From: Deltaproteobacteria bacterium
GTDB taxonomy: Bacteria > Desulfobacterota > Desulfobacteria > Desulfobacterales > GCA-2748835
Direction: 5' to 3'
Assembly: GCA_002748835.1 (NCBI GenBank)
Contig: PDTL01000018.1
Location: forward strand, 1 to 64,000
DNA length: 64,000 nucleotides
Below, one piece after another: positions 1 to 64,000 of this stretch. Under the pieces are notes generated by a model. The model was not told the DNA's origin and made no database searches. It worked only from the letters and a program-made list of their open reading frames with translations. How positions within the stretch are numbered: position 1 is the first letter of the stretch; each line of letters starts with the position of its first letter. The translations under genes and the position numbers were made by a program.

Positions 1-218
1 ATTATTAGAATTGAGTATATCATGTCGACTTCAAACTTTCAACATTATTTAATAAATTCGAATTGTTAAAATTCATAGGCTCTTAAGTTAATGACATTGA
101 GTAATATTTTGTATAATAAGTCCATTCTCTTAGGAATTTTGATTTGCTACGTACCACAAAATACTGATGTTTTGCGGTGATAGAAAACATTAATAATATC
201 TATAAATTGGAGGAAGCA

Positions 219-548
219 ATGAAAGGAAAATTTGAAATTTACAAAGACAAAGCAGGAGAATTTCGTTTCCGGTTAAAAGCGAGTAACGGACAGAACATTT
301 TCGCCAGCCAAGGCTATAAAAAGAAATCCGGCTGCATTAACGGCATTGAATCTGTCAAGAAAAATGCGCAAATTGAAAATAGATTCCAAAAAATAGAAAC
401 AAAAGCAGGTAAGTTTGCTTTTAATTTAACCGCCGCCAATCAGCAAATTATTGGGACAAGCCAACAATATAACTCTTCCTCTTCACGAGATAAGGGCATT
501 AAATCTGTAATGAAAAATGCCCCAGAAGCAGATATTTTTGAAGTTTAG
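219..548 (+). CDS. YegP-like DUF1508 family protein, two tandem repeats
   Basis: Two repeats of the K(F)EIYKDKAGEFRFRLKASNGQxIxxSQGY motif. Start taken at the internal ATG (MKGKFEIYKD); the ORF opens at 177. Confidence 0.75.
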   Translation: MKGKFEIYKDKAGEFRFRLKASNGQNIFASQGYKKKSGCINGIESVKKNAQIENRFQKIETKAGKFAFNLTAANQQIIGTSQQYNSSSSRDKGIKSVMKNAPEADIFEV

Positions 549-579
549 CTTCAAACAAATATCAGCAAAATACAACTTG

Positions 580-636
580 ATTGGCCAAAAGCGTATTCTA
601 GAAAGCAATACTGTTAATTAACGCTTTTGGCTGTAT
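580..636 (+). terminator. Inverted repeat downstream of the YegP-like gene
   Basis: gccaaaagcgt ... acgcttttggc arms with a ~25 nt loop; no strong T tract. Confidence 0.4.
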
Positions 637-738
637 TCACGACTAGCGCCTTTAATTACAAACATAGTTAACATATTGAATTGTTTGCATATAGTTGTTT
701 CTCCGGATTTATTTCACTCGCCGGAGAACTCAGCATTA

Positions 739-875
739 GTGCGCCAAGCGAAGCTTGGTGCTTCTTATAGGGTGCCCCTGTTTCAAACAGGAAGTCCTTG
801 TCGGGCAAAGCCTAACCAGCAGCCCGTACCGAGCGTTGCGCGACTTGCGGAGCTATGAGAATGGCGAACAAGAGT
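739..875 (+). mobile_element. Probable group II intron 5' fragment (truncated domain I)
   Basis: Begins GTGCGCC, matching the group II 5' consensus GUGYG, followed by structured GC-rich RNA-like sequence (caagcgaagcttgg; gcccctgtttcaaacaggaagtc; cctaaccagcagcccgtacc). No RT ORF follows; it runs into integrase-derived sequence on the opposite strand. Confidence 0.5.
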
Positions 876-1456
876 TGTGAAGAGAAACTCCGGGTGTCGA
901 TGGACCGCCCAAAACAGTCTCAGGGTCTGCAGTGTCTTGTGTGGCAGGGGAACTCATCTGTCCTTGTTTCCTTTAGCGTTCCGGATGTGGACGTGCATGC
1001 GGTTGGCGTCGATATCACCAACCGTTAACCGGAAGCCTTCACCCAACCGCAGGCCCAGGGAATAGACAGTGAAAAAGAAGACTTTATAACTCAATTATCG
1101 TGTTGTGGAAACGAGCAGGTGGAGTTGTTCCACTGAAAGGATATCTGGAATTCGTAGGGTCTTGGACGGTTTAATCAGGGGGATATCCGTCCAGGTTTTA
1201 TAAAGGACATGGGTGTAAAAGAACTTCAGGCCATAGAGGTCGAGTTTGACCGCGCTCCAGGAATGGCAATGGAGCAGGTCGTTGAAATCATCAAGGAGTT
1301 GATCCGAGGTCAGGTTATCAATTTGGCAGTTGAAATAATGACCGATCCGCCGGATGGCTCGAGCGTAGGCCTCGATGGTTTTGGGCTGCATTCCTGCCAG
1401 TTTCAAGCACTGAAATAGGTGTTGAATGCTGGATCCTTCGGGATGGTGATGTTCAT
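870..1456 (-). pseudogene. Decayed tyrosine recombinase/integrase
   Basis: Minus-strand reading EHHHPEGSSIQHLFQCLKLAGMQPKTIEAYARAIRRIGHYF...LSVEQLHLLVSTTR*LSYKVFFFTVYSLGLRLGEGFRLTVGDIDANRMHVHIRNAKGNKDR*VPLPHKTLQTLRLFWAVHRHPEFLF: phage-integrase N-terminal and catalytic domain signatures, two in-frame stops, 5' frameshift, missing C-terminus. Confidence 0.8.
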
Positions 1457-1779
1457 TGTAACCTCCGTTTTGAAATAATGGATAAACGGCAGCTGTCTTT
1501 TCGATAGACTACTATAAAACAGGAAGTTACATGGGATATTTAAAGCGGCGATGCTTTTGCCTCCGCGAAGCGGTTTGGGTCAACAAAACGCTTGAGAAGG
1601 ACCAAGCTTACTGTGCGGCCTTTTGAAAGTGCCTGGTTCATGAAAATTTGATTTTTTATTGGAGCTTTTGGGGGTTAAGGCGCCTGGCCCCTCAGCTCCT
1701 CGTTAGCTTTCGCTCACCTTGACACACCGAACAATGTGTGACACTCTGTGTAAGAAGATAAGTCCACAGGAGGTGAAAA

Positions 1780-1977
1780 ATGGCAACTAACTTGGCAATA
1801 AATGATAGTTTACTTATCGAAGCATTGGAAATCAGTGGATTAAAAACCAAAAAAGACACGGTAAATTTAGCTCTCAAAGAATTTGTCGATAGGCGAAAGC
1901 AACTCGAAATAACAACTCTTTTCGGGAAAATGGATCCAGATCCAGATTACGACTACAAACAAGGACGGATTCGTTGA
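1780..1977 (+). CDS. VapB-like antitoxin
   Basis: 65 aa; MATNLAINDSLLIEALEISGLKTKKDTVNLALKEFVDRRKQ resembles VapB-type antitoxins; overlaps the downstream PIN toxin. Confidence 0.8.
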   Translation: MATNLAINDSLLIEALEISGLKTKKDTVNLALKEFVDRRKQLEITTLFGKMDPDPDYDYKQGRIR

Positions 1978-2378
1978 AAATTTTAGTTGATACTTCAATA
2001 TGGTCTTATGCCTTTCGCTCAAGTAATAAAAAATTCCAAACTGAAATAAACCATTTAATCGCCCTGATACAAGATCAAAGAGCAATGTTAATTGGCCCGA
2101 TAAGGCAAGAAATATTATCAAGTTACAGTAATTTGCGTAAATTTTCAAAAATCAGAGAGAAGCTTTCATACTTTGAAAATACTGCCATTGAGGACTCAGA
2201 CTACGAACTTGCAGCTGAGTTCAGCAACAAATGTCGAAAAAAAGGAATTCAAGGTTCACATATAGATTTTTTAATTTGTGCAGTAGCTAATAGAGTCGAT
2301 GTTCCCATATTTACATCTGATAAGGATTTTAGCAATTACCAAACGGTTATACCTGTAAAATTATATGATTTAGGCTAA
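1974..2378 (+). CDS. VapC-like PIN-domain toxin
   Basis: MKILVDTSIWSYAFR start motif and conserved acidic residues (DFLICAVANRVDVPIFTSDKDF); TTG start overlapping the antitoxin stop. Confidence 0.85.
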   Translation: MKILVDTSIWSYAFRSSNKKFQTEINHLIALIQDQRAMLIGPIRQEILSSYSNLRKFSKIREKLSYFENTAIEDSDYELAAEFSNKCRKKGIQGSHIDFLICAVANRVDVPIFTSDKDFSNYQTVIPVKLYDLG

Positions 2379-2392
2379 CGAATAAGGTTAGA

Positions 2393-2813
2393 TTGTTCAA
2401 CTACATTATTAAGGGGAAACCGGAAACGGTACGAGCCCATCTGGTTACCGTTCCCATGTATACGGTGTGTGTCAGCGATCACCCAGGCTGAATTATTGCG
2501 GGGTGTAGCCAAAAAGCCGGAAGCAACGCAGTTATCGGTGGCGGTTAATGAATTTTTGATTCGTGTTGATATTTTACCTTGGGGATCCGAGGCGGTAACG
2601 GCATATGCCCAACTACGGACCAATTGTAAGCGTGAGGAACTTTCGGTTGGTGCTATGGATATGCTGATTGCAGCCCATGCCGTTGCCTCAGATGCGATTC
2701 TGGTGACCAACGATCAAGCGTTTTATCGTGTCTCGCATCATTTAAAGCTGGAACACTTTATAAGTGTTGGGAATATCCGATCAGCAGCCGACAAAAGGAA
2801 TCTTGACGATTGA
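2393..2813 (+). pseudogene. Truncated and frameshifted second PIN-domain (VapC-type) toxin
   Basis: LFNYIIKGKPETVRAHLVTVPMYTVC in one frame, then VSAITQAELLRGVAKKPEATQL...GAMDMLIAAHAVASDAILVTNDQAF in another; shift within ggtgtgtgtc; N-terminal catalytic Asp segment missing. Confidence 0.7.
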
Positions 2814-3706
2814 TCAAAAAAAACATAGGCACTTCTTTGAAAAAATGGGAGATAAAAAACGATCAAAACAGTGTGGGAACCATTGTCAGAAAATTTCTTG
2901 GTAAGGGTATCAGCATCTCCCACAGCAAATCCTTTTCCATGGAATCAATGGAGTCTTCGGTGGTTGAAAAGGAATCCCTTGCCAATTTTGTGTTTCTTCT
3001 TTCCGGTGAACTGGATCTGAAGCATGACAGGTGCAGTACATGGCAAAACATGCGCCAGTCAAATGCCTATCTCTTTTTCTCGGAAGACCGCAGCAACATT
3101 CGAAGAAGAATCAATGCGCAAGTCTCTACCGAGGCGTTAATCATCAAAATTTCCAGGAACATCTTCCACACCTTGATGTCAGACGTGGAAGATTCCCATG
3201 GCCTACTGGCTAGGGGCGTGCGATATTTTTCCAAAAGCATCTCTGCCCATGACATCATGCTGTGTAATTATTTAGTATCCTGTCAGTATAAGGGACAAAT
3301 CGGGCAGATGATTCACATGGGCCGTTCCCTGGAATTGGTCGCCCGCACTTTTTTGCAGGGCGTCAGGGATGTCCAGAGTGAATCTTTGATTATTCTGGAA
3401 CTTACAGGTTATATCAAAGATCATATTGATCAAAACTTCTCCCTGAAAGCACTTTCAAAAATGGCAGGGATGAGTCACACCAAACTGAATACCCTTTTTC
3501 GGGTACACACGGGTTTCAGCGTATTTGAATTTATTCGTCAGGAAAGATTGTTGCGTGCGGAAACCTATTTACAATACACAGACATGAGTATTACCCAGAT
3601 TGCATACGAGGTCGGGTTTTCTTCCTCGAGTCATTTTAGTGAATCTTTCCGAAGATACAGGGGAATTACCCCCGGACATTTCAGAAAAACCCTTTTCTGT
3701 CATTGA
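2810..3706 (+). CDS. AraC-family transcriptional regulator
   Basis: C-terminal double HTH: FSLKALSKMAGMSHTKLNTLFRVHTGFSVFEFIRQERLLRAETYLQYTDMSITQIAYEVGFSSSSHFSESFRRYRGITPGHFRK. Confidence 0.9.
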   Translation: MIKKNIGTSLKKWEIKNDQNSVGTIVRKFLGKGISISHSKSFSMESMESSVVEKESLANFVFLLSGELDLKHDRCSTWQNMRQSNAYLFFSEDRSNIRRRINAQVSTEALIIKISRNIFHTLMSDVEDSHGLLARGVRYFSKSISAHDIMLCNYLVSCQYKGQIGQMIHMGRSLELVARTFLQGVRDVQSESLIILELTGYIKDHIDQNFSLKALSKMAGMSHTKLNTLFRVHTGFSVFEFIRQERLLRAETYLQYTDMSITQIAYEVGFSSSSHFSESFRRYRGITPGHFRKTLFCH

Positions 3707-3971
3707 CGGCTGCAGCATTGTAGCCTCTCTCTATCCTTTTTGGATCCATTGCCTGATTCTAAACGATATTATTATAACAAACAGTTCGTCCATTTTTTCA
3801 TTACCATGAACGTGTCCGATGGAAGACGACAAACTACCCGTCGTTCCATGGACGTTTATGCAAATGATATTCTTTTTTCGTGAACTGATATTTTTTTCAT
3901 TTTTTCTTTTGTACTCTCCCAGATAAAATAAAAAAGGTTGTTGATCTCACCCCTTTTTTCAGGAGGATATA

Positions 3972-6050
3972 ATGAATTTATCCATATTATCTGGGCTGTT
4001 ATGTATATTTTTATTCTTTTTTCCCTTTTCAGGCCTGGCGCATGGTAAAACGATTTCCCTTGCAGCAGATTCAGCTGTAATCCTTGAACCGATTACGGTG
4101 ACGGCAAGCAAACGAAAGGAGACAGTCAACGCGTTTCCAGGCAATCTTTCCGTCATGGACGATGCGTTCATGGAAACACGGGGAACAAACGCACTTGGCA
4201 GCCTTATGCGTTTTACTCCCAATGTGTATATCAAGGATACCAGTTCCGGCGGTTCCATTGTCAGCCGTGGCATTTCCACCATTGATACTTCATTGTTCAG
4301 CCCCATGGGACTGTACGTAAATGATGCGCCCTGTCCCATTGGCTATATGTCCAATCAAGATCTTTTTGATGTGGAACGGGTGGAAGTGTTACGCGGCCCA
4401 CAGGCGACCCTGTATGGCCGCAACAGTGAATCCGGCGTGATCAATATTGTGCTCAGACAACCGGATAATGAACAGAGAAGCAGCGTTTTTCTGGAAGGAG
4501 GCAGTCATCGTACCGGCCGAACAGGTGCAAGTGCCAGTGGCCCTGTTGTTAAAGACACGCTTTTTTACGCGTTGTCTTTTCTGGGCCATATGACTGACGG
4601 CTACAATGAAAATATGCTTACCGGCAAAAACGATGTGAATGGCGAAGAGACCTTGACAGCAAGGGGAACGCTTCGCTGGACTCCAGGCAAGAATTGGGCT
4701 GTGCGTTTTCACCTGGACGCTGCCACTCGGAATCTTGGCATCAGTGCCCTTCGCTATTCCAATGGCCCCAATGCCACAGATCGCTTCAACGTTGCCAGCA
4801 ATGAAAGTGATGATGCAGACGAAAATGAACGGGGTCAGTCTGTCCGCATTAACTATCAGTGGACAGGCATGGAACTGACCGCCATCACCAGTCACCGAAC
4901 CTTTGACAGAACGCACCATCTTGATGCCGACAGAACAGCCAGGCCCATGGCTATCAGTGATCTGGATATGGAATTGGACAGCTGGGCCCAGGAGATTCGT
5001 CTTGCTTCCACAAACAAATGCCGCCTGAACTGGCTCCTCGGTTTCCATGGCCGCTACGAAACCATCGATTCCGGCTTTGACTTTACCCACATGATACCAG
5101 TGAGAACCTCTTCACGTTCAGGCAAAAGTAAAGATCTGGGATACGCGGGATTTGGCCAGGCCACCTATGAGGTAATGGATGGATTACGCCTTACCGGCGG
5201 ACTGCGCGTGGATGTTTCCCATAATTCAGGAAAGCAAACCTATCGACCGAAAACGGGTTCTGTTTCCTATGAAAAAGATGTGGACAGCACCGAGTGGCTG
5301 CCCATGGCTTCTCTTGCCTGTGATCTGACGCCCAGTACCACGGCCTATACAACGGTTTCCAGAGGATATCTGGCAGGGGGATTTAATTTTTACACGGCTA
5401 CGGATAAGGACAGTTTTGCCTATGATGCCGAACATACCATGAATTACGAAGCCGGCCTGAAAACCAATTGGCTGGACCATGCCTTGTCATTGAATACCAC
5501 GATTTTTTATACGGACATCAGCGACAAACAAGTCAGGGAAGAAATTCCTGGAGCGGGACTTGGGGTTTGGAAATTCACCAATGCCGCCAGGGCCCATACC
5601 CAGGGCCTGGAATTGGAAGCCAGATACAGACCCATGACTGGGCTGCAGATTTTGGCTGGGTTTGGATGGGCTGGCTCTGAAGTTGACACATGGAAGACCA
5701 CCGTCAGGGGAAATCCTGTGGACTACAGCGGCAACAAGCTGGTCTGGGCTCCTGAATACACCTACAATCTGGGGGTTCAATATGACCATGCCAATGGATT
5801 TTTCTTTGTTGGTGATTTCCTGGGCACTGGCAAGCAGTATTTTGATGCTGCGAATCAACTTATGGAAGACGGTTACGAAACTGTCAATCTGCGTTTGGGA
5901 TACCAGTCCGAAACAATAGTGTTTTCAATTTCTTGCAATAATCTTCTGAATGAAAGCTATACCGTCAAACAGGTCAGCATGTCCCAATTTACGTTAGTGG
6001 AGGACGGCACACCTCGCACATTCGGATTCACCTTTAACTGGAGATTTTAG
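3972..6050 (+). CDS. TonB-dependent outer membrane receptor (FyuA/siderophore-receptor type)
   Basis: Signal peptide; TonB-box-like ILEPITVTASKRKE; plug motif DVERVEVLRGPQATLYGRNSESGVINI; C-terminal ...TFGFTFNWRF. Confidence 0.9.
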   Translation: MNLSILSGLLCIFLFFFPFSGLAHGKTISLAADSAVILEPITVTASKRKETVNAFPGNLSVMDDAFMETRGTNALGSLMRFTPNVYIKDTSSGGSIVSRGISTIDTSLFSPMGLYVNDAPCPIGYMSNQDLFDVERVEVLRGPQATLYGRNSESGVINIVLRQPDNEQRSSVFLEGGSHRTGRTGASASGPVVKDTLFYALSFLGHMTDGYNENMLTGKNDVNGEETLTARGTLRWTPGKNWAVRFHLDAATRNLGISALRYSNGPNATDRFNVASNESDDADENERGQSVRINYQWTGMELTAITSHRTFDRTHHLDADRTARPMAISDLDMELDSWAQEIRLASTNKCRLNWLLGFHGRYETIDSGFDFTHMIPVRTSSRSGKSKDLGYAGFGQATYEVMDGLRLTGGLRVDVSHNSGKQTYRPKTGSVSYEKDVDSTEWLPMASLACDLTPSTTAYTTVSRGYLAGGFNFYTATDKDSFAYDAEHTMNYEAGLKTNWLDHALSLNTTIFYTDISDKQVREEIPGAGLGVWKFTNAARAHTQGLELEARYRPMTGLQILAGFGWAGSEVDTWKTTVRGNPVDYSGNKLVWAPEYTYNLGVQYDHANGFFFVGDFLGTGKQYFDAANQLMEDGYETVNLRLGYQSETIVFSISCNNLLNESYTVKQVSMSQFTLVEDGTPRTFGFTFNWRF

Positions 6051-6053
6051 GAT

Positions 6054-7103
6054 ATGATGACACTTCAACAACCAACGGCTGTCCATAGTCAGAAACCAAA
6101 CCCCGACCTTATCGCTGAATGGATGCTGGGGCCTGTACACATGGCGGTATTGAAATCTGCCCTGAAAATGAATATTGCGGATATACTGACCCGGCACAAT
6201 AACGTGCAGGCCATTGCCAATGCCATGAACATCCAGGCGGATACGGCAAACCTTGGGTATTTTCTGGATGCCATGACGGCCATGGGCCTTGTTGAAAAAA
6301 AGTATGGACGCTATACCAACACCGCTTTTTCTAAGATGTATCTGTGTACTGACAGTCCCGCCTACATGGGTGGCGTGGTGGAAACGCTTTCACGCAGGCG
6401 GCACAAAAATCTGGGCCGCATCCCTGAACTGATTCGTCATGGGACGCCAGAAGTGAAAAAAGACGATCAGCTTGACAGCACAGAGATGTGGACAGCTTCT
6501 GTGGGGCATCTGGTACATTATCAGAAAGCGGGAATTGCCAATGAAGTTGCTGGTATACTGGCATCTTTGCCGGAATTTTCTGATATGAAACAAATGCTGG
6601 ACATGGGATGCGGGCCGGGCATTATGAGTATTGCCACTGTTTCCCGTCATCCGTCCATGCGCGCGGTTCTCTGTGATCTTCCGCCGGTAATGGAGATTGC
6701 CCGGCAACAAGTGGCAGATGCCGGACTCGAAGACCGGATAACGACCATTGAAGGCGATTATAATGAAGTGGATTTTGGGAAAGATTACGATTTGATCTGG
6801 GCCAGCCAGACCCTGTATTACGTCAGGAATTTTGATGCCATGTTTTCTCGAATACACAACGTCTTGAATCCGGGCGGTGTGTTTGTCAGCGTTCACGAAG
6901 GCCTGACATGTGAGCGAACCCAGCCAGCAGACATTGTACTTTCCCGGTTTTCTCTTGCCCTGGAAGGCCAGGATGTTTCCTTTGAACAGGGGCAGATTGT
7001 TTCATACCTTACCAACGCTGGTTTTGCATCCATCGAAACCAGAGAAATGACGCTGCCTATGGCCGGTCCTGTGGAGTTTATCATTGCCCGTAAAGCAAGC
7101 TAA
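6054..7103 (+). CDS. SAM-dependent methyltransferase with winged-helix dimerisation domain
   Basis: Motif I MLDMGCGPGIMSIA; N-terminal dimerisation-like domain; follows the receptor by 3 nt. Confidence 0.85.
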   Translation: MMTLQQPTAVHSQKPNPDLIAEWMLGPVHMAVLKSALKMNIADILTRHNNVQAIANAMNIQADTANLGYFLDAMTAMGLVEKKYGRYTNTAFSKMYLCTDSPAYMGGVVETLSRRRHKNLGRIPELIRHGTPEVKKDDQLDSTEMWTASVGHLVHYQKAGIANEVAGILASLPEFSDMKQMLDMGCGPGIMSIATVSRHPSMRAVLCDLPPVMEIARQQVADAGLEDRITTIEGDYNEVDFGKDYDLIWASQTLYYVRNFDAMFSRIHNVLNPGGVFVSVHEGLTCERTQPADIVLSRFSLALEGQDVSFEQGQIVSYLTNAGFASIETREMTLPMAGPVEFIIARKAS

Positions 7104-7107
7104 ATTC

Positions 7108-7278
7108 ATGCGCATATTTTTCCTGACAGTAGTGGTATTGGTTTTCTTTCTTGCCTGTCCTGCCCTGGCGAAAAATAAAACAAAAGGGACAAAAAAGAGG
7201 CCTATGAAAGTCCCCCTTATCGTTGGAAAACCGGGCGTTAACAGGAGACTTTTTTTGATAGCGATGGCGTTCCTTTGA
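7108..7278 (+). CDS. Small putative secreted peptide
   Basis: MRIFFLTVVVLVFFLACPALAKNK looks like a signal peptide; very short and of uncertain reality. Confidence 0.3.
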   Translation: MRIFFLTVVVLVFFLACPALAKNKTKGTKKRPMKVPLIVGKPGVNRRLFLIAMAFL

Positions 7279-7311
7279 GAAAAACGACCGTTGTTATAAT
7301 AAGGAAATGAT

Positions 7312-8179
7312 GTGGGCTTGATTAAGAAAAATTTGCTGTTTGCATTACTTCATATCAGTTTTTCAAGCATTACTATTTTTTTTATGATGGGGCTGCCGAT
7401 GATAATCCAGATGCGCGGATTTGGAGCCTCCATTATCGGGTTGTTTCAATTGGTCGCCATTCCTACGGTGATAAAATTTTTATATTCCACGCCGGTTGAC
7501 CGGATAAGATTTAAAACAAATCATTATAAAAAATGGGTTTTGATAAGCTATCTTGCTTGTGTCTTGCTTCTGACGGGTATCGGTTTTTTAGATCTGTCCT
7601 TGCATTTGGGCGTCATCTTTGCCCTTATCTTTTTAAGTGCTTTTGTTTTGTCCTTAGCGGATGTTTCTGTAAATGCCCTTTCTATCAAGGTGTTTCAAGC
7701 AAACGAAAGGCCAAGTGCCGACGGAGCAAAAACGGCCTCATTGTTTGTGTCAGGGATGTTAGGCGGCGGGATTTTTTTGATTTTATTTAACCATATTTAT
7801 TACAAAAATTTTTGCCCAAAAAATGTTGCTTTTGCTTTTTACTGCGGTAAATATCCTCAGCGTGTCCATACTTTTTTGCATAGAATATTTTGAGGTTAAA
7901 AACGTTGGCGCTTTCCTTGGGGTCATCACCCTGACTTCCATCAGCGTTGCTCTGAGTTCCGGGATTTTATTTTCCATGATGATGGATTATGCAAGGGAGC
8001 CGTTACGGGCGACTGATTACGGGGTGCAATCGAGCATCTCTTCCCTGACAAGGATACTCAGTGCGGTAATTGCAGGCGTTTTAGTGGGAAGATTTGGCTA
8101 TGCAAGTATGTTTTTATTTGAGATATCCGCTATGGGTCTTGTTTTTGGCATCGTATGGATATATTATGAGGAAAAATAG
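7312..8179 (+). pseudogene. MFS transporter (RhtX/FptX or AmpG-like), interrupted by a frameshift
   Basis: ORFs 7312-7893 and 7823-8179 join at an A-run (cccaaaaaatg ~7812-7820); dropping one A gives ...YYKNFCPKMLLLLFTAVNILSVSILF.... May be a sequencing indel. Confidence 0.7.
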
Positions 8180-8330
8180 CCAAAATTTTTATACCGCCCG
8201 AATATAGCCCTCCATGACGCTGCGTAATGGCATAAATAAATCCACGTATTTATTCTCATACAGATAATGACAATACAGCAAAATGATAGATCCGGCTGTT
8301 ACCGCCATCCTCAATCGGATGCAGAAAATT

Positions 8331-10532
8331 TCATTTCAACTCCTTGGAAAAAGCAGGGAAACCACTGCTGGCAACCAAACGCTTATCAGGAAGCATCCAA
8401 AGTGCGGAGCAGTCAGGGTAGGTCTCGAGCAATGACAGCCCGTCCCTGGGGCCGAGGATAAACAGGGTGGTCGCCAGTGCATCGGCGATTTCCGCAGTCG
8501 GCCCAACAACGGTGACCGCAATGCTCTTTTCTGCAGAATCCAGCAGATCCGGATCCAGAATGTGGTGTTTTCTTCTTGGTACGCCGTTTTCCTCGATCAT
8601 CGTATACTGGTAATAGTCCCCGGATCCGCACACGCCCGCGTTGGTCACACGGATCACTCCCAGAACGCCGTCGCCACGCGGATCCTGGATACCGACGGTC
8701 CACACCCTGTCGCCATAGCAGTATATGTCGCCGCCCGCTTCCACCAATGCGGAAGGGATTCCTTTCCGGCGCAGGGTTTCGGCTGCGCCATCCAGCACAG
8801 TTCCCTTTGCGAGCCCTCCCAGATCCAACGCCATGCCCTTCTCGGGCAGAAAAACCGTTTGCGCGTCCCGGTCCATCCGGACCTTCCGGTAATCCACAAG
8901 GCCGGCTTTTTCTGTTTCCGCTTTTTCCTGATAGTAAAAGGGAAGCACGGTTATGGCGCCAATGGTGATGTCAAAAGCCCCATTGGCGGTTTTGCAGAAA
9001 GTCAAAGCCCTGCTGATAAGGTCAAAGGCATCGGATTCCACCCAAACCGGCTCTGTTCCGGCGGCAAGATTGATCCGTCCGACAGATCCACTGCTGCTGC
9101 GGTGTCCGAATTCGCTTTCCAGCCTGGCAATGGTATCGAAAGCAGCCCTGGAAGCGTCGTCTGCGGTTTCTGCATCAGCACCGGAGAGGGTCAGACGGAC
9201 CACGTTGCCCATGGCGATACCGGCAAAATTCAGGGTGGATTCCGGAAGGTCGGCGGCCGGGTGTGTCTGGGGCTGCTGGCTGCGGGTCTGAACGCTCAAA
9301 AGAACCATGACAACGAGGCCTGCCGTCAGCGCAGGCAGCGCGGCAAAACGCCACGCCCGTGAGGTTCCCTGGCGACCCACTGCCAGGGGCAGGGTTGACG
9401 CCAGCCCGGTCAGTCCCATGACCCCCATGGATAGCGGGATCTCTCCGGCGTATTTGACCAGCAGGCCGCACAAGACCGGCCCAATCACAAATCCGGCATT
9501 GGCCGCGCCGTGAAACCGCCCCATGATCGCGCCCTGTCGTGCGCCCGAGGCAGACGCATGGGCCATGGCAGCCGGAAAAGAGACCGCCGATCCCAGCCCT
9601 GAAAAAATGCCGGTGATCAAAAAGCCGTAAGCGGTGTCCATTTTACCAGTCATTCCCAGACAGACCGCGCTCAGCGCCATCCCTGAGACGATCAGGGGCA
9701 CGCGGCCGGTCCGGTCTGCCAGCCATCCGCCCAGAGGGAGGATCAGGCAGGCTGCAAGACTCGGGGTGGCAAACAAAAATCCGGTCAGCCAGGTCGGACC
9801 GCGGAGTTGTTCGGACAGCAGCACCGGATAAAAGGTGATCAGGGCGGCGGTACCGGCTGTTCGTCCGCAGATGGCCAGAAGCAGGGCCCCGTGGTGCGGC
9901 CACGGCCGCAGGGAAGTGTCTGAACGCGGATGGCCGGGACGTGTGGAAAAGCGGTGGCGCCTGGCATAAAAAATGAGGACCAGGCTCACGCCCATGCAGC
10001 CTGTCAGAAAGATGAGCACTGGCGTCAAATTGCCATGAAAGTAGAGCAGTCCGCCAAGAATGGGGCCGAAAAAAAAGGCCGCGTTGTAGAAGGCATTGCA
10101 CAGGCCGAACACCTGTCCCCGCCTGTGAGCCGGAACCTGGGCGGCAATGGCGGCTGTGGCCACGGGCTTCAGTATCCCCGCAGACACGCCGAGACAGAGT
10201 TGAATGGTAAACAGGATGTCGCGGCCCAGGGAACGCCATGCGGCCATGGGCGCGAGAAAACCGATCATCGCCGCCCCCAGAAGCAGAGGAAACGGACCGA
10301 TTCTGTCCGACAGCCGGCCGGCGATGGGGGCCATCACCAGCTTTGCCAGAAAATAGCCTGAAAACGCCGCTCCCAAAAACAGGCCGGATTCCCTGGTGTC
10401 CAGAAGGCGCAAGGGGATGGCAAAGGCGAAAACACCCATGCCGAGCGTTGAAATGAACACGGCGGCAGTCAGACTGGAGATCAACCGCAACGTCAGATCA
10501 GCACCACCGATATACGATGGTTTCATCCGCAT
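8331..10532 (-). CDS. Fusion protein: N-terminal MFS transporter + C-terminal ApbE-type FAD:protein FMN transferase
   Basis: MFS loops (GRLSDRIG, GGWLADRTGRVPL), then an extra hydrophobic segment ALPALTAGLVVMVLLSV, then ApbE motifs (LESEFGHRSSSGSVGRINL, ANGAFDITIGAI, LDLGGLAKGTVLDGAAETLRRKGIPSALVEAGGDIY). Confidence 0.9.
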   Translation of the reverse strand: MRMKPSYIGGADLTLRLISSLTAAVFISTLGMGVFAFAIPLRLLDTRESGLFLGAAFSGYFLAKLVMAPIAGRLSDRIGPFPLLLGAAMIGFLAPMAAWRSLGRDILFTIQLCLGVSAGILKPVATAAIAAQVPAHRRGQVFGLCNAFYNAAFFFGPILGGLLYFHGNLTPVLIFLTGCMGVSLVLIFYARRHRFSTRPGHPRSDTSLRPWPHHGALLLAICGRTAGTAALITFYPVLLSEQLRGPTWLTGFLFATPSLAACLILPLGGWLADRTGRVPLIVSGMALSAVCLGMTGKMDTAYGFLITGIFSGLGSAVSFPAAMAHASASGARQGAIMGRFHGAANAGFVIGPVLCGLLVKYAGEIPLSMGVMGLTGLASTLPLAVGRQGTSRAWRFAALPALTAGLVVMVLLSVQTRSQQPQTHPAADLPESTLNFAGIAMGNVVRLTLSGADAETADDASRAAFDTIARLESEFGHRSSSGSVGRINLAAGTEPVWVESDAFDLISRALTFCKTANGAFDITIGAITVLPFYYQEKAETEKAGLVDYRKVRMDRDAQTVFLPEKGMALDLGGLAKGTVLDGAAETLRRKGIPSALVEAGGDIYCYGDRVWTVGIQDPRGDGVLGVIRVTNAGVCGSGDYYQYTMIEENGVPRRKHHILDPDLLDSAEKSIAVTVVGPTAEIADALATTLFILGPRDGLSLLETYPDCSALWMLPDKRLVASSGFPAFSKELK

Positions 10533-10546
10533 TCACGACCGCCGGG

Positions 10547-11233
10547 TTACCGGGCTTTTTCAAGGGCTCGTGCAACAGCCAGCTTGATACCGTCTGAAGA
10601 CATGGACGCCCGGGCGATGCTGTCCACGGCCGTCGTCTGGCGGGCGATGATTTTACCGGGTATGTCAGCTTTGGCCTGAAGCGTTCGTTCAATCTGCTGG
10701 GCCTGCTTACCCGTCGTGGTCTGTTCATACGTAACGATGTTGATCTCAGCGATCCTGCCCCCGGTCACGGTGACCTCCACCTCGATTTTGCCGGGATGTT
10801 TCTTCCTGTCATAGCCTTTGGCTTCGCCGGTGTATGTTCCGTCTTTGTATGTAAGGGTGGCTTTCTCCAGCGCCTGGGCTACGGCGAGTTCTATCCCCAC
10901 GGAAGAAGCGGAAGCCCTGGCCACACTGTCAACAGCCAGAGATTGTTTTTCGATAATCTGTGCCGGAATTTGCGTTTTGGCCTGCAGGGTGCGTTCAATC
11001 TGTTTGGTCTGTTTGCCCGTGGTTGTCTGTTCGTAGGTCAGGATGTTGATCGCTTTGATGGCATTGGCATCCACTGTGACCTCGACTTCAATTTTTCCAG
11101 GGTGATTTTTTCGACTGTAGCCGGTTGCAGACCCCGTGTATGTTCCGGGTTTGTATGTGTCCGCACAGACCCCCCCGGTAAACAGAACAAGGCTGACGAC
11201 CGCAGTCAGGCTGAACACAGCGCATTTTTTCAT
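10547..11233 (-). CDS. Secreted protein with two FMN_bind domain repeats
   Basis: Signal peptide MKKCAVFSLTAVVSLVLFTGGVCA; two near-identical repeats YK.GTYTG.A.GY.RK.HPGKIEVEVTV...YEQTTTGKQ..QIERTLQAK..IP..II..Q..AVDS.ARAS.SS.GI.LAVA.ALEKA. Confidence 0.88.
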   Translation of the reverse strand: MKKCAVFSLTAVVSLVLFTGGVCADTYKPGTYTGSATGYSRKNHPGKIEVEVTVDANAIKAINILTYEQTTTGKQTKQIERTLQAKTQIPAQIIEKQSLAVDSVARASASSVGIELAVAQALEKATLTYKDGTYTGEAKGYDRKKHPGKIEVEVTVTGGRIAEINIVTYEQTTTGKQAQQIERTLQAKADIPGKIIARQTTAVDSIARASMSSDGIKLAVARALEKAR

Positions 11234-11385
11234 TGGGTACCTCCGTTGGATGGGTTGTTGGCAGACGTGTACGGTTCTGTACACCTTCACTAAAGGCTTG
11301 ATTATAGGAACGCAGCACCTTTTATTTCAAGACAAATAAAAAAACGGCACACGCCATCACTCCGAACATGTGCTATGCGTTTCGT

Positions 11386-11892
11386 TTAAGCGGCAGATGG
11401 CTGTAGCCGCTGATGGGCAATGTCACCGGATTTCAAATCGATGATCACAAACCCGGGCGCCGTCTTTTTTCCCATAACATCCCCTGGATTGAGAAGGATC
11501 GCCTCGCCCACACGTTCTTCATGGTAGGTGTGGGTATGCCCGAAAAAGACCCAGCTAAACCGGCCGGACAGGGCAAGCCCCCGAGCCACGGTTTCGTAAT
11601 GGGTAAAGGCAACGGACTGTCCGCCCAGTGCCGTTTCTCCCACAAGCCCGTGAAAGGTAATCTGCGGAAACTGCGTCAGGGCCACGGTGGTGAGTTTGTG
11701 AATATCCCCGTCATTGTTGCCGAACACCGCATGCACAGGCACGTCTGCCCGGGCCAGTTCAGCCAGCATGAACGGGGCCACCAGATCACCGCAATGGATG
11801 ATGGCGCCCGCACCCGCGGCTATCAGCATATCCACGGCCGCACGCAGGTGGGAGATATGATCATGACTGTCGCTCATCACAGCAAGTTTCAT
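11386..11892 (-). CDS. YfcE/MJ0936-type metallophosphoesterase
   Basis: MKLAVMSDSHDHISHL, IIHCGDLV, VFGNNDGD, FFGHTHTYHEERVGEAILLNPGDV. Confidence 0.88.
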   Translation of the reverse strand: MKLAVMSDSHDHISHLRAAVDMLIAAGAGAIIHCGDLVAPFMLAELARADVPVHAVFGNNDGDIHKLTTVALTQFPQITFHGLVGETALGGQSVAFTHYETVARGLALSGRFSWVFFGHTHTYHEERVGEAILLNPGDVMGKKTAPGFVIIDLKSGDIAHQRLQPSAA

Positions 11893-11900
11893 AGATGACC

Positions 11901-14345
11901 TCACATCAATGTGTACGGATCCACATCCAGGCGTACCTGCACGCCGGCACGCACTGGCAACTGCTTGTCCGGATCGAACAGCACCTGACGCGCCAGGCGG
12001 TGCAGCGCCGTGACATCCGTTGATTTCAGGAGCAGCTGCCATCTAAAATACCGGGCCACCCGTACCAGGGCGGCCTCGATGGGCCCCATGATCCGGACTG
12101 CCGCCAGGGACTTGTCTGCCGCCTGGATGGCTCGGGCATACGCCCCGAGTTCACGGGCCCGAGCAGCGGTATGCGCGCTGTTTTTTCCCGTGATCTGGAA
12201 CTGGAGAATCCGTGCATAAGGCGGATATTCCAGCACCTGCCGCTGACGGGCCTCCTGATCATAGAACGCATGAAAATCCTGGCGCGTGGCCGTTTCAATG
12301 CAAAAGTGCTCGGGCAGCTGGGTCTGCATGAGCACCCGGCCGGGACGGGCGCCGCGACCGGCCCGGCCCGCCACCTGGGCAAGAATCTGGAAGGTCCGCT
12401 CGCCGGCCCGAAAATCGGGAATATGCAGGGCCATGTCTGCAGACAGGATTCCCACCAGGGTGATATTGGGGAAATCATGGCCCTTGGCCACCATCTGGGT
12501 GCCGACCAGGATGTCAATGGTCTGGTTGCGCAGGGCTTTGAGCATCCGGATCAGCTCACCTTTGCGCACCGTCGTATCCTGATCCATGCGTGCGATGCGG
12601 GCATGGGGAAAGACCGCCTCCAGGGCGGCTGCCACCTTTTCCGTGCCCAGACCCAGGGCCTTGATATGGCTCGATCCGCAAGTGGCGCAGCAGGTTTTGA
12701 CAGAACGGGTGAACCCGCACATATGGCATTTATAGGCATGGATCGACTTGTGAAGGGTCAGGGTGATATCGCAGTGCTCACACCGAAGGGCTTCGCCGCA
12801 GTCATTGCAGACCGGCCAGTTGGCATAACCGCGTCGGTTGAGAAAAATCAGGCTCTGCTCCCCCCGCTTCAGGGTCTGGTCAATGGCCTGAATCAAGGGC
12901 GGCGTGATGAACCGGCCCATGCCCGGTGCATCTTTGAATTGGTTGAGATCGATGACCTGGGTCTCGGGCAGTGCCTGCCGGTTGACCCGGCGGGTCAACT
13001 GCACTTTCCTAAATTTTCCGGTTTCCGCGTTCCAGGCGGTCTCAAGCGAGGGCGTGGCGGATCCCAATACCACGGTGGCGTTTTCCAGCCGACCCCGCAC
13101 CGATGCCAGGTCCCGGGCATTGTACCGAAATCCGGCATCCTGCTTGTAGGATCCGTCATGCTCTTCATCGACCACGATCAGGCCCACACGGGCGAGCGGT
13201 GCAAAAATGGCAGACCGCGCACCAATGACAACCGGTGCCTCGTTCCGGGCGATGCGCATCCACTGGTCGTATTTTTCACCGGTGGAGAGCCCGCTGTGCA
13301 GCACCGCTACCTGTTCTCCAAACCGGGCTCTGAATCGCCGCTCGGTCTGGGTGATCAGGGCGATCTCCGGCACCAGCACCAGGGCTGTCCGCCCGGATGC
13401 CATTGTCCGGTCCACCAGATCAAGGTACACTTCGGTCTTTCCGCTACCCGTCACCCCTTCGAGCAGAAAGGTTGAAAAATCACCGGAAGCAAGTGACGCG
13501 CCCAGGGTTTCCACGCAGGCAGCCTGCTCATCGGTGAGTGGCGGGGCCTGGTCCGGGGTGATGGCGTCGCCCAGGGGATCCCGGTAGACCACGCGTTCCC
13601 GGATGGTCACATACCCGCCGGTTTCCAGATCCCGCACCATGGCAGCGGCGGTGGCGGCCACCGGCTTTAACGCGCTCAGAGGAACCTCACCGGCAGTGCG
13701 CACCGCTTCCACGATGGCCCGCCGTTTTTCTGTAAGTCCGTCCAGAGAGCCGCCGGGATCTCCGGCGCAGACCAGGATTTCGGTCCGATGTTTTGTCTGT
13801 CCACCTTTCAGTTTCACCTCAAGGGAAACCCACCCTTTTTTCTCCAGAGTGTGCAGGGTGGCCAGGGGAATGTCGCGGGACAGGGTTTTCGAGAGTTTCC
13901 GCACCGAAACCGGACGGGGGTCTGCCTGAAGCATCGTCATCACGGCCTGCTGAACCGGCGGAAGGTCTTCAGTAAAAACGGTTTCACCCGCTGGCGCAAG
14001 GGAGACCATCCGCTGATCCGCCAGATTCAAACCGTTAGGGAGGGCCCCGGCAATCACCTCGCCAATGGGGTGGATATAATAATCGGCAGCCCATCGAAGA
14101 AACGGAACCATGTCTGCCGTGAACAGCGGGGTCTGGTCCAGGATATCGATGATGGGCTTGGGCGTCACCCCGTCTGAGGGCGCGGCCGGCCCCAGCAGAT
14201 ACCCGGTGATCCGGCGGTTGCCAAAGGGCACCAGCACCCGTTTCCCGATAGCCGCCATGCTGGCAAGGGCAGGCGGCAGCTGGTAGGTGAAGGTGCGAAA
14301 CAGGGGGAGGGGGACCGCCACATCCACACAGGCATCAGGAGTCAT
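11901..14345 (-). CDS. priA: Primosomal protein N' (replication restart helicase PriA)
   Basis: LLEGVTGSGKTEVYL, VVDEEHD, zinc-binding CNDCGEALRCEHCD...CHMCG...CCATCGS, GRAGRG. Confidence 0.95.
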   Translation of the reverse strand: MTPDACVDVAVPLPLFRTFTYQLPPALASMAAIGKRVLVPFGNRRITGYLLGPAAPSDGVTPKPIIDILDQTPLFTADMVPFLRWAADYYIHPIGEVIAGALPNGLNLADQRMVSLAPAGETVFTEDLPPVQQAVMTMLQADPRPVSVRKLSKTLSRDIPLATLHTLEKKGWVSLEVKLKGGQTKHRTEILVCAGDPGGSLDGLTEKRRAIVEAVRTAGEVPLSALKPVAATAAAMVRDLETGGYVTIRERVVYRDPLGDAITPDQAPPLTDEQAACVETLGASLASGDFSTFLLEGVTGSGKTEVYLDLVDRTMASGRTALVLVPEIALITQTERRFRARFGEQVAVLHSGLSTGEKYDQWMRIARNEAPVVIGARSAIFAPLARVGLIVVDEEHDGSYKQDAGFRYNARDLASVRGRLENATVVLGSATPSLETAWNAETGKFRKVQLTRRVNRQALPETQVIDLNQFKDAPGMGRFITPPLIQAIDQTLKRGEQSLIFLNRRGYANWPVCNDCGEALRCEHCDITLTLHKSIHAYKCHMCGFTRSVKTCCATCGSSHIKALGLGTEKVAAALEAVFPHARIARMDQDTTVRKGELIRMLKALRNQTIDILVGTQMVAKGHDFPNITLVGILSADMALHIPDFRAGERTFQILAQVAGRAGRGARPGRVLMQTQLPEHFCIETATRQDFHAFYDQEARQRQVLEYPPYARILQFQITGKNSAHTAARARELGAYARAIQAADKSLAAVRIMGPIEAALVRVARYFRWQLLLKSTDVTALHRLARQVLFDPDKQLPVRAGVQVRLDVDPYTLM

Positions 14346-15666
14346 GATCCGCCGCCTGTTCGATCAATGCCTTCAGCTGGTCCCGTGTATTGCGTGACGG
14401 GTCATCCACCACCGTATCCAGGAGCTGTTTCAATATCCGGCCCACTGCCGGACCGGGTCTCAGGTTCAAGATCTGCATCACATCCGCACCGCTCACGGCA
14501 AGGTCCTTTGTGGTCAGGGCCGGGGAGGGGCCGGAAGCCGGGTACAGCACCGCCCGAATGCGGCGCACCATGCCCCGGATCTCATCCAGGCTGCGGGCTG
14601 TTTTTTTCAGATTGGCCCGGCGGTCGGCAATCCGGATCCGCACAAAGTCCCGCCAGTCCACATCTGCATCTTTCAGGGCTTTCAGCAACCGCCCTACGGC
14701 CCGGTCTGTTGTGTTTTCATTCAGGGGTCGCATATGGGTATGGATGAGCCCGATCACATACCGCTGATCTGCCTGGCTGAACCGGAGCCGGGAGAGGTCG
14801 GCTTCTGCGGCGCGGGTCTGTTTTTCATGGCCATTGAAGGTCACCCGGCCGTCTTCCACCTTCCGTGCAGCGGGTTTGCCCGTGTCATGCAGCAGAGCTG
14901 CCAGGCGGAGGCGCGGGTATTTCGCGGACACGGCATCGGCTGCCAGAACCGCGTGTTCAAACAGGGTTTCCGCATGATAAGGGCCGCCATCTATGCCCCG
15001 ACAGGCATCCAGACACGGAAACACAACAGAAAGGATATCCAAATCGGCGAGCAGCCGAAAAAAATCGCCGGGTTTCGGCCCGGCCAGGGCCTTTTCCACT
15101 TCCGCGCGCAAACGCTCGGCAGCGACCTCGGCCACGGCATACCGGTTCCGGCAAATGGCATCCACCGCAGAACCGGCAAGCTGCCCCCTGATCCGCACGG
15201 CAAACCGGCAGGCTCGGAGCATGCGGCAAGGGTCTTCCGCGATCCTTTCATCGGCGGATCCCGTGAACCGAATGATCCGAGCCCGGACATCTGCCTGTCC
15301 GCCAAAGGGGTCGGTGATCAGGCCGGAAACCGGATCCATGGCCATGCTGTTCACAGTGAGATCCCGCCGGGCCAGATCGTTCACCAACCCTCCGGCCACG
15401 GCCTCGGTGTTTGACCGGCTCCGGAAGGTGGCCACTTCCACATGATCGACCATGCAGACCGGAAAAGCGGCACCGGCCAGGGTCACCTTCCGGTCTGGAA
15501 ACAGCTGACACACCCTGTCTGGCAGGGCATCGGTGACAATATCATAATCTGACGGCGTTACGCCCAGCACGGTATCCCGCACGCATCCCCCCACCAGAAA
15601 AGCGTCATGCCCCTGGTCCCGAAGTCGGGTGAGAATCCGGGTCACCCTGTCTGGAAGCACTGTCAA
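14335..15666 (-). CDS. cca: CCA tRNA nucleotidyltransferase/poly(A) polymerase with HD domain
   Basis: AFLVGGCVRDTVLGVTPSDYDIVTDA, RRDLTVNSMAMDP, RMLRACRFAVR, HDTGKP. Confidence 0.92.
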   Translation of the reverse strand: MTVLPDRVTRILTRLRDQGHDAFLVGGCVRDTVLGVTPSDYDIVTDALPDRVCQLFPDRKVTLAGAAFPVCMVDHVEVATFRSRSNTEAVAGGLVNDLARRDLTVNSMAMDPVSGLITDPFGGQADVRARIIRFTGSADERIAEDPCRMLRACRFAVRIRGQLAGSAVDAICRNRYAVAEVAAERLRAEVEKALAGPKPGDFFRLLADLDILSVVFPCLDACRGIDGGPYHAETLFEHAVLAADAVSAKYPRLRLAALLHDTGKPAARKVEDGRVTFNGHEKQTRAAEADLSRLRFSQADQRYVIGLIHTHMRPLNENTTDRAVGRLLKALKDADVDWRDFVRIRIADRRANLKKTARSLDEIRGMVRRIRAVLYPASGPSPALTTKDLAVSGADVMQILNLRPGPAVGRILKQLLDTVVDDPSRNTRDQLKALIEQAADHDS

Positions 15667-15669
15667 CGG

Positions 15670-16227
15670 TTAGTCCCCGGCCTGCACCTGAGCGGTAGCA
15701 GCGGCCGTGATCCAGGCCCGCATCCGGGGCACGATATCCCGTCCCCAGTCGTCCTTGACGCGGAGATCCAGAAACCGCGCATACAGGGCATCCACAAAGG
15801 TGAAAACCCGTTCATACAGATAGACTTTTTCCAGAATGGCCCCTTCCACATCTGACTTGTTTTCAAGGGCCTCGGTGGGCGGCGCCTTGACGCTGGAAAA
15901 GTTCAGGCTCTCCCCCTTGATACTGAACCGCCACTCATGATCGCCGGAACTGTAGACCAGGTTCATCTCGGTCACCATGGCGCCTTTTCCAAGGGCCATC
16001 ATCCCTTCTTCGAGTCCTGCGTCATCCCCTTTGATGGTGATGGTCTCGATGGCATCATCGTTCAGGGTCCGTTCCAGGACCACCCGGTTCCCGATATGCA
16101 GATCACCCAGCTCCGGATCCGCATCTGTGAGCAGGGCCGGGTCTGTTTCCATCACAAACCAGAGCCAGGTGAGAAACTCGTTTCCGAGGTACTGATATTT
16201 ATTATATGCAACACTGATATCCAGCAT
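15670..16227 (-). CDS. Conserved protein adjacent to RdgC-like gene (possible RdgC C-terminal-half counterpart)
   Basis: FLTWLWFVMETD...DDAIETITIKGDDAGLEEGMMALGKGAMV; directly downstream of the RdgC-like N-terminal half on the same strand. Confidence 0.5.
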   Translation of the reverse strand: MLDISVAYNKYQYLGNEFLTWLWFVMETDPALLTDADPELGDLHIGNRVVLERTLNDDAIETITIKGDDAGLEEGMMALGKGAMVTEMNLVYSSGDHEWRFSIKGESLNFSSVKAPPTEALENKSDVEGAILEKVYLYERVFTFVDALYARFLDLRVKDDWGRDIVPRMRAWITAAATAQVQAGD

Positions 16228-16256
16228 ACCTGTTTTCCTTCATTTTTTTAAAACCA

Positions 16257-16868
16257 TCAAACCAGCCGCGTTGGCGGCGTCTGCAGCAGTTTATCGAGCA
16301 GTGCCGATTCTTTTTCAAACCGTTTCACGGCCAGGGTATACGGAAACGCCCGCACCAGACTGAGTTTAAACGACTTGGTGAACAGGGTCTCCAGCTCTTC
16401 GTTGGCGGCTTTCTGGGTGGAAAAGAACCAGAGCCAGCCGGCCTGGGTATGCCAGATCAGCTCATGGACATGGGGCGTGGCCGGGATTTTGAGGCAGAGC
16501 TGATGGATCACCGCTTCCCGGAGGGCTTTTTTTTCCGCCTTGGAAAGCTGTTCCCGACCGGAATCCGCCAGCCGGCGCGCGCATTCCATGGCAAATCGCT
16601 TCTGGACCACCTTCGCCGGAATCGCCTTTTTATCGATACGCAGGGCAAAGACCAGGCAGTCGCCAACCTTGTAGGTGTCCCCTTCAAACAAGGGCTCGAA
16701 CGGCGTCTCCCGGGAGGTCCAGCCCACGGCCATGTCCGCTGGTTCATTGTCAATATCTTCAATGGCGTTTTGCCGCAGGCCGGCTTCCACGCGCTCGAAA
16801 AAATCCGATTCAAGAGTCCCCTCCACCCGGTACCGGGAAATGGATACGGTTGCGGACAAAATTCCCAT
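16257..16868 (-). CDS. RdgC-like recombination-associated protein (N-terminal half)
   Basis: MGILSATVSISRYRVEG...VVQKRFAMECARRLADSGREQLSKAEKKALREAVIHQLCLKIPATPHVHELIWHTQAGWLWFFSTQKAANEELETLF. Confidence 0.75.
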   Translation of the reverse strand: MGILSATVSISRYRVEGTLESDFFERVEAGLRQNAIEDIDNEPADMAVGWTSRETPFEPLFEGDTYKVGDCLVFALRIDKKAIPAKVVQKRFAMECARRLADSGREQLSKAEKKALREAVIHQLCLKIPATPHVHELIWHTQAGWLWFFSTQKAANEELETLFTKSFKLSLVRAFPYTLAVKRFEKESALLDKLLQTPPTRLV

Positions 16869-17052
16869 ATGCGTTTGCTCCATCTGATGATATGTATCTG
16901 AAAAACAGCCGTAACCCGGCAGGCCGCCGGCGGCATGCATGCAAAAAGCTACAGCACGACGTGTCAGCTTGCGTGAAACAGTAACCCGATTGCCACCGGG
17001 CTTCAAGGGGATTTTTCCTGCCCGGTCAACCGTTTTTTGGGAACCTGTCTGT

Positions 17053-20000
17053 ATGGAATTCATCGCTGATCTGCATATCCACTCCCGGTACTCCCGTGCC
17101 ACGGCCAAATCCGCGGAACTGCCCAACCTGTATATGGCAGCCGCTGTCAAAGGAATCCATGTACTGGCCACGGGCGATTTCACCCACCCGGCCTGGTTCG
17201 ACCACTTGTCCGACTATCTGGTTCCCGCAGAACCGGGACTGTTCAGGCTCCGTGAGGATGTGGCAAGGACCTGTGACAAACAGATTCCCCCCTCCTGCCG
17301 TATTCCGGTCCGGTTCATGCTCACTACGGAAATCAGCAATATTTATAAAAAAGACGGCCGCACCCGGAAAAATCACAACCTGGTCTTTTTCCCGGACTTG
17401 GCATCCGTGAAAGCCTTTAACGACAGGCTGGAAACCATCGGCAACATCCATTCCGACGGCCGCCCCATTCTGGGCCTGGATGCCCGCGATCTTCTGGAGA
17501 TCACCCTTGAGACAAACGACCAGGGATTTCTGGTGCCGGCCCACATCTGGACCCCCTGGTTTTCACTGCTGGGCTCCAAATCCGGGTTTGACTCCATCGA
17601 GGCCTGCTTCGGCGATCTTTCCTCCCATATTTTTGCCGCGGAAACCGGTCTGTCCTCGGATCCGGCCATGAACCGCCGGGTTTCCTTCCTGGACAACATC
17701 ACCCTGATCTCCAATTCCGATGCCCATTCCCCTGCTAAACTAGGCCGGGAAGTCAATTTCTTTGATACAGAACTGTCCTATTTTGCCATCAAAGACGCCA
17801 TGGAAACCGGCGACCCGGCTAAATTCAAGGGAACCATGGAATTTTATCCTGAAGAAGGGAAATATCACATGGACGGCCACCGGAGCTGCGGAATCCGGTT
17901 CACACCCGAAGAAAGCCGGAACGCTGGCGGCATCTGCCCGGTCTGCGGCAAGCCCCTGACCCTGGGGGTGCTCTACCGGGTGGAAACGTTGGCGGACCGG
18001 CCCGCGTCCCATAAACTGCCGGAAAAGGGTCCCGGTTTTGTCAGCCGGATCCCCTTAGATGAAGTGTTAGGAGAGCTCTTCAATGTGGGGGCCGGGTCCA
18101 AGACCGTTCAGTCAACCCGGGAACGCCTGATTACCACCCTAGGCCCGGAACTGGCGATTTTAAACCACCTGCCCGTGGATGAAATCGGAAAAACCGGACA
18201 TCCCCTGCTCGGAGAAGCCATTTCCCGCATGCGGGAGAACCGGGTGATCCTTTCCGGCGGATATGACGGCGCGTATGGCCGGATCACCGTGTTTGATCCC
18301 GAGGAGCGGGAGACGCTCATGGGTCAGCAGTCGCTCTTTACCGTTGCAGGGATGGCGGTAAAACCACGGAAGTCCCGGAAAAAAAAGCCGCCTGAAACGA
18401 AAATCGTCCCTCCAGAACCCCGTATCGAGCCACTGCCTGAGGAGAATCCAGAGCAGGCGGCAGCCCTGGCGCACACCGGCAGTCCCCTGATTATTTCAGC
18501 TGGTCCAGGCACAGGAAAAACCTATACCCTCACCCATAAAATTGCCAGAGCCGTCACCGATACCGGCATTGATCCGGCCCGGATACTGGCCATTACCTTT
18601 ACCAACAAGGCGGCCCGGGAAATGGAAGCCCGCCTCCGCACCTTGCTGGGTGACGGGCGTCCCTTGCCCCGCACCACGACCTTTCATGCCTTTGCCCTGG
18701 ACCTGCTTACGCGGGACGATCTCTTCCGCCCTCTGGAACTGGTGGATCCGCCGGACACCGTCCCCTTGATGGACGCGGCCATGCGGGCGGCCCATGTAAC
18801 GTCCACCGCATCGGCACGGGATGCCTGTCTCCGGCAGATGGCCGCCTGCCGTCAGCAGCTGATCTTTCCTGATGCGATGGAAGGGATTGACGACCCTGAC
18901 TTTTCCGCTGTTTATGCGGCCTATGATAGGCTCTTGACTACGTGGAACCTGGTGGATTTCGATGCCCTCATTCCCCGGCTGATACTGAAAATGGAAGCAG
19001 ACCCCACGTATCTCAGAACCCTGCAAAACCGCTATACCCACCTGTTTGTCGATGAATACCAAGATCTCAACTATTGCCAGTATCGTCTGATCCGCCTCAT
19101 GGCAGCGCATACGCCGCACCTCACGGTGATCGGGGATCCGGATCAAGCCATCTACCGATTCCGCGGTGCGGATGAGAAATTTTTCACCGCCTTTAAAACC
19201 GATTATCCGGACGCCGCTGAAATCCGCCTTTCACGGAACTACCGCTCCACCGAGCCCATCCTGCGTGCAGCCTGCGGATTGATGGATAAACCTGAGGCGA
19301 CACTCTATTCCGGAATCTTCCAGGGGCCGCCTCCGGAATGGCTGATCGCCCCTTCCGAGGCTGCAGAAGCCGTGGCCATCGGCCGGCGTATCGAGGCCCT
19401 GATGGGCGGAAAAGACTTTCAGTTCAGTGATTTTGGAGAGCAGACCGGGCTGCCGGCCTCCGAAGACCGGGCGTTTGCCGATTTTGCGGTCCTGTTCCGC
19501 ACCCATGCTCAGGGGGAACGCATTTATACGGCGCTCTCCACAGCCGGTATCCCCTGCCAGTTAGCTTCCCGCGCTGCCCTCACCGATCTTTCGGTCATCC
19601 GGGATATACTGGCACACATCAAACTGTCTGCCGGACAGGTGTCGATTCTGGATCAGGACCGGCTGGCCCGGTTGTACGGCAAACGCTCAGATGCAAAAGG
19701 CCCCCTTCGCTCACCGGACGCCGCCTTCTTCAGTTCGTCCGCCCCTTGGATGCAGGCGGTTTCCGGATGGGAGAAACTGACAGCCGGGGACAGAGTCGCT
19801 GCCGCTGTCCGGTTGCCGGCCATCGCTGCCGCCCTTGCCGCGTCACCGGCCGCAGCAGCCGCCGCACGCCAGTTGAAAGATCTTGCAGACGGATGGGGGG
19901 CGGATCTGTCCGCTGCGGTAAGCGCCCTGACCCTGGGCCTGGATGCGGACACCGTGGATCCCCGGGCCGAGAAGGTCTCCCTCCTGACCCTGCATGCAGC

Positions 20001-20313
20001 CAAGGGTCTGGAATTTCCCGTGGTCTTCATGGCCGGATGCGATGACGGGTATCTGCCCCTGACCCGGCCGGGAAAACCGGCTGCAGATATAGATGAAGAA
20101 AAGCGGCTGTTTTATGTGGGCATGACCCGGGCAAAAGAGCGGCTCTACCTGACAAGGGCTGCAAAACGGACCGTCTATGGCCGGGAACGGGAAACGGCCC
20201 CGTCCCCGTTTCTTTCAGCCATTCCGCCGGATCTGCTCGCTGCTGGCCTGACGGAAAAGCGGTCCGGTCAACCGAAACGGAAAGGGCCTCAGCAATTAGA
20301 GCTGTTTTCTTAA
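17053..20313 (+). CDS. PHP-like phosphoesterase domain fused to UvrD/Rep-family helicase
   Basis: N-term MEFIADLHIHSRYSRATAKSAELPNLYMAAAVKGIHVLATGDFTHP (TIGR00375-like PHP); C-term IISAGPGTGKTYTL, LFVDEYQDLNY, IGDPDQAIYRFRGAD, LTLHAAKGLEFPVVFMAGCDDG. Confidence 0.9.
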   Translation: MEFIADLHIHSRYSRATAKSAELPNLYMAAAVKGIHVLATGDFTHPAWFDHLSDYLVPAEPGLFRLREDVARTCDKQIPPSCRIPVRFMLTTEISNIYKKDGRTRKNHNLVFFPDLASVKAFNDRLETIGNIHSDGRPILGLDARDLLEITLETNDQGFLVPAHIWTPWFSLLGSKSGFDSIEACFGDLSSHIFAAETGLSSDPAMNRRVSFLDNITLISNSDAHSPAKLGREVNFFDTELSYFAIKDAMETGDPAKFKGTMEFYPEEGKYHMDGHRSCGIRFTPEESRNAGGICPVCGKPLTLGVLYRVETLADRPASHKLPEKGPGFVSRIPLDEVLGELFNVGAGSKTVQSTRERLITTLGPELAILNHLPVDEIGKTGHPLLGEAISRMRENRVILSGGYDGAYGRITVFDPEERETLMGQQSLFTVAGMAVKPRKSRKKKPPETKIVPPEPRIEPLPEENPEQAAALAHTGSPLIISAGPGTGKTYTLTHKIARAVTDTGIDPARILAITFTNKAAREMEARLRTLLGDGRPLPRTTTFHAFALDLLTRDDLFRPLELVDPPDTVPLMDAAMRAAHVTSTASARDACLRQMAACRQQLIFPDAMEGIDDPDFSAVYAAYDRLLTTWNLVDFDALIPRLILKMEADPTYLRTLQNRYTHLFVDEYQDLNYCQYRLIRLMAAHTPHLTVIGDPDQAIYRFRGADEKFFTAFKTDYPDAAEIRLSRNYRSTEPILRAACGLMDKPEATLYSGIFQGPPPEWLIAPSEAAEAVAIGRRIEALMGGKDFQFSDFGEQTGLPASEDRAFADFAVLFRTHAQGERIYTALSTAGIPCQLASRAALTDLSVIRDILAHIKLSAGQVSILDQDRLARLYGKRSDAKGPLRSPDAAFFSSSAPWMQAVSGWEKLTAGDRVAAAVRLPAIAAALAASPAAAAAARQLKDLADGWGADLSAAVSALTLGLDADTVDPRAEKVSLLTLHAAKGLEFPVVFMAGCDDGYLPLTRPGKPAADIDEEKRLFYVGMTRAKERLYLTRAAKRTVYGRERETAPSPFLSAIPPDLLAAGLTEKRSGQPKRKGPQQLELFS

Positions 20314-20389
20314 AGTTTCAAGTAGCTATTGATTTTTGATCGAACCAAAATGATACTAATTTTTTTGTGTAACCCTGGATAAAAAAGAG

Positions 20390-21013
20390 ATGTCGATCTT
20401 TTCCCGAAACCGCCATACGCCTTCCCAGCGATCTCAACAGCTATCCCTGCCCGGGCTCATCATCCTGCTCATCATCCTGCTGTTTGCCGAACGTTCAATT
20501 GCCGACATCTATAAATATGTGGATGAGAACGGCGTGCTCCACTTCTCCACCTCACAAGATACGGCAAAACACCAGCTCTATATCCGTGAAAAGCCAAACG
20601 TCAAAAAGCGGAATAAGGCAACAAACAAATATGACAAAGTGATTTGGGAAGCATCCAAGAAATACGGGGTGTCGTTTCCCCTGATCAAGGCCATCATCCG
20701 GACCGAGTCAAATTTCAATCCCTGGGCAATCTCTGAAAAGGGCGCCAAAGGACTGATGCAGATCATGCCCCAGAATTTCGACCGCCTCAACATTTCAGAC
20801 CCGTTCAATCCGCGGCAGAACATCATGGGCGGGACAAAATACTTCAAACAGATGCTCAACCGGTTTCACGGGCGCCTGCCCCTGGCCCTGGCCGCCTACA
20901 ACGCCGGCCCGTCTGTCGTATCCAGATACCAGGGCATCCCGCCCTATCCGGAAACCAGGCGATATGTAAAAAAAGTGATGGCCCACTACAACCGATACAA
21001 GGTGCGTGCGTAA
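20390..21013 (+). CDS. Lytic transglycosylase (SLT domain, N-terminal DUF4124-like)
   Basis: YVDENGVLHFSTSQD; FPLIKAIIRTESNFNPWAISEKGAKGLMQIMP; LALAAYNAGPSVV. Confidence 0.92.
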   Translation: MSIFSRNRHTPSQRSQQLSLPGLIILLIILLFAERSIADIYKYVDENGVLHFSTSQDTAKHQLYIREKPNVKKRNKATNKYDKVIWEASKKYGVSFPLIKAIIRTESNFNPWAISEKGAKGLMQIMPQNFDRLNISDPFNPRQNIMGGTKYFKQMLNRFHGRLPLALAAYNAGPSVVSRYQGIPPYPETRRYVKKVMAHYNRYKVRA

Positions 21014-21018
21014 AAAAC

Positions 21019-22122
21019 CTACCAGCCCAGGGACAGCTGGCACACATATCGCCGATTGTCCCACTTAACGGCATCGGTCCCCACTTCTTCCGCATAGGTG
21101 GCCACTTCCAACCGAATCAACCTGAAACTGAGGGTGACACCCGCAGTGAAATAGCCCTGATTCAATCCCATGCGCACAGAGGCAACAGCTGGCAAATGGG
21201 CTTCCACGCCCAGGTGAAGTTTTTTCTCGACATCATCATCCGGACTCACCTCGTTCGTGATATCCATGAGATCTGCGGCCACAATCACCCCTAATCCCAT
21301 GAGCTCCGTATGAAGGCCCGCACCCAAATTTACCTGCGTTTTCAGATCCGGGGCATCCCCGAAATCCAGCTCCGGAAAATGCTGCACGGCCACTGCCAGG
21401 GTAAGATCGGTCAGGGGAACCAGGGATTTCGTATACATGACCCCGAAATCCGTGGTCACGCCGCTTCCGGAAACGGTATCGTCCGCTAACCGATCCTCGA
21501 AATCGTCTGCGGAAATATCCGTGGCCGTATAGACCGCCTGCAGGTGCTCCCGGGCCAGGAGTTTCAACGCCCAGCCTGCTTTCAGCCCAGTGAACGGCAG
21601 TTTCCAGCCCATCCCTCCCATCAGGCCGTAATCAGTTACCCTGTCCACATACAGCTCCGGCCACACCGGATTCCAGACATCCGCTTCCAGACGAAACTGC
21701 CCCAGCACACCGACCATGGCCCCGACATCCGCCACATTGAACGCTGCATGGGGAAAGAGTCGGCATCTAATGTACTGGTACTCCCCCACATAATCTCGCA
21801 TCAGATCCGCAGTTTCTTCGGTGCTGTTAAAATCCACGTCAGCGGCATCCCCAATCAGATCCAGAGAATCGGAACCGATATCGATCAGGGGGTTGAAGAT
21901 GGAAACGGCCACAAAATCCTGGCCCGCCAGACCGGCAGGATTGTAAAATATGGCCGATTCATCATCTGCCACAGCCGTGAACGCGCCACCCATCCCCAGG
22001 GCCCGCACCCCGCAGCTGTATCGGGGAAACGGCGCCGCTGCCGCAGTCACACACCAGATCCCGAGGATACAGATACAAATTGCCATATGTCGTTTTTTCA
22101 ACGGCTGTCTTCCATCTTTCAC
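21019..22122 (-). CDS. Outer-membrane beta-barrel protein (TraF/PorV-like)
   Basis: RALGMGGAFTAVADDESAIFYNPAGLAGQD signature. Confidence 0.75.
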   Translation of the reverse strand: MKDGRQPLKKRHMAICICILGIWCVTAAAAPFPRYSCGVRALGMGGAFTAVADDESAIFYNPAGLAGQDFVAVSIFNPLIDIGSDSLDLIGDAADVDFNSTEETADLMRDYVGEYQYIRCRLFPHAAFNVADVGAMVGVLGQFRLEADVWNPVWPELYVDRVTDYGLMGGMGWKLPFTGLKAGWALKLLAREHLQAVYTATDISADDFEDRLADDTVSGSGVTTDFGVMYTKSLVPLTDLTLAVAVQHFPELDFGDAPDLKTQVNLGAGLHTELMGLGVIVAADLMDITNEVSPDDDVEKKLHLGVEAHLPAVASVRMGLNQGYFTAGVTLSFRLIRLEVATYAEEVGTDAVKWDNRRYVCQLSLGW

Positions 22123-22128
22123 AGACGG

Positions 22129-23007
22129 TCAGTTCTCGTATCGGGCAACCATCTCCTGCAGGAAGGGCTGCAACGATGCCCGAATCTCTTCTCGGGCCAT
22201 TGAAAAAGCAAGGTTGGCCATCTGAAATCCGGCCTTGTCACCGCAGTCGAAACGGGTACCGTTAAACCGGTACCCGAAAATGGGCTGGGCCTGCAGCAGC
22301 TTTGCCATGGCGTCGGTCAGCTGAATCTCACCACCCGCACCCACCCGGCCCTGGCCCAGGATGTCAAAAATCGCCGGTGTAAGAATATACCGGCCGATAA
22401 TGGCCAGATTGGAGGGGGCTTTTTCCGGTGCCGGTTTTTCCACCAGGCTTCGGGTCACCACTACCTGGTCCTCAATATCCTCACCATCGAGAATCCCGTA
22501 ACTGCCCGTGCGTGAGGGGTCGACTTCCATGACAGCCACCACCGACCCCCGCAGCCGGTCGAAACGTTGAATCATCTGACCCAGCACCGGTTCATCGGAC
22601 AGGATCAGGTCGTCGGCCAGCATGACTGCAAACGGTTCATCTCCCACCACATCTTTGGCGCACCAGATGGCATGGCCCAGGCCCAGAGGTTCCTGCTGAC
22701 GGGTATAGACAATCGTGCCGTTTTTCGGCAGCGTGGCTTCCAGTTCTTTCAGTAAGTCTTCTTTTCCCCGAGCGTGCAGGGTCGACTCCAGCTCGTAGGA
22801 CCGGTCAAAATGATTGGTCAGCGCCCCTTTTCCCCGGCCGGTGACAAAAATAATCTGCTCAATCCCCGATGCGCGGGCTTCTTCCACCGCATACTGGATC
22901 AGCGGTTTGTCCACCACCGGCAGCATTTCCTTGGGCAGGGCTTTGGTGACCGGCAGAAAACGGGTTCCCAGCCCGGCAACCGGGAAAACAGCTTTCCGGA
23001 TTCGCAT
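22129..23007 (-). CDS. galU: UTP-glucose-1-phosphate uridylyltransferase
   Basis: MRIRKAVFPVAGLGTRFLPVTKALPKEMLPVVDKPLIQYAVEEA. Confidence 0.95.
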   Translation of the reverse strand: MRIRKAVFPVAGLGTRFLPVTKALPKEMLPVVDKPLIQYAVEEARASGIEQIIFVTGRGKGALTNHFDRSYELESTLHARGKEDLLKELEATLPKNGTIVYTRQQEPLGLGHAIWCAKDVVGDEPFAVMLADDLILSDEPVLGQMIQRFDRLRGSVVAVMEVDPSRTGSYGILDGEDIEDQVVVTRSLVEKPAPEKAPSNLAIIGRYILTPAIFDILGQGRVGAGGEIQLTDAMAKLLQAQPIFGYRFNGTRFDCGDKAGFQMANLAFSMAREEIRASLQPFLQEMVARYEN

Positions 23008-23038
23008 AGCAGCTCCTGATGTCATCGTCGTTTGCATA

Positions 23039-24103
23039 TCAAGAGATCGGCACGATCCATCCGAACGGGTCTTCGGCCCTGCCGTACTGAATATCGGTGA
23101 TGGCGTTGAAAAACCGCATAGAAAGCGCTCCGGCACCACCGTCTCCGATGGAAATCTCCCGGCCTTTCACCATCATGGTTCCCACCGGCGAAATCACCGC
23201 TGCGGTACCCGCGCCAAACACCTCTTTGAGGTCCCCTTTTTCATGGGCCGCCACCAGCTCATCTACGGAAATCCGCCGCTCTTCCACAGACAGCCCCCAG
23301 GATCTGGCAAGGGTCAGCACCGTATCCCGGGTAATTCCCTGAAGGATGCTCCCGGTCAGCATCGGCGTCACCAGGGTATCCCCCAGCACAAAAAAGATGT
23401 TCATGGACCCGACCTCTTCCACGTAGGTCTTTTCCACCCCGTCGAGCCACAGCACCTGGGTGTACCCCTTTTTGGCCGCCACTTCACTGGCGTACAAGCT
23501 GGCGGCATAGTTACCGGCGGTCTTGGCTTCACCCACCCCTCCGGGCACCGCGCGCACGAAATCCTTTGTCACCCAGATCTTCACCGGATTGAATCCTTCG
23601 GCATAATACGCTCCCACCGGACAGAGGATGATGAAAAACCGGTAGGTATTCGAGGCACGAACGCCGAGGAACGCGTCTGTCGCAATGATGGTCGGCCGGA
23701 TGTAGAGGGCGGTGCCCTGGGTGGACGGCACCCAGTCCGACTCTATGCGGATCAGCTCCGTGAGCGCGGAAAAGGCCGCATCTTCGTCAAAGGCGGGAAT
23801 ACACATTCGCTCGGCAGACCGGTTGAAACGGGCCAGATTGTCTTTTGGCCGAAACAGCTGGATGCCGCCGTCTTCCCGGCGAAAGGCTTTCAATCCCTCA
23901 AAGATGGCCTGGCCGTAATGAAACACCATGGTGGACGGATCCAGCTGAAACGGCGCGTAGGGTTCGATGCGGGGGTCGTGCCAGCCCGCCTCCGGGGTGT
24001 AATCCATGTTGAACATATGATCGGTGAACGCGGTACCAAAGGTCAGCGCATCATCTGCCGGCCGGGTTTTCAAGGTCTCTGCTCTGTGTACGGATAACTG
24101 CAT
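23039..24103 (-). CDS. ilvE: Branched-chain amino acid aminotransferase
   Basis: GQAIFEGLKAFRREDGGIQLFRPKDNLARFNRSAERMC; AKTAGNYAASLYA; VEEVGSMNIFFV. Confidence 0.92.
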   Translation of the reverse strand: MQLSVHRAETLKTRPADDALTFGTAFTDHMFNMDYTPEAGWHDPRIEPYAPFQLDPSTMVFHYGQAIFEGLKAFRREDGGIQLFRPKDNLARFNRSAERMCIPAFDEDAAFSALTELIRIESDWVPSTQGTALYIRPTIIATDAFLGVRASNTYRFFIILCPVGAYYAEGFNPVKIWVTKDFVRAVPGGVGEAKTAGNYAASLYASEVAAKKGYTQVLWLDGVEKTYVEEVGSMNIFFVLGDTLVTPMLTGSILQGITRDTVLTLARSWGLSVEERRISVDELVAAHEKGDLKEVFGAGTAAVISPVGTMMVKGREISIGDGGAGALSMRFFNAITDIQYGRAEDPFGWIVPIS

Positions 24104-24304
24104 CTTCCATCCCTTCCCTCCGGCTGCTTATGCCGCTTTGCTTTGACGGGCCGCACCCGGATCCATTTAAAGAAATTGCAAAATTTTATTATTTTGGATA
24201 AATCTCACTTACAAATCAAGTCCTGTTGACAAATCACCAACCAGACAATATCATTCATTTTTTCTGAAACCCATTGCCTGCGTTCAGGCAGTAAGGAGAG
24301 ATAC

Positions 24305-25132
24305 ATGTCTGATACCGATACCCTCCCGAAAAATTATGTCGATCCCGTCCGGCTCGGACCTGACAGCGCGTTCACCTTCCGCTGCCACAAGGGCGTTCCC
24401 TGCTTCACCGACTGCTGCAGAAAAATCCATATTGTCCTTACCCCCTATGACATCATCCGGTTGAAAAACCGGCTGGGGATGACCTCCGAAGAGTTTCTCG
24501 CCCAATATACCACGCCAGAGCTCCTCGAAAAAACAGACCTGCCGGTGGTCACCCTGAAACTGCTGGATGATGCGCGCAAGTCCTGTCCCTTTGTCAGGGA
24601 TGGAGAAGGCTGTACCGTATACGAAGACCGGCCCACCACCTGCCGGTACTATCCTGCCGGTGTCGGCACCCTGGAACAGATAGACGGTGCGGACGGAGAC
24701 GAGTTCTACTTTCTCATCAAGGAGCCTCGGTGCAAAGGGTTTAACGAAGACACCGACTGGACGGTCGCGGAATGGCGCCGGGATCAGGGGGTGGATATCC
24801 ACGACGAAATCAACGCCATCTGGACGGATATTCTGGTCCGGAAACGTTCCTGGCCGCCCAATGCACAACTTTCCGAACAGGCCAAGAAGATGTTCTTCAC
24901 TGCCAGTTACAACATCGATAAATTCAAACTCTTTGTATCCACCACATCCTTTCTGCAGCTCTACGGTATCGACGATGCCACAGTCAAAGCCATCCGGGAA
25001 GATGAAGTGGAACTGATGAAATTCGGCCTGCGCTGGCTCAAGTGGGTCATGTTCAAAATCGGTGACTTTACCATCAACCCAGAAGCGGCCAGGGCCCGCC
25101 AGGAAATTCGGGAAGCGGACAGGGCCGAATAA
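24305..25132 (+). CDS. YkgJ-family cysteine cluster protein
   Basis: CHKGVPCFTDCCRKIHIVLTPYDIIRLKNRLG...CPFVRDGEGCTVYEDRPTTCRYYP. Confidence 0.88.
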   Translation: MSDTDTLPKNYVDPVRLGPDSAFTFRCHKGVPCFTDCCRKIHIVLTPYDIIRLKNRLGMTSEEFLAQYTTPELLEKTDLPVVTLKLLDDARKSCPFVRDGEGCTVYEDRPTTCRYYPAGVGTLEQIDGADGDEFYFLIKEPRCKGFNEDTDWTVAEWRRDQGVDIHDEINAIWTDILVRKRSWPPNAQLSEQAKKMFFTASYNIDKFKLFVSTTSFLQLYGIDDATVKAIREDEVELMKFGLRWLKWVMFKIGDFTINPEAARARQEIREADRAE

Positions 25133-25219
25133 CCCCTTTTCTGCCAGATGCATGCACGTTCCCTTTACAACCGGTAAGGGGGCGCGCTTTCAGTTCAGCG
25201 GCGAACGCATCAGATGGAA

Positions 25220-26257
25220 TCAGGCATAATCGGCGTAGACCAGCGCGTCTGTTCCCTTGGGATCGAACAGCCGCGATTCCACATCCACATCGAAAAAAGC
25301 ACCCACTGGCGCCAGAATTTCCGGATGTTTCTTCCAGACGGTGCGCGCTGCGGCCAGCACTACCTCAAGCCCTGCAGGAGTCATGCGGCCCACAGGCCTC
25401 CGGCAGGGGCCGGACGGCATGCCGAGGATCTGCATCAATGTTTTTAATGCCAGCGGATTCCGCGCCCGGCAGGTGACGTCTCCGTGAGGTGTGGTTTCTG
25501 TTGTGGTCACAGTCACCAAGTCAAACAGGGGCGCCATAGCATCCCGGATCGCAGCTGCGCCGTCCAGATCCCCGTCAGCCAGTTTTTTCACCATGGCTGT
25601 CACCGGACCCGGCGCCACGTTCGACCAGACGGAAATCACGCCGGCAGCCTTGATGCCTGCATCTGTCATCATGGTGTAGGTCAGACCGTCATCTCCGGAA
25701 AGAATGAAGAAATCATCACCGCACACCTTTCGAGTGCGGCGCATGTTGTCCAGATTCCCCGTGGCTTCCTTAACCGTGCGCACATTGGCAAAGCTGTTTT
25801 TTAAAATCGCCAGGTCTTCCGGAAACATCTGGGCGCCGGTACGGCCGGGGATGATGTAGGGAATGATGTCCACATCCGTGAACGCACGGGCCACCGGCTC
25901 GATGTATTCCTTGCGGATCTCAAGAGAACTTGGACCGTTGTAATACGGGTCGACCAGCAGGACGGCATCCGCGCCGGCTTTGACCGCATGTTCGGTAGCA
26001 TTCAAGGCTTCTGCGGTGTTGTTGCTCCCGGCGCCTGCCACGCAAAGGCATTTCCCCCGCGTACGCCCGGCGACGGTATCGACCACCCGAATATGCTCCT
26101 CCCATGCCAGGGTCGGGCTCTCACCGGTCGTCCCCACTGCGAGGATTGCTGTAATGCCGTTTTGAACCTGAAAGTCGACCAGACGATTCAGCCCTTCATA
26201 GTCGACAGCGCCGTCCTTGAACGGCGTAACCAGTGCCGTGCAACTCCCGTGGAACAT
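25220..26257 (-). CDS. dapA: 4-hydroxy-tetrahydrodipicolinate synthase
   Basis: MFHGSCTALVTPFKDGAVDYEGLNRLVDFQVQNGITAILAVGTTGESPTL; YYNGPS; VKEATGNLDN; SGDDGLTYTMM. Confidence 0.9.
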   Translation of the reverse strand: MFHGSCTALVTPFKDGAVDYEGLNRLVDFQVQNGITAILAVGTTGESPTLAWEEHIRVVDTVAGRTRGKCLCVAGAGSNNTAEALNATEHAVKAGADAVLLVDPYYNGPSSLEIRKEYIEPVARAFTDVDIIPYIIPGRTGAQMFPEDLAILKNSFANVRTVKEATGNLDNMRRTRKVCGDDFFILSGDDGLTYTMMTDAGIKAAGVISVWSNVAPGPVTAMVKKLADGDLDGAAAIRDAMAPLFDLVTVTTTETTPHGDVTCRARNPLALKTLMQILGMPSGPCRRPVGRMTPAGLEVVLAAARTVWKKHPEILAPVGAFFDVDVESRLFDPKGTDALVYADYA

Positions 26258-26531
26258 ACTTCCCCCTTTATCGCTTCGCCTTATCAGATTTTTTTCGATC
26301 AACGTGTTCCATTATAGTGTTTCATACGCATACCACAAACCCGGCTGTTTTGACAAGCGATTCAGCCCCGACTCCGCAATTGGCGCCCGAAAACCGGGTG
26401 CCACAGAACCTTGACAAGGATCGGATGCGGCATTAGTTTATGACACTTTTTCATGCATTGGCATGAGGAAAAACGTTTTTACAGAAGACCTCTGCAGGCC
26501 CTCGCCTGTATGAACAGATTAAGGATACATC

Positions 26532-27158
26532 ATGGTTCAGGCTCAGAACGCACAGGAATATATCAACCGCCTCCGCGGACAACTGACATCTAACCCCAAC
26601 TGCGGCACCACCCACTTCAACCTCGGTGTCGCGCTCATGGGACTGCAGCAGTATGACGAAGCAGAAAAAGCCTTCTTCGAGGCCATTGATTGCAGTCCGT
26701 CCCTGGCCGAAGCCTATGTCCAGCTCGGCGGCATCTGCCTGCATCGCAACGATGTGGAGGGCTGTCTCTCCTTCAACCAGCGCGCCACCAAGGCCCGGGC
26801 CGGTTTTTCCATCGGTTTTGGCAACATTGGCTTTCTGGAGCTTCAGCGGGGCAACGTGGAGCCGGCCATCAAGGCCCTCCAGAAGGCCATCTCGTTCAAC
26901 TCCAAATTTGTACAGGCCTACACCACACTGGGATCCGCCTACCTGATGCAGGGGCTGGTCGATGAAGCGATTGCCGCACATAAAAAAGCCCTCTCCATCG
27001 AGCCGGATTTCCCCATTGCCTACAACAATCTGGCCATTGCGCTGCTGGAAAAAGGCGACACCGCCGGTGCTGTCGAAAGCTTTGACAAGGCCGTTTCCCT
27101 AGGATATGCACCCGAACCCGGCCTTGCGTCTGAAATCGACGCTGTGCGCACGGCATAA
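26532..27158 (+). CDS. TPR-repeat protein
   Basis: Repeats such as NLGVALMGLQQYDEAEKAFFEAID and AYTTLGSAYLMQGLVDEAIAAHKKALSIEPDFPIAYNNLAIALLEKGD. Confidence 0.85.
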   Translation: MVQAQNAQEYINRLRGQLTSNPNCGTTHFNLGVALMGLQQYDEAEKAFFEAIDCSPSLAEAYVQLGGICLHRNDVEGCLSFNQRATKARAGFSIGFGNIGFLELQRGNVEPAIKALQKAISFNSKFVQAYTTLGSAYLMQGLVDEAIAAHKKALSIEPDFPIAYNNLAIALLEKGDTAGAVESFDKAVSLGYAPEPGLASEIDAVRTA

Positions 27159-27227
27159 CCTCGGCTCCTTTCGCTTTCAGCACACAGCGGATGAAAGCAA
27201 ATGTGCTTTTTGGCACCGGAGAAGGCA

Positions 27228-28340
27228 ATGCAAGGCACCGCGCATCCCCTATTTGAATACCGCATTGCCGGACACCCGGACGTGCTTTTACCCGGTAATC
27301 CGCTTCTAAAAAAGCAGCTTCCGGCAGACCGCCATGCCGGTGCAGCCAGCACTGCCCCGGTCACCCTTGCCGCCTATTTTTCTGCGATCCATGCCTTTCT
27401 CGCCCCACGAATCTCTCTGTTGCAACCTGACAAGGCATCACCCGTGCGGATTGTCATGGTCAAACATGGCGCCTTTTATCATCCAGCCTATATTGAAGTG
27501 AAAAAAAACGGCATCTGGCAGCGCAGCCACGGAGTCAACGTGGCTGTCTCTCCCCAGGGCTGCGAGATCATGGCGCGGGAATTTTCCCTGCTTTCCGCGT
27601 TTCAGGATCGGTGTTCACACACCCCCCACGTCTTTGACATGGACACGGTCAAAACACCCGACGGCACTGACATTGCCCTGTTTCTCGTGGAATGGCTCGC
27701 AGATCACCATGAATTTCACCTCACCGATGCCGGCCCTGAAAACGACACCTTTGTGGTCTGGACACCTGAGGGCGACCGGTTCCTGTCAGCTCCGGACATC
27801 CGCATGGCCGTTTACCACCAGACGGCAGAGATTCTCACAGACCTTTACGACCCCCGCACCACCGCCCATGTATTCCCCTGGCACCATGCGGCCGGGGACT
27901 TTGTCCTCGCACATACCGGTGACCAGGTGGATGTCAGGCTGATTTCCGTCCGTCAGTACGCACCCATGATCACCCCCCCGCCCGGGGATGATCTCCTCCT
28001 GCAGCTGGAGGCCATGTGGCTGTTCCTCATCCAGATGTCCATCCGCATGCGACTGGACCGCATTGATGGTATCGGGGACGTGGCATGGGCCGATACGGCT
28101 GCTGTAACCGGCACCGTACGCGGCTGGGAAGCGGCCCTGAACCGGTATCCGATCCACCCGGAAGCTGGCGTTCCCCCCGGAGATCTGATCCGTCCCTATA
28201 TCCACACCCGCTCCGATGACGATTGGGCCGAGGCTGCCCGGCGCTTCGTTCAGACCACGCCGGAGGCCGCCCCCGAGCATCCGGTCATCAAAAAGCACCT
28301 TTCCGCCCATATTTTCTGTCTCCGCGAAACGCTTGCCTGA
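27228..28340 (+). CDS. Hypothetical protein upstream of dsrAB
   Basis: Long ORF without a recognised family, same strand as the TPR gene and dsr operon. Confidence 0.6.
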   Translation: MQGTAHPLFEYRIAGHPDVLLPGNPLLKKQLPADRHAGAASTAPVTLAAYFSAIHAFLAPRISLLQPDKASPVRIVMVKHGAFYHPAYIEVKKNGIWQRSHGVNVAVSPQGCEIMAREFSLLSAFQDRCSHTPHVFDMDTVKTPDGTDIALFLVEWLADHHEFHLTDAGPENDTFVVWTPEGDRFLSAPDIRMAVYHQTAEILTDLYDPRTTAHVFPWHHAAGDFVLAHTGDQVDVRLISVRQYAPMITPPPGDDLLLQLEAMWLFLIQMSIRMRLDRIDGIGDVAWADTAAVTGTVRGWEAALNRYPIHPEAGVPPGDLIRPYIHTRSDDDWAEAARRFVQTTPEAAPEHPVIKKHLSAHIFCLRETLA

Positions 28341-28468
28341 TGCCCGCTCTTGGTGTCTTTACCTGCCCGACCCACAATATACTGAGGAGAACGGGTTCAT
28401 TTATCAACGGCAGCAGATTCTTCATTTCCTTTCAAAGCCTTAACCATCCGCTCCGAGCGCCTTTTTGA

Positions 28469-28497
28469 TTGACATGCATCCGCATTAATCCTATAGA
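28469..28497 (+). promoter_or_regulatory. Candidate sigma70-type promoter for dsrAB
   Basis: TTGACA (28469-28474), 17-nt spacer, TATAGA (28492-28497); ~150 nt upstream of dsrA. Confidence 0.65.
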
Positions 28498-28533
28498 TAT
28501 ATTTTTAAAGCACCCCGTGCAGTATCAGGGTCA

Positions 28534-28551
28534 AATCATGGAAACATGATT
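28534..28551 (+). promoter_or_regulatory. Leader hairpin with GAAA tetraloop in the presumed dsrA 5' UTR
   Basis: aatcatg-gaaa-catgatt, perfect 7-bp stem with a GNRA-type loop. Confidence 0.45.
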
Positions 28552-28652
28552 ATATAAGCAATTGGCGTAGTTGTCTTTTTTTCCGGCTATCAGAAAAAAA
28601 GCGAAACCTACTACCCCCCTCAGGGTACCATCACGTTAATGGAGGTAAGGCA

Positions 28653-29972
28653 ATGGCTAAGCACGAAACACCGTTGTTGGACCAACTCGAAAGCGGTCCA
28701 TGGCCGAGCTTCGTATCCGACATGAAGCAGGAAGCAGAAGTTCGCGCTAAAAACGAAGAAGGTCTTGATTTTCAGATCCCCGCAGACACCGTAGACGATC
28801 TGCTGGGCATTCTGGAACTCAGCTACAAAGACGGTCGAACCCACTGGAAGCACGGCGGTATCGTCGGTGTATTCGGTTATGGGGGTGGCGTTATCGGTCG
28901 TTACTGCGACCAGCCCGGTCTATTCCCGGGTGTTGAAGCGTTCCACACCATCCGCGTCAACCAGCCGGCGGGTAAATACTACACCACCGATTATCTGCGC
29001 CAGCTCATGGACATCTGGCAGCTGCGCGGTTCCGGTATCACCAACATGCACGGCGCTACCGGTGACGTCATCCTTCTGGGCACCACCACACCCCAGCTGG
29101 AAGAAATTTTTTACGAACTGACCCACAACATGAGTCAGGACCTTGGCGGCTCCGGTTCCAACCTGCGTACCCCGGCAGACTGTCTGGGTTCCTCGCGTTG
29201 TGAATATTGCTGCTACGACACCAACCGGATGGTTCACTTCCTGACCAATGAATTCCAGGATGAACTCCACCGCCCGGCATTCCCGTACAAGTTCAAGTTC
29301 AAACTGGACGGCTGCCCGAACTGCTGTGTTGCCTCCATCGCCCGTTCCGATATGTCCTTTATCGGTACCTGGAAAGACGACATCCGTATTGACCAGGAAG
29401 CGGTTGCCGCTTACGTCGCAGGCGAAATTCCCGTCAACGGCGGCGCCTTTGCCGGCCGCGACTGGGGTCCCTTCGACATCCAAAAAGAGATCGTCGACCT
29501 CTGCCCCACCGGCTGCATGAAGTATGAAGATGGTAAGCTCTCGATCAACAACAAAGAATGTACCCGCTGCATGCACTGCATCAACGCCATGCCGCGTGCC
29601 CTGCGTGTCGGTAAGGACACGGGCTGTTCCATCCTCGTCGGCGCCAAGGCCCCGATCATGGACGGTGCGCAGATGGGCTCCCTCCTCGTCCCCTTCATTG
29701 AAGTCAACCCGGACAATGACTACGAAGCCATCGTAGAAGTCATCGAGTCCATCTGGGATTGGTGGATGGAAGAAGGCAAGAACCGTGAACGTCTCGGCGA
29801 GCTGATCATCCGCCAGGGCTTCCAGAAAATGCTGCAGGTTACCGGTATCAAGGCAGTGCCCCAGCATGTTGAACATCCGCGGACCAACCCGTACATCTTC
29901 TGGAAAGAAGACGAAGTTCCGGGCGGCTGGGAACGTGACGTGGAAGAATACCGCAAACATCACTTACGCTAA
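28653..29972 (+). CDS. dsrA: Dissimilatory sulfite reductase alpha subunit
   Basis: MAKHETPLLDQLESGPWPSFVSDMK...GSGSNLRTPADCLGSSRCEYCCYDT...FKLDGCPNCCVASIARSDM; ferredoxin CTRCMHCINAMP. Confidence 0.98.
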   Translation: MAKHETPLLDQLESGPWPSFVSDMKQEAEVRAKNEEGLDFQIPADTVDDLLGILELSYKDGRTHWKHGGIVGVFGYGGGVIGRYCDQPGLFPGVEAFHTIRVNQPAGKYYTTDYLRQLMDIWQLRGSGITNMHGATGDVILLGTTTPQLEEIFYELTHNMSQDLGGSGSNLRTPADCLGSSRCEYCCYDTNRMVHFLTNEFQDELHRPAFPYKFKFKLDGCPNCCVASIARSDMSFIGTWKDDIRIDQEAVAAYVAGEIPVNGGAFAGRDWGPFDIQKEIVDLCPTGCMKYEDGKLSINNKECTRCMHCINAMPRALRVGKDTGCSILVGAKAPIMDGAQMGSLLVPFIEVNPDNDYEAIVEVIESIWDWWMEEGKNRERLGELIIRQGFQKMLQVTGIKAVPQHVEHPRTNPYIFWKEDEVPGGWERDVEEYRKHHLR

Positions 29973-29990
29973 TCGCGAGGAGGCAATACA

Positions 29991-31136
29991 ATGGCATTTA
30001 TTTCCTCAGGATACAATCCCGACAAACCGATGGAAAACCGTATCACTGATATCGGTCCGCGCCACTATGAAGAATTTTATCCGCCCGTCATCAAGGAAAA
30101 CAAGGGCAAGTGGCTGTATCATGAAATCCTGGAACCGGGCGTCCTTGTGCACGTTTCCGAAACCGGCGCAGAAGTTTATACCGTACGGGCCGGCGGTGCT
30201 CGCCTGATGTCCGCATCTCATATCCGTGAGATCTGTGAAATCGCTGACAAGCACTGTGATGGCTACCTGCGGTTCACCACCCGTAACAACATCGAATTCA
30301 TGGTTGACACCAAGGAAAAAGCAGCGGCCCTGAAGCAGGATCTGGAAAGCCGTAAATTCCCGGGCGGCAGCTACAAATTCCCGGTTGGCGGTACCGGTGC
30401 CGGCGTTACCAACATTGTTCATACCCAGGGCTGGATGCACTGTCATACACCGGCTACCGATGCTTCCGGTACCGTCAAGGCGACCATGGACGTTCTGTTC
30501 GACGACTTCAAACAGATGCGTCTGCCGGCTCACCTGCGTGTTTCCATGGCATGTTGTCTGAATATGTGTGGTGCGGTTCACTGCTCTGACATCGCCATCC
30601 TCGGTTATCACCGAAAGCCGCCCATGCTGGACCATGAATATCTGGACAAAGTCTGTGAAATTCCGTTGGCTATCGCTGCCTGTCCGACGGCGGCCATCAA
30701 GCCGTCCAAGGTTGAAATCAACGGTGAAAAAATCAACTCTGTTGCCGTTAACCAGGAACGCTGCATGTATTGCGGTAACTGCTACACCATGTGCCCGTCC
30801 ATGCCGCTGGCTGACACCGAAGGTGACGGTATCGTTCTGATGGCAGGTGGTAAGGTATCCAACCGGATCACCGCACCGAAATTCTCCAAGGTGGTTGTGG
30901 CGTTTATTCCCAATGAACCGCCCCGCTGGACAACCATGACCGATACCATCAAGCGCATGGTGGATCAGTATGCCAAAGGCGCCCACAAATACGAGCGTTT
31001 TGGTGAATGGGCAGAACGTATCGGATGGGAGCGGTTCTTTGATGTATGTGAACTGCCGTTCACCCACCACCTGATAGACGACTTCCGTGATCATGCGTAT
31101 CACACCTGGCGCCAGACCACTCAGTTCAAATTCTAA
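29991..31136 (+). CDS. dsrB: Dissimilatory sulfite reductase beta subunit
   Basis: [57 protein letters not shown]...; ferredoxin [15 protein letters not shown]. Confidence 0.98.
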
Positions 31137-31164
31137 TTGATCTGAGCTAAACGTCCGTATTGTC

Positions 31165-31196
31165 GGCCGGAAGGTTCTATTCTCTGCCTTCCGGCC
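31165..31196 (+). terminator. Stem-loop between dsrB and dsrD
   Basis: ggccggaag (31165-31173) / cttccggcc (31188-31196), perfect 9-bp arms; not followed by a strong T run. Confidence 0.6.
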
Positions 31197-31227
31197 TTAC
31201 CTGTTTTATAACTGGGAGGAATACTTT

Positions 31228-31476
31228 ATGGCCATTAATTATGAAGAAGCAAAAAAAATCATCCTCGAACAGCTGGAAAAGAAGACCAAAACCAAGTCCA
31301 AATTTTATCTGAAAGACTTTTATGCGTTTCTGCCGGATGAAGGCCCCCGCGCTGTAAAAAAAGTGGTCAACGAGATGGTCCGGGAAGAGCTGCTCGAATA
31401 CTGGTCAAGCGGCAGTACCACCATGATCGGTCTGAAAGGTCGCGGCAAGCAGGCTGCAGCTGAGCATGAAGAATAA
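31228..31476 (+). CDS. dsrD: Dissimilatory sulfite reductase-associated protein DsrD
   Basis: 82 aa winged-helix-like protein directly after dsrAB: MAINYEEAKKIILEQLEKKTKTKSKFYLKDFYAFLPDEGPRAVKKVVNEMVREELLEYWSSGSTTMIGLKG. Confidence 0.95.
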   Translation: MAINYEEAKKIILEQLEKKTKTKSKFYLKDFYAFLPDEGPRAVKKVVNEMVREELLEYWSSGSTTMIGLKGRGKQAAAEHEE

Positions 31477-31520
31477 AAATTTTCCGCTCATGACACCATC
31501 CCCTTGCATGGCCCGCCCCT

Positions 31521-32966
31521 ATGCAGTCTGATGTGTCACCTATCGCGATTGCCCCTCCTCCCCGGGTGACCATCTCGGCACTTCGAGGAGGATCGGGCAA
31601 AACCATCCTCTCTTTAGGTCTCTCCGCCCACTGGCGCCTGTCCGGCAGCCGGGTGTCTGTTTTCAAAAAAGGACCAGATTATATTGATGCGGGCTGGCTG
31701 TCCATGGCAGCCAATGCGCCCTGCCATAATATCGACACCTTTCTGTTCTCCACCCACGTGGCGGAAAAGGTGTTCCGGCATTACAGCAAGGGGTCGGATA
31801 TCTCGGTGATCGAAGGCAACCGGGGCCTGTTTGACGGCATTGATCTCACGGGAGATACCAGCACGGCTGAGATTGCAAAGCGCCTCAGGTCTCCGGTGAT
31901 CCTCTGTCTGGACTGTACCAAATCCAGCCGGACCGTTGCCGCCATCCTCCTCGGGTGCCTGCACTTTGACCCGGACCTGATCATCGGCGGCGTCATTTTA
32001 AACCGCGTTGCCGGCAATCGGCATGAAAACAATATCCGCCGGAATGTGGAGCACTATTGCGGTGTACCGGTGGTGGGGGCCATCCCCAAACTCAAAGGCG
32101 ATGTGTTTCCGGAACGGCATATGGGCCTGATTCCCACTGAAGAACATGCATGGGCCCACGAATCGATTGCGGCAGCCGCGGCGATTGCCCGGAAACATCT
32201 CAATATTGAAACCATCGAGGCCATTGCCCGAACCGCGGGAGATCTGACGCAGCCGACGCCGGAAGATCCCCTCTTTGACAGCCCGGTCTGCGACGCTGGG
32301 GACGCACCGGTCATCGGGGTACTCAAAGATTCGGCTTTTCAGTTCTATTATCCGGAAAATATCGAAGCCCTCACCCAGGCCGGCGCCAGGCTGGTCTTTG
32401 TCAGCCCGCTCGAAGATACCGCGCTTCCGGAGGATCTAGACGCCCTCTATATCGGCGGCGGATTCCCGGAAACCCATGCCCGGGCCCTTTCCAAAAACGA
32501 CACCTTCCGCACGGCCATCCGGGCCGCCTCTAAGGCCGGCATGCCCATTTACGCAGAATGCGGGGGCCTGATCTACCTGGGCACGCAGTTGACCGTAAAC
32601 GCGGAGACATGGCCCATGGCCGGAGTTTTTTCCATTGATTTCGGTATTTCCAAGAAACCCCAGGGACATGGATATACCATTGTGGAAACCGTAGCAGATA
32701 CCCCGTTTCATCCAAAGGGATCTGTGATTCGCGGCCATGAATTCCGGTATTCAACGGTTGCAGACATCTCGGAACCGGAAACCGCCCTGATATACCGGAT
32801 GACCCGCGGCAAAGGGATCATCCACAAAAAAGACGGCATCGTGAAACACCGCACCCTTGCCACCTACACGCATATCCACGCATTGGGAACCCCGGCGTGG
32901 GCCCCCAGCATGGTACGCGCTGCCCTCGAATACCGGGCATCCAAATCAGCGCCCCGGGCATCATGA
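31521..32966 (+). CDS. dsrN: Cobyrinate a,c-diamide synthase-type amidase (DsrN)
   Basis: SALRGGSGKTILSLGL, KGPDYIDAGW, GAT domain YIGGGFPETHA...IYAECGGLIYLG; located after dsrABD. Confidence 0.9.
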   Translation: MQSDVSPIAIAPPPRVTISALRGGSGKTILSLGLSAHWRLSGSRVSVFKKGPDYIDAGWLSMAANAPCHNIDTFLFSTHVAEKVFRHYSKGSDISVIEGNRGLFDGIDLTGDTSTAEIAKRLRSPVILCLDCTKSSRTVAAILLGCLHFDPDLIIGGVILNRVAGNRHENNIRRNVEHYCGVPVVGAIPKLKGDVFPERHMGLIPTEEHAWAHESIAAAAAIARKHLNIETIEAIARTAGDLTQPTPEDPLFDSPVCDAGDAPVIGVLKDSAFQFYYPENIEALTQAGARLVFVSPLEDTALPEDLDALYIGGGFPETHARALSKNDTFRTAIRAASKAGMPIYAECGGLIYLGTQLTVNAETWPMAGVFSIDFGISKKPQGHGYTIVETVADTPFHPKGSVIRGHEFRYSTVADISEPETALIYRMTRGKGIIHKKDGIVKHRTLATYTHIHALGTPAWAPSMVRAALEYRASKSAPRAS

Positions 32967-33003
32967 TCTTCACACCCCTTTGCATTTGAACCCTGCTCCG
33001 CCG

Positions 33004-33762
33004 TTATGCCTCTGCTTCAGGCGCCCTGTTTTTTTTCCCAAAAAGCCACGCACCGCAGATGCTGATTTCATAGAGCACCATGAGGGGGCAGGCCAGCATA
33101 ACCTGACTGACGATATCCGGCGGTGTCAGGATTGCGCCGAAAATAAAAAACAGCAGGATTGCATATTTCCGATTCCGATTTAAAAAACCCACCGACACCA
33201 CCCCCATCCGCGCCAGTCCCGTGATGAACAGGGGCAATTCAAACACGAACCCAAAGGCAAGCAGCATTTTTGAAGCAAATCCCAGGTATTCTTTCATGGA
33301 CGGAAGGGCCTGAATAGACGGATTGGCAAAACTGAGAAAAAAAGAAAACCCGAAAGGAAAGACCACAAAGTAGCCGAACAAGGCCCCGCCGAGAAAAAAG
33401 AAGACAGACAGCACGATAATCGGCATCAGAAACTTTTTTTCCTGTTTGTAGAGCCCCGGTGCCACGAACATCCAGAGCTGATACAGAATCACAGGAGACG
33501 CCAGTAGCAGTCCCGACAAAAACGCCACTTTAAGATAGGTAAAAAAGGCTTCAGGCAGACCGGTGAAGATGATCCGGTCTCCGTAGGGGAGGGCATCTCG
33601 CAAAGGCTGCATCAGATAGTCGAACAGCTGTTCCTTAAACGCATAGGACACCGCAAACCCGATGCCCACGGCAATGAAACACTTGATGATGCGGGAACGA
33701 AGTTCTTCCAAGTGCGCAGTCAGGGGAGCCTTCTGATCATCTGTCATACCAGCGCCACTCAC
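33004..33762 (-). CDS. tatC: Sec-independent protein translocase TatC
   Basis: LTAHLEELRSRIIKCFIAVGIGFAVSYAF; multiple TM segments; FVFELPLFI. Confidence 0.95.
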   Translation of the reverse strand: MSGAGMTDDQKAPLTAHLEELRSRIIKCFIAVGIGFAVSYAFKEQLFDYLMQPLRDALPYGDRIIFTGLPEAFFTYLKVAFLSGLLLASPVILYQLWMFVAPGLYKQEKKFLMPIIVLSVFFFLGGALFGYFVVFPFGFSFFLSFANPSIQALPSMKEYLGFASKMLLAFGFVFELPLFITGLARMGVVSVGFLNRNRKYAILLFFIFGAILTPPDIVSQVMLACPLMVLYEISICGAWLFGKKNRAPEAEA

Positions 33763-33765
33763 GGA

Positions 33766-34068
33766 TTAGTGGTCCTCCCTGTTCGAACCGCTGGAGCTGT
33801 TCGATGCCGGCTCCGCAGCACCGCCCTTTTCGCCGGGATCAGCGGCTGGGTTTTCAGACGCACGATATTTATTATAATCAACTGGTGTTATAACAGAATC
33901 TATCTCTTCATCCATCGTGACCACGGATTTAAGATCCTCAGTCGCGCTGCGAAACACTCTCATGGCTTTTCCCAGGGAGTGGGCGATTTCCGGTAGTTTT
34001 TTCGGGCCGAGAACGATGAGGGCAATCGCCAGTATCAGAACGATTTCAGGCATTCCCATGCCAAACAT
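33766..34068 (-). CDS. tatA: Twin-arginine translocase TatA/TatB-type subunit
   Basis: MFGMGMPEIVLILAIALIVLGPKKLPEIAHSLGKAMRVFRSATEDLK. Confidence 0.9.
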   Translation of the reverse strand: MFGMGMPEIVLILAIALIVLGPKKLPEIAHSLGKAMRVFRSATEDLKSVVTMDEEIDSVITPVDYNKYRASENPAADPGEKGGAAEPASNSSSGSNREDH

Positions 34069-34376
34069 AAGGCATCTCCTGTGGTGCTGAACACCTTCTG
34101 GCCGGACAGTTAATCGAAACGCTTTTCTACTTACTGCGAATCCGCCAGGGTGTCAAGCTGCGCAAAAACGGTGTTGCAATGCCCTCCCTCCTGACTGGGG
34201 ATGACAAGTTTTTCATCACTCCGAAACCAACACGCGCCTCGACAGGAATGCTCTCTTGTCAATCCATGAATGGTGGTTATACTTGATCTTAACGTATCGT
34301 GCATGTCAGCCGTGCGTCTGATTCAACGCCTACATCCTGTGTTGCAAAATCATGCTAGGAGAAAGGAGAGGAGAGG

Positions 34377-35456
34377 ATGCAAACAGGCGCTATCGTGAGA
34401 AGCCTGATGCTGGTGGGAAGTGTTCTGATGCTTTCCGGTGAACATACAGAGGCATCCGAGCCGGAAACAGCCATCTTCGCAGGCGGGTGTTTCTGGTGCA
34501 TGGAAAAGCCGTTTGAACAGATAAAAGGTGTGGTGTCTGTCCGTTCCGGTTATACGGGGGGGCATGTGAAGCATCCTTCGTATGAAGCGGTTTCAACCGG
34601 TACAACCGGGCACCGTGAAGCGGTGGAAATACGGTATGATCCGGATCAGGTTTCCTTTGAAAAGCTGCTTGACGTCTTTTGGCGTCAGATAGACCCCACA
34701 GATGCCGGCGGCCAGTTTGCTGACCGGGGAACGCAGTATGCCACCGCAGTGTTTTTTCATACGCCTGAACAGGAGGCCGCTGCACGGAAATCCATTCGCA
34801 GGCTCAATGCGTCGGGTCTTTTTGACAAACCGGTTGTGACGGAACTGCTCCCGGCGGCGCCATTTTATCCCGCAGAAACATACCATCAGGATTATCACAG
34901 CAAAAATCCCCTGCGGTATCAGCTGTATCGCAAAGGATCCGGGCGGGACCAATTTCTGAAACAGACATGGAATGGGCATAAACAGTTTTTCATCAGTGAA
35001 CATGATAAGGGACTGTATGTGAAACCCGATGCCGAGACTCTGAAAAAAAAGCTTTCACTGCTTCAATACACGGTCACGCAAAAAGGGGGGACAGAGCCGC
35101 CCTTTGACAATCTCTACTGGGATTTTAAGGAACCGGGAATCTATGTGGACATTGTGACCGGAGAGCCTTTGTTCAGTTCGCGTGACAAATTTGATTCTGG
35201 TACTGGCTGGCCCAGTTTTACACAGCCGCTGTTTTCTGACGCGGTTGTGGAGAAAACAGATCGCTCGCTTTTCATGACACGCATTGAAGTTCGCAGCCGA
35301 TACGGTGATTCCCATCTGGGGCACGTGTTTGAGGACGGTCCGCCCCCCACCGGACTGCGGTACTGCATCAATTCTGCGGCCTTGAAATTCATTCCGCTGG
35401 AAGAACTGGAAGCGAAGGGATACGGCACCTATAAAGATGCCGTTCAAACAAAATGA
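34377..35456 (+). CDS. msrAB: Bifunctional methionine sulfoxide reductase A/B, probable signal peptide
   Basis: [28 protein letters not shown] (MsrA); [23 protein letters not shown]...[13 protein letters not shown] (MsrB). Confidence 0.93.
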
Positions 35457-35569
35457 CGCGTGAGGCCGTTGTCACGCGCCCCAGGCTCAGCTGAAACAGG
35501 TTAACAATCATATCGCGGCAAATCAGCGATTGTGGATGCCTCTCTCACGTCCATGGACGGATCCGGTGA

Positions 35570-36232
35570 TCAGGAGATAAAGGTCACCGCCTCTGCCGCC
35601 GGTATCCGGTCTGTACGGCACGTATTCACCGGCGCATCCGGATCCGCATACCCAAAAGACATACCAAACAAGATGCCGCTTGAATCCGGGAGGTTCAAAC
35701 TGGCACGGACCGGATCCGGAAACTGGCCCAGCGCCCCCTGAATGCAGGTACTGATCCCCTCTTCTTCCATGAGAAGACACAGGGTCTGAACGTAGATGCC
35801 CAGATCCACCGCGCCCATGATATCCAGGTAGGTCTCCATGGTCAGAAACAGGGCATGGGGCGCGTCGAAAAAAGACCAGTTTTTCAGCATCGCTTCCAGC
35901 CGTCCCTTTTTATCTGATCGTTCGATGCCCATGGCGCTGTAAAGCGCATGGGCAGATCCGTATTGCCGCTCCTTGTGCCGGCCGTCATATTTCACCTGCC
36001 AGTTGAAATCCGGATTGGGCGGTGCGCCGCTGATCACCGCTGCTGCAAGCCGGCCTTTCAGCGTATCTTTTGCCGCACCAGATACCACATATACATCCCA
36101 GGGCTGTACATTGCAGTTCGACGGTGCCCGCTGGGCGGTTTCCAGAATCCGTTTCAGGGTTGCTTCCGGTACCGGGGTTTTCAGAAACGCCCGGGTCGAT
36201 ACCCTGTTCAAGACCGCATCGGTTACGTTCAT
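35570..36232 (-). CDS. Nitroreductase-family protein
   Basis: MNVTDAVLNRVSTRAFLKTPVPEATLKRILETAQRAPSNCNVQPWDVYVVSG; GMSFGYAD. Confidence 0.9.
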   Translation of the reverse strand: MNVTDAVLNRVSTRAFLKTPVPEATLKRILETAQRAPSNCNVQPWDVYVVSGAAKDTLKGRLAAAVISGAPPNPDFNWQVKYDGRHKERQYGSAHALYSAMGIERSDKKGRLEAMLKNWSFFDAPHALFLTMETYLDIMGAVDLGIYVQTLCLLMEEEGISTCIQGALGQFPDPVRASLNLPDSSGILFGMSFGYADPDAPVNTCRTDRIPAAEAVTFIS

Positions 36233-36386
36233 CGTCGTTCCTCCAAAGAATAGGTTCATGATTGAGCCAAACAAGGTCTCTGCTTCAAGATCCCGCTCCA
36301 ATTGTCACATCCTAACCCCCTCGTTGCGTCATCTTTTAACAGCCACAAAACGCTCGGCTAAGTTAGCAACGGGATCCTTCTTTTTT

Positions 36387-36821
36387 TTATACGTTATCAA
36401 TTATGGATGTTGCGGTATGTTTTTCTATCTCCGATAAAAAACCGTGAAAAACATAAACCATGGAACCCGCTTCGGTAAGGCAAACCTCCCCCATGCCCAA
36501 CGCGCAAAAACGATCAAACTCACGTTTAACATCGTCAATGCCAAATGGCGTTGAAGCGGCAACCTCCTCTATTGTAACCCGCCCTCCTCTTTCACGAATA
36601 AACTGTAGAAGCTGCCGTTCCCTCAGTTCTTCTTTTGATTCCCTTGTTTTTTTATAAAACAGTGCCCATCCTAGTGCAAAAAACCATAAAATCCCAGTCC
36701 AAGCACCCAACACATTTAAGAATAAAATCTTGTTGGCATGCGCATCTTTTCTGGCGAATGCGATGATTGAGGGTAAAAAATAAAGGCCTCCTCCCAAAAG
36801 GAATACCAGCAGTACTTTCAT
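36387..36821 (-). CDS. Small membrane protein: superinfection-immunity-like TM region plus winged-helix-like C-terminus
   Basis: MKVLLVFLLGGGLYFLPSIIAFARKDAHANKILFLNVLGAWTGILWFFALGWALF, then LLQFIRERGGRVTIEEVAASTPFGIDDVKREFDRF. Confidence 0.6.
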   Translation of the reverse strand: MKVLLVFLLGGGLYFLPSIIAFARKDAHANKILFLNVLGAWTGILWFFALGWALFYKKTRESKEELRERQLLQFIRERGGRVTIEEVAASTPFGIDDVKREFDRFCALGMGEVCLTEAGSMVYVFHGFLSEIEKHTATSIIDNV

Positions 36822-36902
36822 TCTACCTCCGACCTGAATCAATATCCCGTAAAAAGAATACTAACAAAACCAGAATTCATCTCAAAATTCAAATGGTGGA
36901 TC

Positions 36903-37535
36903 CTACCGGGTGAACAGATTTGTCTCAATTTCACGTCGCACGGTCGAGGTTGGGGTTTCTCCGTAATCATGACCGGGCCAGACAATGGTGTCCCCGGGCA
37001 GGGTGTAGATCTGCTCATGCACGGACCGGATCAGAGTCGTCAGGCTGCCGCCGGGGAAATCGGTGCGGCCTACGGCACCCACGAAAAGCGTATCTCCGGT
37101 AAACACGTTCCCGCTGCCATACAGGCAGATGCTGCCTTTGGTGTGACCGGGGGTGTGGAGGACGGTCAGTGAAACCGCACCGATCGCAATGGTCTCCCCA
37201 TGGGTGAGCAGGCGGTCCGGCGGCGGCGATGATTTCCCCCCGAACAGAAGCGCGCCCGCGTTATTGAACAGCTTACCCAAGTTACCGCCATCTGCTTCGT
37301 GGATCAGAATCAATGCCTTTGTGGCGGCCTTTATCTCCGCATTGCCCGAGGTATGATCCGGGTGGCTGTGGGTGTTGATGATATGGGTGATGGAAAGCCC
37401 TTCGGCATCGGCAATGTTAAGCAGTTTTTTCGGAGAGAACGCCGGATCAATCACCCCGCAGGTCCGGGTGGCCGGATCGGCGATGAGATAGCTGAAATTT
37501 TCCATGGATCCGATGGGGATCTGTTTGACAATCAT
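36903..37535 (-). CDS. MBL-fold hydrolase (glyoxalase II-like)
   Basis: THIINTHSHPDHTSGNAEIKAAT; VLHTPGHTKGSICLYG; VFTGDTLFVGAVGRTDFPGG. Confidence 0.92.
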   Translation of the reverse strand: MIVKQIPIGSMENFSYLIADPATRTCGVIDPAFSPKKLLNIADAEGLSITHIINTHSHPDHTSGNAEIKAATKALILIHEADGGNLGKLFNNAGALLFGGKSSPPPDRLLTHGETIAIGAVSLTVLHTPGHTKGSICLYGSGNVFTGDTLFVGAVGRTDFPGGSLTTLIRSVHEQIYTLPGDTIVWPGHDYGETPTSTVRREIETNLFTR

Positions 37536-37563
37536 ATGCGCTCCTGACAGGCGGGGATTTCCG

Positions 37564-38391
37564 CTAGGATGCCGCCGGATAGACCCAGGGTGACGGACCG
37601 GAGAAATAGCGCGCATCCACCTGTTGTTTCAACCGGGTAAAGACCTCGCCCTGGTCTGATTCTGCTGCAATGGCGCCGTCCGCAATATCCGTGAGCCGCT
37701 TGTGGTCCGATTTGGCATCCGGGCTGAACCGTTCGTTGACATACCGCAGACCCGGTGCAGTCCGTCCGTGAACCACCACCGGGCCGAACTGGGGACGGGA
37801 ACCGTCTGATTTAAAGCCAGTGGCTGTTGCCCCCACAGGTTGCAGGCCGGCAGGCAGTGGCTTCCAGTCAAGTAGCTCAAAAAATATCGACAAAAGGGTT
37901 TCGCAGTCTTTTCGGTGGTTGTCTGCAAGGTACGCCCGGCCTTCTTTTTCAAGGGTATCGATATCCTCCCTGTCAAAAGCAAGATCCAGCGCGGCGATAG
38001 CTTCCTGCTGCACGCCGCGAACCGTCTCCTTTCCCCTGGAATGGACGATCTTTCCGTCGTTGAGAATCCGCATGGCATTCCGGATGCTGATCATTTCTTT
38101 GATCGTGGGGCTTTTTCGGACCGCGATATCTGCTGCGGTGGTATTGTACGCGGCCAACGCGTTATCAAGGACGATCATCGGACGTGCTGTTTCGCCGGTG
38201 CGGGAAACCTTCCGGGAGTAAATGTCCAGATCCCGGATACGCTGATGATCAAACGGACCGGCTTCCAGCAGGCGGCGCATGGCATCGAGATCCGCCCTTC
38301 GGGCGGGATCTGTTGGATCAATGGACGCGCACACCCGTCCGGCCAGGGTGTCGATTCGGATTTTTTCGAGAATGTTTTCTTTAAAGCCCAT
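37564..38391 (-). CDS. Conserved hypothetical protein
   Basis: Good ORF with RBS-proximal ATG (MGFKENILEKIRIDTLAGRV); no family confidently recognised. Confidence 0.6.
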   Translation of the reverse strand: MGFKENILEKIRIDTLAGRVCASIDPTDPARRADLDAMRRLLEAGPFDHQRIRDLDIYSRKVSRTGETARPMIVLDNALAAYNTTAADIAVRKSPTIKEMISIRNAMRILNDGKIVHSRGKETVRGVQQEAIAALDLAFDREDIDTLEKEGRAYLADNHRKDCETLLSIFFELLDWKPLPAGLQPVGATATGFKSDGSRPQFGPVVVHGRTAPGLRYVNERFSPDAKSDHKRLTDIADGAIAAESDQGEVFTRLKQQVDARYFSGPSPWVYPAAS

Positions 38392-38636
38392 GCACCTGTT
38401 TCCTGCGGTGGGGTGTGTTCGGATGCCCCAGCTTGACCTGCCTGCCATGATCAGGTATATAAATTCCTTTGTCAACAAAGAAAACCTGCGTGCTTCTGAC
38501 CGGCTGACAGGCCGGTATATTAAGAGGCATTATGCGTAACCGGCGCCTTTTCTGTGCCAAAACACGTCTTTTTCTGTGTGTTTTCCAACCATGAAACAAC
38601 TGAAAAATGCCGGACGCCTCGACAGGGTAAGGAGAT

Positions 38637-39926
<1,290 letters not shown>

Positions 39927-39936
39927 TTGCAAGCGG

Positions 39937-39964
39937 TTGCCTCCGACGGTCCAGCCGGAGGCAA
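39937..39964. terminator. Stem-loop between convergent gltA and uraA
   Basis: ttgcctccg (39937-39945) / cggaggcaa (39956-39964). Confidence 0.5.
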
Positions 39965-39968
39965 GGCG

Positions 39969-41264
39969 TTATTCGTTCTCGGCCGATCCGCCTCCGGGCA
40001 GGATCAGATTGAGGACCACGCCCAGGATACCCGCCAGGCCGATTTTTTCGATGGAGAAGTTGCCGGCGCTGAATTTCAGGCCGCCGATGCCGCAGACCAG
40101 GATCAAGGAGACGATCACGAGGTTCCGCGGCAGTGTCAGGTCATCGCCCGCCTTGACCAGGGTGTTCAGACCGATGACGGCAATCATGCCGAACAGGAGG
40201 ACCATGATACCGCCCATGACCGGAACCGGAATGGTCTGGAGCAGAGCTTCGAGCTTGCCCACAAAGGCCAGGAGTACGGCGCAGATGGCGGCCCAGGTCA
40301 TGATAGCCGGATTAAAAGCGCGGGTCAGGGCAACCGCCCCGCTGACTTCAGAGTAGGTGGTGTTGGGCGGTCCGCCGAGCATGGCGGCAAAGGAGGTGGC
40401 GATTCCGTCACCGAGCATGGTTTTGTGGATGCCCGGATCTTTCAGATAATCCGTACCGGTAATGGACCGGATGGCCAGGATGTCGCCCACGTGTTCGATG
40501 GCCGGCGCGATGGCCACGGGCACGATGTAGAGCACGGCATTGAGATTCCACTCGGGAAAGGTGAAGTCGGGAACAGATATCCAGGCGGCATTGACAACGG
40601 CGTCAAAATTGACAATGCCCATAAACAAGGAGGCAAGGTACCCGGCGATGATCCCAAAAAGGATGGGAATGAGACGAAAAATACCTTTGCCGAAAATGGA
40701 CACGATAATGGTGGTGGCAAGGGAAATGATGGAAACGATCATGGCAGATTTAAAGGCGAACAATTCAATGGCGCCGTCGCCACTTTTTCCCATGGCCATG
40801 TTGGCGGCAACCGGGGCCAGGATCAGGCCGATGACCATGATCACCGGCCCGGTGACCACGGGCGGAAGGATCCGGTGAAGGAGTTCCTGGCCGTTGACCT
40901 GGATGATGATGCTGAACAGAATGTAGATCAGACCGGCAGCGGCAAGACCGCAGAGGGTGCCGGGGATCCCCCATGTCTGAACACCGTAGCTGATGGGCGC
41001 GATAAAGGCAAAGGACGAGGCGAGGAAGACCGGCACCTTTCCTTTGGTGATGATCTGAAAGATCAGGGTGCCAGTGCCGGCGGTAAACAGCGCCACGCTC
41101 GGGTTGAGTCCGGTGAGGAGCGGGACAAGCACCAGGGCGCCGAAGGCGACAAAGAGCATCTGGCCGCCCAGCAGGCATTCAGACAGATTGAATCGGTAGT
41201 CGGTTGATGACGCTTCCATGGGGGACGACATAATACCTCCTGAGTCTGTGATGAAACGGTTCAT
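39969..41264 (-). CDS. uraA: Uracil/xanthine permease (NCS2 family)
   Basis: QMLFVAFGALVLVPLLTGLNPSVALFTAGTGTLIFQIITKGKVPVFLASSFAFI; GPPNTTYSEVSGAVALTRAFNP. Confidence 0.92.
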   Translation of the reverse strand: MNRFITDSGGIMSSPMEASSTDYRFNLSECLLGGQMLFVAFGALVLVPLLTGLNPSVALFTAGTGTLIFQIITKGKVPVFLASSFAFIAPISYGVQTWGIPGTLCGLAAAGLIYILFSIIIQVNGQELLHRILPPVVTGPVIMVIGLILAPVAANMAMGKSGDGAIELFAFKSAMIVSIISLATTIIVSIFGKGIFRLIPILFGIIAGYLASLFMGIVNFDAVVNAAWISVPDFTFPEWNLNAVLYIVPVAIAPAIEHVGDILAIRSITGTDYLKDPGIHKTMLGDGIATSFAAMLGGPPNTTYSEVSGAVALTRAFNPAIMTWAAICAVLLAFVGKLEALLQTIPVPVMGGIMVLLFGMIAVIGLNTLVKAGDDLTLPRNLVIVSLILVCGIGGLKFSAGNFSIEKIGLAGILGVVLNLILPGGGSAENE

Positions 41265-41310
41265 TTTTTTTCGGGTTCCCGAGAGAACTACCCAAAAAAG
41301 CCGTTTAATT

Positions 41311-41355
41311 CAATAAAAAAGAAAACCGCCTGCACGGGAAGCGATGTGCAGGCGG
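41311..41355 (-). terminator. Intrinsic terminator/attenuator between upp and uraA
   Basis: Minus strand ccgcctgcac-loop-gtgcaggcgg followed by ttttctttttta. Confidence 0.85.
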
Positions 41356-41378
41356 CAGTGTGTCTGGAAAAGGTGAGG

Positions 41379-42005
41379 CTATTTGGTACCGAAAATTTTA
41401 TCCCCCGCATCTCCCAGCCCGGGCAGGATGTAACCGGCGTCGTTGAGACGCTCGTCAACCGCTGCGGTGTAGATGTCAACATCCGGATGGGCGGCGGTCA
41501 CCTTTTCAATCCCTTCAGGTGCTGCCACCAGGAAAATACCGCGGATCTGATCGCATCCCTCCCGTTTGAGCATGTCGATGGTGGCGATCAGGGTGCCGCC
41601 GGTGGCTAGCATGGGGTCGAGGATCAGAGCGGTCCGCTGGTTCATGTCACTGGCCAGTTTGACAAAATATTCCACTGGTTTGAGGGTCTCCTCATCCCGG
41701 TACAGACCTACCACGCTGACCTTTGCGGACGGAATCATGTCTGTGACACCGGGCATCATACCGAGACCGGCACGGAGAATCGGGACGATGGTGATCTTTT
41801 TCCCCTTGATTTTATCTACCTGAACAGGACCAGCCCAGCCGTCGATGGTGACGGTTTCGGTTTCCATGTCCTTGGTGGCTTCGTAGGTGAGCAGACGGGC
41901 GACTTCGGACGAGAGTTCCCGGAAATCCTTGGTGGAGATATCTTTATGGCGAAGCAGTCCCAGCTTGTGTTTGATCAGGGGATGGTCGGCAACGTGTACG
42001 GTCAT
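41379..42005 (-). CDS. upp: Uracil phosphoribosyltransferase
   Basis: [70 protein letters not shown]. Confidence 0.95.
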
Positions 42006-42257
42006 GGCAGGTCCTCTTTTTTCTAATGATGGTGGATGGTTTCCGGGCCGCAGACCCAGGGCGGGCATCGTGCGGATAGAAACAGATCAACAAAGATTTT
42101 TTATTTTATCACAATCTGAAAAAACGGCTACGAGATTTTTATACGCTGATCTGGAGACTTGAATTCTGCAGGGGTTATGCGGTAGTTCTTATAAAAATGC
42201 AGAGTGTACGGGCTATGAGATCTGGCCCGGTATCTGGTTGTATGCCGTCAGATTTTT

Positions 42258-43007
42258 ATGTTTTGGGAACAGGGGGGATTCATGGCTGAAACAGGCAGTA
42301 TGACAGATCGGCGCCGGCAGATCCTTATCGGGCTGGTGGCAGTACTGGTGTCGGCAGTGGTCGTCATCATCTGGTGGAGTAACCGGATGGTGCTGCCGGA
42401 TACCACCTCGCCACCGGTACACGGACTGGCCTTTTTCGACGTGGGCGAAACCACGGTGCTCAGCCGGGGGCTGCAGACGTCCCTTGAATCGGTACTCGGG
42501 GAATCGGCCATCGAGGGATGGAGTCCTGTGGACCTGTCTGACGGCGGCCATGCCTATCTGCCCGGCAGGTTCCCGGATCTGGAGGCGCTGAACAAGGGTC
42601 TGTCCCTGAAAGACGGCACGCTAGCCGGCAATGCCACCTGGAAGCTGGTGTTCCGGTATGCGAAATTAAACGGCCTTCCGTTTTCTCATATTAAAATGGT
42701 GTTTGATAAAAAAACAGAGCGTCCCTTGTTTATTCAGGCCCGCGCGGCATCAGGTCAGCAGGACTTTTCAACGACCCTCACGGCGAAATTCGGACAGCCG
42801 GCAATCACCAACGGGCCGGACCGAACACTCGAGTCCCGGGTATGGACAGAGGGAGAGAACCTGCTGATCGCCTCCCGGGTGCCGAATAAAATTGATGTTG
42901 TGGCGTGGCATCTGTATATCTATTTCAAAGGAAACATTCAGGCGCTGGTGAACCGATTGGAGGCAGATGCGGCCGCTTCCGCTGTTTCAGAGCCCAGCGC
43001 TTTCTAA
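42258..43007 (+). CDS. Hypothetical protein with N-terminal membrane anchor
   Basis: RRQILIGLVAVLVSAVVVIIWWSNR, then soluble region; RBS gggggattc upstream. Confidence 0.6.
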   Translation: MFWEQGGFMAETGSMTDRRRQILIGLVAVLVSAVVVIIWWSNRMVLPDTTSPPVHGLAFFDVGETTVLSRGLQTSLESVLGESAIEGWSPVDLSDGGHAYLPGRFPDLEALNKGLSLKDGTLAGNATWKLVFRYAKLNGLPFSHIKMVFDKKTERPLFIQARAASGQQDFSTTLTAKFGQPAITNGPDRTLESRVWTEGENLLIASRVPNKIDVVAWHLYIYFKGNIQALVNRLEADAAASAVSEPSAF

Positions 43008-43049
43008 CGAGACCACCGGGAAGGGCCGGTAAAACCAAAGGAGCAGTGT

Positions 43050-43469
43050 GTGAATACCTATTCAAGACGGGGCGCTGGCGGCAGCAGCGGGGGAATCGGA
43101 CGTTTTTTTCTGGGTCTTGCCATGATGGTGGGCGGTGGGTACCTGTTCTTTGACGCCATCCGGGTTACCCATCAGTTTCACATGGGGTACCGGCTTTACT
43201 CGTTTGGCGGGTTTCACCTGACCAGCGGAATGACCCTGATCCCGCTTATTTTCGGCGTGGCCATGATCTTCTATAACGCAAAAAATCTGATCGGATGGGC
43301 CCTCTCTTGCGCCTCCCTGATCATGCTCGGGTTCGGCGTGATCACCTCGATCAATTTCCGGATGCGCTCCATGTCCGCCTTTGAACTGATCATGATACTG
43401 GTGTTATTGATGGGGGGGCTGGGCCTGTTCCTCAGCTCCTTAAGGGAAGTCAAGTCGCTCGAAGATTAA
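43050..43469 (+). CDS. Hypothetical multi-span membrane protein
   Basis: Several hydrophobic segments; glycine-rich N-terminus. Confidence 0.65.
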   Translation: MNTYSRRGAGGSSGGIGRFFLGLAMMVGGGYLFFDAIRVTHQFHMGYRLYSFGGFHLTSGMTLIPLIFGVAMIFYNAKNLIGWALSCASLIMLGFGVITSINFRMRSMSAFELIMILVLLMGGLGLFLSSLREVKSLED

Positions 43470-43534
43470 CGGCTGTAAACCTGCAATTCACAGAGTCAAT
43501 ACGGCCCGTGCACTTGCCCTGGGCCGTATTACAT

Positions 43535-44914
43535 CTAAAAGCCAATGCTCCCCGGTGTGCGGGGGAACGGGATCACGTCGCGGATATTGGTGATCCCGGA
43601 CATCATCATGACCAGACGTTCAAAGCCCATACCGAATCCGCTATGGGGCACGCTGCCGTACTTGCGGGAATCAATATACCACTGGTATTCGGCCTTGTCC
43701 AGACCGGCCTCATCCATTCGCGCTTCCAGCACTGCCAGGCGTTCCTCCCGCTGGCTACCACCAACGAGTTCTCCGATTCGCGGAACAAGCAGGTCCATGG
43801 CGGCCACGGTTTCTCCGTCATCATTGCACCGCATGTAAAAAGGTTTGATGGAGCGAGGATAGTCGTAGACGATCACCGGCTTCTTGAAATGGACGTCGGT
43901 GAGAAAGCGCTCATGTTCGGTCTGCAGGTCTTCACCAAAGGCTGGCGGATACACAAAGTCCTGTTTCGCTGACTGGAGGATCTTGACCGCCTCGGTGTAG
44001 GGCAGGCGTTCAAAGGCTGTCTCGCAGAGCCGCTCAAGCCCGGGCCGCAGGGTCTTGTCAACGAAACTGGCAAACAGATTGAGATCGTCCGTGCACTGGT
44101 TCAGCACATGGTGTGTCAAATATTTGACCATGTCTTCGGCCAGATCCATGTTGCCGATGAGATCGCAGAACGCCATTTCCGGTTCGATCATCCAGAATTC
44201 TGCCGCGTGGCGGGCGGTATGGGAATTCTCCGCTCGAAAGGTGGGGCCGAAGGTATAGACATCTCCCAGGGCCAGGGCGAACATTTCAGCGTTCAGCTGA
44301 CCGGAGACGGTCAGATGGGCCTCTTTTCCGAAAAAATCTTCGGAAAAGGCATCCTTTTTGTTTTCCGGTGTATGGTTCACCGGAAGGGTGGTGATCCGGA
44401 AAAGCTCACCGGCGCCTTCACAGTCCGAACCGGTGATGATGGGCGTGTGAATGTACTGAAAGCCCTGCTCCCAGAAATAGGTGTGAACGGCCTTGGCCAG
44501 CTCGGAACGGATGCGGAACGCGGCGCCGTACTTGTTGGTCCGGGGCCGCAAATGGGCGATGGTGCGCAGAAACTCATCGGTGTGGCGCTTTTTCTGAAGG
44601 GGAAAATCTTCCGGCGCCACATGAAGGGTGGTGATGGACACGGCCTGCACTTCCCACTTCTGGCCTTTTCCCGGGGACGGGACCCGTTTTCCGGTCACGG
44701 TGACAGCAGACCCGGTGGTCAATCGACTGACGTCGTCGTACCCGTCGATTCCCGCATCGGCAACCACCTGGATGTTGGCGAGACAGGATCCGTCATTGAT
44801 TTCAATAAAGGAAAAATCCTTGGAGGTTCGCCGGGTACGAACCCATCCGCTGAAGGTAACCGGATCCCGGGTCTCGGTTGCCGTCAGAAGATGTTTGACT
44901 TTTATGCGTTTCAT
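43535..44914 (-). CDS. asnS: Asparaginyl-tRNA synthetase
   Basis: VTFSGWVRTRRTSKDFSFIEINDGS; HTARHAAEFWMIEPEMAF; GFGMGFERLVMMMSGITNIRDVIPFPRTPGS. Confidence 0.95.
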   Translation of the reverse strand: MKRIKVKHLLTATETRDPVTFSGWVRTRRTSKDFSFIEINDGSCLANIQVVADAGIDGYDDVSRLTTGSAVTVTGKRVPSPGKGQKWEVQAVSITTLHVAPEDFPLQKKRHTDEFLRTIAHLRPRTNKYGAAFRIRSELAKAVHTYFWEQGFQYIHTPIITGSDCEGAGELFRITTLPVNHTPENKKDAFSEDFFGKEAHLTVSGQLNAEMFALALGDVYTFGPTFRAENSHTARHAAEFWMIEPEMAFCDLIGNMDLAEDMVKYLTHHVLNQCTDDLNLFASFVDKTLRPGLERLCETAFERLPYTEAVKILQSAKQDFVYPPAFGEDLQTEHERFLTDVHFKKPVIVYDYPRSIKPFYMRCNDDGETVAAMDLLVPRIGELVGGSQREERLAVLEARMDEAGLDKAEYQWYIDSRKYGSVPHSGFGMGFERLVMMMSGITNIRDVIPFPRTPGSIGF

Positions 44915-44935
44915 CCGGTGTACTCCTTATGCAGA

Positions 44936-45946
44936 TCAGTAGGCTTCGCCGTGATCCATGTCTTCCGGTGTCACCTTGGTTTTGAACAAGTTGTACGCCC
45001 AGGTCTGGTAGGCAATGACCATGGGGATGAAGATCAAGACCACCACCAGCATAATCTTCAGGGTCAGGGGGCTGGATGCCGCGTTATAGGCGGTGAGCGC
45101 CAGATCATTCTGGTAGGTGGGCGGAAACAGGGTGGGAAACAGGCCGATGACGCCGAAGAAGGTGGCCCCGGCAATGGTGCCGGCAGAGGCAAACCAGGCT
45201 TTGAAATAGGCGCCCTTGGCCAGAAACATGCGGACAGCGACCAGCAGACCCACCGTCACGATGATGACCAGAAACAACATGGGATTTTTCAGATAATTGT
45301 CATACAGCGGGGTGGCAAACCAGCTGGCAACGAGAAACAGGGCTGCGACAAGCAGCTCAGCCGGCCACAGCCTGCGAGTGGCTTTGACTGTCCGGTCCTG
45401 TAGATCTCCTTCTGTCTTGATACAGAGCCACAGGGCACCGTGAACGAGAAACATCACCTGAAACAGGATACCGCCCAGCAGGGTGTAGGGGGTGATCAGG
45501 GAGAAGAGGCCGCCGTCCAGCGGGTTACCGGCAAAAATATTGGCAAAGGCGACGCCGAAGAGAATGGCGGGCAGGGTGCTGCCGATAAAAATACAGCCAT
45601 CCCAGAGCATCCGCCAGTTCGGGTTGTCGATCTGATCTCTGAATTCAAAGGAAACCCCACGGATGATGAGGGCAAAGAGGATCAGCATCAGCGGTGTGTA
45701 GAGGGTGGAAAACATGGCCGCATACAGAATGGGGAAAGCGGCAAAGGTGACGCCGCCAGCAGTGATCAGCCAGACTTCATTGCCATCCCAGAGGGGACCC
45801 AGGGCGGTGATCATCATCCGCTTTTCCGTGTCAGATTTTCCGAGAACCGGATACAGCGCACCAATACCCAGGTCAAAACCGCCGGTCATGAAGAATACGG
45901 CCCATAACAGGCCCCAGATGTAAAACCAGATTGCTTGCAGTTCCAT
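44936..45946 (-). CDS. cydB: Cytochrome bd ubiquinol oxidase subunit II
   Basis: ELQAIWFYIWGLLWAVFFMTGGFDLGIGALYP; WDGNEVWLITAGGVTFAAFP. Confidence 0.95.
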   Translation of the reverse strand: MELQAIWFYIWGLLWAVFFMTGGFDLGIGALYPVLGKSDTEKRMMITALGPLWDGNEVWLITAGGVTFAAFPILYAAMFSTLYTPLMLILFALIIRGVSFEFRDQIDNPNWRMLWDGCIFIGSTLPAILFGVAFANIFAGNPLDGGLFSLITPYTLLGGILFQVMFLVHGALWLCIKTEGDLQDRTVKATRRLWPAELLVAALFLVASWFATPLYDNYLKNPMLFLVIIVTVGLLVAVRMFLAKGAYFKAWFASAGTIAGATFFGVIGLFPTLFPPTYQNDLALTAYNAASSPLTLKIMLVVVLIFIPMVIAYQTWAYNLFKTKVTPEDMDHGEAY

Positions 45947-46012
45947 AAGATATCTCCCGTGCAATGGGTCCGGAACAGTCCGGATCCGTTACGTTTTCAT
46001 TATATCATCACA

Positions 46013-47350
46013 TTAAACAGCAGCTTCTGCATCCGCATCCGGTTCCGGCAGCTGTCCCGGTCCCTTGATCGCATGCTTGGCTATGAGAAAAAAACCGGCC
46101 AGACCCAGCAGTGTGTAGACCACGAAGAATCCGATGAGGGTGACCAGTACCTGACTTGTCACCACCGGGGAGGCGGCATCAGCGGTGCGCATCAGTCCGT
46201 AGACGATCCAGGGCTGACGGCCCACTTCGGCCAGCACCCATCCGGCCTCAATGGCGATATAGGGCAACGGAATGGAAACCAGCATGATTTTCAGCAGCCA
46301 GGGAGATGCCACCAGATGTTTTCTGCGAAACCAGGCAATGATGGTGATGATGATGAAAAAGGTACCCAGGCCGACCATGGTCTTGAACGCGAGGGAGGTG
46401 AGGAGGATGGGCGGCCGGTCTTCTTTTGGAAATTCCTTGAGACCCTTGACCTCGGCGTTGAAGTCATGATGGGAGAGAAAACTGAGAAGCCCCGGGATTT
46501 TCCCGATTTCAATGCGGTTTTTCTCGTTTTCCACATCCGGCCAGGCAAAGGTGATGATGGGCGCACGTTCCTGGGTCTCCCAATGGCATTCCATGGCTGC
46601 CAGCTTGGTGGGCTGGGTGTCGGCCAGATGGGTGCCGTGCATGTCACCGGTAGCGCCGACGATGAGCGCGGATATAATCGCCAGAATCAGGGCCATTCGG
46701 AAAGAACGCTCAAAAAAATCGATGTGCTGCTTTTTGAGAAGATGCCAGGCGGAGATGCCCATGACGAAAAACGTGCCGAGCAGGAGACCGGCGGCAACGG
46801 TATGGCCGAATTCGAGCAGGGCAAAGGGCTGGGAGATGACGGTCCAGAAGTCGGTGAGCTCGGCGCGGCCGTTGCGGAGGGTGTACCCCACCGGATGCTG
46901 CATCCAGGAGTTGGCGACCAGGATCCAGAACGCGGACAGGTTGCCGCCGATGGCGACCAGCCACATGACAATGGCGTGGGCTTTTTTGGACAGTTTTTTC
47001 CAGCCAAAGATCCAGATGCCAATGAAAGTCGACTCAAGAAAAAAGGCGACTGATGCTTCAATGGCCAGCAGAGACCCGAAAATATCGCCGACATATTCGG
47101 AATACCGGGACCAGTTGGTGCCGAACTGGAATTCCAAAGTGATCCCCGTGACCACGCCCACGGCAAAATTGATGAGAAACAGCTTGCCCCAGAATTTTGT
47201 CATCCGGAGGTAGGTTTCATCTCCGGTGCGCACATATCGGGTTTCCATCCATGCAATCAGAATGGACAGCCCCAGGGTCAGGGGGACGAACAGAAAGTGG
47301 AACATGGTGGCTGCGGCAAACTGCAGCCGGGACAGCAATACAACATCCAT
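46013..47350 (-). CDS. cydA: Cytochrome bd ubiquinol oxidase subunit I
   Basis: SRLQFAAATMFHFLFVPLTLGLSILIAWMET; GVVTGITLEFQFGTNWSRYSEYVGDIFGSLLAIE; GWVLAEVGRQPWIVYGLMRT. Confidence 0.95.
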   Translation of the reverse strand: MDVVLLSRLQFAAATMFHFLFVPLTLGLSILIAWMETRYVRTGDETYLRMTKFWGKLFLINFAVGVVTGITLEFQFGTNWSRYSEYVGDIFGSLLAIEASVAFFLESTFIGIWIFGWKKLSKKAHAIVMWLVAIGGNLSAFWILVANSWMQHPVGYTLRNGRAELTDFWTVISQPFALLEFGHTVAAGLLLGTFFVMGISAWHLLKKQHIDFFERSFRMALILAIISALIVGATGDMHGTHLADTQPTKLAAMECHWETQERAPIITFAWPDVENEKNRIEIGKIPGLLSFLSHHDFNAEVKGLKEFPKEDRPPILLTSLAFKTMVGLGTFFIIITIIAWFRRKHLVASPWLLKIMLVSIPLPYIAIEAGWVLAEVGRQPWIVYGLMRTADAASPVVTSQVLVTLIGFFVVYTLLGLAGFFLIAKHAIKGPGQLPEPDADAEAAV

Positions 47351-47380
47351 GTGTGTCTCCTAAGGACTAAAAAGTAAATG

Positions 47381-47415
47381 AAAAAAGGCGAACAGCACCT
47401 AGGTAGCTGTTCGCC
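47381..47415 (-). terminator. Intrinsic terminator between desulfoferrodoxin gene and cydA
   Basis: Minus strand ggcgaacagc-loop-gctgttcgcc followed by ttttttc. Confidence 0.85.
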
Positions 47416-47451
47416 GCTAATGTATGGTGAATTGAGGGCCTCATAGCCTGA

Positions 47452-47823
47452 TCAGGCCTTCCAGACGCCGTGAAGGTTACAAAATTCCCTTGCGGTTACC
47501 GTTTCGGCGTCGATCCTGAAAACCGCTTCCGGTGTTGTTTCCGGGGTTACGTATTGAGTGTGGTCCTTCCCACTGGCAAAGAATTCGATCCACTCGATAC
47601 AATGCGTCGCTTCCATGGGGCGTGCCGCGCTGCCCACGGTAACATTGAAACTACCATCGATTTTTTCGATCTCCGGCACCTGCTTTTCGTTTGCCGCATC
47701 CATGGTGTTCTCCGTCATCCGCTTTGTGGTTTCCCCGCAGCAAGCCAACGGCCCACCGCCGTGAATGTATTCAACTTCGTTGCCGCAAAGATGACACGTA
47801 TAAATTTCAAAAATCTGAGCCAT
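47452..47823 (-). CDS. dfx: Desulfoferrodoxin (2Fe superoxide reductase family), atypical center II
   Basis: N-terminal desulforedoxin motif CHLCGNEVEYIHGGGPLACCGE; VTVGSAARPMEATHCIEWIEF; REFCNLHGVWKA. Confidence 0.92.
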   Translation of the reverse strand: MAQIFEIYTCHLCGNEVEYIHGGGPLACCGETTKRMTENTMDAANEKQVPEIEKIDGSFNVTVGSAARPMEATHCIEWIEFFASGKDHTQYVTPETTPEAVFRIDAETVTAREFCNLHGVWKA

Positions 47824-48321
47824 CCGGAACCGCCTTCAATAAATATTGATTGTTATACGTGATTGTGTCTCTTTTTTCTGTCTATGCAACAGGCTCCGGA
47901 AATAGATACACGCTGTACAGAAGCGATGTTGGTTCGTAATTCTTAAAAGATCTATTCTACCTTCCGGAGAACCATGTTTCAATTCATTTTTTTAATGCAG
48001 AAAAACAAAAAAACGATTCCGCCCGTTTCTATACGGGTTGCGGTATTCCCGGTTAATTTTTGCAGGTTATGTGCCAATACCATTCTGTCAACTAGCGGGA
48101 GCCAGAAGTCAATCATATTTAAACGGTTATGGATGAGAGCCGCCTCAGGTGTACAAAGGAAGATATGTATCGGATTATATGATGAGACAGTCCCGTGTGA
48201 GGGTGTATCATGAGGGTACAGATGTGCGTCCAACAGCAGCCATAGAAACGACGCTAATTTATAATTTTAAAATAGATAGTTATATTTTTTTCGACGGTTT
48301 TCGGGTCCTTTCTTTGGTGCT

Positions 48322-48337
48322 TGGCACTAATATTGTA
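48322..48337 (+). promoter_or_regulatory. Candidate sigma54 (-24/-12) promoter
   Basis: tggcac-taata-ttgta against consensus TGGCAC-N5-TTGCW (GG-N10-GT); ~60 nt upstream of the 48396 ORF. Confidence 0.45.
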
Positions 48338-48395
48338 TAAAAGTTAAGATGTAAGCCCAGTATGAAACACCTACGTTAACAGGGAGGTATCCATT

Positions 48396-48758
48396 ATGAT
48401 GAAGTTGAGCGACATCAAATTAGACTTGGACCTGATCAACTCCATCGATTGGGAAATGACGCCGGAAGATGCGGTGAAACTCTATCTGGAATGGGGAAAC
48501 AGCCGCGGGGAACGCAGTCATATCGTTGTTCGGGGTAAACAGGATGCATCGACCTACTTTGTGGTGAACAATTGGGGACCGCAGCCAAAAATTTTTCTCA
48601 TCCGCAGGAACTCAGAAGAAGCACGGGAACTGGCGGAAATTGAAATGCCACAGGATCTTGAAAGAGAATTTTTAAATGAAATCGGTAACAACCGGGGGCT
48701 TTACTCCATTGAAGGAAATGTCTGTACCTGGTTGAAGCGGGAACTTCTGGAAGAATAA
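48396..48758 (+). CDS. DVU0772-like family protein
   Basis: IDWEMTPEDAVKLYLEWGN...YFVVNNWGPQPKIFLIRRNSEEARELAEIEMP resembles the DVU0772 family of sulfate reducers (recalled, not searched). Confidence 0.65.
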   Translation: MMKLSDIKLDLDLINSIDWEMTPEDAVKLYLEWGNSRGERSHIVVRGKQDASTYFVVNNWGPQPKIFLIRRNSEEARELAEIEMPQDLEREFLNEIGNNRGLYSIEGNVCTWLKRELLEE

Positions 48759-48779
48759 CGGCCCGCTTACCGGTTTGTA

Positions 48780-49208
48780 ACACCAAATAGATGCCCGGGG
48801 TATCTGATGAATACCCTGTCCACCCCGCCGACACGATCTTTCCGTCAGGGGAGAAGGCAACGGTATAAACCTTGCCCTCTTCCCCTGCATCCATGGGTAG
48901 ACGCAGGGTGCGCAACAAACAGCCCGTACGCAGATCCAGATCCCAACGGTTTTATCATGAGAACCTGTGCCCAGCAGCCGCTCATCACGATCCTTTTCAA
49001 TGCGATTCATCGTTGGGGTATACAAGCCCGTATCCAGGCGGAGCATGGGCTTTTCCAGTGGGCCTGCCTGTGTCGGATCATCTGAGCAAAACAGAACAAA
49101 GACTGGCAGAATCACCAAAAACGCCAGGCCACAGCAATTTCCGGTGAACACTATCCAGTAGATAGACGATTTACGAAGACGCGTGAGATTGCCGGTGCCC
49201 CCCATCAA
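48780..49208 (-). pseudogene. Remnant of a membrane-anchored WD40-repeat protein
   Basis: RLLGTGSHDKTVG in one frame, then IWDLDLRTGCLLRTLRLPMDAGEEGKVYTVAFSPDGKIVSAGWTGYSSD in another; preceded by a TM segment; truncated C-terminus. Confidence 0.65.
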
Positions 49209-49306
49209 TTCCCGGAAGATGAAAACGGCAATTGATTTGAGGTCCCATTTCCCGAAGGGTTACCCAGGCAGTTCACGGGTGTACAGGGGGCAAGGCGCAA
49301 GCGGTG

Positions 49307-50845
49307 TTACGGTTTTCGTCCATGATCCCATGAACCGGGGGCATTTCCCAGCCCGGAGACCGGTTGGCCGGTATACGGCATACAAACGCCCACGGGAAAC
49401 ACCTCCGGAAGCTGCCGGCGGATTTCCGGAAGGGCTTCCGGCAGGCAGGTGAACAACAGCTCATAATCTTCGCCGCCGGCGAGCATGAGATCCCGGGGAT
49501 CTTTGGCTGTGCAGGCGGCAAACCGGGTGAGTGCCGGCGGAATATCCTTGCCGGCGATGGAAAGAGCAATGGTGAGGCCGGCCGCACGCGCCATGTGGGA
49601 CGCATCGCCGGCAAGTCCGTCACTGATGTCCATGACGCAGGTGACGCCTGCTGTTTCAAGCATTTTTGCCGCGTCAAACCGGGCTGTCGGTGTTTTGAAC
49701 GCGTGCACCAGCTCCGGGAAACCGGGGATCTCGTTTTCCAGGCAGCACAGCCCTGCCCGGGCCAGACCAATGGGCCCGGTGACACACACCTGATCGCCAA
49801 TACGGGCCCCTCCCCGATGGGGCGGCTGCTGCTGCCTTCCCTCTCCGATAACAAACAGATCCAGCCCCAGGCGGTTGCCGGATGAGACATTGCCTCCTCC
49901 CAGGCGGCAGGCGTAGTGTTCAAGGGCGCGGGTGATTCCCGTATACAGTTTTTTCGCCTGCACCACAGAAAAGGCGCGCGGCAGGGTAAGGTTGATGAAC
50001 AGGGCCACAGGATCGGCAAAGGATGCGGCCAAATCACTCAAGGCGGCCACCACCGCTTTGAATCCAATCTCTTCAAGGGTTTGCCAGTCCAGCCTGAAAT
50101 GCACCTGTTCACGCTGGCTGTCCGTGGAGATGACCGGACAGGCGAGTGGCCTTACCAGAGCCGCGTCATCCCCGGCCGGAACAGGGAGTGACGGGTGGGG
50201 GCCGGAAACGCTTCCGGCTGTCTTGAGCAGATCCCGGATGAGATCGAATTCGCCGGACCAGCAAGGGAGGAAAGGACGCGGGGGCTGCTGACGTTTTTTC
50301 TCAAAACCGTGCGCTGCCGATGCAGCATATCCAACAGGGTCCGGTGTATCAGGATGATAAACCGGGGTTTTTCCCTCTGAGGTGTGCCGTGGCAGGCAGG
50401 TCAGATAAAAGTCCGGCCGTGCAATACTTTTCTTTAAATATGCGCCGATATCAGGGGTCAGGACGCCAACCCGGATATGCGCGGGCAGGGCCGCCTGGGC
50501 GGCAGGCAGGTCTTCTTCTGTCGCTGTCCCGGTCAGAAGCAGGGCATCGGCGTCCAGGGCAAGGCATAGCACCGGGTCATCTTCAATCACCAGCCAGACG
50601 TCATTGGCCCTGCACATGCACAGGATGTTCTGCAGTTCAGGAATTGCCGTGACCACAGGGGCAGGCGGAGAAAGGGAAATGGCCGTGGCACCCATGGACA
50701 CAAGTCGGCTGATGATCTCTGCGCAGAGCCTGTCTGCGGGTACCGAAAGGCATACCATCCGGTCCAGCCAGCGGGTGAACCGCGGAGGCTGTATGCGGGA
50801 CAGGGGCGCACTCACGGGACCGGCATGCGGAATTTTTCCGCCCAT
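49307..50845 (-). CDS. thiL: Thiamine-monophosphate kinase with N-terminal ThiE-like domain
   Basis: C-term ThiL: GEFDLIRDLLK...AGDDAALVRP...GGGNVSSGNRLGLDLFVIGEG...VMDISDGLAGD...LAGGEDYELLFT. N-term ~190 aa: CRANDVWLVIEDDPVLCLALDADALLLTG resembles ThiE beta/alpha segments. Confidence 0.85.
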   Translation of the reverse strand: MGGKIPHAGPVSAPLSRIQPPRFTRWLDRMVCLSVPADRLCAEIISRLVSMGATAISLSPPAPVVTAIPELQNILCMCRANDVWLVIEDDPVLCLALDADALLLTGTATEEDLPAAQAALPAHIRVGVLTPDIGAYLKKSIARPDFYLTCLPRHTSEGKTPVYHPDTPDPVGYAASAAHGFEKKRQQPPRPFLPCWSGEFDLIRDLLKTAGSVSGPHPSLPVPAGDDAALVRPLACPVISTDSQREQVHFRLDWQTLEEIGFKAVVAALSDLAASFADPVALFINLTLPRAFSVVQAKKLYTGITRALEHYACRLGGGNVSSGNRLGLDLFVIGEGRQQQPPHRGGARIGDQVCVTGPIGLARAGLCCLENEIPGFPELVHAFKTPTARFDAAKMLETAGVTCVMDISDGLAGDASHMARAAGLTIALSIAGKDIPPALTRFAACTAKDPRDLMLAGGEDYELLFTCLPEALPEIRRQLPEVFPVGVCMPYTGQPVSGLGNAPGSWDHGRKP

Positions 50846-51393
50846 GCCAGAAATCGGTCCACCGTGTGCGGCCCGAATCGGCGCAGCATGGCCACGATAT
50901 CGCCGATGGGAGTTTCTTCCATATAATTATCCGGATTTTTAGAGAAAAATTTGTCAGCAAAGCAGATGATTTCTTCTTCAAGGGAGATCGGGACCATCTC
51001 TCTTGCGGGAAGCGGCAGGTTGTTGGTTTTGATATCAGACACGGAGAGTCCGGTTCCGGTGTGGCGCTCGCACACCAGGCCATGCCGGGGATATCCCAGT
51101 CGTTCCAGAAGTTCCCGGCCCAGGTAGCCGTGACAGATATAGGGGGCGTTTCCAGTGCAGCCAATATCCGGTGCGTGGGTCTGAAAGATGCCGATATCGT
51201 GCAGCATAGCCGCTTCCCGGATAAAGTCGATATCCGGATTCAGATTCGGCACCCCCCGGGCGATGTCAATCGCCTTTTGGGTGACCTGTCTGCTGTGGGT
51301 CATAAGAATCTCATACGCCAGCGTACCCGGGGGATAGTAGGATTCAATGATACGGACTGCATCCACGGGAGGTGTGCGCTCAGATTGCAGCAT
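50812..51393 (-). CDS. HD-domain phosphohydrolase
   Basis: LMTHSRQVTQKAIDIAR...IREAAMLHDIGIFQTHAPDIGCTG...CERHTGTG; ATG overlaps the prfB stop. Confidence 0.85.
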   Translation of the reverse strand: MLQSERTPPVDAVRIIESYYPPGTLAYEILMTHSRQVTQKAIDIARGVPNLNPDIDFIREAAMLHDIGIFQTHAPDIGCTGNAPYICHGYLGRELLERLGYPRHGLVCERHTGTGLSVSDIKTNNLPLPAREMVPISLEEEIICFADKFFSKNPDNYMEETPIGDIVAMLRRFGPHTVDRFLAWAEKFRMPVP

Positions 51394-52488
51394 CAGGCTT
51401 TACCTGCCATGAGTACGGCTTCGATGAACGGATCAATACCACCGTCGAGCACAGCGTTGACGTTTCCGATGTCAAACTCCACCCGGTGGTCCTTGACCAT
51501 CTGGTAGGGATGAAGCACGTAGGACCTTATCTGGCTGCCAAAGCCGATTTCTCCCTTGCCGTCATGGATTTCCTGAAGCCGTTCTTCCTGCCGGCGCTTT
51601 TCCAGTTGATAGAGTCGGGACTTGAGGACGTTCATGGCGATTTCCCGGTTTCGGTGCTGGGATTTTTCCTGCTGGCACTGAACCACAATGCCGGTGGGAA
51701 GATGGGTGATCCGCACCGCGCTGTTGGTCCGGTTCACGTGCTGGCCACCGGCACCGCTGGCACGAAACACATCAATACGCAGGTCTTTTTCCTCCACATC
51801 CACGTCGATTTCATTATCCAGCTCCGGACAGACAAACACGGAGGCAAACGAGGTGTGCCGTTTGCCGCTGGCATTGAACGGGGAGATACGAACCAGACGA
51901 TGGACACCGGATTCCGCCTTGAGATAGCCAAAGGCAAAATCGCCTTTCACCGTAAAGGTGACGCTTTTGATGCCCGCCTCATCACCGGGCTGATAGTCGA
52001 CCGTGCCGAAGGTGAACCCACGCTTGTCCACCCACCGGCAATACATGCGAAACAGCATCTCCGCCCAGTCCTGGGAGTCGGTACCGCCGGCGCCGGCATT
52101 GATCGAGACAATGGCTGTACGCTGGTCATCTTCCTTGTCCAGCATCATGTTGATGGCGAATTTGCCGATGTCGTCTGCCAGCCGGCTGATTTCACCGGAC
52201 ACCTCCCTGAGGGTGTCAGCGTCGTTTTCTTCTGCGGCCATGTCCAGGAGCAGGTCCGCCTCCTCACAGTCGGTGACCAGCCTTTCAAAGGTCTCCAGCT
52301 GCCCGGTCAGGAGGCGTCTTTCCTTGAGAACGCCCTTGGTGGCATCGGGGGTGTTCCAGAAATCCTTATGCGCGATCTGTGCTTCTATTTCACGTAACCG
52401 TTCTTTCTTGGCAGGTAAGTCAAAGACACCCTTTCAATTGATCGATTCGTTCAAAAAGCGCTTTTAAGGTCTGCTTTGCTTCGTTCAT
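51393..52488 (-). CDS. prfB: Peptide chain release factor 2 with programmed +1 frameshift
   Basis: Start MNEAKQTLKALFERIDQLKGCL then CTT TGA C (TGA at 52420-52422), continuing in +1 frame DLPAKKERLREIEAQIAHKDFWNTPD...; GGQ motif GASGAGGQHVNRTNSAVRITHLP. Confidence 0.95.
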
Positions 52489-52538
52489 GTGTCTATACCT
52501 CCTTTGTACCGGCATCAGCTGTTGCAGCTATCGATTGT

Positions 52539-54143
52539 TCAGCTTTCAAACTTATTATAATAAATGTTTTTATAGCAGCATATCAATAAAAAAAGGAAAC
52601 TGGCAGCCAGGCAGCAGCTGGCGAACCCGTCTCCCCACCGGGTGTAGATGGTTTGCATTCGGGGGCAGGCGGCAGTTACCCGGAGGGCTGCTTCCGTCTG
52701 CAGCCGGGCGGTTTCCCGAATACAGCCGCTCGCATCGATGTGGCCGGATATCCCCGTGTTGGCGGCACGCAGCAGGGGACGGCGGTTTTCGATGGCGCGG
52801 AAAACCCCCATGGAAAAATGCTGATACGGACCGGAAGTATCGCCGAACCAGGCGTCATTGGTGATATTGACGAGCACGTCTGCGCCGTTTCTCACCGCAG
52901 TCCGGGCCAGAGCCGGAAAAATGACTTCGTAACAGATCAATGGGCCGATTGGGTTGGTTCCGGTATCAAGCAGGGTGCCGGGTGTACCGGCCTGGAAATT
53001 CCCTGTCTGGACCGTCAGCTTATGGATAAACGGTAAAAATCGCTGCAGGGGGACATATTCACCAAATGGAACCAGGTGAGATTTGTGATACCGGCCGGAT
53101 TCCCTGCCATCAGTATCAATCAGCAAGGCGGAATTATAATAGCGGAGCGTTTTGTTTGTATCGACCACACAGGTGGGGACACCTGTGAGGAGGGGGCTTT
53201 GCCGTTCTGCTGAAAAATCTGAAAGATACAGGGAAAGCGGTCTGTTATAACCAAAATAGAAGGGCGCAGCGGTTTCAGGCCAGATCACGAGGTCTGCGGG
53301 TGTCTTTAGCCGTTGGGCAGACAGGCGGGTGTATTTTTGGACGGTGGCCGTCTGAAATGACGGATCCCATTTTTGGTTCTGAGGGATATTTCCCTGCACC
53401 AGCACGGCTGTCAGGCTTTGGCTGCCCGTCATCAGCCGGTTTATCCGGTTTATGCGCATATCACCGGAGAAATGGGTAAGGAGCAGGACCATTACAGCCG
53501 CAGTTGCCGCGACAACACGTAAGCGGGCAGATGCGCCATCGCTGAAAAACGCCCGGGCACTCAACATATTGATCAGGAGAATGAGGAACGAGACACCGTA
53601 CACGCCAGTCCATTCGGACATCTGTATCAACTGGATCCAGGCATACTGGGAATACCCGAGTGCACCCCAGGGGAAACCGGAAAAAGCGTGTGCCCGCACA
53701 AATTCCAGCGCAACCCAGACACAGGGGAGCATGACGAGGCTGAGCCGGGGATGACCCGCAATGCGGTTGCAGACAAGGGCGAACAGACCCCAGTAGGCGG
53801 CAAGGTAAGTGGCCAGCAGCAGCAGAATGGGCGCAGCGACCCATAGGGGCAGGCCACCGTAGGTGTGCAGGGTGGGAAGAATCCAGTACAAGAGGCCTGT
53901 GTAGTGGACGATGCCTGCCAGTATGCCCAGCCGGAATGCGACCCCGGCTCTGAGACCCGGAAGTACCGTCAGAAGCGGAACCAGAGCGATAAAGGCCGCT
54001 GCATAAACACCGGTTTTGGGAAAGGCAACCATCATGAGAATGCCGGAAATCACGGCTGCCGCATGGGAACGCATCGGGCGCCAACGTCGTGTTCGTTCAG
54101 GCTGACGGTAAATCCTCGAAGGGAGAGCGGGATTGATTTTCAT
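52539..54143 (-). CDS. lnt: Apolipoprotein N-acyltransferase
   Basis: LVIWPETAAPFYF; YHKSHLVPFGEYVPLQRFLPF; LICYEVIFPALARTAVRNGADVLVNITNDAWFGDTSGPYQH. Confidence 0.93.
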   Translation of the reverse strand: MKINPALPSRIYRQPERTRRWRPMRSHAAAVISGILMMVAFPKTGVYAAAFIALVPLLTVLPGLRAGVAFRLGILAGIVHYTGLLYWILPTLHTYGGLPLWVAAPILLLLATYLAAYWGLFALVCNRIAGHPRLSLVMLPCVWVALEFVRAHAFSGFPWGALGYSQYAWIQLIQMSEWTGVYGVSFLILLINMLSARAFFSDGASARLRVVAATAAVMVLLLTHFSGDMRINRINRLMTGSQSLTAVLVQGNIPQNQKWDPSFQTATVQKYTRLSAQRLKTPADLVIWPETAAPFYFGYNRPLSLYLSDFSAERQSPLLTGVPTCVVDTNKTLRYYNSALLIDTDGRESGRYHKSHLVPFGEYVPLQRFLPFIHKLTVQTGNFQAGTPGTLLDTGTNPIGPLICYEVIFPALARTAVRNGADVLVNITNDAWFGDTSGPYQHFSMGVFRAIENRRPLLRAANTGISGHIDASGCIRETARLQTEAALRVTAACPRMQTIYTRWGDGFASCCLAASFLFLLICCYKNIYYNKFES

Positions 54144-54324
54144 TTGAGGTTCCCCGGGAACTGTGCTAACTAAAAAACGCGTGTCACGTTCCAAACACAG
54201 ACGCGTTTTTCCAAAAAAAGCAGATGATCCGCCAGAAACAAAAAAAGATACCCCTGTTTCTGCAGGCTGAACAACATAACTGTTTCGCGCTGGATTTTCA
54301 ATCTTCTAAAAACGGAGACCCTCC

Positions 54325-54630
54325 ATGAGCGGTATTACACGTGATAGTGATCTGATTGTCGTGAAACCCGGAACCGATATCGTGGCATCCATGGCAGCGG
54401 ATTTCAAGGAAGAGCTGGCCGGCCTGATAAAAGAATCCCCCCGGAAACTCGTCGTGGACCTGGCTGATGTAGCAGTGCTGGACGCGGTGGGGATCGGTGT
54501 GATAATTGCCACGCACAATTCTCTAAACACGGCGGGAGGCAAGCTAGTGGTTCGGAACGTCAATGACGATATTTACGGGCTTTTTACCACCATGCGGCTG
54601 AACCATCATTTTGCTGTCGAACGTAGCTGA
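54325..54630 (+). CDS. STAS-domain protein (anti-sigma factor antagonist-like)
   Basis: VVKPGTDIVASMAADFKEELAGLIKESPRKLVVDLADVAVLDAVGIGVIIATHNSL. Confidence 0.88.
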   Translation: MSGITRDSDLIVVKPGTDIVASMAADFKEELAGLIKESPRKLVVDLADVAVLDAVGIGVIIATHNSLNTAGGKLVVRNVNDDIYGLFTTMRLNHHFAVERS

Positions 54631-54764
54631 ATGCCTGAGGTGTATCCGGATTCAACCCGCTTTCCGGCACAGACCCGAACACGCTTGATGATATTCTCAT
54701 CTTTATGGGGTCTCAGCCTGTCATGACGCGTCAATCACAGGTACCTTGGGTGAAAAACACGGTC

Positions 54765-54796
54765 AGCCGGCGACAGCAAACGCTTGCTGCGCCGGC
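54765..54796 (+). terminator. Strong stem-loop, probable terminator
   Basis: agccggcg-a-cagcaa-acgc-ttgctg-cgccggct followed by tatttat. Confidence 0.7.
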
Positions 54797-54810
54797 TTAT
54801 TTATGTGAAA

Positions 54811-55632
54811 TCATGATAATGGAATAACGACCACACCACTCGGTACGGCACACCCAACAGCGTCCGTGGGTTTGCCGGCCGGTGTGTCCGGACACTGGTC
54901 CCATGCATCCGGCACGCCGTCACCGTCAGTATCGTCGCAGGAGCAGCCGCAGAAGGCGGCAACTTGCTCAGGTGTCAGCACATGGTCATAAAGCCGCACT
55001 TCGTCAAGTTTCCCATCCCAACTCCTGTAGTCGTCGAGATCCTCGCCGATTCTTACCGGCTCGTTGCTTACGCTCGGAACACTGGTTTGACTGGAATCGG
55101 AAAGTACTTCCTGGCCGTTCAAATACAGACACAAACCGTTCCCACCACTACCGGAGCCGTAGGTAACACAGGCACAGGTCCACTGGTTGAACTGAATCGT
55201 TTGGGTTGTTGTTTTGACCCATTGTGTGCCGTTGTTGAGCCAGAGGACAAAAACTAATTGACCATTCTCATTTTTTGAAAATTCAAACGACCTCGTTTTG
55301 GACAGGATCGTTCCACTATACTCAGTAAAAGAGGGGTTGATCCAGGCACAGATACTGAGTGAATGAAATTTTTTGTTTTCAAGTGACGGAACAGTGACAA
55401 GATCCCCGTCTCCATTAAACTCCAGGCACATATTCTTTTTTCCGCTGACCCATGCAGGAGGCCCTATTAAGGTGCCGTGGTTTCCGTTGCCGCTGGTGTC
55501 AGCGCCTTTGTTAACCTTATCATCAAACGTCCAGTTACCGACCATGCCTGCCCTTGCAAACGACACAGATGCGAAAAGATATCCGACAACAAAAACAAAG
55601 CAAAAACAAGATATTACAACTTTTTGTTTCAT
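54811..55632 (-). CDS. Secreted LamG/concanavalin-like protein with thrombospondin type 3-like C-terminus
   Basis: Signal peptide; GNWTFDDKVNKGADTSGNGNHGTLIGPPAWVSGKKNMCLEFNGDGDLVTVP; DDTDGDGVPDAWDQCPDTPAGKPTDAVGC. Confidence 0.85.
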   Translation of the reverse strand: MKQKVVISCFCFVFVVGYLFASVSFARAGMVGNWTFDDKVNKGADTSGNGNHGTLIGPPAWVSGKKNMCLEFNGDGDLVTVPSLENKKFHSLSICAWINPSFTEYSGTILSKTRSFEFSKNENGQLVFVLWLNNGTQWVKTTTQTIQFNQWTCACVTYGSGSGGNGLCLYLNGQEVLSDSSQTSVPSVSNEPVRIGEDLDDYRSWDGKLDEVRLYDHVLTPEQVAAFCGCSCDDTDGDGVPDAWDQCPDTPAGKPTDAVGCAVPSGVVVIPLS

Positions 55633-55970
55633 TGTAGAACCTCCATGCTCAAGGTTTCAGATACACGGTGGCAACACAGCTGGTAATGAAGTTTGTCAGG
55701 ATTGTTTCTATTATAGAGGATTCTTTTTATCTGTAAAGTTAAAACATAGCACAATAACTTTGTTTTTGATTTCCATTGATCGGTCGGGTATGATGTAATG
55801 TTTTTTTCGGCCGGAAAGCCGCGTACCGGTTTGGGTTTGATTCGCGACACGAATCCTGTTATACCGGGGCGGACTTAAACAGTCGGAAGGCTGTTTTTTC
55901 AGGTTGCGGTCACATGGGTGACGGACCTGATCAGTGTTTCTTACATACCATTTTTTAGCAAGGGGGACTC

Positions 55971-57599
55971 ATGAAAAAATTAGTGCTGTGGTGCGTGGTA
56001 CTGCTCCTCGCCGCTGTGTTTGTTTACATTGCGTTCTTTCCAAAAGAACAGCCGCAGAAAACCGGGCCGGCCCCGGCGCCTGAAGCCACCGCTCCGGTTT
56101 CAACAACGCCTGAAAAGGTGCTCAAGCTTGCCATGGATGCTGACCCGGTATCCCTTGATCCCCATGTTCAGCTCTCCGGCGGCATGCTCCAGTATTCCCA
56201 TATGGTATTCGATCCCATGGTCCGCTGGACCCAGGATATGCAGTTTGAACCGCGTCTGGCAACCAAATGGGAGCGAATTGACGACCTGACCATGCGATTT
56301 CATCTGCGCAAGGGCGTTAAATTCCACTCCGGCAACCCCTTTACGGCCAACGATGTCAAATGGACTCTTGCGCGGCTGAAAAAATCCGTGGATTTTAAGG
56401 GTCTGTTCGAAAACTTTACCGATGCGGTTGTGGTGGATGATTACACCATCGATATCAAAACCTCCAAACCCTACGCACTGGTGTTGAATATGGCCACCTA
56501 CATCTTCCCCATGGACAGTGCGTTCTATAGTGGAACCGATGAAAACGGCAAACCAAAGGACGCCATTATCAAAACGGGTGAATCCTTTGCGATGAATCAT
56601 GAATCCGGCACGGGACCGTTTACTGTGGCCTCCCGTGAGCAGGGGGTGAAAACCGTGTATGACCGGTTTGCCGATTACTGGGACACCGATTCTCCGGGCA
56701 ACGTGAAACAGATTGTGCTGACCCCGATCAAAAAGGATGCGACCCGTGTTGCGTCCCTTTTGTCCGGTGATGTCGATTTTATCATGCCGGTTCCGCCCCA
56801 GGATTACGACCGGATCAAACAAGATGAAAAGAACCAACTGGTTGCCATGTCCGGCGCCCGGATTATCACCTTTCAGTTGAACCAGAAGCGTCGTCCGGAA
56901 TTTCAGGACAAGCGGGTCCGCCAGGCCATTGTCTATGCCACCAACAACGCGGGCATCGTGGACCGAATCATGAAGGGCACCGCCACCGTGGCTGCCCAGC
57001 AGGGTCCCAAGGGGTATGCCGGCTTCAATGCAAACCTGACCCCGCGGTATGATCTTGAAAAAGCCAAAGCCCTGATGAAGGAAGCCGGGCTTGAAAAGGG
57101 ATTCGAGTGTACAGCCATCGCGCCGAACAACCGGTACATCAACGACGAAAAGATAGCCGAAGCCTTTGTTGCCATGATGGCGAAAATCAACATCAAGGTG
57201 AACCTGAAGACCATGCCCAAGGCCCAGTACTGGGATCAGTTTGATGCACAGGTGGCCGACATCCAGATGGTCGGCTGGCATTCAGACACGGAAGATTCCG
57301 GCAATTTTTCCGAATATCTGGTCATGTGTCCGGACAAGGAAACCGGTTACGGTCAGTACAACAGCGGCAACTTCTGCAACAAAAAGGTGGATGAGCTGGT
57401 GCTGGCTGCCCAGTCTGAAACCGATCTGGAAAAGCGTGCCGGCATGCTGCAGGAAGTGGAAAAAATCCTGTATGAAGAAGCGGCTTTTGTCCCCCTGCAC
57501 TGGCAGAACCTGTCCTGGGCTGGCAAGAAAAATGTGGACATCGCGCCCATCGTCAATGTTCAGAACTTCCCCTACTTTGGTGATCTGGTCATCCACTAA
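55971..57599 (+). CDS. ABC transporter substrate-binding protein, family 5 (peptide/nickel type)
   Basis: LKLAMDADPVSLDPHVQLSGGMLQYSHMVFDPMVRWTQDMQFEPRLATKWERIDDLTMRFHLRKGVKFHSGNPFTANDVKWTLARLK. Confidence 0.93.
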   Translation: MKKLVLWCVVLLLAAVFVYIAFFPKEQPQKTGPAPAPEATAPVSTTPEKVLKLAMDADPVSLDPHVQLSGGMLQYSHMVFDPMVRWTQDMQFEPRLATKWERIDDLTMRFHLRKGVKFHSGNPFTANDVKWTLARLKKSVDFKGLFENFTDAVVVDDYTIDIKTSKPYALVLNMATYIFPMDSAFYSGTDENGKPKDAIIKTGESFAMNHESGTGPFTVASREQGVKTVYDRFADYWDTDSPGNVKQIVLTPIKKDATRVASLLSGDVDFIMPVPPQDYDRIKQDEKNQLVAMSGARIITFQLNQKRRPEFQDKRVRQAIVYATNNAGIVDRIMKGTATVAAQQGPKGYAGFNANLTPRYDLEKAKALMKEAGLEKGFECTAIAPNNRYINDEKIAEAFVAMMAKINIKVNLKTMPKAQYWDQFDAQVADIQMVGWHSDTEDSGNFSEYLVMCPDKETGYGQYNSGNFCNKKVDELVLAAQSETDLEKRAGMLQEVEKILYEEAAFVPLHWQNLSWAGKKNVDIAPIVNVQNFPYFGDLVIH

Positions 57600-57623
57600 A
57601 AACGCGTTGTAAATGAATACGCC

Positions 57624-57660
57624 CCGGCGAGTGCATGCCTTTTTGCATGCACGTCGCCGG
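57624..57660 (+). repeat. Stem-loop 1 in the SBP-permease intergenic region
   Basis: ccggcga gtgcatgc (57624-57638) / gcatgcac g tcgccgg (57645-57660), single bulge, T-rich loop. Confidence 0.8.
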
Positions 57661-57679
57661 TTTTATGAAAGCGGTGTGT

Positions 57680-57733
57680 GTTTCGCTTTCAGCCATTAAC
57701 CTTTCGATATTTGCTAATGGCTGAAAGCGAAAC
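57680..57733 (+). repeat. Stem-loop 2 in the SBP-permease intergenic region
   Basis: gtttcgctttcagccatta (57680-57698) / taatggctgaaagcgaaac (57715-57733): perfect 19-bp arms, 16-nt loop. Confidence 0.9.
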
Positions 57734-57741
57734 CGCACAGC

Positions 57742-58755
57742 ATGAAAATAAAGATTGAAACGATAAGGAACCGGCACACCATGGTTGCCTATATTATCAA
57801 ACGTGTGATCCAGGCCGCACTGGTGATGTTCGTCATCAGTTTCCTCGGATTCTCGATCAAACACCAGATCGGAGACCCGGTAGCCCAGATGGTGGGGATT
57901 TCGGTCTCCAAAGCGGAACGGGCCGATCTCAGAGAGCGTCTGGGCTTAAACGACCCGTTCATGGTGCAGTACAGCCGCTTTCTCAAAGGGGCCCTGCACG
58001 GAGATCTAGGGCAATCGTATTTTTTCAAGCGACCGGCCATGGACGTGATCCTATCCAAGGCCCCGGCCACCATCGAGCTGGTGCTGGCCAGTTCGTTTCT
58101 CATTCTCGTGATCTCCATTCCCACGGGGATTTTTGCCGCCATCCGGCCGAAGCACTGGTTTTCCCGTGTGGTGATGGGGGGGAGTACGGTGGGCGTGTCT
58201 GTACCGGTCTTTCTCACAGCCATTGCCCTGATCTATTTCTTTTCTGTGGAACTCCAGTGGCTGCCGTCGTACGGCCGGGGAGAGACGGTGAATCTCTGGG
58301 GATGGCACACGGGATTTCTCACCCTTGACGGGCTTGTTCACCTGATTCTGCCCAGTATCGCCCTTTCCTCGATCATGCTGCCCCTGTTTATCCGGCTGAT
58401 CCGTTCCGAGATGCTCGAGGTGCTCGAGACGGAGTATATCAAGTTTGCCTGGGCCAAGGGGCTCAATCCGTCCCGGATTTTTTACATTCATGCCTTCAAG
58501 AACACCCTGCTTCCCGTTATCACCGTGGGCGGTGTTCAGCTCGGAATCATGATCGCCTTTACCATTCTCACCGAGACCGTGTTTCAGTGGCAGGGCATGG
58601 GATCCATGTTCCTTGAGGCCGTGGAACGGTCAGACACCTCTCTGCTGATCGCCTATCTCGTATTTGTCGGCCTGGTCTTTGTGACCGTGAACACCCTGGT
58701 CGATATCGTTTACGGTTTCGTTAACCCCAACGTCAGAATCGCGGGACGAAAATGA
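57742..58755 (+). CDS. ABC transporter permease (DppB/OppB type)
   Basis: IIKRVIQAALVMFVISFLGFSIKHQIGDPVAQMVG; EYIKFAWAKGLNPSRIFYIHAFKNTLLPVITV. Confidence 0.93.
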   Translation: MKIKIETIRNRHTMVAYIIKRVIQAALVMFVISFLGFSIKHQIGDPVAQMVGISVSKAERADLRERLGLNDPFMVQYSRFLKGALHGDLGQSYFFKRPAMDVILSKAPATIELVLASSFLILVISIPTGIFAAIRPKHWFSRVVMGGSTVGVSVPVFLTAIALIYFFSVELQWLPSYGRGETVNLWGWHTGFLTLDGLVHLILPSIALSSIMLPLFIRLIRSEMLEVLETEYIKFAWAKGLNPSRIFYIHAFKNTLLPVITVGGVQLGIMIAFTILTETVFQWQGMGSMFLEAVERSDTSLLIAYLVFVGLVFVTVNTLVDIVYGFVNPNVRIAGRK

Positions 58756-59672
58756 AGCGTGCCTGGAATCGTTTTAAAAAATCGTTTTTTTTATATAGTT
58801 TTCTCAGGGACCCGGTGGCCATTGTCAGTTTTGGGGTCCTTTGCATCCTTTTGTTTGCCGGACTTATGGCACCGGTGCTGGCACCGCATGATCCCTACGA
58901 TGCGGCCACCATCGAAATTCTGGACTCGGAAAAACCGCCGGTCTGGCTCAGGGGCGGAGACCGCACCTACCTTCTAGGCACCGATGCTCAGGGCCGGGAT
59001 CTGCTCAGCACCATGCTCTACGGTATGCGAATTTCCATTGTTATCGGGTTGGGCGCGGTATTGCTCCAGGCTGTTCTGGGGATCGGTATCGGTCTGGTGG
59101 CCGGGTATGCGGGCGGAAAGGTTGATGCCTTTCTCATGCGGGTGGCGGATGTGCAGCTCTCCTTTTCCACCCTGATGGTGGCCATCATGGTTTCGGCCGT
59201 GTTTCAGACCGCGTTTGGCGTGGGCCGGTATGAGGAACTGGCCGTGCCGCTGCTCATCGTGATCATTGGCCTGGCTGAATGGCCTCAGTATGCACGGACC
59301 GTCCGGGCATCAGTCCTGGGGGAAAAGGGGAAAGAATATGTGGAGGCGGCCCGGGTGATCGGTCTCAACCCCAAGTGGATCATGGTGCGGCACATCCTGC
59401 CCAACACCCTGACGCCGGTCTTTGTCATCTCCACCATCCAGGTAGCCAATGCGGTGATGAGCGAGGCGGCCCTCTCGTTTCTCGGCCTAGGCATGCCGGT
59501 AACCAAGCCGTCCATGGGGTCTCTGATCAACTCGGGATTTGAATATATATTCAGCGGCTCCTGGTGGATCACCTTTTTCCCGGGAACGCTGCTCATACTG
59601 CTGGTTCTGGTGATCAACCTTCTGGGTGACTGGCTCCGGGATGTGTTGAATCCGAAGCTTTACAAAGGATAG
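58752..59672 (+). CDS. ABC transporter permease (DppC/OppC type)
   Basis: LLGTDAQGRDLLSTMLYGMRISIVIGL; EYVEAARVIGLNPKWIMVRHILPNTLTPVFV. Confidence 0.93.
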   Translation: MKRAWNRFKKSFFLYSFLRDPVAIVSFGVLCILLFAGLMAPVLAPHDPYDAATIEILDSEKPPVWLRGGDRTYLLGTDAQGRDLLSTMLYGMRISIVIGLGAVLLQAVLGIGIGLVAGYAGGKVDAFLMRVADVQLSFSTLMVAIMVSAVFQTAFGVGRYEELAVPLLIVIIGLAEWPQYARTVRASVLGEKGKEYVEAARVIGLNPKWIMVRHILPNTLTPVFVISTIQVANAVMSEAALSFLGLGMPVTKPSMGSLINSGFEYIFSGSWWITFFPGTLLILLVLVINLLGDWLRDVLNPKLYKG

Positions 59673-59682
59673 GGGGCACCAA

Positions 59683-60678
59683 ATGACGCATTTACTCGAA
59701 GTGGACAACCTGGAAGTCGAGTTCGCCCTGCGGTTCGGTTCCCTGAAAGCCATTGACCGGGTCAGTTTCACCCTGGACGAGGGTCAGCGCATGGGACTGG
59801 TGGGGGAAAGCGGGGCTGGCAAATCGGTGACCGGTTTTTCCATTATCAACCTGATCAGCAAGCCCGGGTATATCTCCGGCGGGAGCATTCGGTTCGACCA
59901 TGGCCGTTATGACCTGACAACCCTGTCTGACGAGACGCTGCGCAAAATCCGGGGAAACCGGATCAGCATGATTTTCCAGGATCCCATGATGACCCTGAAC
60001 CCGGTGCTCACTATCGGTCAGCAGATGATCGAAACCGTGCTGGCACACCGGTCGGTGAGCCGGGAAGCGGCGAGCCAGATTGCGGTCGATAACCTGAAAA
60101 AGGTGCATATTCCGTCTCCGGAAAAACGGCTTGACCAATACCCCCATGAGCTGTCCGGGGGCATGCGGCAGCGGGTGATCATCGCTATTGCCCTGCTCAC
60201 GGATCCGGCACTGATCATTGCCGACGAGCCCACCACGGCCTTGGATGTGACTATTCAGGCGGAGATCATGGACCTGCTCATGGAACTCTGCGAAAACGAA
60301 AAAATGGCCCTGATCCTCATCACCCACGATCTCGGGGTGGTATCCCAGGCCACGGAGACCCTTGCTGTCATGTATGCCGGAAAGGTCATTGAGGCCGGCC
60401 CCACCCGTGACGTGGTAAATCAACCAAGGCACCCCTATACCCAGGGCCTGATCCGGTCTCTCCCCGGCCAGGGAACAGAAGGCAGCCGGCTCCACCAGAT
60501 TCCGGGAATGATGCCCACCCTGACGGACATTCCGCCCGGATGCGCCTTTCATCCCCGGTGCGAATACAGTGACACCCTGTGCGAAACCCGGATTCCGGAA
60601 CTGGTGACGTGCGCCGGCAGCGGCCATCAGGTGGCGTGTCATCATTATCAACAGATTCAAACCCGTTTAAACGCGTAA
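59683..60678 (+). CDS. ABC transporter ATP-binding protein (DppD/OppD type)
   Basis: GLVGESGAGKSVTG, QYPHELSGGMRQRVIIAIAL, LIIADEPTTALDVTIQ; C-terminal PPGCAFHPRCEYSDTLC. Confidence 0.95.
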   Translation: MTHLLEVDNLEVEFALRFGSLKAIDRVSFTLDEGQRMGLVGESGAGKSVTGFSIINLISKPGYISGGSIRFDHGRYDLTTLSDETLRKIRGNRISMIFQDPMMTLNPVLTIGQQMIETVLAHRSVSREAASQIAVDNLKKVHIPSPEKRLDQYPHELSGGMRQRVIIAIALLTDPALIIADEPTTALDVTIQAEIMDLLMELCENEKMALILITHDLGVVSQATETLAVMYAGKVIEAGPTRDVVNQPRHPYTQGLIRSLPGQGTEGSRLHQIPGMMPTLTDIPPGCAFHPRCEYSDTLCETRIPELVTCAGSGHQVACHHYQQIQTRLNA

Positions 60679-60691
60679 GACAGGGGTCATC

Positions 60692-61708
60692 ATGCAGGAT
60701 CAAACACCGATTGTCAGTATTGACCGCCTGGTCAAGCATTTTGATATTTCCGGAGGGACGCTGGACCGCATCCGGTTTGCAAACGGCCGTCCGTATATGA
60801 AGTCCACCGTGGTAAAAGCAGTGAATGCGGTCAGCTTTGCCATCCAGCCGGGCGAGACACTGAGCGTGGTGGGCGAAAGCGGGTGCGGCAAGTCAACCCT
60901 GGCCCGCACCGTGATCGGGCTTTACAGGCCCAATGCCGGAACGGTCGCGTTCAAGGGCCAGCGGATTGATCACCTCAGCCCCCGGGCCATGCGCCCCTTT
61001 CGATCTCGGATGCAGATGATCTTCCAGGATCCCTATGCATCCCTGAACCCGCGAATGACCGTACGGCAGATTCTCGAGGAACCGGTCCGGTTTCACCAGC
61101 CAGGTATAAAGGGAGAGGAACTCCAGGATCGGGTGGCGGAAGTCATGCGGCAGGTGGGAGTAAATCCCGCCTGGCGCACCCGGTATCCCCATGAATTTTC
61201 CGGAGGCCAGCGCCAGCGGATCAGTATTGCCCGGGCACTCATGGTGGATCCGGAGTTCATTGTGGCAGATGAGCCGATCTCCGCCCTGGATGTCTCCATC
61301 CAGGCCCAGATCCTCAATCTGCTCATGGACATGCAGGAAAAACGAAATCTGACATATCTGTTCATTTCACATGATCTGTCCGTTGTGGAGCATATCAGCT
61401 CACGGGTGGCGGTTATGTACCTGGGGCGGGTGTGCGAGATCGCCCCCAAAGCCACGCTTTTTTCCAATCCCCTGCACCCGTATACGGAAGCTTTGTTTTC
61501 CGCCATTCCCCGGCTGGGTGAACAAAAACCCAACCATGTGAAGCTGACTGGAGAGATTCCGTCACCGATTCAGCTGCCGGAAGGCTGTGTCTTCCATACC
61601 CGGTGTCGGTATGCGGATCAGCGGTGCCAGAAAGAGATTCCCGACCTGGTCGATGTTGATAACGGCGCCCGTGTGGCCTGCCACCGGGTCAGTGAGAGAT
61701 CTCGATAA
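60692..61708 (+). CDS. ABC transporter ATP-binding protein (DppF/OppF type)
   Basis: SVVGESGCGKSTLARTVIGL, RYPHEFSGGQRQRISIARAL, FIVADEPISALDVSIQ; PEGCVFHTRCRYADQRC. Confidence 0.95.
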   Translation: MQDQTPIVSIDRLVKHFDISGGTLDRIRFANGRPYMKSTVVKAVNAVSFAIQPGETLSVVGESGCGKSTLARTVIGLYRPNAGTVAFKGQRIDHLSPRAMRPFRSRMQMIFQDPYASLNPRMTVRQILEEPVRFHQPGIKGEELQDRVAEVMRQVGVNPAWRTRYPHEFSGGQRQRISIARALMVDPEFIVADEPISALDVSIQAQILNLLMDMQEKRNLTYLFISHDLSVVEHISSRVAVMYLGRVCEIAPKATLFSNPLHPYTEALFSAIPRLGEQKPNHVKLTGEIPSPIQLPEGCVFHTRCRYADQRCQKEIPDLVDVDNGARVACHRVSERSR

Positions 61709-62029
61709 GACGCCGGTCAGAATTGTCTTGCCATTCCCCGGGATCCGTATAAAATATGATCTTGATTCAGAGAGCTGAAACACTAGTGGTTTGCTTGCAA
61801 AAAACAGAGATAAATGGCTGCTGGTTCCGGCATCCGAAACTGCAAAGATGTTGCCTGAACTGTGGACAACTTTACTCATGTGAGTGAAGATGGTAAAACC
61901 CTGCTCCTGACTGAAGTGGTCCCGGTATTGATCCCTCGATGAGACGTTTGATTAACCGGCCATTTACCGTATTATAACCGCATGCGGGTTCTTATACTGC
62001 CTGTCTGACATGTTTTTACCCATAAGGAG

Positions 62030-62971
62030 ATGCCAATGACGGATAACAAAAAGTATCGACTCATCACCCGAAGTGATTTCGACGGTCTGGCCTGTGCGGT
62101 GATTCTGCGAGAGCTGGGTATGATCGACAAGATCAAGTTCGTACAGCCGAAAGATATGCAGGACGGTAAGATTGCGGTCACGGATCGGGATATCAGTGCG
62201 AATCTACCTTATGCGGAAGGCGTTCACCTGGCCTTTGATCATCATATGAGCGAAACCCTTCGGGTTGATGGCGGCCGGGAAAATTTGGTCATCGATCCGC
62301 GCATGCCGTCAGCAGCGCGGGTGATTTTCAACTATTACGGCGGCCGGGAAAACTTGTCTGGGATTGATCCAGACATGCTCGAAGCGGTAGACAAGGCGGA
62401 TATGGCCCAGTTTACCGAAAATGATATATTAAATCCCACGGACTGGGTGCTGCTCAGTTTTATCATGGATCCCCGCACCGGTCTGGGACGATTCAAGAAT
62501 TTCAGGATTTCCAACTATGACCTGATGATGGATCTGATCACCCACTGCAAGCATCTCACCATTGATGAAATCCTTGACCTCCCGGATGTGAAGGAGCGCC
62601 TGGATATCATGAAAAAATACGATACTGCATTTACCGACCAGCTCAAACGGTGCGCAACAGTAAAGGATAATCTGGTGGTGCTGGACCTCCGGAACGAAGC
62701 GGTGATCTATCCGGGAAACCGGTTCCGGATCTACACCCTGTTCCCGGAATGCAACATCTCCATACATGTAATCTGGGGTCGAAATAAGGACAATACCGTG
62801 TTTGCGGTAGGCAAATCGATTGTGAATATTTCTTCAAATACCAATGTGGGCCAGTTGATGCTTGAATATGGAGGCGGAGGGCATGAAAACGCCGGTACCT
62901 GTCAGATTGAAAATGACAGGGCGGAAGCTGTGCTGGAAGAATTGATTACACATATCAATGCGAATTGCTGA
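62030..62971 (+). CDS. DHH-family phosphoesterase (exopolyphosphatase-like)
   Basis: RLITRSDFDGLACAVILRELGM; FDHHMSETLR; GGGGHENAGTCQI. Confidence 0.85.
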   Translation: MPMTDNKKYRLITRSDFDGLACAVILRELGMIDKIKFVQPKDMQDGKIAVTDRDISANLPYAEGVHLAFDHHMSETLRVDGGRENLVIDPRMPSAARVIFNYYGGRENLSGIDPDMLEAVDKADMAQFTENDILNPTDWVLLSFIMDPRTGLGRFKNFRISNYDLMMDLITHCKHLTIDEILDLPDVKERLDIMKKYDTAFTDQLKRCATVKDNLVVLDLRNEAVIYPGNRFRIYTLFPECNISIHVIWGRNKDNTVFAVGKSIVNISSNTNVGQLMLEYGGGGHENAGTCQIENDRAEAVLEELITHINANC

Positions 62972-63175
62972 AAGCCGGTATGCCTGTCAGGCAACTGTAG
63001 CGAAACGTGCGTATCGTAATAAGGCTGTTTGTGGATTTGGTTTTCCCGCAGACAGCCTGTTTTGTGTGCTGCGGCAGACGCGGGCGATGTAGCTTGGTTG
63101 AGGGGCTAATGGGGGAATCAGGCGGAGGAGAGATACCTGCGGCATGTTATGATTATCAGTAATGGAGACAGAAAA

Positions 63176-64000
63176 ATGGCTGGAAAAAGAATTGTTGTCA
63201 TCGGCGGCGTTGCCTGTGGCCCCAAGGCTGCAGCCCGGATTAAACGTCTGGCACCGGATGCGGACGTCACCATCATTGAAAAAGGAGAGCTGCTCTCCTA
63301 TGCCGGGTGCGGGCTTCCCTTTTACCTTTCCGGTGAAGTGCATGATCACAATGAGCTCATGGCCACACCAACGGGTGTGGTCCGGGACACCCAGTTCTTC
63401 CAGAAGGTCAAGGGCATTCGGGTGCTGAACAAAACCCTGGCTCAATCCATTGATCGGGAAAACAAGGTGGTGCATGCCATCAGTATTCTCAGTGGAGAAT
63501 CCGTGGAACTGCCCTACGACACCCTGGTGCTTGCCGTGGGAAGCAAGTATTATGTACCCCCAATTCCTGGAACGGATCTCAAAGGGGTCCATTTTCTGCA
63601 GACCATTGAGGACGCCCAGAAAATTCGAAATCAGGAACGGGAAATGGCTGGCAAGCGGGCGGTGATCATCGGTGGCGGCCTAATCGGTATCGAAGTGACC
63701 GAAGCTTTTGTTCGCCAGGGACTTCAGGTGACGGTGATCGAAAAAGGAGAGACCATCCTGGGCGAGCTCTTTGATCCTGAGGTGGTGCATCATGTGCATG
63801 GCGCCCTGCGTGCCGGCGGTGTGGATTTGAAGCTCTCAACCGAAGTCACCACCATCAACGGAGATGACCGGGGGAAGGTCGTGGGGGTGACAACAACCAA
63901 CGGCGTGATCAAGGCAGATATGGTGCTCATTGCCGTAGGCGTAAAGCCAAATACCCGCATGGCCGAAGATGCGGGACTCGCTCTTGGCGAAACAGGTGCC
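63176..64000 (+). CDS. FAD-dependent pyridine nucleotide-disulfide oxidoreductase (CoA-disulfide reductase/NADH oxidase-like), partial at window end
   Basis: KRIVVIGGVACGPKAAARIKRLAPDADVTIIEKGELLSYAGCGLPFYLSGEV; RAVIIGGGLIGIEVTEAF; no stop before 64000. Confidence 0.9.
   Translation, partial: MAGKRIVVIGGVACGPKAAARIKRLAPDADVTIIEKGELLSYAGCGLPFYLSGEVHDHNELMATPTGVVRDTQFFQKVKGIRVLNKTLAQSIDRENKVVHAISILSGESVELPYDTLVLAVGSKYYVPPIPGTDLKGVHFLQTIEDAQKIRNQEREMAGKRAVIIGGGLIGIEVTEAFVRQGLQVTVIEKGETILGELFDPEVVHHVHGALRAGGVDLKLSTEVTTINGDDRGKVVGVTTTNGVIKADMVLIAVGVKPNTRMAEDAGLALGETGA

Follow-up and report, generated by a model that had tools for sequence, protein, structure and literature searches.

The desulfoferrodoxin (Dfx) of an uncultured bacterium, kin of the sulfate reducers, has exchanged two of the five first-shell ligands of its catalytic iron, and one of the replacements is a cationic arginine. 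The gene lies in the window, meaning the whole 64,000-nucleotide stretch of DNA analysed here, and encodes a two-domain superoxide reductase homologue (Dx-SOR) in an intact frame, MAQIFEIYTCHLCGNEVEYIHGGGPLACCGETTKRMTENTMDAANEKQVPEIEKIDGSFNVTVGSAARPMEATHCIEWIEFFASGKDHTQYVTPETTPEAVFRIDAETVTAREFCNLHGVWKA, closed by a stop codon. The iron at centre II of superoxide reductases is held by an Fe(His)4(Cys) site (PMC3116461). Coordination chemistry makes it likely, with a good deal of confidence, that the window's protein is not a normal superoxide reductase, a judgement that covers both of the readings discussed below in which activity is lost.

Family membership and the two metal centres

By descent and by fold, the window's protein is a member of the desulfoferrodoxin family. 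The 123-residue product belongs to Pfam PF01880 (55.9 bits, cut-off 22.2) and to PF06397 (36.9 bits, cut-off 23), and matches PDB 1dfx with E=4.5e-42. The score against the NCBIfam desulfoferrodoxin equivalog TIGR00320 is 140.7, below the curated cut-off of 146.9, and the NCBIfam domain models TIGR00332 (52.1 against 61.9) and TIGR00319 (33.8 against 36.05) are missed as well. An AlphaFold model without metals adopts the superoxide reductase fold, with a mean pLDDT of 86 and TM values of 0.82-0.83 to 2ji1, 2ji2 and 1dfx; the fold is thus predicted to be retained. A canonical relative modelled as a control reached a pLDDT of 89.5 and has an equally weak loop at residues 41-50, so that the model shows a compatible fold and not a normal site. 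The dip in model confidence near the lost ligands was not accepted as evidence, since the canonical control shows it too.

At centre II the protein parts from its family. Superoxide reductases carry the SORGOdb pattern HX5H-CX2H (PMC3116461), and the window's Dfx does not match it, nor does it have the Fe(His)4(Cys) ligand set, owing to Gln48 and Arg68. Annotation as an active superoxide reductase is unwarranted, because the ligands that define the enzyme are incomplete. The active-site pair Glu47-Lys48 of superoxide reductase is present as Glu46-Lys47; residue numbers after the desulforedoxin (Dx) loop run one below those of D. vulgaris and D. baarsii because one loop residue is missing. The original prediction had reported both His replacements, with the remaining site (His74, Cys115, His118, Lys47 and four Dx cysteines) preserved, and reading of the codons and of the translation bears it out exactly. 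It did not mention the Dx-loop deletion, Cys75, Met33Thr or Leu92Val. Coordinates are collected in Table 1.

Table 1. Features of the dfx locus, with positions counted from the first letter of the window
Feature	Position	Strand	Basis
Desulfoferrodoxin (Dx-SOR) gene, 123 aa, frame intact	47452..47823	-	translation, Pfam, PDB match
Centre I cysteines C10, C13, C28, C29; loop shorter by one residue (CX2CX14CC)	47737..47796	-	translation, alignment
Glu46-Lys47, active-site pair kept	47683..47688	-	translation, alignment
Gln48 codon CAG; canonical His49, equatorial Fe ligand	47680..47682	-	codon read; His in all 160 aligned relatives
Arg68 codon CGC; canonical His69, equatorial Fe ligand	47620..47622	-	codon read; His in 161/161 relatives
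His74 codon, centre-II ligand kept	47602..47604	-	translation, alignment
Cys75 codon TGT; Tyr/Phe/Trp usual after third His ligand	47599..47601	-	alignment, codon read
Cys115 codon, axial centre-II ligand kept	47479..47481	-	translation, alignment
His118 codon, centre-II ligand kept	47470..47472	-	translation, alignment
Intrinsic-terminator-like hairpin 3' of dfx: GGCGAACAGC-TACCTAGGT-GCTGTTCGCC-TTTTTT	47381..47415	-	sequence read directly
cydA, cytochrome bd oxidase subunit I; recurrent dfx neighbour in order	46013..47350	-	gene neighbourhoods
cydB, cytochrome bd oxidase subunit II	44936..45964	-	gene annotation

Comparison sequences came from the order (337 of the 390 genomes searched had a match), from public genome contigs and from further regions, a non-exhaustive survey in which mostly best matches were read. 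Among the 162 distinct Dfx thus gathered with tblastn, ligand, Glu or Lys positions are altered only in the window's sequence: none of the other 161 departs from His at position 48, where one is unaligned, or at position 68. Two more strictly invariant columns are changed (Met33Thr and Leu92Val), and 4 of the 25 invariant columns are broken, against a rate of 0.5% in the relatives (p about 7e-6). His74 is followed by Cys75, at a position occupied in the relatives by Tyr (41), Phe (11), Trp (7), Ser (5), Leu (3) or His (1). Centre I is touched as well, so that damage is found at both metal centres. Its published pattern is CX2CX15CC (PMC3116461); the window's Dfx keeps the four cysteines but has 14 residues, not 15, between C13 and the CC pair, a deletion of one whole codon relative to its relatives.

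The original prediction also proposed to look for homologues sharing the Gln48/Arg68 pair (EKQ plus RPM) and for another canonical dfx outside this locus, and neither came to light. A search of 395 other genomes from the phylum did not turn up the pair in frame, and no relative sharing it appeared in viral contigs or in public genome contigs, the latter scanned with just six short query peptides. One pattern match in a further genome (G760) spans 74 nt, lies out of frame and was dismissed as a chance match. The window's gene is the only PF01880 match in its assembly, from which about 15% of the genome may be missing. A literature search found no paper on natural loss of the His ligands of a superoxide reductase.

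Several other unusual dfx-like frames were seen along the way. In one relative, a 76-aa frame adjoining an intact dfx (L080; G013:C74:14179-14361, minus strand) looks like a decayed tandem copy, in which the EKHVP part is missing and Tyr replaces the third His ligand (HPMEEKYFIEW). In Desulfobacterales UWMA-0216 (L067 / L088; G005:C128), a second dfx copy is frameshifted within the Dx domain; it has canonical ligands, and the same genome holds another, intact dfx. Three distant PF01880 proteins (L082, L086 and L087) have an NCNxHG-like motif and no EKHxP motif and possibly form a separate SOR-like group; L082 and L087 are also followed, in or near the frame, by a membrane segment bearing an IHG motif.

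Locus and oxygen defences of the genome

A common arrangement in relatives places dfx a short distance upstream of cydAB, and two small Cys-rich genes often separate them. At the window's locus these small genes are absent, and dfx is followed by a hairpin with a perfect 10-bp stem and a T run (an automated scan allowing loops of 3-8 gave a 5-bp core), with cydA and cydB immediately beyond it. Since the closeness of dfx to cydAB recurs in the order, the explanation that the gene is a paralogue was rejected; judged by its position, the gene looks to descend from the order's canonical dfx and not to be a spare copy. A homologue of one of the small Cys-rich genes, rubredoxin-like, sits on another contig of 149 kb beside a ferritin-like gene, and the other was not found in the assembly by a search run without a positive control. 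A canonical dfx beside the relocated rubredoxin-like gene was ruled out, as this gene lies inside its contig with the ferritin-like neighbour and no dfx.

How else might this organism deal with oxygen and superoxide? The assembly comprises 2.43 Mb in 38 contigs and is 85% complete; within it, no Fe/Mn-SOD, no Cu/Zn-SOD and no rubrerythrin (PF02915) was found. Three rubredoxins are present, and close to one of these lies a flavodiiron-like gene, so called from reading its sequence and not from a profile search. As neither a SOD nor another superoxide reductase was found, loss of Dfx would leave the organism without a known dedicated superoxide scavenger. Dfx has no match in 13 of the 202 good-quality genomes of the order, and is therefore dispensable in this group.

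Other parts of the window deserve brief mention. Two unnamed plus-strand frames without a Pfam match, of 249 and 120 aa, occupy 42258-43007 and 48396-48758. The 512-aa frame at 49307-50845 (minus strand) has AIR-synthase (ThiL-like) domains in its C-terminal part, and its N-terminal 220 residues resemble a divergent ThiE, perhaps making it a ThiE-ThiL fusion. The first 8000 nucleotides (1-8000) have a GC content of 41-47% against 52-61% in the remainder, like a recently acquired stretch.

Rate of evolution and competing readings

In 13 relatives carrying both dfx and cydA, Dfx identity tracks CydA identity closely; the window's genome falls 15 points under the line (the next lowest, 6), and the rate of its Dfx is about double what CydA predicts. 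The codon model was home-made; it took its branch lengths from CydA, kept the CydA topology fixed and gave each branch class a single omega, which makes its omega values approximate: 0.131 on the window's Dfx branch versus 0.062 in the background. The difference (2dlnL 13.5) exceeds that at every other of the 14 tips and keeps a p of about 0.003 once corrected for their number; CydA has no change of omega on the same branch. An omega fixed at 1 over the whole Dfx branch is rejected, at a lnL of -3094.9 versus about -3023.7, some 70 log units worse. Read as a mixture, the fully neutral share of the branch is at most about 7%, some 0.11 substitutions per site. A dN/dS estimate without CydA-derived branch lengths was dropped as uninformative, the synonymous sites being saturated. 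Two histories agree with these rate data: selection may have been lifted recently, or it may have been weaker and altered for a longer time.

Of the possible accounts we favour a recent relic, in which superoxide reductase activity disappeared or was crippled fairly recently, with constraint on the gene now weakened; we consider it slightly likelier to be right than wrong. An ordinary Dx superoxide reductase gene of the order's type, at its usual place beside cydAB, would have lost its catalytic centre II. With two His ligands gone and a guanidinium at a ligand position, the Fe(His)4(Cys) site presumably could not form normally, and superoxide reduction would for that reason be lost or severely reduced. 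Selection would have weakened recently, leaving a relic at an early stage, probably still able to fold and perhaps to hold iron in its Fe(Cys)4 desulforedoxin centre. Oxygen would then be met mainly by O2 removal, through CydAB and the flavodiiron-like protein next to rubredoxin. This reading draws on the ligand changes peculiar to the window's sequence, the broken invariant columns, the raised rate, the damage at both metal centres, the absence of another PF01880 match and of the small Cys-rich genes, and the dispensability of Dfx in the order. The original prediction that the protein may not be a functional superoxide reductase gains strength from the two lost ligands, the missed NCBIfam cut-offs and the doubled rate. 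Its suggestion of decay next to cydAB is compatible with the data. The open frame, the rejected neutrality with its small neutral share, the sparing of conserved columns, the predicted fold and the retained Dx cysteines, Glu46, Lys47, His74, Cys115 and His118 speak against decay; with neutrality rejected over the whole branch and the frame intact, any decay must be recent or partial.

Those same signs of constraint could instead mean that activity was lost and the protein kept for another redox job beside cytochrome bd, which is conceivable though on the unlikely side. The Fe(Cys)4 centre could, for instance, transfer single electrons, or a three-ligand metal site of His74, His118 and Cys115 could act as a sensor. 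Rejection of neutrality, retention of every Dx cysteine and of three centre-II ligands, and an intact frame with its own terminator-like hairpin are what this account would lead one to expect; three rubredoxins remain as possible partners, and conserved columns are spared relative to variable ones, being altered less than a flat excess predicts (LRT p 0.04). However, a gene that worked through most of the branch and was released recently would give these signals too, and about 40 random, neutral substitutions left the frame open, with no stop, in 28% of simulations. The shortened centre-I loop is unlike preservation of centre I, and no orthologue with Gln48/Arg68 was found to show stable maintenance. 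It is doubtful that the lineage gave up the catalytic iron and kept Dfx under selection, as a pseudo-SOR, for redox or sensing work beside cytochrome bd. The sensor or electron-transfer role raised by the original prediction draws on the centre-I cysteines and the residual constraint, and nothing further spoke for it.

Could the altered site still work? Gln48 through its oxygen, a water or a neighbouring side chain might replace the imidazoles and sustain a slower but useful putative superoxide reduction, in keeping with the retained Lys47, Glu46, axial Cys115 and predicted fold and with the lack of any SOD or other superoxide reductase in the assembly. We consider this quite improbable: all other collected Dfx, including clostridial ones with 36-41% identity to the window's protein, keep every His, a guanidinium beside a ferrous ion is chemically unfavourable, and no nearby candidate for a replacement ligand could be named. 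An assembly or consensus error in this metagenome-type genome, with one or both codons wrong, is very improbable. The assembly is fragmented and incomplete, and each change is one base from a His codon (CAG from CAY, CGC from CAC), but many other conserved positions also differ while the frame is kept, the deletion removes a whole codon, and two independent errors both falling on ligands in a 372-bp gene are unlikely.

Known superoxide reductases and significance

Among the closest known systems is the Dx-SOR or class I superoxide reductase (desulfoferrodoxin; 1dfx, 2ji1), with which the window's protein shares the two-domain layout at 53-56% identity in structure alignment, the Glu-Lys pair, the axial Cys, two of the four His, the four Dx cysteines and the predicted fold; it differs in that two equatorial His are Gln and Arg and the Dx loop is one residue shorter. 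Natural departures at highly conserved active-site residues have precedents. The superoxide reductase of Ignicoccus hospitalis (PDB 4bk8) lacks the conserved Glu or Lys. That of Nanoarchaeum equitans is described as lacking the conserved Glu or Lys in a paper, as cited in PMC3116461. Both enzymes keep Fe(His)4(Cys) and activity, whereas the window's Dfx has changed ligands and keeps Glu and Lys. The Treponema pallidum enzyme (PDB 1y07), which lacks the Dx centre, has, like the window's protein, lost one of two metal sites. The same likeness extends to the Atypical-SOR class of SORGOdb (PMC3116461), but its mutated members are damaged at centre I and the window's Dfx lost ligands at the catalytic centre II.

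Annotation by domains alone would call the window's dfx an active superoxide reductase, which serves as a warning. No feature of superoxide reductases is better conserved than the Fe(His)4(Cys) site, and a natural Dfx in which two His are missing while the Glu-Lys pair, the axial Cys and the fold persist would test which ligands are needed. It would also test whether an anaerobe keeping cytochrome bd can live without a known dedicated superoxide scavenger.
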